Below, in pieces: positions 1 to 64,000 of a stretch of 64,000 nt of DNA. A program made the position numbers and the translations under genes. The notes beneath the pieces were generated by a model, which saw only the letters and a list, made by a program, of their open reading frames with translations, was not told where the DNA came from and ran no database searches. Each line of letters opens with the position of its first letter. Within the stretch, counting starts at the first letter, position 1. The stretch is from the NCBI GenBank assembly GCA_022538095.1, contig JAKYXN010000014.1, positions 1-64,000 on the forward strand. The letters are read 5' to 3'. This stretch comes from Puniceicoccaceae bacterium K14. GTDB taxonomy: Bacteria > Verrucomicrobiota > Verrucomicrobiia > Opitutales > Opitutaceae.

Positions 1-188
1 AACTGCCAAAAATTACTAACTTCGAAGCGGAACACCTGACTCCAAAGAACTGGAAGCAAAGCCAAGTCAATACGCTCTAGAACGGACGGTTACGAAGCTT
101 CCAGCGCACTCTCGTGCAGGCTTGCTTTGGCCAAATTATTGGACTTCCGTTAATCACTCACGTTTGAGCCGATCAATGAAGAACTTTT
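1..188. other. Left-edge non-coding stretch
   Basis: No convincing coding region or RNA is visible here. It precedes the first complete gene and probably holds its promoter and leader, but I see no clear -35/-10 pair. No good ribosome-binding site lies in front of the ATG at 189. Confidence 0.4.
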
Positions 189-1157
189 ATGGCGAATAAA
201 CCAAAATCAGTTCCAAGAGCAATTTTCTTGATTCCACCTGATGTGCAGCTGCTGGACCTTGCCGGGGTTGCTCTTGTTTTTGGCAAAGCAGAAGTCTACG
301 GAGCTCCTTATGAAATCTTATTTTGTTCGAGCGAAAAGCTTGTTCAAACTATTGGCAATTTGCAGCTCGCGAATCTCGTCCATTATAGCGAAATCGAAAT
401 TTGTCCGACGGATACATTGCTTGTTCCTGGTTTTGAGGAACCGGTGGTAATGAGCCAGGGTTATCGTCGGCGGAACAAGAAATTGTTCGCTTGGATACGT
501 GATGCTGTGGAGAGGCAGGCTCTGGTGTGTTCTGTTTGCTCAGGCTCGTATTTATTGGCCGAGGCGGGTGTGCTAGATGGCTGTGATTGCGCGACGCATT
601 GGACTTGCTTCGACGATATGCAAGAGAGGTTTCCGCAATTGAACATAGTTCGAGATCGATTGTTTGTTCAAAGTCGACCAAACGTGTACACGAGCGCTGG
701 AGTAACTTCTGGGATTGATCTAGCCTTGCACATTCTGAAAGAGCGCCATGGCCCGAAGCTGGCCTTTCAGGTCGCTCGACGCTTGGTTGTCTACATGAGA
801 CGCAATGGCAACACGGACCAGGGAAGCGTGTACTTGAAGTATCGAAATCATGTGGATGATGTTGTTCACGCAGCTCAGGATTATTTGATAAAAAATATCC
901 AAGATAAGAATACGATAGATGATTTGGCGGAGGGTGTAAATTCGAGTCCTCGGAATTTGACGCGAAAATTCAAACTACGTACCGGCCTGACTATTGGCCA
1001 ATATTTGAGTGAAATTCGTCTAGAGCGTGCTCGTGAGTTATTGGAAAATACGGAATGCACGGTAGAGCATGTTGCCCAGGAGTGCGGTTTCTCCGGAGCT
1101 CGCCAATTACGAAACCTATTTCACAAAAAGTATTCGAGACCGCCGAGAGCGGTTTAG
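189..1157 (+). CDS. GlxA-type transcriptional regulator (DJ-1/PfpI domain plus AraC helix-turn-helix)
   Basis: A 322-residue protein with two domains. Residues about 10-190 form a DJ-1/PfpI-like domain with the nucleophile-elbow motif CSVCSGSYLLAEAG and a following ATHW. Residues about 225-320 form an AraC-type DNA-binding domain: SPRNLTRKFK in the first helix-turn-helix, then VEHVAQECGFSGARQLRNLF. GlxA-family regulators are cytoplasmic and usually activate neighbouring catabolic genes; the DJ-1 domain is thought to sense a small molecule. The length is normal for the family. The next gene encodes a stand-alone DJ-1 domain, so the two may be functionally linked. The ligand cannot be told from sequence. 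The start is the first ATG of the open frame. Confidence 0.9.
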   Translation: MANKPKSVPRAIFLIPPDVQLLDLAGVALVFGKAEVYGAPYEILFCSSEKLVQTIGNLQLANLVHYSEIEICPTDTLLVPGFEEPVVMSQGYRRRNKKLFAWIRDAVERQALVCSVCSGSYLLAEAGVLDGCDCATHWTCFDDMQERFPQLNIVRDRLFVQSRPNVYTSAGVTSGIDLALHILKERHGPKLAFQVARRLVVYMRRNGNTDQGSVYLKYRNHVDDVVHAAQDYLIKNIQDKNTIDDLAEGVNSSPRNLTRKFKLRTGLTIGQYLSEIRLERARELLENTECTVEHVAQECGFSGARQLRNLFHKKYSRPPRAV

Positions 1158-1352
1158 TTTTTGGAACCGCGGATACACGCTGATGTACACAGATAAGTCT
1201 CTGGCTTTAAAAGAGACTAGTATAAAATCATTAGCGCAAATTAGCGTTCATTTGTGGTTTCCAAGAGAATGCTCCTTGGCCGGATTTTTCCCTTCGCTGT
1301 CCTAGCGGTTTTTCATCTCAAGTGTTTTAATGCCCTTGGAAACACAAAGCGA

Positions 1353-1985
1353 ATGGTTGATATGAATACAGAAGATAAAGTCTTAACAATTGGAGCGACC
1401 CTTTTTGAAGAATTTGAACTTTTGGATCTTTATGGTCCGTTAGAGATGTTCACCTGCTTGAAGGAAAGAGTAGAAATCGTGACTATGGCTGAAAGGTCAG
1501 GTCCAGTAGCTAGTTCCAAAGTGAGTGGCTATGCAGATTGTTCTTTCGAGGATTCCCCGAAGCTGGACATCTTGCTGATTCCTGGAGGTTGGGGTACGCG
1601 GAAATTGCTTAGCGATGAAAAATTTGTGGATTGGTTGCGGAAAAAAGCGAATTCGGCTCAAGTGGTGGCCTCTGTTTGTACGGGTAGTCTGTTGTTAGGA
1701 GCCTCTGGTCTGTTGGATGGGAGGCGAGCGACTTCCAACAAACTGGCATGGGATTGGACATCTAAAGTAAGCGATAAAGTCGCTTGGATTCCGCAGGCGC
1801 GATGGGTGGTCGATGGGAAGTTTTATACATCTGCAGGCGTGTCTGCTGGAATGGATATGTCCTTGGCGTTGATCGAGGATATTTGGGGAGCCAATGTGCG
1901 TGAGGAGGTTCGGATCAAAACGGAGTATGATTGGCATGCGGATCCTAACTGGGATCCATTTGCCACGCTTGCAGGAATCGCTTGA
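1353..1985 (+). CDS. DJ-1/PfpI family protein (isocyanide-hydratase/ThiJ-like)
   Basis: From the ATG at 1353 the protein has about 210 residues, the usual size of a single DJ-1/PfpI domain. The nucleophile elbow is VASVCTGSLLLGASGLLDG, and an acidic residue near the N-terminus (EEFELLDLYGP) matches the conserved Glu of the family. Relatives include isocyanide hydratases and uncharacterised ThiJ-like proteins, so the reaction is unknown. The frame stays open upstream to a GTG at 1254 and an ATG at 1269; that extension is hydrophobic and could mimic a signal peptide. DJ-1 domains are cytoplasmic, so I prefer 1353 (or the ATG at 1362). It lies about 200 bases after the GlxA-type regulator, in the same direction. 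Confidence 0.8.
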   Translation: MVDMNTEDKVLTIGATLFEEFELLDLYGPLEMFTCLKERVEIVTMAERSGPVASSKVSGYADCSFEDSPKLDILLIPGGWGTRKLLSDEKFVDWLRKKANSAQVVASVCTGSLLLGASGLLDGRRATSNKLAWDWTSKVSDKVAWIPQARWVVDGKFYTSAGVSAGMDMSLALIEDIWGANVREEVRIKTEYDWHADPNWDPFATLAGIA

Positions 1986-2164
1986 ATGCAAGATGTAAAG
2001 GCATTTGAGGTGGAACTCAGACGAACGAACTTGGCGAACGAACTGTAAGATGGGTCTCGAGTGAAATTTCCAGAAAAACGAGCTGAAGGCGGTTAGTTTC
2101 TTAATTTAAAATTAAGTAAAGATTAAGGAGCTACTGCAGGGATCGTGGTTGGGGGACGTACCCT

Positions 2165-2183
2165 ATTAGGATATATGCCTAAT
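2165..2183. promoter_or_regulatory. Inverted repeat upstream of orphan receiver gene
   Basis: A perfect 6-base inverted repeat, ATTAGG and CCTAAT, is separated by 7 bases and ends 10 bases before the ATG at 2194. The AT-rich centre could overlap a -10 element or be an operator. It could equally form a weak hairpin in the leader. The regulator is unknown. Confidence 0.3.
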
Positions 2184-2193
2184 AATCATTTCT

Positions 2194-2739
2194 ATGAGGA
2201 AGCCTAGAGTATTTGTAATCGAAGATGATCGCCCGTCGCGCCGGATGATTTGCAAAATTCTTGAGAAGGCTGGCTACGATCCAATCGAATGCCCGGAGGG
2301 CAGAGATGCGATTCACATGGCTTTAATGCATCCGCCAGAAGCGATGCTAGTAGATGTAATGTTGCCGGATATGCAGGGGACTGAGGTCGTAAAGGAATTG
2401 GAGGCCCGAAAGGACTGTCAATTCATTGAGTATATCTTTTTGACTGCGATTCTTTCTGAGCGCGCCGGTAACAAAAACTCCAAGTTCTTTTTTGAAGTGG
2501 AAGATAAGCGCTACCAAGCGCTTCCCAAGCCGATTAAAAAACGAATCCTTCTTGAACTGCTGGAAGGGGCCGTAGAAAAGTCGCGGTCAAATCGAAAAAA
2601 GGTGGAAGAAAGTGACCGCCATTCAAAACTGGAAACGAAAAGACAGAAAATAATGGAGGAGCTGAAACGAGAAGATTCTCTGGAAGAGAAGAATGTTTCG
2701 GTGCCCAGCTCAAATGACGAATGGCAATCTAGTCTCTAA
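2194..2739 (+). CDS. Single-domain response regulator with charged C-terminal tail
   Basis: A 181-residue CheY-like receiver. The acidic pocket is E10/D11/D12, the phospho-acceptor is D54 (LVDVMLPDMQG), the conserved threonine is T84 and the lysine is K112 (LPKP). Residues about 125-181 form a highly charged, probably helical tail rich in Lys and Glu, with no recognisable DNA-binding or enzymatic domain. It probably acts by protein-protein contact in a phosphorelay or chemotaxis-like pathway. No kinase gene is next to it, so its partner is unknown. The hybrid kinase at 14.9-18 kb is a possible but unproven source of phosphoryl groups. Confidence 0.85.
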   Translation: MRKPRVFVIEDDRPSRRMICKILEKAGYDPIECPEGRDAIHMALMHPPEAMLVDVMLPDMQGTEVVKELEARKDCQFIEYIFLTAILSERAGNKNSKFFFEVEDKRYQALPKPIKKRILLELLEGAVEKSRSNRKKVEESDRHSKLETKRQKIMEELKREDSLEEKNVSVPSSNDEWQSSL

Positions 2740-2764
2740 TTGTAGAAGCGGCGTCTCGTCGCTT

Positions 2765-4189
2765 CTACTCTAAGTTGTTTGAGAGCCAGGTAATCCCTCC
2801 GACTTCGTCGTGGAAAGCACCGTCGAGTTGAGCTTCAAAGGCTGCGTCTAGAACGTTCTTGAAACCTGGTCCCGGTTTGTGGCCTAGCTTGATTAGGTGT
2901 CGTCCTAGGATAATTGGCTTAGGAGACTCGACTTTTATTGAGAGTTGCTCGGCTCGCTCTTTGAACAGGGCGATACGTTTGGTTTGAGCTTCTGAAGTGA
3001 GAGGAGGTCTCCCTAAGTGATCGGATATAAGAACGTAAATTAGCTGGTTGATAGTTGCCGGACTGATGCGACGAGCGAGTCTGCGGATGCCATTGTCGCC
3101 CGGTATGTTGTCATTGCCTGTATTTAAGAAATGGTGGCTTTTTACCAGAGGAACCACTTTTTCAATTATTGATAGAGGCGCTCCGATGTTTTGGAGAAAT
3201 TGACCAGAGAGCCAACCGCTAACCTGATCGTGGCCAGGGCTAATCCAACGCAGTATCCCATTTTTGGAGGCGAATCGAGTGCAGCGTGCCTTTCCTAAAT
3301 CGTGGCAGAGTACGCTTAGCAGCAAAATACTACGCGCTTCTGAATCGAGCTCTTTCCAGTCTGTGTGTTTAAGAAGGGCTTCCGTACATTTTTGAGTGTG
3401 TATCCAAACACTTCCTTCGGGGTGCCATTCTGGATCCTGTGGCAGATCTACGAGAGCGTACAGTTCTGGAAAGAAGGATAGCCAACCGCTGTCTTTGAGA
3501 ACTTCTAGGCCACGAGCTGGGTAGAGGGATTGGCTGGCCCATTTTTGCCATTCGCCCCAAATGCGTTCTTTTGCCAGACTCCAATATTCGGGTTTCATGC
3601 ATTGGCAAAGTTGAGCAGTGTCTGGATGGAGAGTCAGGTCAAAGCGGGCGGCAAATTGCATTGCTCGCAGCACTCGAAGCGGATCCTCGGCAAACGCTGG
3701 GCTGACATGCCGTAGCACCTTGTTCTCCAAATCTTGGAGACCGTTGCAGTGATCGATCACCTCCTTTTTAGAAGGATCATATAGAAGAGCATTGAGTGTA
3801 AAATCGCGCCGGGTGATGGCTTCTTGCTCCGACATGGTCGCATCGCCTTCGATTTCGAAGCCACGATGGCCGGACGCAGTTTTCGACTCGCGCCGAGGTA
3901 TGGCAAAGTCGTATTCGTCGCCGCGAGACCAGAGTTTCACGACGCAAAAGGATTTACCTACCGTATCGGTCTTTCCTAGGGCTTGCAACGCAGTCGAAAT
4001 CGTTTCTAGCGAGAGGCCATATACCTCGACATCGAAATCCTTAGGCGAGCGTTCGAGTAGGGCATCACGTACGCAGCCTCCGACGAGGCGGCAGCTTGCT
4101 CCCTTTTGAATCAGAAGTCCGATCGCTTCTTGTAGGGAATCGGGCAGCTGGATCTCAAATGGGATCCGTTTTGTAAGCGAGAATTGCAT
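2765..4189 (-). CDS. cca: CCA tRNA nucleotidyltransferase / poly(A) polymerase family protein with HD domain
   Basis: A 474-residue class II nucleotidyltransferase. The N-terminal head carries the signature LVGGCVRDALL followed by the metal-binding DFDVEVYG, then RRDFTLNALLYD, and an RNA-binding region with EDPLRVLRAMQFAARF. The C-terminal half has an HD-type metal-binding motif (LCHDLGKARCT), as in the bacterial CCA-adding enzymes with phosphatase-like HD domains. Its likely role is to add or repair the 3' CCA of tRNA. The one tRNA in this window encodes its CCA, so a repair role is plausible. A poly(A) polymerase is the alternative within this family. Its start codon directly abuts the stop codon of the upstream DUF423 gene, suggesting translational coupling. 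Confidence 0.88.
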   Translation of the reverse strand: MQFSLTKRIPFEIQLPDSLQEAIGLLIQKGASCRLVGGCVRDALLERSPKDFDVEVYGLSLETISTALQALGKTDTVGKSFCVVKLWSRGDEYDFAIPRRESKTASGHRGFEIEGDATMSEQEAITRRDFTLNALLYDPSKKEVIDHCNGLQDLENKVLRHVSPAFAEDPLRVLRAMQFAARFDLTLHPDTAQLCQCMKPEYWSLAKERIWGEWQKWASQSLYPARGLEVLKDSGWLSFFPELYALVDLPQDPEWHPEGSVWIHTQKCTEALLKHTDWKELDSEARSILLLSVLCHDLGKARCTRFASKNGILRWISPGHDQVSGWLSGQFLQNIGAPLSIIEKVVPLVKSHHFLNTGNDNIPGDNGIRRLARRISPATINQLIYVLISDHLGRPPLTSEAQTKRIALFKERAEQLSIKVESPKPIILGRHLIKLGHKPGPGFKNVLDAAFEAQLDGAFHDEVGGITWLSNNLE

Positions 4190-4543
4190 CTACTTTTGTT
4201 TAACGAAAGCGAGCATGCCCCAGGCGGCAATGAATGAGAGGCCGCCTATGGGCGTGATTGCTCCGAGGACTTTGATTTCTGTTAAGCAAAGGGTGTAGAG
4301 CGATCCCGAAAAAATGAGTATTCCAATTATGAAGAGGTTCCCGGGCCATTTCATTTGTTTGCCCAAGGGCGAAAGACTGAGCGCGAAGAGTGCGACAGCA
4401 TGCACGAGGTGATAAAAAGCAGCTGTATCCCAGGTCTTGCTTAGACCGCTGGCTGCGAGCTTGTCTTCGAGGCCGTGGGCCCCGAATGCGCCGAGTACCA
4501 CGCCGAGCAAGGCAAGGATTGTAGAAACTTTGAAGTGATTCAT
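4190..4543 (-). CDS. DUF423 family small membrane protein
   Basis: A 117-residue integral membrane protein with four predicted hydrophobic segments. It has the family features GAFGAHGLE near the N-terminus and TPIGGLSFIAAWGML near the C-terminus. The function of DUF423 (YgdD/TMEM256-like) proteins is not known. Its stop codon touches the start codon of the nucleotidyltransferase gene, so the two are translated from one message. Confidence 0.88.
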   Translation of the reverse strand: MNHFKVSTILALLGVVLGAFGAHGLEDKLAASGLSKTWDTAAFYHLVHAVALFALSLSPLGKQMKWPGNLFIIGILIFSGSLYTLCLTEIKVLGAITPIGGLSFIAAWGMLAFVKQK

Positions 4544-4753
4544 TGCGAAGTGTTATTTGCTCGAAGAGATTCGCGATGGATTGGGCATTGAGGCAACCTC
4601 AATAGTGCTCATTTTTTAAGAATCAGCCATTTGCACCCTGAAGTGCGAAAGGAGCAATTTACGAGTCGCAGCACGTGAATCGGTAATTATCGTAGTAATT
4701 GCCGATCGAATTCGTGTTTATTGGACGAAAGGGAAAAATAATCTGCAAAATCA

Positions 4754-4781
4754 TTGACAAGCCTTCATCCTAGGCTAGGTG
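4754..4781 (+). promoter_or_regulatory. Candidate sigma-70 promoter of rplM-rpsI
   Basis: A consensus TTGACA at 4754-4759 is followed after 16 bases by TAGGTG at 4776-4781, a poorer -10 match; TAGGCT at 4771 is an alternative. The position, 25-50 bases before the rplM ATG, suits a ribosomal protein operon. Confidence 0.5.
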
Positions 4782-4805
4782 TTTTGCTCTTTTTCTCGAA
4801 ATCCG

Positions 4806-5234
4806 ATGAAGACTTATCTAGCCAAGAACGAAACAGTAGAACGCAAGTGGTACCTAATCGATGCCAAAGATCAGGTCCTTGGACGTTTGTCTGTAAAGAT
4901 CGCCAACATTTTGCGCGGTCGCAATAAACCAACCTACACACCTCACGTAGACACAGGTGACTTCGTCGTCGTTATCAACGCTGATAAGATTGTACTTACC
5001 GGTAAGAAGGAAGACCAGAAGCAATACATGTTCTACAGTGGTTACGTGGGTGGCGAAAAGCGCCTCGGTGTTAGCCAAATGCAAGAGCGCCAACCAGACT
5101 TCGTGATTAAGCACGCAGTTAAGGGAATGCTTCCAAAGAACCGTCTTGCTGCAAAGATGCTCACAAAGTTGAGAGTATTCGCTGGCGAAGAACACACACA
5201 CGAGGCTCAGCAGCCTGAAATTATCAAACTCTAA
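4806..5234 (+). CDS. rplM: 50S ribosomal protein L13
   Basis: From the ATG at 4806 the protein has 142 residues, the normal L13 length. It begins [15 protein letters not shown] and contains the conserved [15 protein letters not shown] and [13 protein letters not shown]. It binds 23S rRNA early in 50S assembly. The frame is open a further 9 codons upstream, but the family starts at this methionine and the candidate promoter lies just upstream. No Shine-Dalgarno sequence is visible. It is followed by rpsI after 23 bases, the usual bacterial pairing. Confidence 0.97.
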
Positions 5235-5257
5235 ACTTCAGATAGAAGTAAGCTAAT

Positions 5258-5656
5258 ATGGCAGTAGAAACTACAGAATTTTTGGGAACAGGTCGTCGTA
5301 AGACTTCTGTTGCTCGCATACGCCTTCAAGAAGGAACAGGTAAGATCGAAATCAATGGCCGCGAAGCTGATGATTTCTTCTCACACGAGAACTTTTCTAA
5401 CATAGCGCTTAAGCCATTCACTACAGTTGAGCTTAAGGACAAGTTTGATCTTCGTGTTCGCGTACAAGGTGGTGGAAACAGCGGTCAAGCAGGTGCAATC
5501 GCACACGGCATTGCTCGCGCACTTCTCCGTTTCGACCCAGAGCTTCGCATTCCATTGAAGCAAGCAGGTCACTTGACTCGCGATCCTCGTATGAAGGAAC
5601 GTAAGAAGGCCGGTCAGCCAGGAGCACGTAAGAAATTCCAATTCTCCAAGCGTTAA
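5258..5656 (+). CDS. rpsI: 30S ribosomal protein S9
   Basis: A 132-residue S9 protein. It has the N-terminal GTGRRKTSVARIRL, the central GGGNSGQAGAIAHGIARAL and the basic C-terminal tail ending in KKFQFSKR, which reaches toward the P-site tRNA in the ribosome. The gene is second in the rplM-rpsI operon and is followed by a hairpin terminator. No clear Shine-Dalgarno precedes the ATG. Confidence 0.97.
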   Translation: MAVETTEFLGTGRRKTSVARIRLQEGTGKIEINGREADDFFSHENFSNIALKPFTTVELKDKFDLRVRVQGGGNSGQAGAIAHGIARALLRFDPELRIPLKQAGHLTRDPRMKERKKAGQPGARKKFQFSKR

Positions 5657-5685
5657 TCTCTATCGCTTAGACGCAGAAAAATTTC

Positions 5686-5730
5686 AAACCCTCTTAGGTT
5701 CACTACCTTTGGGGGTTTTTTTGTTTTTAG
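5686..5730 (+). terminator. Terminator after rpsI
   Basis: AAACCC and AGGT on the left side can pair with ACCT and GGGTTT on the right, with internal mismatches. A long T-rich run (TTTTTTTGTTTTT) follows. It separates the ribosomal protein operon from the arginine genes. Confidence 0.7.
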
Positions 5731-5833
5731 GCATCGAACGACCTCCAAATAAAACACGACTGCGGCGCGCTTTCCGCTTTTCCCAATCACTTTAACTTTT
5801 GTAGGATTCTCATTTCCCCAACCACATTTACCA

Positions 5834-6865
5834 ATGAACATAGCAATTGTAGGAGCTTCCGGATATTCCGGCGAAGTACTGGTTAAACTACTGGCGGGTC
5901 ACCCGTCGGTCAATTTGGCTGCAGTGACTTCGCGCTCGAAGTGCGGGCAACCTGTGAGTGCGGTGATTCCCCAATTACGGGGCGTCCTAGATGATTTGTT
6001 GTTTGAGGATTCCAATCCTGAAGAATTGGCAGCCCGGGAAGACTTGGATTGTTTTTTCTTGGCTCTTCCGCATGGAGCGGCAGCTACCTTTGCTCGGCCC
6101 TTGGTGGATGCGGGTAAGAAGGTGATCGATTTGAGTGCAGATTTTCGCTTGTCGGATCCTGCGATCTACGAAGAATTTTATGGAGCAGCTCACCCAGATG
6201 TAGAGCTTTTGCAAAAGGCGATCTACTTGCTGCCCGAAATTGCGGAAGCAGGTAGCGAAAAGAAGCAATTGATCGCCTGTCCTGGATGTTACCCAACGAG
6301 TGCCCTGACCCCCCTTTATCCGTTGTTGAAGGATGGCATTATTGGAACCGAGCACATTGTGGTAAACTCTATGAGTGGAGTGAGCGGTGCCGGAAAAAAG
6401 GCCGCCGAAGACTTCATCTATTGCGAGCGGAACGAGAGCGCGAAGGCGTACGGCCTTCCGAAGCACAGGCATTTATCAGAAATCGAGGAGCAACTAAGTA
6501 AAGCGAGCGGAAGCAAGGTGGTTATCCAATTCAACCCGCATCTCGCTGCCATGAATCGGGGAATTGCGACGACGATTACAGTTCCTTCAGGTGGTAGCTC
6601 AATCGAGGCATTATACGAATCTTGGAATAAGGTTTATAAGGGCAAGCCGTTTGTATGCGTTCTTCCAAGTGGTCAAACACCGGATACTAAATATGTGGTT
6701 GGCACAAATCGGGTAGATATTTCTGCAGTTAAGGATGAGCGGACTGGAAATTTTGTGATTACTTCTGCGGAAGACAATCTCATGAAAGGAGCCAGTGGAC
6801 AAGCGGTGCAAATTATGAACCTTTGGCTTGGAATTGAAGAAACAACTGGACTGATCCATGGATAA
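5834..6865 (+). CDS. argC: N-acetyl-gamma-glutamyl-phosphate reductase
   Basis: A 343-residue enzyme of the third step of arginine synthesis, reducing N-acetylglutamyl phosphate to the semialdehyde with NADPH. It shows the N-terminal dinucleotide-binding motif GASGYSGEVL, the catalytic cysteine C152 in ACPGCYPTSA, and the conserved SGVSGAGKKA and LPKHRHLSEIE. First gene of the argCJBDFG cluster; it overlaps argJ by 8 bases. No ribosome-binding site is evident, and no arginine-repressor operator was recognised upstream. Confidence 0.96.
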   Translation: MNIAIVGASGYSGEVLVKLLAGHPSVNLAAVTSRSKCGQPVSAVIPQLRGVLDDLLFEDSNPEELAAREDLDCFFLALPHGAAATFARPLVDAGKKVIDLSADFRLSDPAIYEEFYGAAHPDVELLQKAIYLLPEIAEAGSEKKQLIACPGCYPTSALTPLYPLLKDGIIGTEHIVVNSMSGVSGAGKKAAEDFIYCERNESAKAYGLPKHRHLSEIEEQLSKASGSKVVIQFNPHLAAMNRGIATTITVPSGGSSIEALYESWNKVYKGKPFVCVLPSGQTPDTKYVVGTNRVDISAVKDERTGNFVITSAEDNLMKGASGQAVQIMNLWLGIEETTGLIHG

Positions 6866-8081
6866 GGCAGCAATCACTTTTCAGGATGTAGAAGGCGGCG
6901 TCGCTTCGCCGATAGGATTTTACGCAGCCGGTGGCTCTGCCGATGTGCGGAAAAAGAGTGACAAACGTTTGGATACAGGAGTAGTGTATTCGCTGATTCC
7001 CTGTGCTGCTGCAGGCGTATTTACTATCAACGCGGTAAAAGCGGCTCCTGTTTTGCAATGCCAAAGCTTATTAGAGTCAGAGGGCCGGATACATGGCATT
7101 GTCGCTAATAGCGGAAACGCGAATGCGTGTACTGGAGCACAGGGAAAAGAGGACGCTGCTGCGATGTCCCTTGCTGCCTCTCAAGCCTGTGGTGTGACCG
7201 ATAGTTCCTTTCTCGTTTGTTCGACTGGAAGAATTGGCGAGCTGCTGCCAATGGAAAGTCTTTTGGAGACGATTAAGCCTTTGGGTGAAGCGGCTGTTGC
7301 CGGAGCAAAGGACAATGAGTCTTTTGGGAAAAGTATTTTAACATCAGATACAAAAAATAAAGTATGTACTGCAATTTTCGAGATCGATGGAAAAACGGTC
7401 ACGGTCGGTGGTTGTGCCAAGGGAGCGGGAATGATTGAGCCCAATATGGCGACCATGCTTGCTTTTATTACGACTGATATCGATGCAGAGTCAGAACAGC
7501 TTAAAACTGTTTTGCAAAAAGCGGTGAAGACAACTTTTAACGCGATCACAGTTGATGGCGATATGAGCACGAACGATACCGTTCTATTGCTCGCAAACGG
7601 GGAATCGGATGTACTCCTCAATGCTGAAAGCGAAGCCCTGTTTCAAGAAGCGGTTAATCAAGTGTGCGATTCTTTGGCAGACAAAATTGTAGCTGATGGA
7701 GAACGGATCACAAAGGTAGTTGAAATTTTGATAAGCGGAGCTGCCAACGAAGGAGATGCAGAGAACATCGCTAGAGCAATTGGGAATTCCCTTCTCGTTA
7801 AAACATCTTGGTATGGAAACGATCCCAACTGGGGCAGATTGATGGATGCCTTGGGTTATGCGAAAGCGAAGATCGACCAAGATACGATTGATATTTTTTA
7901 TGACGATGTACCGGCTTTGGAAATGAGTACTCCGGTCCCGGAGAACAAACCTAAGTGGAAGGAAATTGTATCCAAACCACGGTTTTCTATCCGGATCAAT
8001 ATGCACCAAGGCGATGCCACTTATCGGTTGCGGGCGAGTGATCTCACCGAGGGGTACGTCGACTTTAATAAGAGCGAATAA
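6858..8081 (+). CDS. argJ: Bifunctional glutamate N-acetyltransferase / ornithine acetyltransferase
   Basis: A 407-residue ArgJ. The proprotein is cleaved autocatalytically before T199 in the motif NMATMLAF, which then acts as the nucleophile, giving alpha and beta chains. ArgJ transfers acetyl from N-acetylornithine to glutamate and so recycles the acetyl group. Also seen are [10 protein letters not shown] and the C-terminal [14 protein letters not shown]. The start overlaps the argC end by 8 bases, indicating translational coupling. Whether it also uses acetyl-CoA (bifunctional) cannot be told from sequence. Confidence 0.95.
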
Positions 8082-8092
8082 AATTTTCAGCT

Positions 8093-8971
8093 ATGGACAT
8101 GGAAGAAATCATTTCAAAGGCGAGCGTGCTTATCGAAGCATTGCCTTACGTGCAGAAATTCAGAGGAGCTATTTTTGTCATTAAATACGGGGGGAGCTTC
8201 ATGGATGCCGATGATCCGGAGGTAAGAGCTCGGGTGGCCGGAGACATCGCTTTTTTATCAGCAGTCGGTATCCAAGCTGTAGTGGTACATGGGGGAGGAA
8301 AGGCGATTAGCCGGGCTCTCAATGAAAAAGGTATCGAAACTCAATTTGTAAATGGATTGCGGTACACCGATGCGGATTCTGTCTCCGTTGTTCAAGATGT
8401 CTTGAGCAATCAAGTGAACGGAGAAGTCTGCGAAATGCTTCAAGTGAGAAACGATCGGCCACTCGGTATTCCGGGTGAAACTGTTTTGGAATGTGAAAAA
8501 CTCACTGAGTCAAGTTCGGGCGAGCCGATCGATCTCGGCTTTGTAGGCAAGGTTACGACCGTAAAGGGTAAGCTTATCAAGAAAGCTATAAAAGATGGAT
8601 ACACGCCGGTTATTTCTCCTGTCGCAAAAGATGAAAATGGGCAAGCCTACAACGTCAATGCGGACGTAGCGGCTGCCTGCGTAGCCAGTGCCTTGAGGGC
8701 GAGAAGGCTCGTTTACATGAGCGATGTCCCAGGACTATTGAGCGATCCTCAGGATTTAAGTTCACTCATTCCGACTTTGAATGTTCAGCAAGTAGACAAG
8801 CTCAAGAAGAATGGCACGATTAGCGCAGGCATGTTGCCGAAGATCGATAGCGCTATGAAGGCTCTCGATTCCGGTGTTCACCGGGTTCACTTTATCGACG
8901 GCAGATTGCCGCACAGTCTTCTTCTTGAAATTTTTACTGATAAGGGAATCGGCACAGAGATTGTGCATTAA
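8093..8971 (+). CDS. argB: Acetylglutamate kinase
   Basis: A 292-residue amino acid kinase phosphorylating N-acetylglutamate. It contains the phosphate-binding [20 protein letters not shown], the substrate region FVNGLRYTD and the C-terminal [12 protein letters not shown]. The N-terminal helix before the kinase fold (residues about 1-22) is the kind of extension seen in hexameric, arginine-feedback-inhibited ArgB enzymes. Starts 11 bases after argJ; an alternative ATG lies two codons downstream. Confidence 0.95.
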
Positions 8972-8997
8972 TTTTTGTAATAAAACTAAATCATATC

Positions 8998-10212
8998 ATG
9001 AAAACGACTACCAACACCGAGTTGCTTTATAAGGAAAACGTTCTCGGCAATTATGGATTGCCGCCAATTACTTTTGTGCGTGGTCGAGGAGTTCGTTTGG
9101 AAGATGATGAAGGGCGGGAGTATTTGGATTTCTGCTCAGGACTTGCAGTCACTAGTTTAGGGCATTGTCACCCAAACCTTGTATCCGCTGTTCAAGAACA
9201 GGCAGCTGAGTTGTTTCATTTGAGCAATCTTTACCGGAATGAGAAGCAAGCGCTTCTGGCGGAAAAATTGAATGAAAAAGCCGGTGGATCGGGCAAGGTA
9301 TTCTTTTGCAACAGCGGTGCTGAAGCGAATGAAGGCTTGATCAAGCTGGCTCGCTTGTATGGACAGGAAAAGCCTGGTGCTGAAGGGCAAGTGTACAAAA
9401 TCGTTTGCGCGGACAATGCGTTCCATGGACGGACGTTTGGTGGAATGAGCGCGACTCCTAAGCCGAATGTTCAGAATGGATTTCGTCCTTTAGTAGAGGG
9501 GTTTTCCTTTGCGGAGCTAAACAACCTGGAGAGTTTCGCAGCAGCAATCGATGATCAAACAGCTGCTGTATTCATTGAAACCATTCAAGGTGAAGGTGGG
9601 ATTTACCCTGCAACGACTGAATTTCTTCAAGGTTTGAGAAAGCTTTGCGACGAGAAAGGCATTCTATTGCTCATCGACGAAGTCCAATGTGGCATCGGAA
9701 GAAGTGGTAAATTCTTTGCTTTTGAAAAGGCGGGTATCGAACCTGATGCGATTGGCATGGCCAAGGGCCTCGGGGGCGGAACGCCTATCGGAGCGATCTG
9801 GATGAAGGATGAGTATGCAGGTTTATTCAAACCAGGCACCCACGGGACTACCTTTGGCGGCACTCCTTTGATCAGTGCAGCGGCCTTGGCCGTTTTGGAT
9901 ACGATTGAATCAGAGAACCTTCTTCAGAATGTTTCTCAAAATGGAGCGTATTTGCTAGAAGCGTTACAGGTATTGAAAGCGGAATATCCAGAGTATCTGT
10001 TGGAAGTAAGAGGCGAGGGTTATATGGTTGGTATTCAATTATCCGAGTCGCCGATGGATTTGGTCACGTTGCTCCGAGGCAAAGGCCTGATCGTCCCACC
10101 CGCAGGGAACAACGTAGTACGCTTCCTACCCCCATTGGTAGCGACGAAAAGCGATATAGACGAAGCTTTGTCTATATTCAAAGAAGGGGTCCAAGAAAGA
10201 GCGGCCCAGTAA
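8998..10212 (+). CDS. argD: Acetylornithine aminotransferase
   Basis: A 404-residue class III PLP-dependent aminotransferase. The PLP-binding lysine is K256 in MAKGLGGG; LLIDEVQCGIGRSGKFFAFE precedes it, and FCNSGAEANE and the C-terminal NVVRFLPPL are conserved. It converts N-acetylglutamate semialdehyde to N-acetylornithine. The order after argB and before argF favours ArgD over other class III aminotransferases. Confidence 0.95.
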   Translation: MKTTTNTELLYKENVLGNYGLPPITFVRGRGVRLEDDEGREYLDFCSGLAVTSLGHCHPNLVSAVQEQAAELFHLSNLYRNEKQALLAEKLNEKAGGSGKVFFCNSGAEANEGLIKLARLYGQEKPGAEGQVYKIVCADNAFHGRTFGGMSATPKPNVQNGFRPLVEGFSFAELNNLESFAAAIDDQTAAVFIETIQGEGGIYPATTEFLQGLRKLCDEKGILLLIDEVQCGIGRSGKFFAFEKAGIEPDAIGMAKGLGGGTPIGAIWMKDEYAGLFKPGTHGTTFGGTPLISAAALAVLDTIESENLLQNVSQNGAYLLEALQVLKAEYPEYLLEVRGEGYMVGIQLSESPMDLVTLLRGKGLIVPPAGNNVVRFLPPLVATKSDIDEALSIFKEGVQERAAQ

Positions 10213-10248
10213 TAGGAATAATAATTGAATTAGCATACAAGTAGTATC

Positions 10249-11193
10249 ATGGCACATTTTTTAAAGGAAACCGATTTTAGTAGAGAGCAAGTAAACGAGA
10301 TCTTTTCGTTAGCCCATAGTTTTAAAAAGGGAAGGGGACGCCACACGCCTCCATCCTTGAAGGGACAGTCTTGGGCGATGATTTTCTCCAAATCAAGCAC
10401 TCGGACACGTGTATCATTTGACGTAGGAATCAATGAGTTGGGAGGGCATCCTCTCTTCCTCAATAAGAACGACATCCAACTCGGTCGCAGCGAAACTGTG
10501 AGCGATACGGCTAAGGTTTTGTCGCGTTTTTTGCATGGCTTGATCGTTCGGACCTATGCTCATTCGGAAATCGAAGAGTTGGCTGCAGAGGGATCGATTC
10601 CAGTCATCAATGCGTTGACTGACTTCTTGCACCCTTGTCAGATCTATACCGATGCGTTCACGCTTGCTGAGCGGTGGGGGACGGAAGGCAATTTTCTGCA
10701 GTCTCTCAAAGGCAAACGCTTGGCTTACTTTGGCGATACAGCCAACAACATGGCGAATTCTTGGATTCTCGGAGGCGCTCACTTCGGCATGGAAATCGTC
10801 CTGTGCGGTCCGGAATCGTATAAGCCAGGTTCAGAGATCGACGAACTGCTGGAGAAGGAAGGTTTGCCGAAAAACTATGTGTTTACTAGCGACCCGAAGG
10901 AAGCGGCCAAGGGAGCGGATGTTTTGTACACCGATACTTGGGTGAGCATGGGGCAAGAAGCGGAAGCAGCCGAGAAGATCGCATTGATGCAGCCGTTCGG
11001 AGTAACGAGCGAGCTTATGGCTTTGGCCAACGAGGGAGCCTATTTTATGCACTGTTTACCAGCTTACGAGGGTAAAGAAGTGACGAAGGAAGTACTCGAC
11101 AGTCCTGCGTCGATTATCTTCGACGAAGCGGAAAACAGACTCCATGTTCAAAAGGCAATCATGGCAGTCTTGGCTCAAGGGCTTCGTGCCTAA
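10249..11193 (+). CDS. argF: Ornithine carbamoyltransferase
   Basis: A 314-residue transcarbamoylase. The carbamoyl-phosphate motif SKSSTRTRVSF, the substrate motif DFLHPCQIYTD and the ornithine-side motif MHCLPAYEGKE are present, the last two close to the usual LHPxQ and HCLP signatures. It makes citrulline from ornithine and carbamoyl phosphate; the large carbamoyl-phosphate synthetase subunit is also in this window (carB). The HCLPAYEG motif fits ornithine rather than acetylornithine carbamoyltransferase, but paralogue discrimination is not certain. Confidence 0.93.
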   Translation: MAHFLKETDFSREQVNEIFSLAHSFKKGRGRHTPPSLKGQSWAMIFSKSSTRTRVSFDVGINELGGHPLFLNKNDIQLGRSETVSDTAKVLSRFLHGLIVRTYAHSEIEELAAEGSIPVINALTDFLHPCQIYTDAFTLAERWGTEGNFLQSLKGKRLAYFGDTANNMANSWILGGAHFGMEIVLCGPESYKPGSEIDELLEKEGLPKNYVFTSDPKEAAKGADVLYTDTWVSMGQEAEAAEKIALMQPFGVTSELMALANEGAYFMHCLPAYEGKEVTKEVLDSPASIIFDEAENRLHVQKAIMAVLAQGLRA

Positions 11194-11198
11194 TCTTA

Positions 11199-11218
11199 AT
11201 TTATTTATTTATTTATTT
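11199..11218 (+). repeat. ATTT tetranucleotide repeat between argF and argG
   Basis: Five tandem copies of ATTT lie in the 48-base gap between argF and argG, ending 23 bases before the argG ATG. Changes in copy number could shift leader spacing, but no promoter or ribosome site is clearly placed around it. Confidence 0.6.
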
Positions 11219-11241
11219 TGTAACGCAGAAATCTTACTAGC

Positions 11242-12471
11242 ATGAAAATCGCACTCGCATACTCAGGTGGCTTGGACACTTCAGTCCTCGTTCGTTGGCT
11301 CAAAGATCATTACAATGCAGATGTCGTAACGTTCGCAGCAGACGTTGGCCAAGAAGAAGAATTGGACGGACTCGAAGAGAAGGCCAAGGCGACTGGCGCA
11401 GTGGAGCACCACACGCTCGATCTTGTCGACGAATTCGCGGCTGACTATATCTACCCGATGATGCGCGCTAACGCGATCTACGAAGGTCAGTACTTTTTGG
11501 GTACATCCATTGCGCGTCCTCTTATCGGAAAAGCGCACATTGACTTGGCTCGCAAGGTGGGAGCGAATGCATTGGCTCACGGAGCCACCGGCAAAGGAAA
11601 CGACCAAGTTCGTTTCGAGTTGGCCTATGCGGCCTTGGCACCCGATTTGAAAACGATTTCTCCTTGGAGATTGGATGTATTCCGTGAGGCCTTCCCGGGG
11701 CGCGCAGAGATGATCGATTATTGCCGTGAGAATAATATCAACGTGGAAGCATCTGCGTCTAAGCCATACTCAATGGATCGTAATCTATTGCACATTTCCT
11801 ACGAAGCAGGTATCTTGGAGGATCCTTGGTTTGATCCAACTGTGGCGGAAAACAAGGACATGTATAAGCTTTCTGTTGATCCAGAAGACGCTCCAAATGA
11901 AGCGGAATATGTGGAACTCGATTTCGAAAAAGGTGATTGCGTAGCGGTCAATGGAGAAGCTCTAAGCCCCGCAGGTGTTTTCAAGAAGCTCAATGCCCTT
12001 GCTGGAAAACATGGTATTGGTCGAGTGGATATCGTAGAAAACCGATTTGTTGGTATGAAGAGCCGCGGTGTATACGAAACTCCAGGCGGAACGATCTATA
12101 TGATGGGCCACAAGCAAGTGGAGTCTATTACAATGGATCGTGACCTAGAGCATTTACGCGATAGCTTGATTCCAAAGTACGCAGAGCTCGTTTACAACGG
12201 TTTCTGGTTCGCTCCAGAGCGGGAAGCTCTTCAAGCGCTTATCGATGATAGCCAAAAAACGGTGACTGGAACAGTTCGTCTCAAGCTCTACAAAGGCAAC
12301 GTGACGACAGTTGGACGTAAGTCTCCTTACTCGCTATACAATGAAGATATTGCTTCAATGGAAGGCGTGCAAAGCGACTACAATCCAAACGACGCTACCG
12401 GATTTATCCGTCTGCAAGGCCTCCGCTTGAGAGCTCGCTTCCATGCTCAAAAGGGCTTTATCGAGCAGTAA
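11242..12471 (+). CDS. argG: Argininosuccinate synthase
   Basis: A 409-residue enzyme of normal length. It has the N-terminal ATP pyrophosphatase motif [22 protein letters not shown], and the conserved [12 protein letters not shown]. It joins citrulline and aspartate, the last step encoded in this cluster; argH is not in the window. The 3' end (codons for residues about 381-409) is duplicated in decayed form near 25.2 kb. A strong terminator follows the gene. Confidence 0.96.
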
Positions 12472-12510
12472 ACAAAAAACTCTACTTCAGGAGGTTGTTT
12501 TAGAATTTCA

Positions 12511-12545
12511 AAGCCGTGTCCTCATTAAGAGGCACGGCTTTTTTG
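12511..12545 (+). terminator. Rho-independent terminator after argG
   Basis: AAGCCGTG and CCTC pair with GAGG and CACGGCTT across an ATTAA loop, with one bulged T. A T-run follows. A related hairpin with the same AAGCCG/CGGCTT base follows the argG remnant at 25306-25341. Confidence 0.9.
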
Positions 12546-12836
12546 TGTCGATCTACTAGAGGTACTTATTACTCAGTTACGAAGTTTTCCATCGAATTGA
12601 GTATTAGAGTAAAATTGGATGCACCCCTTTTATTGGAAGAGGGTTTGTTGTTGGGTGAGACTCTCCTGGCGAGAACAGGCGGGTTTTCGTGCGATAATTA
12701 GGTAAAAAAATAGCGAAACTTATTTGCCCCCTTCAAATGGCCTAAGAGTAAAGACTCTTTCGACCGAAAAGATTATAGTATGCCGGACGTATCCCCTAAT
12801 AGACAATTTTCTCAGGGCTTGTGAGTAAATGAGACC
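12546..12836. other. Non-coding gap after the arg terminator
   Basis: No convincing gene was found. One open frame runs through the terminator and lacks any family signal. The promoter of the porin operon is presumably here, but no clear consensus stands out. Confidence 0.4.
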
Positions 12837-14174
12837 ATGAATTTAGAACAAAATTGCTTAAAGACCCAATTGAAGCAGCGGTTATCTTGGTTCCTATTCG
12901 TGTTTGGGATCACGACTACTGTTGGGGCGGCTGATGACATTCCAAGTCAATTGAAGGATCTAATCGAAATGAACGATCAATTGATGTCCCTTGTTCAGGA
13001 ACAGCAAGAGCAGATAAATAATTTGAGATTGCGGTTGGATGAATTGGATGAAACTGACAGCCAACAAGCCGTCGAAATAATGGAGATTCGAGATGAGGTG
13101 GACCTAATTGATAATTTGGAGCCCTCGGCGCCTCCATCGAATCGGATAGTGATTTCGGGGGAAGCGGGAATTGAGTATTTTGCTGGTGAATCTGATGCCG
13201 AATTTTCGAATGAGGAATTTCGAATTGGAGAGTCTAGGATTTTTTTGGAAGCTGAAGTGGCGAATAACATCTATTTCTCTACTACGATTGAGTTGTTTAG
13301 GCGCGAATCGAGTAACAGCGATGTCGAAGTAGGCGAGGTCTATGTAGACGTTGAAAATTTGTTTGGACTCGATCGCTTAGCGACAGCTCGAGTTGGCCGC
13401 TTTCAGATACCATTTGGACAGGAATACCTTAACCGCTATGTCTTTGAAAATCCTCTCGTTTCCCATTCTGTTGCAGATATAATGGGTATTGACGAAGGCG
13501 TCGAAGTCTTTGGCAGTGCAAATGACTTTTCCTATACCCTCGCAGTGATGAATGGGGGGAAATCTTCTCTTCGTGATTTTGATTCAGGAAAAGCCTACAT
13601 TGCTCGGTTCGGTTACAATCCTGGCGAGAATCTGGTATTTCATGCTAGTTTTATGGATACAGGTGATATTGCCGTTGTTGGTGATGAAGCAACCGAGTTG
13701 TGGGTAAGCGATACTCGTTTTCGTTCGATCGGTTCGGAAGGAACTAGCGAGTTCGATGTAAAGCTCGCCCAAATTGACGGTTTGTATGAATGGGGTGGAG
13801 GGTCGCTTAAAGTAGCTTTGGGCGAAGCTTCGTACAATGACAATGACCCGCTGGGCGGAAATCAGCGTGATTTTGATTTCTACCAAATCGAGCTCCAACA
13901 AAATTTCCAAGAAAGTGTATATGGAGTCGTTCGATTCAGTGAATTAACTGTCAATGATGGCTACCTTTTGGCGGGAAATGGAGATCCTGAAATATTTTTA
14001 AGATCGGGGGTTTTCACAGAGGAATTGTCTAGGCTTTCGCTTGGAGTTGGGTATATGCCATTTGAGAATGTAATAGCAAAAATCGAATACAGTTATGAAG
14101 ACGGAGAACACACAGATGGGTCAACTCGAGAAAATGCGGACCAATTTTCAGCAGAGCTTGGCGTTCGGTTTTAG
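12837..14174 (+). CDS. Outer-membrane porin-like beta-barrel with N-terminal coiled coil
   Basis: A 445-residue exported protein. Residues about 12-30 form a signal peptide ending near VGAADD. Residues about 38-95 form a Leu/Gln/Glu-rich coiled coil (LVQEQQEQINNLRLRLDELD), as in trimeric porins that contact the cell wall. The rest is rich in alternating strands and ends in LGVRF, a terminal aromatic residue typical of outer-membrane barrels. It resembles phosphate-selective (OprO/OprP-like) porins in layout, but the substrate is not evident. Its end overlaps the upstream part of the cupredoxin reading frame, so the porin, cupredoxin and kinase genes form one operon. Confidence 0.8.
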   Translation: MNLEQNCLKTQLKQRLSWFLFVFGITTTVGAADDIPSQLKDLIEMNDQLMSLVQEQQEQINNLRLRLDELDETDSQQAVEIMEIRDEVDLIDNLEPSAPPSNRIVISGEAGIEYFAGESDAEFSNEEFRIGESRIFLEAEVANNIYFSTTIELFRRESSNSDVEVGEVYVDVENLFGLDRLATARVGRFQIPFGQEYLNRYVFENPLVSHSVADIMGIDEGVEVFGSANDFSYTLAVMNGGKSSLRDFDSGKAYIARFGYNPGENLVFHASFMDTGDIAVVGDEATELWVSDTRFRSIGSEGTSEFDVKLAQIDGLYEWGGGSLKVALGEASYNDNDPLGGNQRDFDFYQIELQQNFQESVYGVVRFSELTVNDGYLLAGNGDPEIFLRSGVFTEELSRLSLGVGYMPFENVIAKIEYSYEDGEHTDGSTRENADQFSAELGVRF

Positions 14175-14877
14175 CGTAATTTGCAAGGTCCGGTTCTTCT
14201 TTATTGGAGCTTTGGTTTCTGGTTTACTTGCTTTTGATTGCTCGGTGTTTGCTGGTAGCATAACCGGAAGAGTTATCGTTGAAATACCTTCAAATAATAA
14301 AGCAGGAAGTGATACTGATGAGTACGACAGCCGCCGATACAAATTTTTAGAGAAGGTAGATTATTCGAAGTTTCGCGATTTTATTGTGAGTATCGAAGGT
14401 GCCGATGTTGCTTTGGAAGAAAACGATAAAAGGCCGCAAGCTGCAGTTAGCCAAAAGAATGGGCGTTTCGTCCCACGAATCTTGGCTATTTCAAAAGGTA
14501 CGGAGGTATCGTGGCCGAACAGAGATGCGATCTTCCACAATGTGTTTTCAATGTCGGAAACTGAGTCTTTTGATCTTGGATACTACAAAAATACCGATGA
14601 ACCGAAGAAAATTGTATTTGATAAAACTGGGCGGGTAGATGTTTTTTGTTCAATTCATGCAGATATGACCTGCGTTGTGCTGGTTCTTCCGAATCCATGG
14701 TTTGCGAAAACGGATAAGAAGGGGGAGTTCACAATAGAGGGCATTCCCGCAGGGTCTTATCGTTTGAAAGTGTGGCACGAGCGCTTGCCCGTAAAACACT
14801 TGGATGTGGTGGTTGATGAAAACGCAGACACTGAAGTGGAGATAGCAATGGGCTTTGGAGCCTTGCCGAAGATTTAG
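14134..14877 (+). CDS. Exported cupredoxin-domain protein (MauL/methylamine-utilisation-like)
   Basis: From the ATG at 14134 the protein has 247 residues. A signal sequence spans about residues 19-40 (FFFIGALVSGLLAF). A plastocyanin-like domain carries all four ligands of a type 1 copper site: H135 in IFHNVFS, then C172, H175 and M178 in FCSIHADM. Residues about 186-247 resemble a carboxypeptidase-regulatory-like beta domain (GEFTIEGIPAGSYRLKVWHE). It is probably periplasmic and either binds copper or carries electrons. The frame is open upstream to 14095 and 14116; those starts lie within the porin gene, and I chose the methionine nearest the signal sequence. It is sandwiched between a porin and a hybrid kinase, whose start is 11 bases downstream. 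Confidence 0.8.
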   Translation: MRTNFQQSLAFGFSVICKVRFFFIGALVSGLLAFDCSVFAGSITGRVIVEIPSNNKAGSDTDEYDSRRYKFLEKVDYSKFRDFIVSIEGADVALEENDKRPQAAVSQKNGRFVPRILAISKGTEVSWPNRDAIFHNVFSMSETESFDLGYYKNTDEPKKIVFDKTGRVDVFCSIHADMTCVVLVLPNPWFAKTDKKGEFTIEGIPAGSYRLKVWHERLPVKHLDVVVDENADTEVEIAMGFGALPKI

Positions 14878-14888
14878 GGCAATAGTTG

Positions 14889-17800
14889 ATGAAGAGAGAA
14901 GGCATTCGCAGGATTTTCAGGCTATCATTTCAGAGTAAAATACTTTTACCTGTAATCGGGGTCCTCATTGCGTTGCCAGTCCTAATGGTAGGGCTCTTGA
15001 ACAATTATGTTCGGACTGAAGCTCTCAAGGAAGCAGAGCGAACGCTGACAACAGCTGATTCTGTATTTCTCAATTCATTGGATATTAAGAAACGCTTGCT
15101 GCTTGACCGGTTTCGAAATTTGGGAAATGAGCCAAGGACAAAGGCAGTTGCGTCCTTGAACGACTCTAATACGATGTCTGGCTTTTTGGATGACTTGATA
15201 TTTGTTGCCGATGAGAGAATTGAAGTTATTCTCTATACCTCGACTATCAAGGAGTGGCAAAGCGGAGCCTGTCGGGAAGACACAGACACGCTAGAATCGT
15301 TTGCAAGATTGGTCTCTGAGCAGGGAAATCGGCTTTACGGAGATTACTTTGCGGAAATCACAGTGCTTGAGGGGCGACCTTATCATGTCATTTCAGTACC
15401 GGTATATGGAGTGAGTGGCGATTTTTCGGTGGGAGTATTGACCATTGGGATGCGAATTGGAAATGAAGAATTAGTTGAACAAAAATCTCTTTCTAAGGCG
15501 GATGTACTATTAATCGCTGATGGCAAGTTGCTAAGCGGGACTCTGTCTTCTGAGCAATCATCTGAGTTTCTTGACGCCTACGCTCAGGAGGAACTGAGCT
15601 ATGGAGAGATTACGCCGCAGGAAATTGGCGGCGAGAGCTTTCATACCCTTTCTGGCAGAATTGAAAATGATGTATACGGTAGCTTAGACTACATACTTTT
15701 GTCGTCTTTTGAGAAACGCCTTCAGGCTTTAAGAAGTGCAAGCGCAATGCTTTGGGGGTTAAGCGCTTTAGGTGTTTTGATTAGTGTGTTAGTAATTTTT
15801 ATTACGATACGGAAATTGACTCGACCACTTACAATGCTCCGAGATGGAGCGGAACTAGTTGGGCAAGGCGACTTTTCGCAGCGCGTTGAGTGTGATACGC
15901 AAGACGAATGTGGTCAGCTTGCGAGTGCCTTCAATCGAATGACAAGCAATTTGCAGAGGTCGCGAAGCGAACTTGAAAAGACAGTAGTTGAATTGCAATC
16001 GACTCAAGAACAGTTGCTTAGCCGAGAGGCGCGTTTGCGCGAGAGTGAAGAAGGATTGCGTCTAATTATTGAAGGAGCCCGCGATCACTTGATCTTCACG
16101 ATTGACGATGAACAGAAAATTCTTCGTTGGAATGCAACAGCCCATGGAATTTTAGGGTATTCAGTATCTGAGGCACAGGGAATGCAATACTCCAAATTGT
16201 ATGATGACGAGGATTCTGAAAATCATTACCACAGTGAAATACTGGATACTGCTAGAAAGAAAGGGCAAGTAGGTTTTGAAGGCTGGCGCAGAAGACAAGA
16301 TGGTACCCGGTTTTGGGCGGATATTACGGTATCTCGAATTGAACGTTTAGCAGGAGCTAAAGGCGGGGGCTATGTTGAAATCACACGCGATGTTTCAGCA
16401 CGGAAAGAAGCTGAAATTGCGATGAAGAAAGCGAAGGATGCTGCCGAGGCTTCGGATCGAGCAAAGAGCGAATTCTTGGCTAATATGAGCCACGAGGTGA
16501 GAACGCCGCTGAATGGCATTATCGGGATGACGGGATTGTTGAGCCAGCAAAATCTGACGGATGAACAGCGTGATTTTGTGGATACAATTGGATTAAGCGC
16601 TGACTCACTTCTAGCGGTGATCGATGATATTCTCGATATCTCTAAGATTGAATCAGGTAAACTTGAGATAACGCATGGCCCGGTTGATTTGGTTGATTTG
16701 ATAGAAGAGGTGGCTAAAGCGTTTGAGCCGACGTGTTTAGAGAAAAATTTGTCGTTTGCGATTGTTATTGAGAAAGATGTTCCGAAAGAGGTTGAGACTG
16801 ACGCATCTAGGTTAAGGCAAACACTTGTTAATCTAGTGGACAATGCGGTGAAATTTACTGAAACCGGAGGAGTAAATATTGTCCTCAGTGCGACAGAAGA
16901 GGATCAGTTGAGTATAAATGTAACTGATACTGGTATTGGTATCTCTCAAGAAAATCTGGATAATCTTTTTAAGCCATTTTTTCAGGTCGAATCTTCTTTT
17001 GCTAGGCAATATGGAGGGACTGGTCTAGGGCTAGCGATATCTCAAAATATAGCAACTTTGCTCGGAGGAAATATTTCGGTAACGAGTGAGGAGGGGAATG
17101 GCTCTGCGTTCTGCCTCCAGATTGTTGCGAAACGTTTATCGAATGAGACGAGGTTCGAAGACTTGAAGAGAAACAAGGTCTTGATAGTCGCGGATGCGGA
17201 AAAAGCTGGAGAGGCTTTGAGCGAACAACTGTCGATCTGGAATGCAGATGTGGCCAGGGTATCATCTTTGCCGGACCTAATTCTTGATAGATTGAAGAAA
17301 GACCCGCGTCAGCTTGTTGTTGTTGAACAATCAGCAGTCCGGCAAGATACATTGAAGTGTTTGTATGAATACAAAAAGAGTACTGAAAATGTATCGATTC
17401 TTTTTCAATGCGAAAGTGATTCCAGCGATATATCCTTTTCGGAAGAAAATCGCTGGTCGAAAATTGGTAGGTCATGCTATCCGAGAGCTTTTAATACGAA
17501 GTTGAGCAATCTTCTCGGACTTGCGGACAAGGAAGAGCCTTCAAAAGGCCTTAAAAAGGAAACGACTGTATCGCAAAAAAAATCTACTAAAACAAAGAGC
17601 AAGGATCCGGGCTTTGCTCTTAAGTATCCCTTGAAAATTCTGGTAGTGGAAGACAACCCGATCAATCTGAAAATACTGAATCGAATTCTACTTAACTTGG
17701 GATATGAGACAGATCAGGCGGAAAATGGGCAACTTGCTGTTGAGGCTGCGGAAGCCAAGGCATATGATTTCATTTTTATGGATCTGCAAATGCCTGTGAT

Positions 17801-18020
17801 GAATGGCTTAGATGCGTGTCGTCAGATTTTGGATTCGGAGAAAGTCGAAAGTCCAGTGTATATATCTGCGTTCACTGCTAATTCCCGCCAGGAGGATATC
17901 GACGCGTGTAAGGAAGTAGGCATGCACGATTTCGGTTCAAAACCAGCACGAGTAGAAGTGCTAAAAGAAATACTCGTACGTGGCTTTGAGTGGAGGCAAG
18001 CTTCGCTGAAGACCAGTTGA
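14889..18020 (+). CDS. Hybrid sensor histidine kinase (extracellular sensor, HAMP, PAS, HisKA, HATPase, two receivers)
   Basis: A 1043-residue inner-membrane kinase. A first membrane segment lies at about residues 19-38. An extracytoplasmic CACHE-like sensor follows to about 285, then a second membrane segment (about 287-308) and HAMP. A PAS domain spans about 390-505. The phospho-accepting histidine is H535 in NMSHEVRTPLNG, followed by the ATPase motifs NLVDNAVKFTE, DTGIGIS and GGTGLGLAIS. The first receiver-like domain (about 750-860) looks degenerate, with Glu 813 (VVVEQ) at the acceptor position. The second is complete: VVEDNPIN, acceptor D965 in MDLQMPVMNG, and SKPA. No HPt domain is present. 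The start is the ATG at 14889; the TTG just before it is ignored. It probably senses a periplasmic signal linked to the porin and cupredoxin. Confidence 0.88.
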   Translation: MKREGIRRIFRLSFQSKILLPVIGVLIALPVLMVGLLNNYVRTEALKEAERTLTTADSVFLNSLDIKKRLLLDRFRNLGNEPRTKAVASLNDSNTMSGFLDDLIFVADERIEVILYTSTIKEWQSGACREDTDTLESFARLVSEQGNRLYGDYFAEITVLEGRPYHVISVPVYGVSGDFSVGVLTIGMRIGNEELVEQKSLSKADVLLIADGKLLSGTLSSEQSSEFLDAYAQEELSYGEITPQEIGGESFHTLSGRIENDVYGSLDYILLSSFEKRLQALRSASAMLWGLSALGVLISVLVIFITIRKLTRPLTMLRDGAELVGQGDFSQRVECDTQDECGQLASAFNRMTSNLQRSRSELEKTVVELQSTQEQLLSREARLRESEEGLRLIIEGARDHLIFTIDDEQKILRWNATAHGILGYSVSEAQGMQYSKLYDDEDSENHYHSEILDTARKKGQVGFEGWRRRQDGTRFWADITVSRIERLAGAKGGGYVEITRDVSARKEAEIAMKKAKDAAEASDRAKSEFLANMSHEVRTPLNGIIGMTGLLSQQNLTDEQRDFVDTIGLSADSLLAVIDDILDISKIESGKLEITHGPVDLVDLIEEVAKAFEPTCLEKNLSFAIVIEKDVPKEVETDASRLRQTLVNLVDNAVKFTETGGVNIVLSATEEDQLSINVTDTGIGISQENLDNLFKPFFQVESSFARQYGGTGLGLAISQNIATLLGGNISVTSEEGNGSAFCLQIVAKRLSNETRFEDLKRNKVLIVADAEKAGEALSEQLSIWNADVARVSSLPDLILDRLKKDPRQLVVVEQSAVRQDTLKCLYEYKKSTENVSILFQCESDSSDISFSEENRWSKIGRSCYPRAFNTKLSNLLGLADKEEPSKGLKKETTVSQKKSTKTKSKDPGFALKYPLKILVVEDNPINLKILNRILLNLGYETDQAENGQLAVEAAEAKAYDFIFMDLQMPVMNGLDACRQILDSEKVESPVYISAFTANSRQEDIDACKEVGMHDFGSKPARVEVLKEILVRGFEWRQASLKTS

Positions 18021-18076
18021 AACTATAGATTGCTTCGACCTTCTGGAGGTTCCCCTATTTCTTCCTTCAATCAGGA

Positions 18077-18637
18077 TTAACTTATGAGGGCGAAGATTGC
18101 GAAGGTGGCGATCCCGAGGACTGTCGTTACCAAAGTAGCTCGTTTGAGCGGGGGCGTTTGCAATGCCATTACATAGCCGGAAACTAAAATCAATCCGAGG
18201 GCGATTGCTAGGAAGGCTGCGTAGACTTTGAACGCTGTGCCGCCTTTTGCCTTATGCAGCTGAACGAGGCTTCTGTACCACGTGGTTTCTTTTATGGTTA
18301 TGCTGGCGACGAGCGCGTTGTCCGTCGGTTCGAGAATCACGTCTTTTGACGATCCAGTCCATTCTAGGAGAAAGTGACTCCCATACTTTTTAACCTTCGG
18401 CTTTCCTTCGGGTGCTCTTAGCTCGCGTTTGTTTAGCTCTTGTTTAACTAGTGCTGTCAGAGAACCCAGGTCCGCTTGGAGGGGCTGGGTGAGTTGAATT
18501 TCATAGCCCTCGCTGTTATAGCTTCCTTTCTCGCCCCAGGTATAAAGGGCTCCTGTGACGATGTACATAACCACAGCCGGGAGGATGAATGCAGCAAGTA
18601 GAGCGTGAATGCTCATGAATAATCTTCGATCTTTCAT
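18077..18637 (-). CDS. PepSY-type membrane protein
   Basis: A 186-residue protein with a membrane segment at about residues 12-33 (AAFILPAVVMYIVTGALYTWG), an extracytoplasmic PepSY-like portion and two C-terminal hydrophobic segments (about 140-185). This matches small PepSY-associated TM proteins, relatives of which are found near iron or reductase systems. No partner reductase is present. It converges on the end of the hybrid kinase gene. The exact role is unknown. Confidence 0.65.
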   Translation of the reverse strand: MKDRRLFMSIHALLAAFILPAVVMYIVTGALYTWGEKGSYNSEGYEIQLTQPLQADLGSLTALVKQELNKRELRAPEGKPKVKKYGSHFLLEWTGSSKDVILEPTDNALVASITIKETTWYRSLVQLHKAKGGTAFKVYAAFLAIALGLILVSGYVMALQTPPLKRATLVTTVLGIATFAIFALIS

Positions 18638-18757
18638 ATCAGTTTGGTCGTTGTAAGGTCTCTAGAATCAATTAGTTGGGTATTGTTAATTTCCCATGCA
18701 TTTGTCGATCTGAATTAGGCTAACGGGAAATCTCGACGGTTACTTTTCGGCGCCTTT

Positions 18758-19327
18758 TCAGGACTTGGGGAGATGATTCTTCAGGATTTCGTAGAGCTCT
18801 GGGCGGTCTTTCTTGATTTCTTCCCTCGAAAGGCCTTCTAGGGAATGGGGGTATTTTAACCAAGCGCTCGTCTCGTGTATGAAGTAATCGGGCACACGAG
18901 TGGTTCGGTTGCGCTCTGGCTTGTAATAGGGGACTGCGATCCGAATGTCATGAGGCGTATTTAGGCGAGCTCTTGCCTTAAGATCATTGATGATGGCCTC
19001 CACCGACATGCCGCTGTCGAAAACGTCATCGACGATCAGCAAACTGTCTTCGTGCTGGACGTTCTTAACCAGATAGCTGAGGCCGTAAACTCGCACTTCG
19101 CGGTTTTGTTCGTCTATGCCTGATGAGTAGGAGGACGTCCGAATAGCGATATTGTCCGTCTCGACGCCGTGGTAGCTCAAGTACTCCTGGACTGCGATCC
19201 CGATCGGGGCGCCACCGCGCCAGATCGCGATCATGAAGGTGGGGCGAAAGCCGCTCTCCAGTACTTTCGCGGCCAGCTTCCAAGAATCCTCCAAAAGGCC
19301 TCCAGCAGTTAGAAAAAGCTTCTCCAT
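18758..19327 (-). CDS. Phosphoribosyltransferase, Hpt1-like (paralogue A)
   Basis: A 189-residue type I phosphoribosyltransferase, starting from the ATG at 19327. The frame is open to 19390, but the extra 21 residues have no family match and would overlap the divergent promoter. The PRPP-binding motif is LLIVDDVFDSGMS; WRGGAPIG is the N-terminal phosphate-binding loop. The nearest recognisable group is the hypoxanthine phosphoribosyltransferase-like proteins (COG2236), whose substrates are often unknown. It sits head to head with a paralogue; the two start codons are 68 bases apart and both share the layout ESGFRPTF-WRGG-VDDV-LxGLxxEEIK. Confidence 0.85.
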   Translation of the reverse strand: MEKLFLTAGGLLEDSWKLAAKVLESGFRPTFMIAIWRGGAPIGIAVQEYLSYHGVETDNIAIRTSSYSSGIDEQNREVRVYGLSYLVKNVQHEDSLLIVDDVFDSGMSVEAIINDLKARARLNTPHDIRIAVPYYKPERNRTTRVPDYFIHETSAWLKYPHSLEGLSREEIKKDRPELYEILKNHLPKS

Positions 19328-19395
19328 GAGTTTTTGAAATCGACGGATGAGCGAAAAGCCAATCACATTATTGATACGCAATTCGAACAATATTC

Positions 19396-19950
19396 ATGAA
19401 TAAGCATTTTCTAGACGAAGCAACCATCATTGAAGATTCTTTTCGCCTTGGTGTACAGATTTTCGAAAGCGGTTTTCGCCCGACCTTCATCGTCGGTCTC
19501 TGGCGTGGTGGCAGCTCTGTTGGAATTTACGTGCAAGAATGCCTGCAAGCTCTTGGCGTCGAAACCGATCATTTTTCTGTTCGTACCTCCTACCAAGGCC
19601 TGCCCGGTTACCAGGACATGATCGATTCTCCAGAGAACATCCGCGTCCATGGCACTCAGTATCTCATCGAAAATCTCAATGCGGAGGACCGCCTGCTTAT
19701 AGTCGACGATGTCTGCAGCTCTGGCCACAGTATCCGTGCCGTACAAAATCGTCTCCAAAAGAAGCTCAAGCGCAACTATCCAGCAGAGACTAAAACGGCG
19801 GTCCTGTGGCATCGCCCTCATTTCAAACGAGCCGATGTCCAGCCAAACTATTTTCTTCATACCACCGACGAATGGCTCGTCTTTCCTTACGAACTTAAAG
19901 GGCTCACGCCCGAAGAAATCAAGCGGCACAAACCTGAGGCGGTGGTGTGA
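19396..19950 (+). CDS. Phosphoribosyltransferase, Hpt1-like (paralogue B)
   Basis: A 184-residue paralogue of the divergent neighbour. It has LWRGGSSVG and the PRPP motif LLIVDDVCSSGHS. The C-terminal segment WLVFPYELKGLTPEEIKRHKPE is the one repeated in a fragment at 22012-22219. The substrate is unknown; a salvage or nucleotide-modifying role is possible. The gene ends GTG-TGA, and the fragment copy reads through at this point. Confidence 0.85.
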   Translation: MNKHFLDEATIIEDSFRLGVQIFESGFRPTFIVGLWRGGSSVGIYVQECLQALGVETDHFSVRTSYQGLPGYQDMIDSPENIRVHGTQYLIENLNAEDRLLIVDDVCSSGHSIRAVQNRLQKKLKRNYPAETKTAVLWHRPHFKRADVQPNYFLHTTDEWLVFPYELKGLTPEEIKRHKPEAVV

Positions 19951-20143
19951 GATTTGAAGAAATCAAGTATCCTCGAGATCTATAGGCCATGCTTAGAGGA
20001 TATATCACAATTTTTCCTAGATTGTATCTATAAAAAAGATACGTAGCGCAGTTTACCTAGTTTGAGAAAAGTGGAATTTTCAATGATCTTTGCCTGTTTC
20101 TTCTTTCTGTTTGGCAAAAAACTGGAAAATAAGCAGAGAGGAA

Positions 20144-20602
20144 TTAGTACCCCTCCTTCTTAGATGCGTCAGTTTCTACATAATGGACAGGTTGCTTTAT
20201 TTTGGATTCATGTTCATAATCCAGCTCGGTGACTTTAGATTCAGCCTTCATCGGATCATTTGAATCCAATTTGACTGTGGTGATGCTATCCCTTTCCGGA
20301 TAAATGTCGATTGTTTCCGAATATCCTATTGAGACGCCAGTGCGTCGACCAGTTAATTCTATTTTTGCTCCGATTGATTGTGTCTGCACTACCGTGGTTT
20401 CTCTATCAGTGGGCGTGACTTTTGTAGGGCCTATTTTAATCTTTGGTTTGGTCTCGTCTGCGTCTGTTCCGTCAACCGATTGTGGTTTGCTTACCTTTGT
20501 CCATGTAAGGCCTATTGTATTCAAATGACCATTGCTTCCTGTGTATCGAACTGCACAGCCGCTAAGTAAGATAGCGAGAATTATGGGTAGCAAATGCTTC
20601 AT
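20144..20602 (-). CDS. Putative lipoprotein, unknown function
   Basis: A 152-residue protein with an N-terminal signal and lipobox LLSGC (lipidation at Cys 16), so probably membrane-anchored. The remainder is polar and strand-rich (GAKIELTGRRTGVSIGYSE) with no family I recognise. It is last in a minus-strand group of three: its start is 5 bases after the stop of the 63-codon gene. Confidence 0.75.
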   Translation of the reverse strand: MKHLLPIILAILLSGCAVRYTGSNGHLNTIGLTWTKVSKPQSVDGTDADETKPKIKIGPTKVTPTDRETTVVQTQSIGAKIELTGRRTGVSIGYSETIDIYPERDSITTVKLDSNDPMKAESKVTELDYEHESKIKQPVHYVETDASKKEGY

Positions 20603-20607
20603 TCAGA

Positions 20608-20799
20608 TTAGTCGCTACTCTGTGCCCTTAAGAAAACCAAGATTGAGCTGGACGATTCACTTATGTTGTAGACTTCCCAGACACCATCGGCACTGAAGGA
20701 ATTTAACAGCTGGGAAAATTGTGTTCTCTTTTCTTCGCTTGATGAGAGTAAGTCGAAACTCCAACCCTGGATTGTTTCGATGTTGTAGTAGTAAGCCAT
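20608..20799 (-). CDS. Small protein of unknown function
   Basis: A 63-residue protein beginning MAYYYNIETIQGW and ending in a beta-like SSSSILVFLRAQ. It has no signal peptide or membrane segment. I believe it is real because it is tightly spaced between two lipoprotein genes on the same strand (39 bases after one, 5 before the other) and its composition is not shadow-like. No function is recognisable. Confidence 0.6.
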   Translation of the reverse strand: MAYYYNIETIQGWSFDLLSSSEEKRTQFSQLLNSFSADGVWEVYNISESSSSILVFLRAQSSD

Positions 20800-20838
20800 T
20801 TAATTTGGTTAGAGCGTGTCTTCCGAGGTTTGCTTGAG

Positions 20839-21768
20839 TTATTGATACAAGTGAGAATGTACCGAGTTTACTTCTGCTGTGGTCAAGTGAGGCAAAACTA
20901 CCAGCTTGAAATTGGATTGGGTGAAAGTGGTACCTTGAACATTGCTCTTGAACCATATAGCAAAGGTAGAGAATTCAGAGCTATTCATAGATTGAATCTT
21001 CTCTCGAATTTCTGTCTCTTGGTCCGCTTGTGCTTTTGTTCTTTCAAGGTTCGTTGCTCCCGTAACTGCTTCGTTCAGGGTTTGTTGAATTAGGGGTCGC
21101 GTGCTCAGAGCAATTGCAGCTTTGCCGGTGGCGAATCGAGTAGAGAGTCGAACTCCTTTGCCTGTATCATCTGGTATGTCACTATTCGCTATTCCCAAAT
21201 CAGCTGCGTTGGTTGCTTGGGAGTGATTCACAATTGAGATGTCGGCGTAGACAGAGTTTGCTTCTTTGCAGGATGTTTTGTTTAGAGGTATGACCGTGGC
21301 TTCTTTGCGATTGAACCCCAATGTGAAACTGGCTGGTTCGGAGGACCCTGCACCCGAGTTAATATCGATCCCCAATACAGATTTGGTACCGAAGTAGAGG
21401 TGTCCATTGTTACCTGTTTCATTCTGTTTGCTTGTTCCATTCTGTTTGCCTGTTCCGCTTGCCGCGTTGATTGCAGCTTGGCCTGTCGCAAACACTTGCT
21501 TGATCACCTGACCATCGAACCAGGTTAAATTAGAGTCCATCGCTCCGAAGACAGAGTGAGCTTCGCCATTGCTTTTGTTTGGCACTATTGCTACTTCTTC
21601 TCTTTCGACGGCTAAGGCAATTTTGGTCGGAACTTGGGCGGTTCCTGATACATCAAGTCCAATAGTTGTATTGGTTCCAAAATACAGGTGATTGGCACAC
21701 CCACTCAGAACTTGAGTGGATAGAAGTAAAGTGACCAAAATCGAGTTGCAGGAGGGATTCAATTTCAT
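20839..21768 (-). CDS. Putative lipoprotein with internal tandem duplication
   Basis: A 309-residue protein with a signal peptide and lipobox VLSGC (Cys 24). Two homologous units follow. Unit 1 starts at His 27 (HLYFGTNTTIGLD) and reaches FATGQAAI; unit 2 starts at His 123 (HLYFGTKSVLGID) and reaches FATGKAAI. Residues between the units are a low-complexity Gly/Asn/Gln/Thr linker. The C-terminal region (about 235-285) is helical and charged. The units look like beta-barrel or sandwich lobes, but I do not recognise the family. It is the first gene of the minus-strand trio. Confidence 0.75.
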   Translation of the reverse strand: MKLNPSCNSILVTLLLSTQVLSGCANHLYFGTNTTIGLDVSGTAQVPTKIALAVEREEVAIVPNKSNGEAHSVFGAMDSNLTWFDGQVIKQVFATGQAAINAASGTGKQNGTSKQNETGNNGHLYFGTKSVLGIDINSGAGSSEPASFTLGFNRKEATVIPLNKTSCKEANSVYADISIVNHSQATNAADLGIANSDIPDDTGKGVRLSTRFATGKAAIALSTRPLIQQTLNEAVTGATNLERTKAQADQETEIREKIQSMNSSEFSTFAIWFKSNVQGTTFTQSNFKLVVLPHLTTAEVNSVHSHLYQ

Positions 21769-22011
21769 TTGTTACAAGAGTTTTCCTACGATTGTGCAGG
21801 ATTAGATTCAGCATTGATTAGTCAGAAAGCACTTAATATGCCACTGGTAATGATTACGAATTAATAGGGTTATTGAAGTTAGTTTTAAGTATTTGTCCTG
21901 TTTTCGGAGATGCTGTCAAGTTGAGATCGAGGTTGATGTTATAGCGAGCGATGACCGGACCTCTGTGAAGGTATTTATTCAGATAAGGTGGCGACGTGCT
22001 TTTGCTGTTCA

Positions 22012-22219
22012 CAGAAGACGCTCAAACGCAACTACCCAACTCAGCCTAAAACGGCGGTCCTGTGGCACCGCCCTCATTTCAAGCGAGCCGACGTCTAGCC
22101 AAACTATTTTCTTCACATAACCGACGAATGGCTCGCCTTTCCCTACGAACTCAAAGACCTAACGCCCGAAGAGATCAAGCGGCACAAACCTGAGGCGGCG
22201 GTGGAAGGTTTGAAGAATT
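22012..22219 (+). pseudogene. 3'-end fragment of a phosphoribosyltransferase gene
   Basis: About 208 bases align without gaps to 19756-19963, the last third of the adjacent phosphoribosyltransferase gene. By hand count close to nine bases in ten match. In frame it reads QKTLKRNYP and PEEIKRHKPEAAVEGLKN. A TAG at 22096-22098 replaces a CAG codon, and the stop codon of the parent has become sense. No start or PRPP motif is present upstream, so it is a relic. Together with the intact copy it brackets the lipoprotein trio. Confidence 0.9.
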
Positions 22220-22409
22220 CCCAAATAGATACGTATCAGAATAATCTACTAAGGGCAGAATATGAATGGTATGGATCTAGTTCGGTTAAGACCTATTGCA
22301 ACGTTTACCAACCAATTAAATAAGTAAAGACACGTAAGCGCCTTGAGTAAGAAGGAAGTAGGATTTTTAGTTAAATAAGTTTCCCTGATCCTTTTGGTGC
22401 TATTTCCGT

Positions 22410-23156
22410 TCAGATTTCGATTACGAATGAAGCCTCGAAATTGAGGTTCGGGTCGTCGACATATGCTCGGGGGTTGGCGATGATTCTCGTGTTACCAATC
22501 CTGTAGTCTTGGCTTTCGTGTATGTGCCCGTGGATCCACAGAGCAGGTGAGTGCTCTTCGATGAATTCGTCTAAATGAGAGGTGTAGGCCACGCTTATTG
22601 GGTTCTCTTGTTTTTCTTTAGGAAGGGAACGGATAGAGGGTGCGTGGTGGCTTACTATGATCGATTTTTCGTTTTTAGTAGTCTCAAGAAAAGCCTTCAT
22701 AGCGTTGAGAGCTTGAGTATGGATTCTCTTTGTGTCTTGGGGGCTGAGTTTTTTGTAGGTAGTTGATGTTCGGATTCGTTTATAGTCATTCATCCGCTGA
22801 GCTTCGATTCCACCAAGCATAGGATTTCCGAAGAGGTTCAGATCCGTCCAAAGCGTACAATCGAAGAAGTGATACCCGTTGATGGGAACCGATTCGTTTT
22901 CGAGTATGTGGATGTTGGTTCCCTCGGCTTCAGTTTTGATCTTTTCTATAAGTCTGGGGTACTTCGAACCGTAGAACTCGTGATTCCCCATCACGTAAAT
23001 AACTGGGATATCTTGAGAGGCATTTTCTTTGATCCACTTGATTCCATTGAGTTTTGTGTGTACGTCACCCGCAAATACGAGCACGTCGGCGTCCACCTTG
23101 GGCAGTTGAAACTCTCCGAATTCAATATGTAAGTCGCTGAGTATGTGGACTCGCAT
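22410..23156 (-). CDS. Calcineurin-like metallophosphoesterase
   Basis: A 248-residue phosphoesterase with the complete metal-binding motif set: SDLHIEFGE (D, H), VFAGDVH, YVMGNHEF, VSHHAPS and HGHIHES. It probably hydrolyses a phosphoester such as a nucleotide, a 2',3'-cyclic phosphate or an RNA end; the substrate cannot be told from sequence. It is the last gene of a minus-strand set with two RlaP-type nucleotidyltransferases, 12 bases after the nearer one. This association suggests work on RNA or nucleotide ends. Confidence 0.88.
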   Translation of the reverse strand: MRVHILSDLHIEFGEFQLPKVDADVLVFAGDVHTKLNGIKWIKENASQDIPVIYVMGNHEFYGSKYPRLIEKIKTEAEGTNIHILENESVPINGYHFFDCTLWTDLNLFGNPMLGGIEAQRMNDYKRIRTSTTYKKLSPQDTKRIHTQALNAMKAFLETTKNEKSIIVSHHAPSIRSLPKEKQENPISVAYTSHLDEFIEEHSPALWIHGHIHESQDYRIGNTRIIANPRAYVDDPNLNFEASFVIEI

Positions 23157-23168
23157 TCGATGCTTGAG

Positions 23169-23939
23169 TTATGTGGAGGTCGTCCATTTTTTCAAAACCG
23201 CGTTTAGTGCACCCCAGCCGGGTTTGTTACCGGATCCGAACTTGTCTTGGATCTGTTCGAAGTGAGAAAGGCTGTCGTGTATCCATTGATTCATTATTTC
23301 AGGAGCCTCGATGATTTCGCCTTCGACTGCGTGAACCTTTTGAGCTTGGACTTCGGCGATGGCTGATAGGAGAGAGCTGTCTGCTATGTCGCTATCGAGC
23401 ATCGTTTGGAAGACTGTTGGAGGCATGCTGTTCTTGGCTTCAATCCAGTAGCAAGCAAAGAGGGGACGAAGGATGTAGAAGAGTTTCTTTATTTTGATCA
23501 TTCTTCCATTGAAGTGGTCTTTAGCGGTGCCTTTGGCCATGCTCATGTAGTGGTGGATGGCTTTGCGGGGCTTGAAGAATGTTGGGATAAGAGCAGTGAG
23601 TTCTTCTCGAAACCCATCTTGTTGCCAGTAGATGATTGGGCTATCGATCCATTCGTTGAGGGCGAGGTTACAGGTGGCAAAGAGGCGAAGTGTTTTGACG
23701 AGATCCCAACCTGCGAGGTCGAGATCATTCGGCAGCATCAAGTCGATATAGTCTTTCTTCTCCTGGAGTTCGAGGTACCAATCCTTTGGGTGTGTGTAAA
23801 TGAAACGCAGATCGTAGTCGCTATCTGGGGACTCAAAGCCCCACGCCCGACTACCGGACTCACAAGCAAAGAGGACTCGGATATTTCGTTCTTTTTCTAG
23901 GTTTTGGATAGTGTCGTCTATTTGGTGTTGGATGTTCAT
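23169..23939 (-). CDS. RlaP/YcgL-type nucleotidyltransferase (short form)
   Basis: A 256-residue DNA polymerase beta-superfamily nucleotidyltransferase. Its catalytic signature is ESGSRAWGFESPDSDYDLRF: a Gly-Ser helix turn followed by the metal-binding Asp pair. This matches the RlaP family (Pfam PF10127, COG3541), members of which occur in predicted RNA-repair loci beside RNA ligases. No ligase gene is nearby here. The metallophosphoesterase gene begins 12 bases downstream, suggesting cotranslation. The precise acceptor is unknown. Confidence 0.82.
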   Translation of the reverse strand: MNIQHQIDDTIQNLEKERNIRVLFACESGSRAWGFESPDSDYDLRFIYTHPKDWYLELQEKKDYIDLMLPNDLDLAGWDLVKTLRLFATCNLALNEWIDSPIIYWQQDGFREELTALIPTFFKPRKAIHHYMSMAKGTAKDHFNGRMIKIKKLFYILRPLFACYWIEAKNSMPPTVFQTMLDSDIADSSLLSAIAEVQAQKVHAVEGEIIEAPEIMNQWIHDSLSHFEQIQDKFGSGNKPGWGALNAVLKKWTTST

Positions 23940-24035
23940 ATTGTTGTGAGCAGAATAGTCTTTAGCTTTTTAGTCAGTAGCCGCTAAACGTCTATCCCGA
24001 AGGGTTCCTGAACCTGTGAAGGACAGACTAAACGC

Positions 24036-25127
24036 CTATACTTTCTCCAAGCTTGAGGTGATTTCTTTCAGGAGTTCTTCCGCTTTCGCTTTGTTTGGGG
24101 CTTCTGGGAGTATGCTATGTTGGTGGAGGGTTTTGAGTTCTTCGACTTTGGTTTCGGCTTTTTCTATAAGCGCGTCGTAAGTGAATTTGCCGGTGCGGAT
24201 ATCCATCAGGAATTGGAGGGCTTCGCCTTTGAAGCGGACAATGGGATAGCCGTTTCGCAGAATTGACTCACCGCTGAGAAGAAGGCGGAAGGTATGCATC
24301 ATGTTCTTGGCATCGTAGTCGATCTGGCCGCTTTCTTGTGTTTGCCAGCGTGCTTCGTTACGATTTTCTCGCCAAGTCCAATAGTTCTTGTGGTCTCGTA
24401 CTGCTCGTTCGAAAGCGTTTTGGTTGACGCTAAGCAGGCCTATGCAACGTTCCTTTTCGTCGTCTATGGGGATGGATTCGCAAACGACCTTTCCGCCTCG
24501 AATGACTCCACGGGCTTTGGAGCCATAGTGATAAATCCGATACATGCTTGGGCTGTGTTCCAAGGCGGCAACATGGCACTCGCTCAATGAGAAACCAGTG
24601 GATGCGATGGGTCTGGGACGATAGGGAAGCTCTGAGTTCTCTTCGTTTTCATTTGGGATGAGCCAACAAAAGTCCTCCAGGGTTGGTTGGGTTTTGGGTT
24701 GTGGATTGTTGACCCACTTGTTTTGGCCTCGGGCTTTTTTGATCTGGGCTTGGGCGTAGCCTACGTGAGATTCGTAGGCTTGTTTAGTGATGAAGATGGA
24801 GCGATTCTCGGCGAGTAGGTCGAAGCTGTGCGTACGGCGTTTTACGCACTCCTCTGGCATAAAAAGTAATTCGATGATATTGGGATTGGCAGTGAGGGCT
24901 AGCTCCAGAAATCGGGCGAGAGTGTAGTAAACGGTATCCCCTTTCGCGTCGGATACTTGAGTTGGCAATGGGTCGAGTGTGACCTGCGTTGCTTCGGGGA
25001 CGATGTAGATTCCTTTTAAATCTTCGTCGCTGTGAGGCAAAGCAGTGCCGTAAGCCTGGCTGCCTACAACCGACTCAAAAATCACCTTATCTGCATGTTG
25101 CGCTAGTAACTCTTCCAATGACCGCAT
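24036..25127 (-). CDS. RlaP-type nucleotidyltransferase (long form)
   Basis: A 363-residue relative of the preceding nucleotidyltransferase, with the signature SVVGSQAYGTALPHSDEDLKG. The longer middle region (residues about 130-260) probably recognises substrate. It is the first gene of a three-gene minus-strand set, 96 bases before the short form. Two different RlaP-type enzymes side by side suggest complementary acceptors or partners. It is not expected to be a tRNA-CCA enzyme; a separate cca-like gene is at 2.8-4.2 kb. Confidence 0.82.
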   Translation of the reverse strand: MRSLEELLAQHADKVIFESVVGSQAYGTALPHSDEDLKGIYIVPEATQVTLDPLPTQVSDAKGDTVYYTLARFLELALTANPNIIELLFMPEECVKRRTHSFDLLAENRSIFITKQAYESHVGYAQAQIKKARGQNKWVNNPQPKTQPTLEDFCWLIPNENEENSELPYRPRPIASTGFSLSECHVAALEHSPSMYRIYHYGSKARGVIRGGKVVCESIPIDDEKERCIGLLSVNQNAFERAVRDHKNYWTWRENRNEARWQTQESGQIDYDAKNMMHTFRLLLSGESILRNGYPIVRFKGEALQFLMDIRTGKFTYDALIEKAETKVEELKTLHQHSILPEAPNKAKAEELLKEITSSLEKV

Positions 25128-25196
25128 TCTGGGGGGATCATTGCGATTGTGGAGTTGAGTTCAAGACTTGAGGGCGGGTGTTCTGGGTGTGGTTGC

Positions 25197-25286
25197 AATT
25201 CGAGCGATGTGATCGGACTCATTCGCCTGCAAGGCCTCCACTTGCGAGTTTGCTTCCATGCACAACAGGAATTGATTGAGTAGTAA
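25197..25286 (+). pseudogene. Decayed copy of the argG 3' end
   Basis: Ninety bases align codon for codon with the last 30 codons of argG (12382-12471). By hand about three quarters of bases match, including an identical 13-base block CTGCAAGGCCTCC at 25227-25239. The frame reads IRLQGLHLRVCFHAQ where argG reads [15 protein letters not shown]. The final Gln codon has become TAG and the original TAA follows directly. No start or upstream argG sequence is present. An argG-like terminator follows. Confidence 0.9.
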
Positions 25287-25305
25287 GCTGGGTATTTTTA
25301 ATTTT

Positions 25306-25341
25306 AAAAGCCGCATTTTGATTTAGAAATGCGGCTTTTTT
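25306..25341 (+). terminator. Hairpin terminator after the argG remnant
   Basis: AAAAGCCGCATTT pairs with the near-complement GAAATGCGGCTTTT around a short loop, followed by T residues. On the minus strand it could also end transcription of the nptA-like operon, whose last stop lies at 25369. Its base sequence resembles the argG terminator at 12511-12545. Confidence 0.85.
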
Positions 25342-25368
25342 GTTGAACAAATTAGAGGAGGTGCCGGT

Positions 25369-25584
25369 TTATTTTCGCAGGTCTTCAAGTAATGTTTTCC
25401 AGAAGATTTGGAAGCTGGAAAATTTTGTATCAACTTCGTTGATATAATCTTCTAAATGATTAATTGCTTCATGTTGTTCTCCTTCTCTAGCTTTCTCAAG
25501 GTTGCCTTCTAGCTCGTTGAGCGATTTTCGAAGCTCAGCGATTTTCGTTTCGAGTTCTTGTATATTAGAATTATTTTCGGACAT
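25369..25584 (-). CDS. Small coiled-coil protein downstream of the phosphate transporter
   Basis: A 71-residue acidic protein. Residues about 6-45 have strong heptad character (IQELETKIAELRKSLNELEGNLEKA), ending in IFWKTLLEDLRK. It starts 13 bases after the transporter stop codon, so it is probably cotranscribed and coupled. No family is recognised; it could regulate or scaffold the transporter. Confidence 0.65.
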   Translation of the reverse strand: MSENNSNIQELETKIAELRKSLNELEGNLEKAREGEQHEAINHLEDYINEVDTKFSSFQIFWKTLLEDLRK

Positions 25585-25597
25585 AGTCTTATGTTGT

Positions 25598-26776
25598 TTA
25601 AATTCCTAGGAGGTTGCTTATGAATATGAGCATTCCAGGTATTATGAAGAAGACGCCGGAGATGTAGGCGAGTGCGTACAGTTTGTTTTTCACGGCGGCA
25701 GTTGCCAATAATTCGGCGCATTTTGGTGGAATGCTTCGTAGGATAGGTATGCTGTAAATGACAATGACGCCGAGTACGTTATAAATCAAATGGACCAAGG
25801 CAATTTGGAGGGCGAATCCGGAATATTCCCCCGAAACTGCGGTTGCGGCGAGGAGTGCGGTTATACATGTGCCGATATTTGCGCCAAGGGTAAATGGATA
25901 CACTTGAGCGAGCGTAAAGAGTCCGGCTCCGGCAAGTGGGACGATGAGGCTTGTTGTGGTGGATGAGGACTGTACTAGAATTGTTATAACTGCTCCCACG
26001 GTGATTCCCGTGATGGGTCCTCGTCCAATAGCTTTGTGCAAAACGTCTTTTGCTTTTCCGACCATGAGCTTTTTTAGTAGTTTACCAATAAATGTAATAA
26101 CTACAAAAATCAAAACGATGCCGAGAATTATGACTGTGATTGCTGCGAGCTTTTCTGAAAAGACAATGTTCAGCGAATTTTCAACAGTGTTGATAACCGG
26201 TTTCGTAAGTGGCTTGATGAAGTTGAGCCCTTTCATGGACATGGACTGGCCGCCTACCAAGCCACTACTCATCCAGCCTGCCATTTTTTCGAGTGGGTGA
26301 AACATGATCTCGATCGGCAAGAAGATGACAACTGATAGCAGGTTAAAGAAATCGTGGATCGTAGCAGAAGCGAAGGCCCGCTTAAATTCATTGCCGTCGC
26401 GTACGTGTCCGAGGCTTACGAGTGTGTTGGTAACGGATGTCCCGATGTTCGCTCCCATAATCATGGGAATCGCTATAGTCACCGGTAAGCCTCCAGCGAC
26501 GAGTCCGACGATAATTGACGTGACTGTACTTGAAGATTGAATAAGTGCCGTGGCAATTGTGCCAATTACGAGTCCGGTGAACGGGTTATTGGCAAAAGCA
26601 AATAGTTCCTTGGCTTGGTCTCCGGCAGCTGCTTTGAAGCCTGATCCAATCATTGATACGGCTACGAGTAGTAGATATACGAGGAAAGCAACTAGTATCC
26701 AGTTCAAGATAGAGTTTCCACTGTTCTCGGAGTCGTTTTCGAGAGGGGGGCTTGCCGTACTTGTTGATGTTGTCAT
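25598..26776 (-). CDS. Na+/phosphate cotransporter family protein (NptA/PNaS-like)
   Basis: A 392-residue inner-membrane protein with about eight hydrophobic segments. It has the duplicated QSSS motif of the Na+/Pi cotransporter family: ALIQSSSTVTS in the first half and ILVQSSSTTTS in the second, with GANIGTSVTN and GANIGTCITA repeated. It moves inorganic phosphate with sodium. No PhoU-like domain is fused at the C-terminus. A Pho-box-like element lies 71-99 bases upstream. It is cotranscribed with a small coiled-coil gene. Confidence 0.9.
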   Translation of the reverse strand: MTTSTSTASPPLENDSENSGNSILNWILVAFLVYLLLVAVSMIGSGFKAAAGDQAKELFAFANNPFTGLVIGTIATALIQSSSTVTSIIVGLVAGGLPVTIAIPMIMGANIGTSVTNTLVSLGHVRDGNEFKRAFASATIHDFFNLLSVVIFLPIEIMFHPLEKMAGWMSSGLVGGQSMSMKGLNFIKPLTKPVINTVENSLNIVFSEKLAAITVIILGIVLIFVVITFIGKLLKKLMVGKAKDVLHKAIGRGPITGITVGAVITILVQSSSTTTSLIVPLAGAGLFTLAQVYPFTLGANIGTCITALLAATAVSGEYSGFALQIALVHLIYNVLGVIVIYSIPILRSIPPKCAELLATAAVKNKLYALAYISGVFFIIPGMLIFISNLLGI

Positions 26777-26846
26777 ATTGAGTTTATGGGCTGAGTTGAT
26801 TTAAGCGACGTTAGGTCTTGCGTAAAAGGGCGACAAGACCCCGCTT

Positions 26847-26875
26847 GTTACTTTTCGCTTACAGAAAGATTACAG
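26847..26875 (-). promoter_or_regulatory. Pho-box-like repeats upstream of the Na+/phosphate cotransporter
   Basis: On the minus strand, CTGTAAT and CTGTAAG are separated by 4 bases, the 7-4-7 spacing of PhoB direct repeats (consensus close to CTGTCAT). A third, weaker repeat (AAGTAAC) continues the 11-base phasing. It lies 71-99 bases before the transporter start. The position and the transporter's function support phosphate-responsive control. PhoB itself is not in the window. Confidence 0.55.
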
Positions 26876-27083
26876 CCTGACTGGTGGAGATATTTGTGTG
26901 AGCGAGCTGATATTCTCAATAAGAGGTATTGTTGACGGATTTATTCTAAAGTTTTTATGTATCAGGTATAGCAATACATAACATCACGATGTTTTGCTCT
27001 TAAGGAGCGGGAATCGATGAATCGTCCTGCTTTACTGGAGAACTTATAGTTCGAAATTCCAGATTAGGGTTGTCGGGAGACCC

Positions 27084-27113
27084 AAAAAAAGCCCATTCGT
27101 TTGAATGGGCTTT
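27084..27113 (-). terminator. Terminator after the YfgM-like gene
   Basis: AAAGCCCATTC and GAATGGGCTTT form an 11-base perfect stem with a 4-base loop. The T-run appears on the minus strand (A residues 27084-27090 of the plus strand), downstream of the stop at 27138. Confidence 0.9.
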
Positions 27114-27137
27114 AAAAAATTATCCTGTGGTTGCGTT

Positions 27138-27812
27138 TTATTCGGCAACAATCTCGTCGGCTGTTGCTGGCATTGTAGCCTTTAACTGGTTTGCTTTTTG
27201 TGCCCAGAGTGTGCGTTGATCGCCAGCTAGGATTTCGTCGAGTTGTGCACTGGCTTCGATGGTATCGCCGTTTTTGAGAGCGATTATTGCGAGGCGATAT
27301 TTGGCTTCGAGTTGGCTAGAGTTGTTTTCTTCGAGTGCGAGCGATTGGAAAATCGTTTTTGCTTCTGATTCTTTGTCGAGAGCTAGAAGACTCATCGCTT
27401 GGCCGATTTGAGACGCTTGCTTAACGGATTCTTTAGTGGAGTCACTCGCTTTTTCGTAAAGTGAAACGGCTTCTTGGAATTTCTCGTCGGTGTAGGCTTT
27501 GTCTGCCAATTCCTTAAACGCTAGTCCGCTAAGCGGGTGGCCAGATTCTTTCTCAGCCCACTCAAGGAGCTTCGCGTCGTCAGAACTCGCTTCTGCGTAA
27601 GCAGCTTGCTTGTCCTCTTCGGCTTTTTGGCCCATCATGGTGATGAACTGGTAGCCGAGAAAAACTACGAAAACGGCAACTATCGCTAATATGATTTGTT
27701 TGCCGTACTTTGACCAAAAAATGGAAAGGTTTGCTTCGATATCGGCAATCTCCGTTGTTTCGGGGATTACGTTACGTTCGTCGCTTTTGGAAGGTTTGCT
27801 CTTGTTGGCCAT
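27138..27812 (-). CDS. YfgM-like membrane-anchored TPR protein
   Basis: A 224-residue protein, taking the ATG at 27812 (MANKSKPSK). A frame extension to 27881 has no family character. A single membrane segment lies at about residues 38-60 (IILAIVAVFVVFLGYQFI). TPR-like helical hairpins follow through the periplasmic part (FQEAVSLYEKASD, EAKTIFQSLALEE, LEAKYRLAIIALKNGD). This matches the YfgM/ancillary SecYEG translocon layout. The role is inferred from architecture only. Confidence 0.75.
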   Translation of the reverse strand: MANKSKPSKSDERNVIPETTEIADIEANLSIFWSKYGKQIILAIVAVFVVFLGYQFITMMGQKAEEDKQAAYAEASSDDAKLLEWAEKESGHPLSGLAFKELADKAYTDEKFQEAVSLYEKASDSTKESVKQASQIGQAMSLLALDKESEAKTIFQSLALEENNSSQLEAKYRLAIIALKNGDTIEASAQLDEILAGDQRTLWAQKANQLKATMPATADEIVAE

Positions 27813-27919
27813 GATTGGGTAGGAGTGCAGTAATTTTGGAAAAAGGCTGAGTGAACCTTTTTTTTTCACAAGATCGAGCATTTATTGCATTGATCGGTGT
27901 AAGTAATCGATCTTTCTAC

Positions 27920-29800
27920 CTAATTTTTGCTGACCAAGTGTCCAATCCTGTTCGTCGGGGCACTTGGTGGATTGGCTTTTGTCGTTTGTTCTTTTGAAGA
28001 TGACTGTTTGGAAAGCCGAAATTTGCGCTTTTTCGGTTTGTTTTCTTTGGGAATTCCGTCGAGCAGTAGTTTTAGGGAATTGACGGTGTTGTTGAGCTTA
28101 GCGGCTTGTTTGTTGAGTTGTTCAGCAGAAAGGGTGGATTCTTTTGCGCTTTTTGCGGTTTGATGGGTTCCATTTTCGAGACCGTCTACTGTGCGAGATA
28201 TTTCGTCGATGCGATTGGCTTCTTCGCTAACGGAGTATTTAATTTGCGATACATAGCGATCTGCGTCTTTCGATTGAGCGAGTATATCCTCTAGGCGAGC
28301 TCGTGCCTTGGCAGTGAAATCCATGCTCTTGCTGGCGTTTTCTACGGATTGCTCGATTTTTTCTCCGGTGTTCCGGGCAGCGGCAGAGGAGCGTTGAGCG
28401 AGATTTCTGACTTCTTCAGCAACCACAGCAAATCCAGCCCCGGCTTCTCCGGCTCTGGCTGCTTCGACGGCAGCATTCAGAGCGAGAATATTGGTTTGAA
28501 AGGCGATTTCCTCGATTGTCTTTATGATGTCTGAGGTTTCGTGGCTACTTTGCTGAATGCCGCGCATAGCGGACTCCATCTCTGCCATTTCGTTAACGCC
28601 TTCTTCGGCTGAGGCCTTTGCCGTGTGGGTGACTTTCTCGGTTTTAGTAGCATCTTGAGCGTTGGACTGTGCTCGTTCTTTGAGATTTTGGACAGTTTTG
28701 TTGGTCTCTTCTAGCGAGGTGGCCTGGTGGGTTGCACTGGCGGCGATATCGTTGCTCTTTTGTAGGACGCTTTCGGCTATGGATGACAAGCCGCTTGTGA
28801 CGATTTGGATTTCTGATGAAATCCTTTTCAGGCTTTTAGAAATGCTGTGTGAAAGGTGAATTCCAAAGTATGCTGATAGCACTATCACAGTGATCGAAGC
28901 ATAGAGAGCTATCATTTGATTTTTCTTAGACTGAGAAACTGTGTCTCTTAGGGAGTGGTCGAGGCTGATGGCAATTTCTTGAGAGCGAGCAACGAGGGCT
29001 TTTCTTAACGATACAACAAGTTCTGATACTTCTTGTTCGCTGGCTTCGAGGGAGGTCGTCTTGATGTTCAATTGCTCCAGGTTGGGTCCAATGCCAGATT
29101 CGTCTACGAAAGCTAGGAGAGTTTTTTCTACTGCAGTTGCTAATTCGTCTGCTGCATTTCCTGCTTCTTTGGACTTTAGCTTCTCTACTATTTCTTGGTT
29201 GGCTACGTAGATGAGCCCAATCCCCTCTCCAACGCGTTGATTGAAGCTTTGGTAGGTTTCATCGGTAGCCATGAAGAAAGCGTGTTCCGCCTGGGAGAAG
29301 AGGTTGGATAGCTCGTCGCTTAGTTCGTTGAAGCGGGCGATTTCTTTGGTGGCGTCCATTTGAATAAGGGCCATGACTGAATTCTTCGAGGAGCGGTCGA
29401 AATCCGATTTTGCTTTAGCAATCTGTTGTGGGATACCTTCGCATAGAGAGAAAAAATTCATACGAGAACGATATAGATTAGTGATGGCGAGCTTTACGGT
29501 TTGTGGTTCAACGTCCAAGCTCGCTATATTTTCTGTGGTGTTGAGCAGCAGAGTTGGGAGATCGATGGCCGACATTTCCTTTAAACTCTTTGCGGAGGTA
29601 ATCTGTTGGAGAGCGAATGAAATTTCGCTCATCGCTTTGACGGCGAGGGCGTCTTTTTTGACTTTGGTTACTGTTTCATCTCTCGTATTCACAATGGAAC
29701 TATTCAATGAAGAGATGTTATAGTTGCCAAATATTGAGATTAGGATCACGAGCGAAGTACTCGCAAGGAATCCGATTAGTATTTTTGCTTTAAGACTCAT
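27920..29800 (-). CDS. Methyl-accepting chemotaxis protein
   Basis: A 626-residue chemoreceptor. Membrane segments are at about residues 8-28 and 292-315. The periplasmic part between them is mainly helical and resembles a four-helix or HBM-type sensor. A long cytoplasmic coiled coil contains the highly conserved hairpin tip, [21 protein letters not shown] then [15 protein letters not shown]. No CheR-binding C-terminal pentapeptide is visible; the tail is basic and Ser/Thr-rich. It would signal to CheA/CheW encoded elsewhere. The ligand is unknown. Confidence 0.92.
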
Positions 29801-29911
29801 TATTCAGGGCGTTGTTTTTTGTCTTAGAGAGAGTAGGAACTCTTTGAAGACAGGCTAAATAACGGAAGTAACCCTAGCTTGCTGAGAAGAAATTTGGATA
29901 AAATCGCCTGT

Positions 29912-29929
29912 CTGTTACGTTCTTGTAAC
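29912..29929. promoter_or_regulatory. Phased direct/inverted repeat upstream of the chemoreceptor
   Basis: CTGTTAC and TTGTAAC are 11 bases apart (7-4-7), and GTTAC/GTAAC also form an inverted repeat with a 6-base spacer. It lies about 110-130 bases before the chemoreceptor start. It could be an operator or a Pho-box-like site; the orientation opposes the gene for the latter. Confidence 0.3.
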
Positions 29930-30068
29930 GTATCAATAAATTGCAGACGATTTGCATGTCGCCAAAATTATGAATATACCGAAGTGGACATGTTTTGCCT
30001 CGGTAGTTTTTCAAATGGGACAACTACTTAAGTATACAAAGTAGCAGGGGAGCAAAATGATTGGAGAA

Positions 30069-30929
30069 TCAATCGAAAACGACGGTCTTGTTTCCGTAGA
30101 CCAAGATACGATTTTCCAAATGCCATAAGACCGCTTTTGCGAGCGTGAATTTTTCTAAGTCGCGGCCTTTTGCGATTAAATCACCTACGCTGTTGCGGTG
30201 CGAAATATTGGCGACGCCTTGATGGATAATAGGTCCTTGGTCAAGATCGGCCGTCGCATAGTGAGCTGTGGCTCCGATGAGCTTTACGCCTTTTTTATAG
30301 GCCTGATGATAGGGCTTGGCTCCTGCGAATGCGGGCAGGAAAGAGTGGTGGATGTTTATAACCGGAATTCCTACTGTATCCAGAAAAATGGAAGAGAGCA
30401 CTTGCATGTAGCGAGCCATTATCACGAGGTCGATTCCGTTCTCTTTTAAGAGAGCAATCTGTTTCGCTTCAGCATCTGGCTTCGTTTCCTTGGAAACAGC
30501 AATATGGTGATAAGGGATCCCGTAGGTTTCCGATTGAGCTTTGAGATCCGGGTGATTCGAAATAATGAGAGAAATTTCGCAGGGAAATTCTCCTGCTTTC
30601 CAACGTAAAATTAGGTCGTGAAAGCAATGGTCGAATTTGGAGACGAAGATAGCAACCTTGGGTTTTTGGCCTGCGATTGCGACTTGGGTCTTCATACCGA
30701 TTGAGTCTCCAAATTCGCTGAATGCCTTTGCTTGTTCTTCTGCGGATCGCTCGCCTTCGACTGCCCATTCAACGCGTTGGAAGAAGACGCCCTCTTCCTG
30801 GTCGCGGTGTTGGTCAGCATGAATTATGTTTCCGTCGTTTTCGAAAACCCAGCCAGATACCTTCGCGACCAGACCTTTTTGGTCAGGTCCCGAGAGGAGG
30901 GCGACGATCTGCGGGGGCTTGTTGGACAT
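30069..30929 (-). CDS. purU: Formyltetrahydrofolate deformylase
   Basis: A 286-residue enzyme releasing formate from 10-formyltetrahydrofolate. An N-terminal ACT-like domain (residues about 8-85, LLSGPDQKGLVAKVSGWVF) precedes a formyltransferase fold with NIHHSFLPAFAGAKPYHQAY, LIGATAHY and DLDQGPII, containing the catalytic Asn/His/Asp set. The length is typical. It starts 10 bases after the carB stop, so it is probably cotranscribed. It helps balance one-carbon folates. Confidence 0.95.
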   Translation of the reverse strand: MSNKPPQIVALLSGPDQKGLVAKVSGWVFENDGNIIHADQHRDQEEGVFFQRVEWAVEGERSAEEQAKAFSEFGDSIGMKTQVAIAGQKPKVAIFVSKFDHCFHDLILRWKAGEFPCEISLIISNHPDLKAQSETYGIPYHHIAVSKETKPDAEAKQIALLKENGIDLVIMARYMQVLSSIFLDTVGIPVINIHHSFLPAFAGAKPYHQAYKKGVKLIGATAHYATADLDQGPIIHQGVANISHRNSVGDLIAKGRDLEKFTLAKAVLWHLENRILVYGNKTVVFD

Positions 30930-30939
30930 GCGCTCTTGA

Positions 30940-33900
30940 TTAGTCTATCGTTTCAACACTGTTTGCTACCATGCTTTGCAGTGAATTGACGTCGAAGTCT
31001 GAGGAAAGCAGGGCTTTGATGCCCGACACGGCAGCAATGGCTCCTGTGACGGTGGTCATTAAGCAAATGTTGTGATCGTAGGCGAGGGCGCGGATCTGGT
31101 TTTCATCAGCTCGCGGAATCATTCCCGCAGGTGTGTTGATGATCATCTGCATCTCGTCATTTTTGATGAGATCGAGAACGTTTGGTCGGCCTTCTGCAAT
31201 GCGGTGAAGTTGCTTGGTTTCCACTCCATTTTCCTTGAGAAACTTAGCAGTTCCAGCTGTGGAGAATACGGTGAAGTTGAGCTCTTTGAGTTGCTTGGCC
31301 AAGTCAATTGCCATTGGCTTGTCTTGGTCTTTCACGCTTAGGAAAACGTTTCCTGAAAGAGGAAGTCCTGGCTTCGCGGCTGCTTGGGCTTTTGCGTAGG
31401 CGAATCCGAAGTCTGCATCCAATCCCATTACTTCACCTGTACTGCGCATTTCTGGACCGAGGCGAATACTGGATCCTGGGAAACGAGCAAATGGGAAGAC
31501 CGATTCTTTAATGCACCAATGCTTTGGAGCTTTTTCCTTGGTAATTCCGACTTCAGCCAAACTTTTCCCAACCATGAGCTTCGCAGCGAGTTTGGCGAGA
31601 GGTTCGCCAATTGCCTTGGATACAAATGGTACAGTGCGCGAAGCACGTGGATTTACTTCCAAAACGTAGAGCTCGTTGTCCTTGATTGCGAATTGGATGT
31701 TCATGAGTCCGACTACCTTGAGGGCTTTCGCAAGAGCGAAGCTCGCTTTGCGAACCGTTTCGATCATCTCCTTACCTAGAGTGTGTGGTGGAAGAACCAT
31801 GGTGGCGTCTCCACTGTGAACCCCGGCGAATTCGATGTGTTCTAGCATGCCTCCGACGATTGTTGTTTCACCATCTGAGATACAGTCGACGTCTAGCTCG
31901 ATCGCGTGTTCTAGGAATCTATCTAGGAGAACTGGCGTGCCAGGCGATGCTTCGAATGCTTCGCGAAGGACAGCACGCATTTCTTCCATTTCGTGAACGA
32001 TGAACATCCCGCGGCCACCGAGTACGAATGAAGGTCTGATTAGGAGTGGGAATCCAACTTTTTCTGCAAGATCGTAAGCTTCTTCTTCGGTGAGAGCGGT
32101 TACGTTTTCTGGCTGCTTGAGGCCTGTAGCATCTAGGACTTGCTTGAAGAGCTCACGATCTTCTGCGGTATCAATGCTTTCAGGAGGCGTCCCGATGATG
32201 TTCACGCCATTTGCTTTGAGGTCAGATGCGAGGTTGAGGGGTGTTTGTCCTCCGTATTGAACGATAGCGCCGGAGCAACCTTCCTGCTCATAGACTTCGA
32301 GTACGTCTTCCAGTGTGAGCGGTTCGAAGTAAAGCTTGTCGGAAGTATCGTAATCGGTGGATACGGTCTCGGGGTTTGAATTAACCATTACCGACTCGTA
32401 GCCCATTTCTTGAAGTGCGAATGAGGCGTGAACGCAGCAGTAGTCGAACTCGATTCCTTGGCCGATGCGGTTGGGGCCACCGCCAATGATCATTACCTTT
32501 TTCTTGTCGCTAGGAATGACTTCGTTTTCTTCACCGTAAGTAGAATAGTAGTACGGTGTTTCTGCTTCGAATTCCGCAGCGCAGGTGTCTACTAATTTAT
32601 AAATGGTGTTGATACCAAATTCTTTGCGTTTGGTGTTAACTTCCTTCCAGTCAGTCTTTAGAATGATGCCGAGTTGACGGTCGGAGAATCCATATTCCTT
32701 CGCCTGCTTTAGTTGAGCTTTGGATACGGATTCGAGTGTCTCTGACTCGAGAGCTGTTTCAAGGTCGGTAACTTGCTTGAGTTGAGTGAGGAACCAAGGA
32801 TCGATCTTTGTGAGATCAAAAAGCTTTTCAACGCTGTAGCCGGCACGGAGAGCATGGCGTAGATAGTAAACGCGCTCTGTGTTTGGGCGGACTATCATGC
32901 GGTTGATTTTTTCCTCTGGAAGAATTTCGGTTGTACCGAATTTTCCTCCAGGTCCAAAGCCGAACGAACCGTTTTCTAGAGAACGGAGAGCTTTTTGGAA
33001 GGATTCTTTGAAGGTACTACCGATCGCCATCGCTTCTCCGACAGACTTCATTGCAGACGTTAGTGTCGTGTCGGCACCTGGGAATTTTTCGAAAGTGAAA
33101 CGTGGGATTTTTGTCACCACGTAGTCAATACTTGGCTCAAAACTCGCAGGTGTCTTCTTCGTGATATCGTTTTGGATTTCGTCGAGGCTGAATCCAACGG
33201 CTAGCTTGGCTGCGAATTTCGCGATTGGGAAACCGGTAGCTTTGGATGCAAGAGCAGAACTACGAGAAACGCGTGGGTTCATCTCGATAACTACCATGCG
33301 GCCGTTTTCTGGATTGAGGGAGAATTGGATATTGCTTCCTCCTGTCTCAACTCCGATTTCGCGGATAACAGCGAACGAAGCATCGCGCATCGCTTGGTAT
33401 TCTCTATCTGAGAGGGTCATCGCTGGAGCGATGGTGATAGAGTCTCCTGTGTGGACTCCCATCGGGTCGAAATTTTCAATAGAGCAGATGACAACGCACT
33501 GGTCTTTGCGGTCGCGCATGACCTCCATCTCGTATTCCTTCCAGCCCAGAAGACATTCTTCGACTAGGATTTCGTTCACTGGAGAGAGCTCTATTCCGTT
33601 GGACGCGATGGTGTCGAACTCTTCGCGGTTGTAGGCAATACCGCCGCCGGCGCCACCCATGGTGAAACTAGGGCGAATGATGATTGGGAATCCGCCTATA
33701 TCGGAAGCGATTTGGCGGGCTTCTTCGAGATTGTTGGTTGTCTTCGACTTAGGGACGTCTAGGCCGATTTTCTTCATGGCGACTTTGAAGAGTTCGCGAT
33801 CCTCGCCCTTTTTGATCGCTTCTGGCTTCGCCCCGATCATTTCGACGCCAAATTTGTGAAGAATGCCTTCTTTCTCGAGCTCGAGCGAAAGGTTGAGCGC

Positions 33901-34182
33901 AGTTTGGCCACCAAGCGTTGGAAGGAGGGCATCAGGGCGTTCCTTGTCGATGATCTTGGTGAGGGCCTCAACTGTAAGTGGCTCAATGTAAGTAACATCG
34001 GCGAACTCAGGGTCCGTCATGATGGTCGCAGGGTTGCTGTTGACCAATATGACTTTGTAACCTTCTTCTTTGAGCGCCTTACAGGCTTGAGTTCCGGAAT
34101 AATCGAATTCGCAAGCTTGGCCTATAATGATAGGGCCAGCTCCAATGATAAGGATAGATTCTAGGTCGGTCCGCTTTGGCAT
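30940..34182 (-). CDS. carB: Carbamoyl-phosphate synthase large subunit
   Basis: A 1080-residue protein of normal length. Two homologous ATP-grasp halves are visible: the first with [17 protein letters not shown] and [16 protein letters not shown], the second with [17 protein letters not shown] and [11 protein letters not shown]. The C-terminal methylglyoxal-synthase-like domain (about 935-1070) binds allosteric effectors. It makes carbamoyl phosphate for pyrimidines and for ArgF. The small subunit gene is not in the window. It overlaps no neighbour, and purU follows 10 bases after it. Confidence 0.97.
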
Positions 34183-34318
34183 GATAAGATACTTTCAACT
34201 TTGCCCCGCAACGCTAGCTAAAGGCTATGGTGAAAAGAATCTTTTCTTATTTGATGGCAAGATGATTTGGAATCTTTCGCCTTCAGATCGTAATTTTGCG
34301 GTCCTCGAAAGGTGTTAT

Positions 34319-34852
34319 CTACGAATAGTTGGCAATTTCTTCCTCAGAACATTGCAGAATCTTGGCAGCTTTGGCTGCGTCGTACTGAACGGATTTTAAT
34401 ATACTATCCACGTACGTTTTTGCCTGTTCGTTTATGAAGTCTTCCAAGCTAGCGGTTTCGGCGTCGATTTCTGGTTCGTTGGCTAGTTCCGCTATTCGAG
34501 CAGCCGCTCGATTGAGTGACTCCATGAGCAAGTTGACTTTGAATGGCTTGGTGAGGAAGTCGAAGGCTCCGTGCTTCAGAGACTCCATGGCGTTTTCGAC
34601 ATTTCCGAAGCCGGTCATCATGATGACGATGACATTCGGGTTGATTGCCTTGAGTTCGCTGAGAAGTTCTACGCCGCTCATACCTGGCATATTGATGTCA
34701 GTGAAAACGATATCGAAAGGCTTCTCACGGAAGGAATGGAGGGCCATTTGACCACTTGTGGCAAAGCTCGTTTGGTAGCCGATCGGCTCGATTACTGCAT
34801 CGAGCATTTCGTGTATGGATTCCAAGTCGTCGACGATTAGTACCGAATGCAT
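34319..34852 (-). CDS. Response regulator with Fis-like C-terminal segment
   Basis: A 177-residue receiver protein. The pocket is D8/D9, the acceptor D52 (FTDINMPGMSG), T80 and K102 (LTKPF). The receiver resembles those of NtrC-type regulators. The C-terminal 35 residues (YVDSILKSVQYDAAKAAKILQCSEEEI) look like the Fis-type helix-turn-helix of NtrC proteins, but no AAA+ domain separates them. It is likely a DNA-binding regulator without sigma-54 ATPase activity. It lies between carB and pilC on the same strand. Confidence 0.82.
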   Translation of the reverse strand: MHSVLIVDDLESIHEMLDAVIEPIGYQTSFATSGQMALHSFREKPFDIVFTDINMPGMSGVELLSELKAINPNVIVIMMTGFGNVENAMESLKHGAFDFLTKPFKVNLLMESLNRAAARIAELANEPEIDAETASLEDFINEQAKTYVDSILKSVQYDAAKAAKILQCSEEEIANYS

Positions 34853-34897
34853 AGGAAGTGACTATTAATAGGTGAAACTTGTGGTGTGTCCTCGATA

Positions 34898-36076
34898 TTA
34901 ACTTCCAGCAACGCCTGCCATGTTGAAGATAGGTAGGAACATGGCCATCACGATTCCCCCGACAACGACTCCGAGAAAAACGATGAGCATCGGTTCTATT
35001 AGAGAAGTCAAAGAGGCGATTACTGCTTCCGATTCCGTGTCATAGAAATCGGCTATCTTGTTCATCATGCCGTCGACGTTACCTGTTTGTTCACCAGCCT
35101 TGGCCATGTGTTTCATCATAGGTGGGAAGAATGGCATCGTTTTTAGAGTCTCGGAAACTTGCCCCCCTTCAGAGATGCTTTTGGAAATATCTCTACAGGC
35201 ATCTTCGATTTGGGTTTTGCCGCTACTAGTTGATACGATTTCGAGCGAACGAAGAATAGGAACACCACTGCGAAGGAGAGTCGCGTAGGTACGGCAGAAG
35301 CGCGAAAGTGTGATTTTCTTAATCAGGTTACCGAAAACCGGTGCGCTCATGACGAGTTTGTCTCGAAATCTGCGACCTTTTGGAGTCTTCGTAAATTGAC
35401 CCCACACTTTGAAAAGAATGAAACCGCCTAGTAGGAGCCAGTGGGTGTTGGCCTTCATCCAATCGCTGAGATCAATTAGAAACTGAGTCGGCTTGGGGAG
35501 TTCTTTTCCGAAATCGCTGAACATATCAGCAAAAACAGGAATCACGAAAATCAGAAGGACGTTCACTAAAATGAGAGCGAGGGCTATGACCGCGATAGGG
35601 TAGGTCAAGGCAGACTTCACTTTTTTGGTCAGAGCCGTAGAAGACTCAAAATAGGTGGCAACTTTACCGAGAATTTCTGAAAGACTTCCACTGGCCTCCC
35701 CGGCCTCGACCATTGAAATGAAGAGATTGTTAAACGCCCTGGGGAATTGGGCACAGGCACTGGAGAAGCTATTTCCCTGAGAAACGTCGTTTCTTACTTC
35801 TCGTATGATGATTTGAAAAACCGGATCCTCAGTCTGCTCCTGCAAGGCTTCTAAGGCGGACACGAGAGGCAGTCCTGCTTCTAGCATCGATGCAAGTTGT
35901 TGCGTGAATACGGTAAGATCTTCGAGCTTGAGCTTGTACTTCTTCGCCTTCTTTTCGTAGGCCTTTTGCTTGGCAAGACGTTGTGACTCCCAAAAACCAA
36001 CTGACTGTTTTTTGTCGCCGTGGCGAAGTTTGGACTTAGAACCGCTTTTTGATGACTGAGATGTTACTAAAGGCAT
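34898..36076 (-). CDS. Type II secretion/type IV pilus inner-membrane protein (GspF/PilC family)
   Basis: A 392-residue protein. A basic, Ser/Lys-rich N-terminal tail is followed by two homologous T2SF domains (about 60-185 and 260-385) with the motif FTQQLASMLEAGLPLVSALE and its counterpart FCRTYATLLRSGVPILRSLE. Membrane segments lie near 162-190, 212-232 and 360-385. It is the platform protein for pseudopilus or pilus assembly. The ATPase and pilin genes are not in the window, so whether it serves type IV pili or type II secretion is undecided. Confidence 0.88.
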   Translation of the reverse strand: MPLVTSQSSKSGSKSKLRHGDKKQSVGFWESQRLAKQKAYEKKAKKYKLKLEDLTVFTQQLASMLEAGLPLVSALEALQEQTEDPVFQIIIREVRNDVSQGNSFSSACAQFPRAFNNLFISMVEAGEASGSLSEILGKVATYFESSTALTKKVKSALTYPIAVIALALILVNVLLIFVIPVFADMFSDFGKELPKPTQFLIDLSDWMKANTHWLLLGGFILFKVWGQFTKTPKGRRFRDKLVMSAPVFGNLIKKITLSRFCRTYATLLRSGVPILRSLEIVSTSSGKTQIEDACRDISKSISEGGQVSETLKTMPFFPPMMKHMAKAGEQTGNVDGMMNKIADFYDTESEAVIASLTSLIEPMLIVFLGVVVGGIVMAMFLPIFNMAGVAGS

Positions 36077-36328
36077 GTCATCTCTGTTATTCGTCGTATT
36101 AGTTGAAAAACTTTCTAAGAAAATGGACTTAATTTGCGGTGAGTAGTATCGCTTAAGCGAAGTCGAGTTTTGAACTCAAAGTTGAATGTTAGCACTCTTT
36201 TGAATTATCGTGTAGTTTTATAAAATTGGTTTACAAAAGGATACGTGGATCTATAGATAAGGTCTTCTGTTTAACGGAAATCCTTCCTCGAATACGTACT
36301 TGGCACAACTACAGCTCTTACCTCAAAA

Positions 36329-37570
36329 ATGGATGCTTTAATCAGCCTGTTGGGCATTGTTACTTTGTTGGGGATTGCTTTTGCGCTGTCTTCCGATCGC
36401 AAGTCTATTAATAAGAGGACGGTTATTGGAGCGTTTCTTATCCAATTCACGATCGGAGGTGTCGTCTTGTTTCTACCTTGGGGTAAAACGGTCCTTGGGG
36501 AGTTATCGACTTGGGTGCAGAATGTGATTAACTACAGCAATGATGGAATTGGCTTCTTGCTGGGGGGCTTAGTTAGTCCCAAAATGTTTGAGTTATTTGG
36601 AGGACTGGGCTTCGTCTTTGCTTTTCGCGTGTTGCCCGTGATCATATTTTTCTCATCATTGATTGCTGTTCTTTACTATTTGGGAGTCATGCAGTTTGTC
36701 ATCAATTTGCTGGGAGGGTGCCTGCAGAAATTGTTGGGGACTTCGCGAACTGAATCTTTATCTGCAACCGCCAATATCTTTGTTGGTCAAACGGAAGCGC
36801 CTTTGGTAGTGAAGCCTTATATCGCTCATATGACTCGCTCCGAGCTTTTTGCGGTAATGTGTGGTGGGCTTGCCTCAGTTGCTGGGTCCGTGCTCGCTGG
36901 ATACACACAAATGGGTGTGGAGCTGCGTTACTTGCTCGCTGCCAGTTTCATGGCCGCTCCTGGAGGTTTACTATTTGCGAAATTGCTTATTCCTGAAACG
37001 GAAACTCCTAAGGAAAGCGGGTTAGCGGGAATTGATGGCGATGATAAGCCAGCCAATATTTTTGACGCGGCGGCGAACGGAGCTTCGGATGGGCTGAAGC
37101 TAGCCGCGAATGTAGGTGCGATGTTATTGGCTTTTATCAGCTTGATCGCTTTGCTGAATGGTGTGTTGGGAGGTGTCGGCGCGTGGTTTGGTTATGAGTC
37201 TTTTAGTCTCCAACAAATTCTAGGCTATGCCTTTTCTCCGATAGCGTGGGTGATCGGCATTCCGTGGGAGGAGTGTGTTCAAGCGGGGAGTTTGGTTGGG
37301 CAGAAGCTCGTGATAAATGAATTCTTCGCGTTTGCCGATTTTTTGGGGATGAAGGAATCGCTTTCGCCACGTACTCAAGCATTGGTTACGTTTTCTTTGT
37401 GTGGTTTTGCTAATTTGTCCTCTATTGCGATATTGTTGGGAGGCTTGGGTGTTATGGCCCCTTCGCGTCGTTCCGAAATTGCTCAACTCGGTCTAAAGGC
37501 TGTACTTGCAGGTTCGCTCTCGAATTTTATGAGTGCTGCGATCGCAGGGTTTTTCTTAGCACTATCTTAA
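36329..37570 (+). CDS. Concentrative nucleoside transporter (NupC family)
   Basis: A 413-residue inner-membrane protein with about ten hydrophobic segments. It has the CNT signatures [34 protein letters not shown] and, near the C-terminus, [17 protein letters not shown]. It imports nucleosides with sodium or protons. It is the first gene of a nucleoside salvage operon whose next gene, deoC, starts 10 bases downstream. Confidence 0.93.
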
Positions 37571-37580
37571 ACCTAATTTT

Positions 37581-38348
37581 ATGGATTCTAAAACTGCAGC
37601 TCAAAAAGCAATAAATCTACTCGATCTAACGTCATTAAATGATGATGACACGGATGAAATAATCGCCGGATTGTGTGATCGAGCAAAAACAGAATTTGGA
37701 AACACAGCTGCCGTTTGCGTTTATCCAAGATTCGTCCCAGCGGCTCGCAAGCAACTGCGACTAATAGGTGCGGAGGATATATCAATTGCTACTGTATCTA
37801 ATTTTCCCCATGGAAACGATTATATTGAATCTGCGGTTGCGGAAACGAAAGCGTCGGTAGCATACGGGGCTGATGAGGTGGATACCGTTTTTCCATACAA
37901 AAAACTTCTATTGGGTAACAAGGATGCTGGCAAACGCCAGATTGATGCTTGCCGAAAGGCCTGTGGGAATACGGCGAAGCTGAAAGTTATTATTGAGAGC
38001 GGCGAATTGAAGGAACCGGATCTGATTCGCGAAGCCTCTCGAATTTCAATCGAATGCGGAGCGGATTTCATAAAAACATCTACCGGTAAAGTGCCTGTGA
38101 ATGCGACTGTGGAATCTGCGCGTGTTATGATGGAGGTCATACGTGATTTAGGGAATACCTGTGGAATGAAAGTGGCAGGAGGTGTTAAGACGACTGACAA
38201 TGCCGCAGAGTATTTGGAGTTAGCGAGTGAGGTCCTTGGACCTGGCGCGTTGCAAGCACACCGGTTTCGATTTGGCGCTTCAGGTGTCTTATCTGCCCTC
38301 GTCGCTACTTTAAAAGGCGAGCAAGCGGACGCGATATCTGGATACTAA
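37581..38348 (+). CDS. deoC: Deoxyribose-phosphate aldolase
   Basis: A 255-residue class I aldolase. The Schiff-base lysine is K165 in [23 protein letters not shown] and [13 protein letters not shown] (second active lysine) are conserved. It splits deoxyribose 5-phosphate into glyceraldehyde 3-phosphate and acetaldehyde, so it uses the products of the phosphorylases encoded next to it. No deoB is seen in the window. Confidence 0.96.
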
Positions 38349-38357
38349 CGAAGATTA

Positions 38358-39701
38358 ATGTCTTTTCTTCCTCAAGAAATTATTCGTAAGAAGCGGGACG
38401 GCATCGCCCTTTCGCAGGCAGAGCTGTCTTGGTTTGCTCAGGGAGTAGGTACTGGAACGATTGGAGAAGGTCAGATCGCTGCATTCGCTATGGCGGTGTA
38501 TTTTCAGGGCTTATCAACTGATGAGAGAGTCGCTCTGACGGCTGCGATGCGCGACAGCGGAGAGATTTCGGATTGGTCTCAAGAAGGGTTGGATGGTCCC
38601 ATCATTGATAAGCACTCAACAGGAGGAGTAGGTGACTGTGTATCATTGATCCTTGGTCCGCTTTTAGCGGCATGCGGTGGCTTTGTTCCAATGATATCAG
38701 GCCGAGGTTTAGGCCATAGTGGAGGAACTTTGGATAAATTGGAGTCGATACCTGGATACAGCGTGACGCCAGATAATCACCTTTTTCGTAAGACGATTCG
38801 AGATGTTGGCGTTGCAATCATTGGCCAAACGGTGAATTTTGCTCCAGCAGATAAGCGTTTTTATGCTACTCGAGACGTTACTGCTACAGTGGAGTCGATA
38901 GATTTAATAACAGCTTCGATTTTGTCAAAAAAATTGGCAGCTGGATTGGATGCTCTTGTTATGGATGTAAAGGTTGGCAATGGAGCTTTTATGGCTACGA
39001 GAGACCAATCCCAACAACTTGCGCAATGTATTGTGGAAGTTGCTACGAGGCTGGGAACACCTACAGCGGCCTTGTTGACTGATATGAATGAATGTTTAGC
39101 GTTCTCGGCTGGAAACGCTGTGGAAGTGGCGGAAGTCGTTGCTTTTCTAAAAGGCGATTCCCGCAACCCTAGATTGGAAAAAGTTGTTTTAGATCTCGGA
39201 GCGGAATTGTTGGTGCTGAGTGGGCTTGAGCTTAGTCGTGAAGATGCCTTTATTAAACTCAAAGATAGACTTGATGGAGGTTATGCTGCGGAAACGTTTG
39301 CAAAAATGGTATCATCTCTAGGGGGCCCCTTGGATTTTCTGGAGGTCTGCGAAACTCATTTACCGTCGGCAAAAGTTGAGCTTCCTATAGAGTCGATAAA
39401 GTCTGGCTATGTAGATAATGTTGATACGCGTGTGCTCGGAATGTGTGTTGTTGAGCTTGGAGGGGGCAGAGTATCCGCGAACGATAAGGTGGACCACTCC
39501 GTAGGCTTCTCACGTTTAAAGGGAGTAGGTGAATACGTCGAAGAGGGCGAAGCCCTGGGTTTTGTCCATGCAAAGAGCCCTGAAGATGCGGATTTGGCGA
39601 TAAAGCAGTTTGAACGAATTTATGGAATTTCCGAGGATATGCCAGAGTTGTCTCCGGTAATCTACGAACGGATTAATTTTGAAGCAACGGAAACAAGATA
39701 G
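38358..39701 (+). CDS. deoA: Thymidine phosphorylase
   Basis: A 447-residue pyrimidine phosphorylase. It has the family signature GRGLGHSGGTLDKLESIPG, preceded by KHSTGGVGDCVSL, with the ribose/phosphate contacts expected. It releases base and deoxyribose 1-phosphate from thymidine or deoxyuridine. Starts 9 bases after deoC. The alternative of pyrimidine-nucleoside phosphorylase (Pdp) cannot be excluded, but length and context favour DeoA. Confidence 0.94.
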   Translation: MSFLPQEIIRKKRDGIALSQAELSWFAQGVGTGTIGEGQIAAFAMAVYFQGLSTDERVALTAAMRDSGEISDWSQEGLDGPIIDKHSTGGVGDCVSLILGPLLAACGGFVPMISGRGLGHSGGTLDKLESIPGYSVTPDNHLFRKTIRDVGVAIIGQTVNFAPADKRFYATRDVTATVESIDLITASILSKKLAAGLDALVMDVKVGNGAFMATRDQSQQLAQCIVEVATRLGTPTAALLTDMNECLAFSAGNAVEVAEVVAFLKGDSRNPRLEKVVLDLGAELLVLSGLELSREDAFIKLKDRLDGGYAAETFAKMVSSLGGPLDFLEVCETHLPSAKVELPIESIKSGYVDNVDTRVLGMCVVELGGGRVSANDKVDHSVGFSRLKGVGEYVEEGEALGFVHAKSPEDADLAIKQFERIYGISEDMPELSPVIYERINFEATETR

Positions 39702-39704
39702 TAT

Positions 39705-39711
39705 GAGGAGG
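39705..39711 (+). promoter_or_regulatory. Strong Shine-Dalgarno site of deoD
   Basis: GAGGAGG lies 4 bases before the ATG of deoD. It stands out because most starts in this window, notably those of the arg genes, have no such element. Confidence 0.8.
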
Positions 39712-39715
39712 AATC

Positions 39716-40417
39716 ATGTCTACAGCGCACATTGAAGCTAAAAAAGGAGATTTTGCGGAAACCGTATTAATGCCAGGGGATCCGCTGCGTGCTAAGTTTA
39801 TCGCAGAGAACTACCTCGAAGGCGCGGAGCTCGTTACATCTGTAAGAAACATGCTTGGCTATACGGGAAAGTATGGGAGTAAAACTATTTCAGTGATGGG
39901 TAGTGGAATGGGGATTCCGTCTATCTCGATCTACTCAAAGGAATTGTTTACTGAGTACGACGTTAAGAATATTATTCGCATTGGAAGCTGCGGTACGGTC
40001 GTTCATGATGCAAAGGTTGGCGATGTTGTAATTGGAATGGGGGCCTGTACGGATTCTAAGGTGAATCGAATGCGACTTGGAGGGCATGATTACGCAGCGA
40101 TCGCGGATTTTGAACTCCTGCGTAATGCAGTGTACGCGGCGGAGAGATTAAGTTATTCTGTGAAAGTTGGAAATCTTTTTTCTGCGGATCTATTTTACAC
40201 GCCTGAACCTGAGCTCTTCGATGACCTTGAGAAAATGGGGGTCGTTGGCATCGAAATGGAGGCTGCAGGCCTCTATGGTTGTGCAGCCGAATTTGGAGGA
40301 TCTGCTCTCGCAATCTGTACGGTATCCGATCAGATAAGAACGGGTGAGTCGCTTAGTTCCAAAGAACGTGAAACGTCTTTGAGTAACATGATAGAAATTG
40401 CCTTGGACGCTGTATGA
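39716..40417 (+). CDS. deoD: Purine-nucleoside phosphorylase (DeoD type)
   Basis: A 233-residue hexameric-type phosphorylase. It has [19 protein letters not shown], the phosphate and substrate motif [17 protein letters not shown], and the acidic region [11 protein letters not shown]. It cleaves purine (deoxy)nucleosides phosphorolytically. It begins after a strong Shine-Dalgarno sequence and overlaps cdd by 4 bases. Confidence 0.96.
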
Positions 40418-40818
40418 TATCGGAGGATACGATTGGTAGGATGGTACCTGCGGCTCAAGCTGCTCGAGCAAATGCGTACGCTCCATATTCAAATTACAAA
40501 GTGGGAGCCGCTGTGCTGGGTGCCTCAGGTAAGGTGTATGCTGGGGCGAACGTTGAAAATGCTTCCTTCGGACTGACAAATTGCGCTGAACGCTCCGCGA
40601 TTTTTAACGCGATTTCCGAAGGGGAGGAAAAAATCATAGCTTTGGTTTTGGTGTTAGAGAACGGAGGTGTTCCTTGCGGCGCGTGCCGTCAGGTAATGAA
40701 TGAGTTTAATCCAGATTTAGAAATTATAGTAGCAGACCCAGATGGCAAAGTCGCGCAGCAGTTAACCCTTGTGGATCTTTTGCCAAATGCATTTGGACCA
40801 AAGAACTTGGGCAAATAA
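40414..40818 (+). CDS. cdd: Cytidine deaminase
   Basis: A 134-residue zinc enzyme. It has the motifs NCAERSA (Cys ligand, catalytic Glu) and PCGACRQ (two Cys ligands), the pattern of homotetrameric cytidine deaminases. It converts (deoxy)cytidine to (deoxy)uridine, feeding DeoA. It overlaps deoD by 4 bases (ATGA), the last gene of the salvage operon. Confidence 0.95.
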
Positions 40819-40819
40819 A

Positions 40820-40842
40820 AGCCCGGACTTTTGATCCGGGCT
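40820..40842 (-). terminator. Hairpin between convergent cdd and ppc
   Basis: AGCCCGGA and TCCGGGCT form an 8-base perfect stem with a 7-base loop. The T-rich side (TTTTATTT) is downstream on the minus strand, so it best serves ppc. It begins 2 bases after the cdd stop codon and may act in both directions. Confidence 0.85.
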
Positions 40843-40877
40843 CGTAGTGAAATTTTTAATTTAAAGGCTGGTCTTCT

Positions 40878-43637
40878 TTAGCCAGTAGTGCGAAGGCCGG
40901 CAGCGATTGCATTGATTGTTTGAAGGATCGATACGAGATCTTCTTCTGTCTGCGATTCGCGCCATTGAGCAAGTTGTTTGACTTGGTTCCCATGGAGAGC
41001 CTCTAGCCATTCGTCACGAGCGTGAAGTGTTTTGTAGAAACGTGGACGGCGTTCTTCGAGCGGACCGCTCATTATCTCGGTAAGCATAGCACGGCAACGT
41101 TTCCATTCAGATGTAATTGTATTGAGGAAATATTGACGCACTTCTTCGTCTTTAACGAGTGAACCATACAGGCTCATGATTTCCAAGCTGGCACTTTCGA
41201 CATTGGTTTCAATGTTGTAGAGCATGTAGCGAGAGAATGGAAGCTCCTGCCAATCTCTCTTGAATACGTTATATACTTCAGGAGATTCGTTTTTGAGAGT
41301 TTCTAAAGCAGAGCCGGCTCCAAACCAGCCTGGAAGATAGTAGCGTGACTGGTTCCAGCTAAATACCCAGGGAATCGCACGAAGGTCAGCGAGACTTGGC
41401 TTGCCAGAGCGACGCGATGGACGAGAGCCAATACGACTGTGCTCCAAAGCATCGATAGGAGTTGCTTGGCGATAGAATTCTAGGAATCCTTCGGATTGAA
41501 TAAGCGAGCGGTAAGTTTGAGAGCTTAAGGATGCGAGCTGTCCAATAGCGCGGCTTACGATTTCTTTTGGTTCTGTCGGAATATTGGAGAGGTTTGCCCC
41601 AATGCATCCTGCTGAGAGCAGCTCCAAGTTGTAAGCAGCCGTGAGGTGGTTATTGTACTTCTGAGCAATAATCTCTCCTTGTTCGGTTACACGTGTGCCA
41701 TGAGAAATCGAATTTTGCGGTTGGGCTTCCAAGAAGCGGTGAGTCGGTCCGGCGCCACGGCTAACAGTTCCTCCTCGCCCGTGGAAGAATCGCATGAATA
41801 CACCATTCTTTTTCGCGGTAGCCATCAACTGGCGTTGAGCTTCAAATAGTCCCCATTGGCTGGCGATAATTCCGCTGTCCTTGTTGCTATCTGAGTAACC
41901 GAGCATTACTTCTTGCACGAGGGCCTCGTTATTATCTCGGCCTTCCAAATACTCGTTGCAGAAACCTGTCTGCTGAATTTTCTCGTCAATATCGCGATTT
42001 AAGAGCGGTAGCGATGTTTTGGTGACATAGAAACTTAGGAAGCTATCCATGATACCTGGGCTGTTTTGCAAATCATCAAGTGTCTCGAATAGCGGAGATA
42101 CAGGAATAATGCATGCAAGCCCTTTGGATGTCATGCGTGTGAGCCCTACTTCCCGGCAGAGGGCGACTGCTACCAATAGATCGGAGAGCGAGCGGGTCAT
42201 GCTAATGATTAGAGAACCGATGCCTGCTCGTCCATAAGTTTCGATATGGGCTGAAATGACTTGGTATGACTTAATGAGTTCGGTTGCTTCTGTACCGAGC
42301 TCAGCAACGCTGTGGGCGAAAGGTCTGGCATTTCGAAGTTCTCGGCTGAGAAAATCAACACGCTTTTGCTCACTCCATTTTGGGAAGCTTTCTGCGTCTT
42401 CTATTCCAGCTGCAGACATTAGCTGGCTGATTGCTTTGTCGTGATAGGCACTGTTTTGGCGGATGTCCAGCGATGCCAAATGGAAACCGAATGTATCTAA
42501 GAATCGGATTATAGGAAATATGTAGTTTTCTGCAATTCGAGAGGCACCTGATTCGCGTAGCGATGTATCTAGGATTTTGATGTCTCTAATTGCTTCGCTT
42601 GGATAGCGGTAACATTTGATGCCCGCATCGAGGTTGTCTGCGAATGGGAGGTGACGGCGAATGCCTGTTACCATGTCGCGCCATGGTTCGTCTGTAGTTT
42701 TGAAATTCGGACAAACAACGTTGAACTCTTGAATGCGTTCTAGGAGTGCAAGCGTTGGTTCTTGGATACTGGCTGTTAGGGCGATGTTTTTGCCAGCTGT
42801 CTTTAGTTGTTCATCAAGTCCAAGGAGTGCGGTGTTGCGCAGTTCTGCTAATGTTTCGGAGGTGACTTCAGATGTTACGAGTGGGTGTCCATCGCGGTCT
42901 CCACCTACCCAGCTTCCAAATCTTAGTTGAGGGTAGTATTCTGTGTCACTTGCGTTCCATTCGATCCCCAGTTCTTCCATCGCTTTGCGGAATCGCTTAT
43001 CAACGATTTCCATAGCAGCGGGGAATTTGTCTTTTAAGTAATAAAGGGCGTTGCGTCGTTCAGAAGCGACGTCCGGCTTTGAAAGTAAGATCTCGCCGCC
43101 CCGCCAGATCAGTTCTAGGTGAGCCTTGATTTTTTCCCGAATCTCGTTTCGCTCGGTTGGTGTGTACATCTGGTTTTCAAGTTCAACCAGGTGGAGGTAG
43201 ATTTCGCGGTGGTGATCAAGGACAGACCAACGTTTTGCTTCGGTTGGGTGTCCGGTGAGTACCGGTTCAATTGAAGTTACCCGGATCGTCTGAAGTAGTT
43301 CCTCATCAGTTGCTCCGGCTTCTTGAATACGCTTTAACCAGTAACCCCACATGCCTGGGTCCGAGGCGACGCCTTTTTCGCTCTCCCGCTTACGGCTTGC
43401 TTGATTTGAAGCATTTTCTTCCACTAAATTCATTAGCTGGAAGGCAATTGACAATGCCTGAGCAGATTTCTCCGGTTTTGCAGAGATAGCGTCCTTGGGA
43501 AGAGGGCTCTGAAGGAGGGCGGCCACTTCGGGTTCGCCGATTTCTTCAAGCACCTCGCGGGCACAACCGATCATATATTCTAGATCTTGATCGATTTTCT
43601 CGAAGCTTTTAGCGGCAGTGTGGGCGATGTTCTTCAT
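40878..43637 (-). CDS. ppc: Phosphoenolpyruvate carboxylase
   Basis: A 919-residue enzyme from the ATG at 43637 (MKNIAHTAAKSFEK). A frame extension to 43733 has no family match and looks spurious. The catalytic signature VLTGHPTEAKRWSV and the glycine-rich loop MRFFHGRGGTVSRGAGPTHR are present. The C-terminal NTGLRTTG-like tail is replaced by AGLRTTG, as is usual. It carboxylates phosphoenolpyruvate to oxaloacetate, replenishing the TCA cycle; icd is also in the window. Confidence 0.95.
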   Translation of the reverse strand: MKNIAHTAAKSFEKIDQDLEYMIGCAREVLEEIGEPEVAALLQSPLPKDAISAKPEKSAQALSIAFQLMNLVEENASNQASRKRESEKGVASDPGMWGYWLKRIQEAGATDEELLQTIRVTSIEPVLTGHPTEAKRWSVLDHHREIYLHLVELENQMYTPTERNEIREKIKAHLELIWRGGEILLSKPDVASERRNALYYLKDKFPAAMEIVDKRFRKAMEELGIEWNASDTEYYPQLRFGSWVGGDRDGHPLVTSEVTSETLAELRNTALLGLDEQLKTAGKNIALTASIQEPTLALLERIQEFNVVCPNFKTTDEPWRDMVTGIRRHLPFADNLDAGIKCYRYPSEAIRDIKILDTSLRESGASRIAENYIFPIIRFLDTFGFHLASLDIRQNSAYHDKAISQLMSAAGIEDAESFPKWSEQKRVDFLSRELRNARPFAHSVAELGTEATELIKSYQVISAHIETYGRAGIGSLIISMTRSLSDLLVAVALCREVGLTRMTSKGLACIIPVSPLFETLDDLQNSPGIMDSFLSFYVTKTSLPLLNRDIDEKIQQTGFCNEYLEGRDNNEALVQEVMLGYSDSNKDSGIIASQWGLFEAQRQLMATAKKNGVFMRFFHGRGGTVSRGAGPTHRFLEAQPQNSISHGTRVTEQGEIIAQKYNNHLTAAYNLELLSAGCIGANLSNIPTEPKEIVSRAIGQLASLSSQTYRSLIQSEGFLEFYRQATPIDALEHSRIGSRPSRRSGKPSLADLRAIPWVFSWNQSRYYLPGWFGAGSALETLKNESPEVYNVFKRDWQELPFSRYMLYNIETNVESASLEIMSLYGSLVKDEEVRQYFLNTITSEWKRCRAMLTEIMSGPLEERRPRFYKTLHARDEWLEALHGNQVKQLAQWRESQTEEDLVSILQTINAIAAGLRTTG

Positions 43638-43828
43638 AGTTACGCAAAGGTTTGGGAAAAAAGAAAAGCCAGTACAATAAAAATTGGTTATTTCACTGTT
43701 AAGCATGGCTTTTAAGCTGTTTGCGTTAAGCAAGATCTAGACCGCTAGGATATTCTGTAACGATTCTATGGCGAAATCGGTTATCAGCGAGCTATGTATC
43801 GAATCGCTTGAGCGGAGTGTATCGGGCA

Positions 43829-43858
43829 CAAAAAAACGCCTTTATGGAAAGGCGTTTT
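43829..43858 (-). terminator. Terminator after tRNA-Gly
   Basis: AAAACGCCTTT pairs with AAAGGCGTTTT around a 4-base loop. On the minus strand the T-run follows. It sits 9 bases past the tRNA 3' end. Confidence 0.9.
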
Positions 43859-43866
43859 AAAAAAAA

Positions 43867-43940
43867 TGGTGCGGGTAGACAGAATCGAACTGTCGCAACC
43901 AGTTTGGAAGACTGGAGTTCTACCACTAAACTATACCCGC
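43867..43940 (-). tRNA. tRNA-Gly (anticodon UCC), CCA encoded
   Basis: On the minus strand the sequence starts GCGGGTA and ends TACCCGC-A-CCA, closing a 7-base acceptor stem. The anticodon loop is CTTCCAA (anticodon TCC), the D-loop has AGTGGTAGA, and the T-arm has GTTCGATTC. The length without CCA is 71 bases, normal for glycine tRNA. The CCA is encoded. Confidence 0.95.
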
Positions 43941-44200
43941 GAAGTGATAAAGAGGTGACAAACATCGTTGGGAAATCGATCGGGTCAAGTCTTTTTGTGG
44001 AAAAGTATTTATCGCCTCATTCTTGCAATAAGGTGTCACAATCAACGATAAGTTGAGTTAATTTCAATTGATTGTGGAGTCGGGGTTTGCCCTTTTGCCT
44101 GAATGCTCGTTTCTCCGTAATATCTCTTGGTTCGATTTGATACCCTCACCAATATACATTTTTGATAAATGATGTATCTTCTTTTCCGGGTTTAGTAATT

Positions 44201-44369
44201 CTTTCCAGCGTTCTCTTCGGAGAGAGCTAGGGTAACAGCAGGCTGGCTGGAAAAGAGACTTTACTCACATACAAGAGTTGGATTCCTGGGTCGACGGTGA
44301 GAACCGTCGGCTCTTCCTGTTTTTGGAGAGGTAGGTTAAAGACGACTTGATTCCCACGATAGGCTACCT
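44201..44369 (+). ncRNA. Candidate structured leader RNA
   Basis: Three hairpin elements lie before the gene at 44384. (1) CTTTCCAGC (44201-44209) can pair with GCTGGAAAAG (44246-44255) and encloses a TCTC-TTCG-GAGA hairpin. (2) CGACGGT (44292-44298) and ACCGTCG (44303-44309) form a perfect 7-base stem with a GAGA tetraloop, followed by a T-rich stretch. (3) AGGTAG (44329-44334) pairs with CTACCT (44364-44369). I recognise no known riboswitch class. It could be a regulatory leader or chance structure. Confidence 0.4.
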
Positions 44370-44383
44370 TAAGCCAATTCTCG

Positions 44384-45664
44384 ATGTTCAATCTCCTGAA
44401 AATATTAACGGTGATCGTTGTTGTGTTTGCGTCGGTCTATTTGTTTGCCCGATTTTCAAGAGATTTTGGTGGTAGCAACAAACAGTACTTTGTCAGTAAG
44501 GAAGAAATTGCTGCTAGGGTTTCCAAGAAGAAACAGGAAGAAAGACTGTCCCGCGAGGATATCGAAAGAGAAGAAGGCGTATTTGAATTTTCTGATCTCG
44601 GAGAATTCTTATCGGAGAGCGATAAGGCGAAGCGTAATTACCTGTTAAGAGAGAAACTGCGGAAATTGGAACCCGGAGCGATCGGCGACTTTTTAGAAGG
44701 AGTCCTGTCTGACGAAGAGGCTATTAGTCCATCGATAGAAGTTGCTGGCATCGCACTACAGGAAATTGCACGTAAAGAACCGGGGCTTGCTCTTACGTTA
44801 TTGTATTCTCAAGATCCCTACATTCGGGAAGAGCTAGCGGAATCCTTAATTAGCGGTTGGTCTGAAACGGATCCCTTGTCGGCATGGGATTGGGTCGAGT
44901 CTGCGTGGATGGATAAGGAGGGGAATTTTGTTGATCGTGCTTTGCAGAATCAACTTTCCGAGGCGGCGATGATAGTAATACTAAAAAAGCATGATGATAT
45001 ACCGATGGCCGCGACTTTGGCAAGTATGACGCTCCAGCCCGATCTAAAAAACGAATTGGTAATGGCGATCGCGGAACATGTTGTATCTGTGGATCCAGAG
45101 AGTGCTTTATCGAAGTTTGAATTCGAAGGAGATGAAAGCGTAGACATTGCTATTATGAATTCGGTGATCGAGCAGTGGTCTGAACAAGACCTGAGTGGTG
45201 CCTTAACGTGGGCCTTGCAGAACGAGAGCGAGATCTCCGAAGTGGGTATGCGTAGTCTGGCGAAGCAAACGATCCTAAACTCAAATGCAAGCGCAGTTGA
45301 TGAAGCTCGTGCTCAAATTTTGGATTCGGATAAGCAAGATGCGTTTATTAGTGAGGCCGCTCGATTGTACGTGCGCCAAGATTTGGTAACATCTGCTCAG
45401 TGGATTTCTTCGGTTGCGGATTCTGAGAATAAGGCAGAGGCTACGAATGACGCGTTGTATGAATTGGGATATGAAGACTTTGATACAACGATAGTTCTCT
45501 TGGATCTTGTGTATGATGGCGAAGGCGGACCGAGTATCGATTTATTACGCGACACATTAGAGGGGTGGGAAGAAGAGGATAGCAAACGAGTGATTCGTTA
45601 TCTAGAATCGGGACAAGTTAACCCACTCGTTGCCGAGCAACTTTTGCTTGAGATGGGCGATTGA
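44384..45664 (+). CDS. Membrane-anchored helical-repeat protein, unknown function
   Basis: A 426-residue protein. A single N-terminal membrane segment spans about residues 4-24 (LLKILTVIVVVFASVYLFA). A charged, coiled-coil-like stretch (about 40-75) precedes degenerate helical repeats with a W-x-x-x-D-x-x-x-A-x-x-W pattern: SGWSETDPLSAWDWVES, EQWSEQDLSGALTWALQ and YVRQDLVTSAQWISS. Similar tryptophan-containing repeats are known from poorly characterised Verrucomicrobiota and Planctomycetota proteins. It probably faces the periplasm. The function is unknown. Confidence 0.7.
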   Translation: MFNLLKILTVIVVVFASVYLFARFSRDFGGSNKQYFVSKEEIAARVSKKKQEERLSREDIEREEGVFEFSDLGEFLSESDKAKRNYLLREKLRKLEPGAIGDFLEGVLSDEEAISPSIEVAGIALQEIARKEPGLALTLLYSQDPYIREELAESLISGWSETDPLSAWDWVESAWMDKEGNFVDRALQNQLSEAAMIVILKKHDDIPMAATLASMTLQPDLKNELVMAIAEHVVSVDPESALSKFEFEGDESVDIAIMNSVIEQWSEQDLSGALTWALQNESEISEVGMRSLAKQTILNSNASAVDEARAQILDSDKQDAFISEAARLYVRQDLVTSAQWISSVADSENKAEATNDALYELGYEDFDTTIVLLDLVYDGEGGPSIDLLRDTLEGWEEEDSKRVIRYLESGQVNPLVAEQLLLEMGD

Positions 45665-45818
45665 TTAGATTGTTTGAGAGATCGGTTAGCTAGTAGGTTC
45701 CAATTGGTGATTTTTCTTTCTCTAATGATACGGAAATAGGATTTTAATCCGTTTGAGTATAGGAATATTAGAGAGCAAACCAAGCGACTATAGATTGTTC
45801 TAGTTTTTTGAATATTTG

Positions 45819-46685
45819 TTATTGTGACTGGCTGTATTGACGCTGTTTATTCTGTGGTTTTAAGAAAATGCCTTCTCCGATTTCGCGTAAGCCGTGCGGT
45901 GTAGTTTTTGCACGAGATCTTTGTGTTTCTGAGCGGATACGTCGATTGAAGGCCCATCCTTCTTTGGAAACGTATGATCTCGGATGATCGAGATGTAAGC
46001 AGGCTGCAGAATGTCGTATTTGAATTCCTCTGATTCCTAGGTTGTTTAGGCGGATCCCTAATTCACTGTCTTCTGCACCATACACCATGCGGTTATCGAA
46101 GCCATTAGCTTTGAAAATATCCTTTTTCCACCCGGAGCTGTTTTGTCCATTTAATGTTGGGCGAGTAGTTGTAAGAAAATCAAGGATGCGACTCAATGAG
46201 TTGTTGGAAAGCTTGGCTGCAGACCTTAGATTGAAAAATCCGTGTTTTCTCAACCAAGCGATTTTGAAAGCATGCCCAGAACGAATATCGCCCTGTGAGA
46301 GTGATTGGCTGAGTGCCATGGGTAGTTTTACATAACCGCCAGAAAGATAGCTTCCTTTGCTCGCGAATCTTTTATGTACCGATACGAAGTTAGGATGTGG
46401 TATGCAGTCGCCATCACTAAAGACAATGTATTCGTATTTTGATGCTAACAAAGCTTTGTTGAGTATGAGGGTTTTGCGGAAACCTTTGTCTGGGTGCCAG
46501 ATATGACGAATTTTTAAGGGCGACTGTTCTATGATACGCTTGATTTCGTTGCGACAGATTTCATTCGATCCGTCGTCGGCGATTAGAATTTCAAATTCTT
46601 TATCGCTTTGCTGAGTATAGCCCCAAAGAACTTTTTGAAGCCATAGGGGAGAGTTGTATGTACTTATTATTATAGATGCTCTCAT
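45819..46685 (-). CDS. Glycosyltransferase family 2
   Basis: A 288-residue GT-A fold enzyme. It has IIISTYNSPLWLQ, the UDP-sugar region ILIADDGSN, the metal-binding VFSDGDCIPHP (DxD-like) and the C-terminal acceptor motif GAEDSELGIRLNNLG. It probably adds a sugar to a cell-surface glycan. No other polysaccharide genes are adjacent, so the acceptor is unknown. Confidence 0.88.
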   Translation of the reverse strand: MRASIIISTYNSPLWLQKVLWGYTQQSDKEFEILIADDGSNEICRNEIKRIIEQSPLKIRHIWHPDKGFRKTLILNKALLASKYEYIVFSDGDCIPHPNFVSVHKRFASKGSYLSGGYVKLPMALSQSLSQGDIRSGHAFKIAWLRKHGFFNLRSAAKLSNNSLSRILDFLTTTRPTLNGQNSSGWKKDIFKANGFDNRMVYGAEDSELGIRLNNLGIRGIQIRHSAACLHLDHPRSYVSKEGWAFNRRIRSETQRSRAKTTPHGLREIGEGIFLKPQNKQRQYSQSQ

Positions 46686-47005
46686 GCTGTAGGATTTTTT
46701 TAGTTCTCCGTAGCATAGTGCTTCTTGCTTATCCTAAAGATTGCTGGAATCTTAAATCAATTTAATGTTATTGTGCCTAAGTGGGAGGCAAAGGTCGGTT
46801 CTTGTCAGTAGTGGTGGATGAAATAAAGCCACTTGTGTTAGATGAGTGATCTTGAGGTAGAATGCGTCAAAAAAATGTTGCGTAAAGGCAAGCTACCTAT
46901 CGGACTTGACTGAGTATTGTGAAAGCAATCACAAAACCGAATGGAGTGAAAGTAATACTCCTGGATTAATAGGGAGTTTCGTTTTTAAATAAAGTATGAG
47001 TGTTG
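46686..47005. other. Non-coding gap
   Basis: No gene was found here. A weak ACTCC/GGAGT hairpin followed by TTTCGTTTTT lies at about 46956-46986 and points along the plus strand, but no plus-strand gene ends before it. Confidence 0.4.
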
Positions 47006-47485
47006 CTATTGGGTATCGCTGTGTAAACTTCGAGTGCGTAACTTTTGTGCGATATCCAATGCCCGTTTTATGCGGGTCTCTTCTCGCTTGGCGCTTGAAA
47101 CGTGATAAGCGAGTCCACGTTGTTTACCCAGGGTAAGGCTTTTCCATCGCTCATTGGCTTCGTTGTCTTGTTCTAGTGCGATCAAGAGCTCGTCGCATAG
47201 ATCGATTTGATTTGGCTCGGGGTCTGGCTTGATGATTACGGAAACAGAATGATCTAAGGACTGACCGATTTTTTTCAAGAGACTGAGTCCGATGACTATA
47301 TGACTTCCATTTGTTTTACTTCCTTGGAGTCCACGTCGTATTTCGTATCCATTAATCTGAACAATAAGTCTTTGGGTTTTCGCCTCGCGCAAGCTTGTTG
47401 CTATTTCATTTGGAATCGGAATTCCATGCGGTTGCATTGCTCCTTCTACGCGGCAAATATTGGCTGTGGATTTAAAAGATCCCAC
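47006..47485 (-). CDS. YdeI/OmpD-associated family protein with N-terminal DUF1905 domain
   Basis: A 159-residue protein. Residues about 3-85 fit the DUF1905 beta-barrel fold (QRLIVQINGYEIRRGLQ, GLSLLKKIG). Residues about 95-155 match the YdeI-type tail (LTLGKQRGLAYHVSSAKREETRIKRALDI). Such proteins have been linked loosely to stress or bacteriocin protection; no reaction is known. It starts 14 bases after the PEBP-family gene. Confidence 0.75.
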   Translation of the reverse strand: MGSFKSTANICRVEGAMQPHGIPIPNEIATSLREAKTQRLIVQINGYEIRRGLQGSKTNGSHIVIGLSLLKKIGQSLDHSVSVIIKPDPEPNQIDLCDELLIALEQDNEANERWKSLTLGKQRGLAYHVSSAKREETRIKRALDIAQKLRTRSLHSDTQ

Positions 47486-47499
47486 GTTGTCATCGATTG

Positions 47500-48138
47500 T
47501 TAAGCCGGCATATCTGGATTCATGGAGTAGGTACCCATGTAAGAAGCTTCGGCCAAAATATGCCCGCTCATTGCTTCTAGTGTTTCTGGGCCAGTAGCAC
47601 TTTCTGGGAGACTCAACGTATCTACATCAAGGGCGTATAGAGTAAAATAGTAACGGTGAACGATGCTATCGTTCCAAGGTGGACACGGTCCGTCGTAGCT
47701 GCCGTAAATTCCTTCCATATCTGGATCGCCAGCGAACCAGTCAGTGTACGAGTTTTGCCCGTTTACTCCAAAAGAGCTTTTACCGCAGGGCTTTCCGCGA
47801 GCGGTGACTCCATTGGAAGCGACTCCTTCATCTATGGCGTTGAGACTGGCGGGGATGTCCACTAAAACCCAATGGTAAAATGGAACTCGAGGTAGATCGG
47901 CAGAAACGACGCGGCCCTCCTGATTTACGTCTTCACCAGAAGAAGGGACATCGATGTCGTGGCAGATCAATGCGAATGAGCGGGTGCCTGAGGGAGTGTT
48001 TTCCCAACGAATAGAAGGGTTGATATTGTCGCTGACTGCGAATGGACCATCGGTTCCAGGTTTTCCGAAGGCGAAGCGTGCTGGGATAGGGTCACCCTGA
48101 TTCCAGCCGTCAATGCTAAGTGAGAGTGTTGGTTGCAT
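47500..48138 (-). CDS. YbhB/YbcL-family phosphatidylethanolamine-binding-like protein
   Basis: A 212-residue cytoplasmic protein of the Raf kinase inhibitor-like (PEBP) family. Features include IRWENTPSGTRSFALICHDIDVP, FYHWVLVDIPASL, YDGPCPPWND and HRYYFTLYALD. Bacterial members are of uncertain function. Its start is 39 bases after the PhyH-cupin gene and its stop 14 bases before the YdeI-like gene, so the three may be one operon. Confidence 0.87.
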   Translation of the reverse strand: MQPTLSLSIDGWNQGDPIPARFAFGKPGTDGPFAVSDNINPSIRWENTPSGTRSFALICHDIDVPSSGEDVNQEGRVVSADLPRVPFYHWVLVDIPASLNAIDEGVASNGVTARGKPCGKSSFGVNGQNSYTDWFAGDPDMEGIYGSYDGPCPPWNDSIVHRYYFTLYALDVDTLSLPESATGPETLEAMSGHILAEASYMGTYSMNPDMPA

Positions 48139-48177
48139 GATTAATGAACTGTAATTTTGTATTACTTGATAAAGCTA

Positions 48178-49806
48178 TTAGATTCTACGTTTGATCGCAT
48201 CTTTTAATCGTGCGGGATCTTTAATAAGTCGTTTTAATTTTGGCCAAAACGAGGCGGGGATGTTTTTCACTTTGTGAGAGAGCGAGTTATGGCGTCCATG
48301 AAATTCGAATACTAGATACTTGGCTACAGTCGTGCCCGAATTTCTCATCGAATGAGGTTGGCCGGCAGCATAAAAGATTGCACTAAAGGCACTGACTTTC
48401 TGCTTGAGCGTTTCGACTTCTCCCTCAAGCAGTACGATCCCGACGTCGTAGGCGTCCACATGCGGTTCGTACCCGGCTCCGGGCTCAAGGATTGAGAGAT
48501 GGCAATGGAGCTTATTTAGGTTGCGTGTGGGGTGGCTTATTAGGTGCCGCACTGAGTATCCTTCTCGAATTTCTCTCTCATCTCCTTCGCTAGAGTCTAT
48601 GACCTGCGGTTTGAGTTCCGACTCATATTCCTTGGAATCGTCGCTGACCCACTTAAACATCAGATAGCTAGCAGGTCCTTCCTTTGGGCTCTCTAGAGTA
48701 TGCTCGTACCAAGCAGGGTAGTAGCTGAACATGCCGGGTTTCATCTTAACTCGTTTGTAGTTTCCTGGTTCGCCATCTTGCAAGATGAGCTCGGGATTAC
48801 CTTCTAGGACTACTAGCACCTCTTCTTCTCTGTGGTTGTGAGGTGGATGAGGTTGGCATTCGGACCTAAGTACTGATGAATGGCACTCGATGAACTGAAG
48901 CTCTGGGGTCGTTCCAAGGAAACCGGGATAGTAGGTCCATACATTATTCTTATCCTCTTCTAGGTGTGAGCCAAAATTTTGTATACGGGTAGATAGAGCT
49001 GGCATAGAATCTCGTTGGAATGGACTAGGTGCGGGGACAATATGGTTTTCCGCAGATTGATCGCTCCCACTGACTAAAATGCATTTCGGGCGCGGATGGC
49101 GCAGTGTTTGAAATGGCCAAGATAGGTTACTGAAGTCTGGGATGAAGATCGGAGTATCGCTAGGCGCATACTGAAGTAGCACAGAATAGCGTGTTCGAGT
49201 ATTCTTTGTATTTAGTGATCCATGCCAAAGCCTTCCATCAAAAAACAAAGCATCCCCCTCGTGAGTCTTGGTCTCCACGATTGAAGATGTGTCGTCAGCA
49301 TTTTTTGACCATTGGTTGATTTGGTCATCCGACAGTCTATCTCTCCCTATGTTGTTTTCTTTTTGAAATTGCTGAATGCTCTTTCCAATTAGGTGAGATT
49401 TGGATACGATTTTTAATGAAGTTTGCTCATCTGTATTTAAGAGCCCTATCCAGACCGAAACGAACCTCCCATCTGGTGCGGACGATTCAATATCAGTGTG
49501 CCATGGATGTTCTTTGCCAGGATGCCTTTCTATGAGAGAAGCTCCCCAGAGGATGATGTTTTTTCCGATGATGGATTTGACTCTTTCGACGATTGCGTCG
49601 TGCCTAGCGACTTCGCAAAAATTTGTAGAAACGGGAGCCCAGCCCTTTATCCAATCGCTTGGACCTGTGTCCGCTGGGTTTAAAAGGCGGTGTAAGATTT
49701 CCTTGCACTCTGGTTGGGTGAAAATTTTTACAGGAGCAACAAAGCCTTCGCGTCGAAACGATTCGGCGAATTCTCTTAATCGGTTGCGTTGAGGAGGGCT
49801 AGCCAT
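48178..49806 (-). CDS. PhyH-type dioxygenase fused to a bicupin
   Basis: A 542-residue, three-part protein. Residues about 10-240 resemble phytanoyl-CoA-dioxygenase (PhyH) enzymes: the iron ligands are HPWHTD and the distal His in FDGRLWHGSLN, and RTRYSV supplies the 2-oxoglutarate-binding Arg. Residues about 285-395 form a cupin with HPPHNHREEEVLVVLEG and WYEHT. Residues about 430-505 form a second cupin with EPHVDAYDVGIVLLEGE and AGQPHSM. It is probably an Fe(II)/2-oxoglutarate oxygenase. The bicupin may bind a second metal or ligand. The substrate is unknown. Confidence 0.78.
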   Translation of the reverse strand: MASPPQRNRLREFAESFRREGFVAPVKIFTQPECKEILHRLLNPADTGPSDWIKGWAPVSTNFCEVARHDAIVERVKSIIGKNIILWGASLIERHPGKEHPWHTDIESSAPDGRFVSVWIGLLNTDEQTSLKIVSKSHLIGKSIQQFQKENNIGRDRLSDDQINQWSKNADDTSSIVETKTHEGDALFFDGRLWHGSLNTKNTRTRYSVLLQYAPSDTPIFIPDFSNLSWPFQTLRHPRPKCILVSGSDQSAENHIVPAPSPFQRDSMPALSTRIQNFGSHLEEDKNNVWTYYPGFLGTTPELQFIECHSSVLRSECQPHPPHNHREEEVLVVLEGNPELILQDGEPGNYKRVKMKPGMFSYYPAWYEHTLESPKEGPASYLMFKWVSDDSKEYESELKPQVIDSSEGDEREIREGYSVRHLISHPTRNLNKLHCHLSILEPGAGYEPHVDAYDVGIVLLEGEVETLKQKVSAFSAIFYAAGQPHSMRNSGTTVAKYLVFEFHGRHNSLSHKVKNIPASFWPKLKRLIKDPARLKDAIKRRI

Positions 49807-49870
49807 TGATTAGGCTAAAAATTTATGGATTGCGCTACCCTCCGCAACAATAATGCAGGCTCGAGAGCTT

Positions 49871-52420
<2,550 letters not shown>

Positions 52421-52443
52421 GGGTGTAAGTGTTTTATGTTACC

Positions 52444-52469
52444 CACAGATAGCTCAGATTTTCTCAGAT
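52444..52469 (+). repeat. Degenerate heptamer array A
   Basis: CACAGAT (52444), CTCAGAT (52453) and CTCAGAT (52463) recur with a 9-10 base period in the gap upstream of the U32 gene. It is one of two neighbouring three-unit arrays. Confidence 0.5.
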
Positions 52470-52538
52470 AAATAGTTGGGCTAATTCTTTGGAAATATGG
52501 ATTGTGGGTGAAGTATTTCGAAAAGTTTGATTTTTGCC

Positions 52539-52564
52539 CACGAAAATCACGAAGTTGCACGAAG
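52539..52564 (+). repeat. Degenerate heptamer array B
   Basis: CACGAAA (52539), CACGAAG (52548) and CACGAAG (52558) recur with a 9-10 base period, the same period as array A. Confidence 0.5.
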
Positions 52565-52581
52565 GATTGTTGGTATTGCAA

Positions 52582-52614
52582 GGAAAAGGACGACCGGTCG
52601 GGTCGTCCTTTTCC
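52582..52614 (-). terminator. Terminator after the giant secreted-protein gene
   Basis: GGAAAAGGACGACC and GGTCGTCCTTTTCC form a 14-base perfect stem with a 5-base loop. It lies 23 bases past the stop of the minus-strand gene. A 25-base core is identical to the terminator after icd. Confidence 0.88.
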
Positions 52615-52636
52615 TAATAAGTATTTATTTTCCTAT

Positions 52637-55600
52637 CTAATCGCTTTTTAAAATGTGAAATTTAAGGAAGGCTTTGGGGGAGGTTGTGGTTGCTTCCCAG
52701 ATTGTTAGGTTTTTGGTTTCGCCGATTAGCTCGAAGTCTAATTCGTTTTCGCTCCAATCCATGAGATTAGTGCTTGTGTAGGGTGTTAATTCTATATCGG
52801 AGGTGTTTTGGGATAAGGTATAGCGTATTCGTATTTGCTCGTCATCGAAGAAAATGCCAGGTTGGGTTTCTGTTTGTTGAGTCGTGTGGAAGAGCCCCAT
52901 CGCATAAGCCTCGAGGTTCGATTTTCCAGTATTGTTTGGATCGGCGAAGACAGGCGTTTTTTGAGGATCGTCACCATAAATAGATTCCGCCCAATGTTCG
53001 TAGCTCTGTGAAAAGACGGCTTTCAAATTGATATCTGCACTTATCCTAGATGTGAGAAGTGCCGTATTGCTGTTGATATTGCCTTCCCATCTATTGAACT
53101 CCCAACCCTCTGCAGGTGAAGCTGTAAGGCTGAGTATATCGCCGTGGTATATTTCTTTGGAATCTGAAAGGCCAATAATTTGTCCGTTACCACTTGTTTG
53201 TGTGGTGAGTCTATACGCGATCCGTTTGAAGACTGGGTAGACTGAGATGTTGTTTTCGAGCTTGAATGATAAATTGGGCTCCATCTGGATATAGTCCCCT
53301 TGCCATCCTTGAAACGTGTAACCAGAAGATGGGATAGCGTTAAGGCTGATTCCTTTTTTCCAGGCTAATTCATTTTGGCTAGTGATACCCGTAACCAGTC
53401 CTCCTTCATAGTTTCCAAGATTAAGCTGCCTGGTTGGAATCGTTAGTGGCTTGTCGCCAGAAAGGAAAAAATGGTTGTTGGATAAGTTACCATCGTTCTG
53501 AATTGTATTTGAGTCTATGTGCAGGCTTAGGAAGTAGTTTCCTGGTTGAAGATTTTCCGGGATTGTATAGGAAATTGAAATTGTATGCGTATCACCGGAA
53601 GCTAGTTCAGGTATTGAGGCGTTTTGTTGTTTTTGTATTCCATTTTCTGATATGTCGAGGCTCCATCGGTTTGTTTCGTTAGCTAATGTGTAAGTTATTT
53701 TTTTGTCAATAAGCGCGGGGATCGTTGTCAGGCCAGAGTTTTTGATTGTGGCACTTATCGTCACGACATCGCCAATACCATATTCTTTGTCTGTGAACTG
53801 CGGATCAATAATTGCTATGTCCTCCTTGGAAAAATCAATTAGTACTCCATCTGAGTTGTGAAAAAATACTTCGTTTAATGTCGTGATTGCGGAAACAGGG
53901 GTTGAATTCAGATTTGTCCAATCAATCCCATTTGTTGAGCTCCATAATGAAGGTCCGTGGAGGTAAAATGTAGAGTTTGTGGCTGTTAGTACGTATTCCC
54001 CTGAGACTGGAAGTGAGTGTTTTGACCAATTTTCACCGTTTGTGGATATGTAAATCGAATTGCTACTAAGTTCGAGGAATGCGGCAGCAGTCTCTGTGTT
54101 AACAGGATAGTTGAGGTCGTTTCCAAGGCTGTCGATGATGTTCCAAGTTTCGCCAAAATCAGTGCTTTCGATGGCATGCACATCGCCAGATATCGACTTT
54201 GGAGCTATGAGCTTATCATTGAATAGGATTACACGTTCAGGCTCGGAGATATTTGATTGTTGGATTGTTGTCCAATTGACACCATCGACTGATCTAGCAA
54301 CTACCTCCGTACCATCTATATTGGCTAAAATACGAAATGCTCTATCTCCCTCTGGGATAATCCTGTGAATAGATGGATTTTCATTACCAAAAACATCATT
54401 CCAAGGAATTTCATCCCAGGTTTCCCCACCTGTGCTTCTGAAAAGAGTTTTGTGATCTCTTGCAAGAAATACTCCGTTAGCATAAACTGGATAATCTGCT
54501 CCTCCCGGTTTTGGGGTTTCTAACCAGCTACCATCATTCTGTCGAATATTGAAAGTTCTAGAGGTCGTTGCTATTATAATTTCATCTCCAGAAACAGTTA
54601 AGGGAAACTCGTCTATTACTTCAGCATCTGTATTGCCCTGAACGTAAATCTCTGTTCCCTCAAATTTTCGATATGTTGTTTCTGGATGTATGGTTAATGT
54701 ACCTTTTGGTGAAGATACCGTGACATTATTGGGTGGATAGCTCTCTCTGTTTGTCAGGTCAAAATAGGGTGCCCAGTCAAATGAGTCGAGAGTAGTTGTT
54801 TGATTTGAAGTAACGCTATTTCCAGTATTAATTGAATACCAAGTAAATCCATCTAAGGATACTAAATGACCAGATTGTGAATTGTAAGAAAATAGAAAGT
54901 CATTGGATTTAACTAGTTGTCCTGAATTAAAACCTTCGACTGTTTTCCAAGTGACCCCGTCGGCACTAAAAAGTATACCTCTGTTAGAGTAATCTACCCC
55001 GAAGTAGTCTTGGAAGCCGATTACTAGGTTGCCGCCGATCTCGTGTATGCTAGTAAGGTCATAGTATACTGGAGTTTGGATGATACTCCAGTTTATACCA
55101 TCCTGTGAAATGTGAGCTTGTCCTCCATCTGATGCTAGGTAAAAAGCACCCTTAAAGAATATCGCATCATTGAATTTTGCGTTTTCATGAATTTGGTCGG
55201 TTGACGAAATTGGGATTGAATTAACTACTATTGTATCTTGAGCAGTTTTTCCATCAGCGGTTTCAATCGTGATCGTGATCTCATATCTACCCGGAGAAGT
55301 TGGTTGGAAAGTATATTGCCTCGAATCGATTTGCAGAGTGTCAACCAATTCACCATTTATTATTATGGATAGGGTTGATTCGCCACTCGATGATGAGAAT
55401 GCATCAAAGAATAGCTTAGTAGCTGTTCCTTTGATAATTGTTTGGCTCTTTGGAGTATCTTTAAATTTGCAATACAATGTGTTTGATTCGAAACTACCAG
55501 TTATTCCTATTCCTTTGTCGGTTGATGTTATAATGGAATCTTTGGCTGCAATATAGTTAGCATAACTGGAGTTTGGAAGAGATAGCACCCGCTGTTCCCA

Positions 55601-57553
55601 ATTAACGCCGTTTTCTGATTCGAATAGACGATTTAAAGAATCAGTTGCAAAAAAACTATTTTCAGATGAGAATACCCGCCGACTTTGTGCGAGTGGGTCT
55701 CCTTCGATTCTTTGCCAAGTTATGGCATCATTAGATATGAAAAAGGCGTTAGCTGCGCTGAATAGGAAAACGTTGTTAGCGAAATGTAGGGTGCCGTATC
55801 CTAAATCTTGATCTAGTAAATGAATATTCCAGTCGATAGCGTTTGTTGAAATAGAGAATTGGCTGTAGTATTTCTCTTCATTATCGATGGGGTCAAGTAT
55901 GAGTATTCGAGAATAACCTACAAATTGTTCTCTTCCGTGTACGATTGAGCGAACAGAAACATCTATATCAAATATTTCGCTCCATAATTCTCCATCAGTA
56001 GAATAGAGAACCTGATCTTCTTTTATTCCTATAAAAGTGCCTTTGCCGGCGACTACATGGTCAAAAGAGCGATTGTGCACCTTTAAAGTAGCTAGTGAAG
56101 TTCCAGAGTGATTTTGTCCGACATAGATTCCATTTGCGTAAACAAACTGCCCATATTGTAGGTTTTCTTCTTGAGTATTAGTGGACTGGAGAGTCCAGTT
56201 TGAGCCATCAACAGAGCTATGTAGTCGATTGAGGTTCCCGTAGCTTGATGCCGCAATTATCGTTTCATTTGCATAACTGATAGCGGCGTTGTACCACCAT
56301 CCGGGTGGATCTCCTATTAAGAGGTCTTCAGGATCAAAGTTCTCCAACTCTACTGAGCCATGTTCCGTACTTAATATGATTTGGTTGTTTTTTATGCCAA
56401 CACCTGGTTGTTTTTGAGGGAGGGATGTTCTTAGTCCAGAAATCAGAATCGGTCCATCGCTTGTAAACTCATACAGGGAGTTGCCCCGAAAGAATGAAAA
56501 GTCTGTGGATTGTTCGCTAATTATTCCATATGCTTTGTCCGCAATGGGATCGAATATTAAATCGCTGGTTGGCTCAGAGGTGTACACAGTCCATTGAATA
56601 CCATCGTCAGACTTGTATACTTGGCTATCATTATCCAAGTTCCACATCCACCATGAATTATCTTGGAATGCTATCTCTCCAATGGTTTGTTGTGAGCTTG
56701 AAGAAAGCGTCCAGTTGGCACCGTCTGAAGACTGATACAAACCTGTCGATGTGGAACATAGAAACTGATTCTCTCCGAAAGCAACGCTCCCTTTGTTGCT
56801 GAAAGTCTTTGAAAGCGTTCGACTCCATGTTTGCCCATGATCGAAAGAAGACCAAATCCCATCTGGTGCTGTTGCTACGAATGTTCCGTTTCCATATGCA
56901 AATTGTTTAACGGTACCAAAGGACGTATCGAATTCTTCCCATTGTTGGAGATCCACAGATCTTAAAATTGAACCGCTATCGGAAACGAGGTAAAATCCAC
57001 CACCGTAAGTATAGCTGCTAGCTACTTGATTAGTGTATTGCCAATTCAGTCCGTCAATAGAGTAAGCAAGGTAACCGCGACTGAAAAAGTACTCTCCTAC
57101 TACTTTGATCTCACTTGCATCGTAGAGAGTTCCCTCTTTGTTAACCCAAGAAAAGTTAATTGGTTCCTGTAGAGGAGAAACTAATACGTATGATTTGTCT
57201 GTTAGAGTTTTGGAACCGTTTGGTTCGCTGAGTTCGAGATGATACCAACCGCTATCACTAGGTGTTGTATTTGAAATTGTGAGATTGAATGAAGTGGCCC
57301 CTTCTAGTTTCTCATTATCGCGATACCATTGCAAATTTACAGATTCGCTTGTGGAGACGAAAGCGGATAAACTGAGTGTTTCACCCGTCGTTATGGATTT
57401 GAAAGATGGGTGCTCGATTATTTCGATGCTAGAATTAAATGCGCCTAGTGTGTCAGAGGCATTAGTTTGTGCTTTCGCCGATAGCATTAGATTGCTGTTT
57501 TGGCTGATAATCAGGGCAGTTACTATGAGAGATAATAATATCTTAAGATTCAT
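52637..57553 (-). CDS. Very large secreted repeat protein (Ig-like, photosynthesis/BNR-like repeats, CARDB, bacterial repeat)
   Basis: A 1638-residue protein. The signal peptide is at about 1-28. An Ig-like domain lies at about 43-128 (LQWYRDNEKLEG and SDSGWYHLEL). A long region of repeated beta-propeller-type units with the motif S-x-DG-x-x-W/NWT follows to about 1250, interrupted near 725-800 by a second Ig/PKD-like domain. A CARDB-like domain lies near 1260-1390 (KNSGLTTIPALI), then two domains of the W-x-G bacterial repeat type (FQGWQGDYI and FNRWEGNIN). A C-terminal domain with NNTGKSNLEAYAMGL and a strand-rich tail resembles ends of Verrucomicrobiota secreted proteins. It is probably a surface adhesin or glycan-binding protein. 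Confidence 0.75.
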   Translation of the reverse strand: MNLKILLSLIVTALIISQNSNLMLSAKAQTNASDTLGAFNSSIEIIEHPSFKSITTGETLSLSAFVSTSESVNLQWYRDNEKLEGATSFNLTISNTTPSDSGWYHLELSEPNGSKTLTDKSYVLVSPLQEPINFSWVNKEGTLYDASEIKVVGEYFFSRGYLAYSIDGLNWQYTNQVASSYTYGGGFYLVSDSGSILRSVDLQQWEEFDTSFGTVKQFAYGNGTFVATAPDGIWSSFDHGQTWSRTLSKTFSNKGSVAFGENQFLCSTSTGLYQSSDGANWTLSSSSQQTIGEIAFQDNSWWMWNLDNDSQVYKSDDGIQWTVYTSEPTSDLIFDPIADKAYGIISEQSTDFSFFRGNSLYEFTSDGPILISGLRTSLPQKQPGVGIKNNQIILSTEHGSVELENFDPEDLLIGDPPGWWYNAAISYANETIIAASSYGNLNRLHSSVDGSNWTLQSTNTQEENLQYGQFVYANGIYVGQNHSGTSLATLKVHNRSFDHVVAGKGTFIGIKEDQVLYSTDGELWSEIFDIDVSVRSIVHGREQFVGYSRILILDPIDNEEKYYSQFSISTNAIDWNIHLLDQDLGYGTLHFANNVFLFSAANAFFISNDAITWQRIEGDPLAQSRRVFSSENSFFATDSLNRLFESENGVNWEQRVLSLPNSSYANYIAAKDSIITSTDKGIGITGSFESNTLYCKFKDTPKSQTIIKGTATKLFFDAFSSSSGESTLSIIINGELVDTLQIDSRQYTFQPTSPGRYEITITIETADGKTAQDTIVVNSIPISSTDQIHENAKFNDAIFFKGAFYLASDGGQAHISQDGINWSIIQTPVYYDLTSIHEIGGNLVIGFQDYFGVDYSNRGILFSADGVTWKTVEGFNSGQLVKSNDFLFSYNSQSGHLVSLDGFTWYSINTGNSVTSNQTTTLDSFDWAPYFDLTNRESYPPNNVTVSSPKGTLTIHPETTYRKFEGTEIYVQGNTDAEVIDEFPLTVSGDEIIIATTSRTFNIRQNDGSWLETPKPGGADYPVYANGVFLARDHKTLFRSTGGETWDEIPWNDVFGNENPSIHRIIPEGDRAFRILANIDGTEVVARSVDGVNWTTIQQSNISEPERVILFNDKLIAPKSISGDVHAIESTDFGETWNIIDSLGNDLNYPVNTETAAAFLELSSNSIYISTNGENWSKHSLPVSGEYVLTATNSTFYLHGPSLWSSTNGIDWTNLNSTPVSAITTLNEVFFHNSDGVLIDFSKEDIAIIDPQFTDKEYGIGDVVTISATIKNSGLTTIPALIDKKITYTLANETNRWSLDISENGIQKQQNASIPELASGDTHTISISYTIPENLQPGNYFLSLHIDSNTIQNDGNLSNNHFFLSGDKPLTIPTRQLNLGNYEGGLVTGITSQNELAWKKGISLNAIPSSGYTFQGWQGDYIQMEPNLSFKLENNISVYPVFKRIAYRLTTQTSGNGQIIGLSDSKEIYHGDILSLTASPAEGWEFNRWEGNINSNTALLTSRISADINLKAVFSQSYEHWAESIYGDDPQKTPVFADPNNTGKSNLEAYAMGLFHTTQQTETQPGIFFDDEQIRIRYTLSQNTSDIELTPYTSTNLMDWSENELDFELIGETKNLTIWEATTTSPKAFLKFHILKSD

Positions 57554-57697
57554 ATTAAGTATGAATGATGGGGTCTAGAGTGAAGAATTAAGTGTTTCAT
57601 TAGTGCTTTTTTAAATTTAGGGGGCAACTCCAATATATTGGAATTCAGTAAATGTGGGGTGGAAATATCGAGTGATTTTGACCAATGGAGCTTTGCA

Positions 57698-57728
57698 CAA
57701 AAAAAGGACGACCGGTCGGGTCGTCCTT
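57698..57728 (-). terminator. Terminator after icd
   Basis: AAGGACGACC and GGTCGTCCTT (57704-57728) form a 10-base stem, with the T-run on the minus strand. It lies 27 bases past the icd stop. Its 25-base core is identical to 52586-52610. Confidence 0.9.
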
Positions 57729-57754
57729 GGGAAATGTATGCTTTGACTCTTTGC

Positions 57755-60010
<2,256 letters not shown>

Positions 60011-60220
60011 TCAAGAATCAGATTAGGGATTCTGTGCAAGGCAACTTGCCTACTCGTCTCGGCGTTTGGGTCAATACTATTGAGAGAGAGAATTATTTTG
60101 GAGGTGCAAGCATTATGGGAACCGCGTGTGTTCCAGTTGAATTCTAATGGCGTTCGAGCTATTGTCTGGACACCTTGCCCCATAAGGGAATGGTTATTTA
60201 GGAGTTAATTTGGTCTTCCC

Positions 60221-62500
60221 GTGATTGCTACCCTACAAAAAAATCTGTCTCAAAATCTGATATTCGCGATTTGTGTTTTGGTCGCTGCACAGGTGTCTTG
60301 TACGGCGTATTCTGCAGGTACGGGTGTGAATATGCCGTCTGTCATTGGGGGGAATGATGTTGAGGAAGAGTACCCTTGGATGGTGGGGTTCCTGAGTGAC
60401 GATAACTCGCTGACGAACAGTGAGAGGCAATATTGTGCGGGTGTACTGATTCACCCAGAGTGGGTTCTGACGGCGGCCCATTGCGTTGATGGCAGTAGGC
60501 CTGAAGAACTTCGAATGATCTTGGGAGCTTCTGATTTGAATAAGGCGACTAAACATGTGCGAGCCGTGACGATTCTTGTAAACCCAGACTTTTATAATAA
60601 AATTTCAAGGGGAGCGGATATTGCGTTGGTGCGACTTTCGGAACCGATAACGGATGTTGATTCACTTCCTCTGAATTGGGATGTCGAACACGCCCTTAAT
60701 GCTAGTCAAGGGCGGATTCTTGGATGGGGGCGTACCTTAATAGGTGAAGAGGAACCAGTGCGTCCTGAAAAACTTCAAGTGGCGGACGTTTCTGTATTTA
60801 CTTTAGATTACATAAATGATCTTGAACTTTCTAGTCGTACTATCAGTGAAGACTTTATTCCTGCAGGCGATCCAGATTTGCATCGAGGATCTTATTATGG
60901 AGATAGTGGAGGACCTATTCTTATCCGGAACTCGGATACTGAATGGGAATTAGCTGGTATTACGAGTTTCGGGCTTGGAAATTGCATAGATGAGTTCAGT
61001 TATATCTCATTGTATACCAATGTCGCTTCATTTGGAAAATGGATACGGTCTACTGTATTCGAGTCTCCTCTCGAGTTGCCCGGTCTTTCAAATGTCGGAC
61101 CTTTTTTAGGGGACCACCCATCTACAGGTAAGTCAGCTCTGTACACGCAAGTTTGGCCATTTTCAAATGCTGATTTTTCTGAGCTTGTGGTAAATTATAA
61201 GACAGGCGGAGTGGTGGGTGACAATTGGACCACATTGAGCATTGTAGATATATTGTCCGGGCTCGTGGAATTTAATGGCTTTTGGTATTATCGTTTTTCA
61301 TTTGACGATTTTATTTTGGTTGAAAATAGGAAATTCGTAGGTGAAAATTTTATACAAAATTGTTTTCATTTTTTAGAACCTGCGTCCAGCTTTCGCTATT
61401 CGATTAGGTATCTAAAACCTGAGCAGGAAGTTTCTAAAGATCATTATATTTTTCTTAATGAGCTAAGGGAAGGACAAGAGTATCAGCTCGAAGTGAATAA
61501 CTATGAGCCTCGTGTTTTTTCGTGGGGAAGCGAAGGCGAGTCAGGTTTCGAAGTTGAAGAGCTGCCTTTTAAGGCTCGAGCAGGCCGACAATACTTGGCC
61601 TATCTAAATGTTGGCGCTTGGCCGGAATACTTTGCTTATTTAGTGGAAGGCAATTCCGAACCTATTGGAGAATCGACCCGGGTTTCTGGTGCCTTAAACG
61701 AACAGGATGCTGTTAATCGGACGATCGGATATTATTATAAAGCATATGATTTCGACACCTACATTAATGGAGAAGTTAGAATTGTAGTCGATTCCACGTT
61801 TGATGCAGAAATTGAAATATTTGACCGAGAAGGTATTGAGAGTATCGGTTTCTATGATAAGAACGCAGCTGGAGAAACCGAACAATACATATTCAATGGC
61901 AAATCTCTTTCTTCAACTCAGATCAGAGTATCGAATTTTTTGGAAGATGAGCTAGGATCTTTCTCAATAGAAATACAACGTCATCGAGACACTAATACAA
62001 TTAGTGCTCCGGATGAAATGGATCGGGCAATTACGGAGTTCGACGAAACATTTACCTCTTCTAGTGGGGCTGTGAGTTATTATGAGGAATTGGAGCTTAT
62101 TAATTTGCCGATAGGAAAGGAGGTGGTTGTCCGAGTGAACGGCAATAATACCAGGTCTCCGCTTATTGCGGTTTTTGAAAAAGGACCTGATGGTGGGTTG
62201 ATCACTTCTGCTTACGAAGAAGAATGTGTTTCCTTTGCCGAAACTAGTTTTGTGCCTGAGGCTGGAAAGGAATACGAGGCTTGGGTTGTAGTGGTTGGCG
62301 AAGATCGGTTAAACACGAATTACGTTCTGACAACGAGAGTTGAAGATGATTCGACCTTAGACGGTGACAACTTGGGGAGTAAGAAATCTATTTCGAATTC
62401 TCCATTCTTGAGTCCTTTCTCTGAAAGGAGTAGGCGTGAGCTAGATATTGTATTAATGGAGGCATTTTTTAATAAACCGAATAACTTATCTTGGCATTAG
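60221..62500 (+). CDS. Secreted trypsin-like serine protease with C-terminal beta domains
   Basis: A 759-residue protein starting at GTG (60221). The frame has no upstream alternative start that fits, and AGGAG (60200-60204) is too far for a normal Shine-Dalgarno. A signal peptide covers about residues 12-30. The S1 domain begins at VIGGNDVEEEYPWMVGF. The triad is H87 (TAAHC), D133 (ADIALV) and S229 (GDSGGP). Residues about 290-755 form strand-rich domains of unknown type, perhaps pre-peptidase-like. It is probably exported and degrades external protein, or processes surface proteins. Confidence 0.85.
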   Translation: MIATLQKNLSQNLIFAICVLVAAQVSCTAYSAGTGVNMPSVIGGNDVEEEYPWMVGFLSDDNSLTNSERQYCAGVLIHPEWVLTAAHCVDGSRPEELRMILGASDLNKATKHVRAVTILVNPDFYNKISRGADIALVRLSEPITDVDSLPLNWDVEHALNASQGRILGWGRTLIGEEEPVRPEKLQVADVSVFTLDYINDLELSSRTISEDFIPAGDPDLHRGSYYGDSGGPILIRNSDTEWELAGITSFGLGNCIDEFSYISLYTNVASFGKWIRSTVFESPLELPGLSNVGPFLGDHPSTGKSALYTQVWPFSNADFSELVVNYKTGGVVGDNWTTLSIVDILSGLVEFNGFWYYRFSFDDFILVENRKFVGENFIQNCFHFLEPASSFRYSIRYLKPEQEVSKDHYIFLNELREGQEYQLEVNNYEPRVFSWGSEGESGFEVEELPFKARAGRQYLAYLNVGAWPEYFAYLVEGNSEPIGESTRVSGALNEQDAVNRTIGYYYKAYDFDTYINGEVRIVVDSTFDAEIEIFDREGIESIGFYDKNAAGETEQYIFNGKSLSSTQIRVSNFLEDELGSFSIEIQRHRDTNTISAPDEMDRAITEFDETFTSSSGAVSYYEELELINLPIGKEVVVRVNGNNTRSPLIAVFEKGPDGGLITSAYEEECVSFAETSFVPEAGKEYEAWVVVVGEDRLNTNYVLTTRVEDDSTLDGDNLGSKKSISNSPFLSPFSERSRRELDIVLMEAFFNKPNNLSWH

Positions 62501-64000
62501 CGTTTTCCGAGCTTTGAAATGTTCAAAGCAGTTAGTCCATTTTGAAGCAATCGAATGAAAGTTGGGATATGTTTTTCGTGGAGTGCGGAGACTGATTGAG
62601 GTGGAAGTTCGTAGGTAATTGCATGCCAACCGTTTTCTTTCGCCCAACTGCCAAAGGAGCCTGGAGTCGGATAGCCTATGTCTTCGATAAGAGGGAGGTC
62701 TGTTGCGTCTGCGAGCCATTTGCCGAGGTCGCTGAGTTGTGGATCGTCGATACAGGCCAAGGGTGCGTGGAGAGCGATAATCGATTTTGGGGCAAGGTTC
62801 TCGATAAGTCTTATGAGGGCCTGGTTTTCTGGCTCGGATGCGGGCTCGCTCCCTGTTGAGTATTCGACGCGTCCGTGGTTTGGAGCCCATTTTGTAGAAA
62901 CAGGTTCGCTTTGCCAATTTGAGCTTGGGAAATTGCGATTGAGCTCGACTCCAGCAGCATTGCATCGCGTCCCTAACAATGCTCCGTCTGGGTTTGCACA
63001 GAGAACGACAGCTGTACGAGGTGGGGCTGTTTCAAGCGAACGCAGGGCTTTTGATAGAAGTGCAGTTGTCTCTGTCTCTTCACCGTGGATACTCGCGAAG
63101 ATAAGAATATCGGTTTCGCCACTTTGCGGCAAATACACAGTAAGTGGGGTTTTCTTACGAGAATATCCGTAAGTGTGTTCCGGGAAGGTCACAGTGGATC
63201 TACGGGAAATCGGTTTTTCCTGCGGCGTAGAGAGATTCCAGATATCGTTCATTGGGGTTACGCCGGCTCCAAGTTGTTCGCTTGATTGGCGAAAAGACAA
63301 ATGGCCGTTTCGTTCTATGATCCCTTGGAATGGGTCGTTTTGGGTGAGCAGGGCTCCGTCTAGGTCGAGCCAGCGTGCTTGAGAGGAAAGGTGAAAAGCG
63401 GTGGCGATGCCCAAGCTACTTTCTATCATGCACCCAATCTGGCAATCCAATCCAGCGGTGCTTGCCGCTTGAAGGGCGTTTAAAGCGTTTGCGACTCCAC
63501 CGGTTTTAGTTAGCTTAACATTTACGCCGTGGAATCCGATTGCGCAGTGATCTATGTCCTTTTCGTTATGATACGACTCGTCTGCAATCAAGGGAAGAGG
63601 GCTGCGTTCTTTGAGCCAGGCGAGATCCTCGGGTTTCGTACCTTGTGGCATGGGTTGTTCGACAAATTCAGTGTATCCGTCATTGTATAGAATTTCGATG
63701 TTCCTCAAGGCGATTTCTGGGGTAGCCCACGCTTCGTTACCGTCGACTCGAATTGTTTTTTCTGGTGAAACGGAGCGTATGGCTGCGACTGATTCTTTGA
63801 GAGCTGTTGGACCTGCTTTTAGTTTTAGGATTGGATACGAGTGGGCTGCGAGGGCCTTTTCTTTTATCGTTTCCGGAGATCCTAAGCCGATACTATAGGA
63901 GCTTGGTGGATTGGCGATTGGATCGAACTTTAAACCGAGAAGTGTGTGGAGCGGGATTTTTCTCTTTTTTGCAGCTCCGTCGTGCAGTGCGCCATCAATG
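62497..64000 (-). CDS. Fusion of enolase-superfamily L-Ala-D/L-Glu epimerase and MpaA-type murein peptide carboxypeptidase (5' end beyond window)
   Basis: About 500 codons are visible and the frame is still open at the right edge, so the start lies outside. An in-frame TTG at 63708 gives a 403-residue open frame but is not the true start. The N-terminal part has the enolase-superfamily catalytic set: LKLKAG, VDGNEAW, EQPMPQG, ADESY and NVKLTKTGG. The C-terminal part is an M14 carboxypeptidase: zinc ligands in FASIHGEE, VELNRNFPSSNW, IALHAP, and the catalytic Glu in ITYELP. MpaA removes the terminal residue of murein tripeptide, and the epimerase then converts L-Ala-D-Glu. Both steps of murein-peptide recycling are thus on one chain. 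Confidence 0.85.
   Translation of the reverse strand, partial: IDGALHDGAAKKRKIPLHTLLGLKFDPIANPPSSYSIGLGSPETIKEKALAAHSYPILKLKAGPTALKESVAAIRSVSPEKTIRVDGNEAWATPEIALRNIEILYNDGYTEFVEQPMPQGTKPEDLAWLKERSPLPLIADESYHNEKDIDHCAIGFHGVNVKLTKTGGVANALNALQAASTAGLDCQIGCMIESSLGIATAFHLSSQARWLDLDGALLTQNDPFQGIIERNGHLSFRQSSEQLGAGVTPMNDIWNLSTPQEKPISRRSTVTFPEHTYGYSRKKTPLTVYLPQSGETDILIFASIHGEETETTALLSKALRSLETAPPRTAVVLCANPDGALLGTRCNAAGVELNRNFPSSNWQSEPVSTKWAPNHGRVEYSTGSEPASEPENQALIRLIENLAPKSIIALHAPLACIDDPQLSDLGKWLADATDLPLIEDIGYPTPGSFGSWAKENGWHAITYELPPQSVSALHEKHIPTFIRLLQNGLTALNISKLGKR

Follow-up and report, generated by a model that had tools for sequence, protein, structure and literature searches.

How can a block of genes settle at the end of a resident gene and leave that gene working? 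The question is raised by one locus in a 5.72-Mb draft genome of 358 contigs (G000), of which we analysed a stretch of 64,000 bases, hereafter the window (C54:1-64000). In the window, an intact phosphoribosyltransferase (PRT) gene is followed by three small genes and then by a decayed copy of its own tail. A gene block beside a duplicated gene tail is most likely an ordinary insertion scar, in which the end of the neighbour was duplicated and the neighbour was left working. The PRT scar itself is real and roughly datable, and most likely of a known kind.

A gene tail and its decayed copy

The PRT gene lies at 19396-19950 on the plus strand and is recognised by PF00156 (E 8e-10). Its last 195 nt, stop codon included, form together with the next 14 nt a first repeat copy, X (19756-19964, plus strand), and sequence comparison finds a second copy, X', at 22012-22220 on the same strand. 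The two match without gaps at 182 of 209 bases (87%; blastn E ~1e-67), so that the ungapped repeat of nearly nine bases in ten proposed by the original prediction is real. Within the window, the next-best ungapped 209-base match reaches 79 identities on the plus strand; on the reverse strand it reaches 89 and falls in the partner PRT gene. With runners-up as low as these, a chance origin of the repeat is excluded. The locus reads A-X-V-X'-B, where V is the 2.05 kb between the copies; its borders are sharp, X is under selection and X' is decaying. Two further predicted features of the fragment were confirmed: it carries an in-frame TAG (22096-22098) where the parent has CAG (19840-19842), and the parent stop TGA (19948-19950) has become GAA, the reading frame continuing past it. 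X' has no start codon; it is the upstream copy, X, that completes the working gene.

Substitutions separate the living copy from the dead one. Taking the genes of three Pelagicoccus-genus genomes as outgroup, we polarised the 23 differences found in the 192 coding nt upstream of the stop. Changes at first, second and third codon positions number 0, 1 and 8 on the intact branch and 4, 4 and 5 on the fragment branch, with one ambiguous. The intact tail is under purifying selection and X' has decayed; from these counts, the fragment has therefore lacked a function over a large part of the time since the copies separated.

The X/X' pair is nested within a second repeat, made from the tail of argG. 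Here, 12381-12471 recurs at 25196-25286 (91 nt, 76%) and a terminator-like part recurs as well (12493-12546 with 25290-25343; 54 nt, 70%), which gives two outer copies on the plus strand, one at 12381-12546 and a decayed one at 25196-25343. Over 60 alignable nt and with eight outgroups, changes by codon position are 1, 0 and 3 on the intact argG branch and 3, 5 and 2 on the fragment branch (one ambiguous). The fragment branch has thus changed at 10 of 60 sites for argG and at 13 of 192 for PRT, which, with the nesting, upholds the earlier view that the PRT scar is the younger: the argG event came first and the PRT event followed. A third case, in Paraglaciecola marina (see below), gives 1, 0 and 12 against 6, 10 and 11, with seven ambiguous and ten outgroup loci. 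When the three cases are pooled, third positions account for 23 of 26 intact-branch and 18 of 50 fragment-branch changes (Fisher p 1e-5).

The closest genome by argG among the 57 searched (G011, 91% at the protein level) has argG directly followed by a relative (41% identical) of 27138-27881, and then by relatives of 30069 and 30940. Since argG there directly adjoins the relative of 27138-27881, 14.6 kb of the window, including the argG-tail copy, are extra with respect to that genome. Part of this stretch, beyond the PRT fragment, is occupied on the minus strand by a metallophosphoesterase gene and two RlaP-type nucleotidyltransferase genes (22410-25127; PF00149 and PF10127). The two RlaP-type genes differ in length and the metallophosphoesterase gene adjoins them; in another genome (G003, L266), RlaP-like sequences likewise adjoin a phosphoesterase relative.

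The bracketed genes and the relatives of the PRT gene

The segment between the copies holds three minus-strand ORFs, of 309 aa (20839-21768), 63 aa (20608-20799) and 152 aa (20144-20602). All three had been described as lipoprotein-type genes. This stands for the longest and the 152-aa ORF, which have a signal ending in ..LSGC, and falls for the 63-aa ORF, where such a signal is absent; the assignments were made by eye rather than with a signal-peptide program. The 309-aa ORF is an orphan with an internal duplication, HLYFGT...G[LI]D, also seen by eye.

None of the three ORFs has a significant family match in Pfam, NCBIfam or PHROGs, and none is recognised by these as a restriction-modification gene. 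The 309-aa protein matches only its own genome, both among 252 family genomes (1/252) and among 387 phylum genomes (1/387). Searches against plasmids (threshold 1e-5) and phages (E 1) gave no match for it, and a viral-contig scan gave no relative; NCBIfam and PHROGs give nothing for it up to E 0.1, and Pfam gives a weak PF21340 (E 0.43). For the 63-aa ORF, searches of Pfam (to E 1) and of NCBIfam and PHROGs (to E 0.1) gave nothing. The 152-aa ORF has weak matches to PHROG 417 (E 0.03) and PF24653 (E 0.089) and, besides its own genome, one weak partial match in the 252 family genomes (E 5e-4, residues 1-53). DNA comparison found no second copy of the inserted segment in its own genome.

In base composition, the two flanks of the segment resemble each other: GC at third codon positions (GC3) is 53.5% in the PRT gene and 54-57% in the metallophosphoesterase and two RlaP-type genes on the far side, as against 39, 44 and (63-aa ORF) 55% in the bracketed ORFs. 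Two flanks that are alike, around a middle that mostly differs from them, agree with an insertion into formerly continuous sequence. For 1006 ORFs of the genome, GC3 has a mean of 47% (sd 6), with 43.5% at the 28th percentile and 55% at the 92nd. The values of the inserted genes are ordinary for this genome and compatible with a native as well as a foreign origin.

The PRT gene has a partner, transcribed divergently (18758-19390, minus strand; PF00156). Both genes fall under all NCBIfam cut-offs reported for them, and no library used names their exact substrates. In the window's family, to which Pelagicoccus belongs, the PRT gene has matches in 6 of 252 genomes, its own included. A scan of public genome contigs gave 205 PRT relatives, of which we kept the best 80; judged by title, most of these are Gammaproteobacteria. 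In 79 of these 80 loci a second PRT gene divergently adjoins the first; in the lone exception (L101), 658 bases separate the start of the gene from the end of its contig. The divergent pair (18758-19950 in the window; L051-L130) is thus kept together, among the best 80 of 205, in Gammaproteobacteria, Desulfobulbaceae and a few Verrucomicrobiota.

Four further loci bring the set to 84, two of the four resembling records among the 80; flanks reach at most about 10 kb and often less. Within these limits, the 84 loci hold no second copy or fragment of the window's PRT gene, and none links the PRT pair to relatives of the inserted genes or of the metallophosphoesterase and RlaP genes. Three Pelagicoccus-genus genomes (G018, G215 and G216) have one PRT copy each, to which the window gene is 91-92% identical; it lies in other neighbourhoods, and by eye the downstream sequences differ even among the three. 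Because no relative among the family genomes or the 84 loci shows this neighbourhood with its site empty, we infer the insertion, with V as the inserted part, and its route of entry.

Similar scars in this genome and elsewhere

Is this locus exceptional? We scanned 1,714,018 bases of the genome (41 pieces, 30% of the total) for repeats in which an ORF of at least 90 aa holds one copy while the other copy lies outside any such ORF. Of 15 such repeats, 6 involve gene tails, 3 gene heads and 6 internal parts of genes; the internal ones were set aside, as were 3 in the 80 public loci and 1 in the family loci. Repeat lengths differ from gene to gene, between 69 and 308 bp, and some of the repeats are at gene heads; a further 0.41 Mb of the same genome added no head or tail to the set.

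Where an insertion duplicates the end of a gene, it can leave tails only downstream and heads only upstream of the parent, and this predicts a side for each remnant. With copies at least 1 kb apart, a cut that was set after the repeats had been seen, there are five tails (PRT, argG, C22, C98 and C8), all downstream, and three heads, of which two are upstream (C3 and C65) and one is downstream (C22, 105871, beginning 57 nt inside the ORF). The predicted side is thus taken by 7 of 8 (two-sided p 0.07), or by 7 of all 9 heads and tails (p 0.18).

As controls, 1.23 Mb in the 80 public loci (best 80 of 205) gave ten heads or tails, nine of them with copies less than 1 kb apart and one, in Paraglaciecola marina (L057), at 1 kb or more; seven lie on the predicted side (one inverted) and three on the other. 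With 7 of 10 control cases on the predicted side, orientation does not set this genome apart. The family loci (0.178 Mb) gave one head, inverted and on the non-predicted side (G055), and 0.46 Mb of G018, in stretches that overlap part of the family loci, gave neither head nor tail. The excess of scars over controls is suggestive only, the control pieces being short and including the PRT locus by design.

The Paraglaciecola marina remnant is the only tail remnant at the 84 loci, and it belongs to the partner PRT gene. It is 353 bp long, 86% identical and 4.2 kb downstream, so that two ORFs, of 978 and 177 aa, are bracketed; it has a one-base deletion and, as judged by eye, contains an in-frame TAG. 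The same type of scar has thus arisen independently there. A recombination hotspot specific to our locus is therefore not supported: comparable scars occur elsewhere in the genome, on further contigs, and another species carries one at its partner PRT gene.

Other repeats were noticed in passing. On another contig (L162, G000:C33), in 18292-19738, a tyrosine-integrase match stands beside repeats spaced ~192 bp apart outside any ORF, which might be an integron-like array. In the window, an exact 27-bp direct repeat (52584-52610 and 57702-57728) flanks an ORF of 1638 aa, and a 35-bp near-palindrome lies at 52581-52615.

How the block may have entered

We favour, with somewhat better than even confidence, a reading in which a ~2.05-kb piece with three small genes was inserted where the PRT gene ends, along with a duplicate of the gene's last 209 bp, likely through one crossover. 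Insertion at a gene end, as first proposed, is the best-supported reading, given the sharp borders, the decayed X' and the selected X. The donor would have been DNA of a related strain in which a PRT tail was joined to the three-gene block, and a single homologous crossover within the PRT tail would have brought it in. The upstream tail copy would then complete the PRT gene, and the downstream copy, without a start, would decay. ComEC is present in the genome. No Ku was found in it (97% complete) by a search that did find Ku in a B. subtilis control, and Ku end joining is therefore unlikely.

Tandem duplications are common in bacteria. A duplication either of the whole gene or of a segment broken once within the gene, followed by a deletion that spared the tail of the second copy, is the strongest competitor, and we consider it unlikely. 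Another contig of the same genome, C22, does hold a tail copy followed by the intact next gene, with a remnant of that gene between the copies, the pattern expected of a tandem segment; a duplicated segment with a break inside the gene is the better reading of that scar. At the PRT gene, the borders argue otherwise. Similarity between X and X' ends ~14 bases beyond the stop codon and at the left end of the fragment. To the left, the first 360 nt of the gene, its first two thirds, leave no significant trace in the 312 nt before X' (local alignment score reached by 18 of 300 shuffles); to the right, the score between the sequences following X and X' was reached by 25 of 300 shuffles; and the inserted segment has no significant trace in the 1.8 kb beyond the fragment (68 of 100). 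Since the tails have kept 87% identity, any homologous flanks ought still to be recognisable, so that a simple tandem duplication is not what remains here. A 209-bp direct repeat with sharp borders fits instead what is expected of the flanks of a long target duplication. At argG, the corresponding border scores were reached by 259 and 146 of 300 shuffles, and homology past that fragment is likewise not significant. A full second gene in the fragment's place, which the original prediction had named as the sign of duplication and decay, was seen at none of the 84 loci of relatives, within flanks of at most about 10 kb and often less. Lastly, tandem decay predicts tails upstream as often as downstream, and all five tails at 1 kb or more lie downstream, although 3 of the 10 control cases are on the opposite side.

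A second alternative, displacement, is close to our preferred insertion and differs from it mainly in the origin of the tail and in a second crossover. Here, incoming DNA with an already diverged PRT tail would be joined through two crossovers, one homologous and the other illegitimate, and the old host tail would survive as the fragment, much as proposed for effector genes of Vibrio cholerae (PMC5361080). ComEC would serve this route as well, and PRT and Paraglaciecola show a larger third-position difference than decay since birth predicts. Because third positions are probably saturated among the outgroups, we also fitted a model of total third-position differences, under six settings (two values of one assumed rate by three of another). 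By this model, the PRT fragment is estimated to have been non-functional for 0.40-0.48 of its time as a separate copy (95% intervals 0.10-1.00 over settings), the argG fragment for 0.95-1.00 (0.28-1.00) and the Paraglaciecola fragment for 0.40-0.45 (0.15-0.95). All three cases reject, under all six settings, a fragment that was never dead; one dead from birth is rejected for Paraglaciecola only (LR 4.3-6.9), PRT and argG being compatible with it. The PRT interval thus reaches 1.0 and the argG estimate is close to it, and we regard displacement as improbable. The PRT tails may nevertheless have been slightly different alleles when they were brought together, and at the Paraglaciecola scar allele differences before the event are likely. 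Tails that possibly differed as alleles point to recombination with a related strain rather than to pure copying in place.

Some mobile elements, of the phage e14/icd type, carry a replacement tail for the 3' end of their target gene. Such site-specific integration at the PRT 3' end would lay out the tail repeats as observed, with the fragment downstream, and the genome has 16 tyrosine-integrase matches; it is nonetheless very improbable, with no integrase among the inserted genes, no PF00589 match on C54, an element that would measure only 2.26 kb, and other scars that differ in gene and repeat length, include gene heads and give no sign of a single conserved attachment core.

An insertion with end duplication has known counterparts, as far as the relevant passages of the sources describe them. 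In Helicobacter pylori, insertions with long target duplications were reported by Nobusato et al. 2000 (as cited in PMC1643837, PMC3031569 and PMC4978471), and the duplications are called long and variable in PMC3031569. As at PRT, the inserted genes lie between long direct repeats; there, however, they are frequently restriction-modification genes and were recognised by comparing two strains, whereas the PRT block holds three genes without a significant family match and has no empty site to be compared with. Plasmid integrations at lacZ of E. coli, described in part of PMC3240628, also duplicate part of a gene end around the inserted DNA (109-950 bp) and are ascribed to a single crossing-over with a circle; they involve a laboratory plasmid with cloned homology and yield Lac- clones, whereas the PRT gene stays intact. 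For the T6SS clusters of Vibrio cholerae, the corresponding section of PMC5361080 proposes an insertion that displaces the old 3' end of an effector gene downstream, a similar shift, although modules of different effector types are exchanged there and both PRT tails come from one kind of enzyme gene. Finally, transposed genes of Arabidopsis are flanked by direct repeats, often genic, much as the inserted trio is, in what PMC2869330 says of them; this is a plant, with other repair machinery, and one proposed route there is circle excision and reinsertion.

What this locus adds is the presence side by side of two nested scars of different age, together with an independent parallel at the partner gene in another species. 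From the direction and relative age of gene-end scars one can read the way in which blocks came into a locus and their order of arrival, and such scars explain how DNA can enter a gene without breaking it. It would be a long shot to claim that a Ku-independent process adds gene blocks across this genome by duplicating gene ends (~4 detectable scars per Mb), that insertions into genes are thereby made harmless and that such scars form a general, underused record of the order of acquisition. If a larger survey confirmed the excess over controls, then in this bacterium, probably a marine relative of Pelagicoccus and one in which no Ku was found, the process would be open to study.
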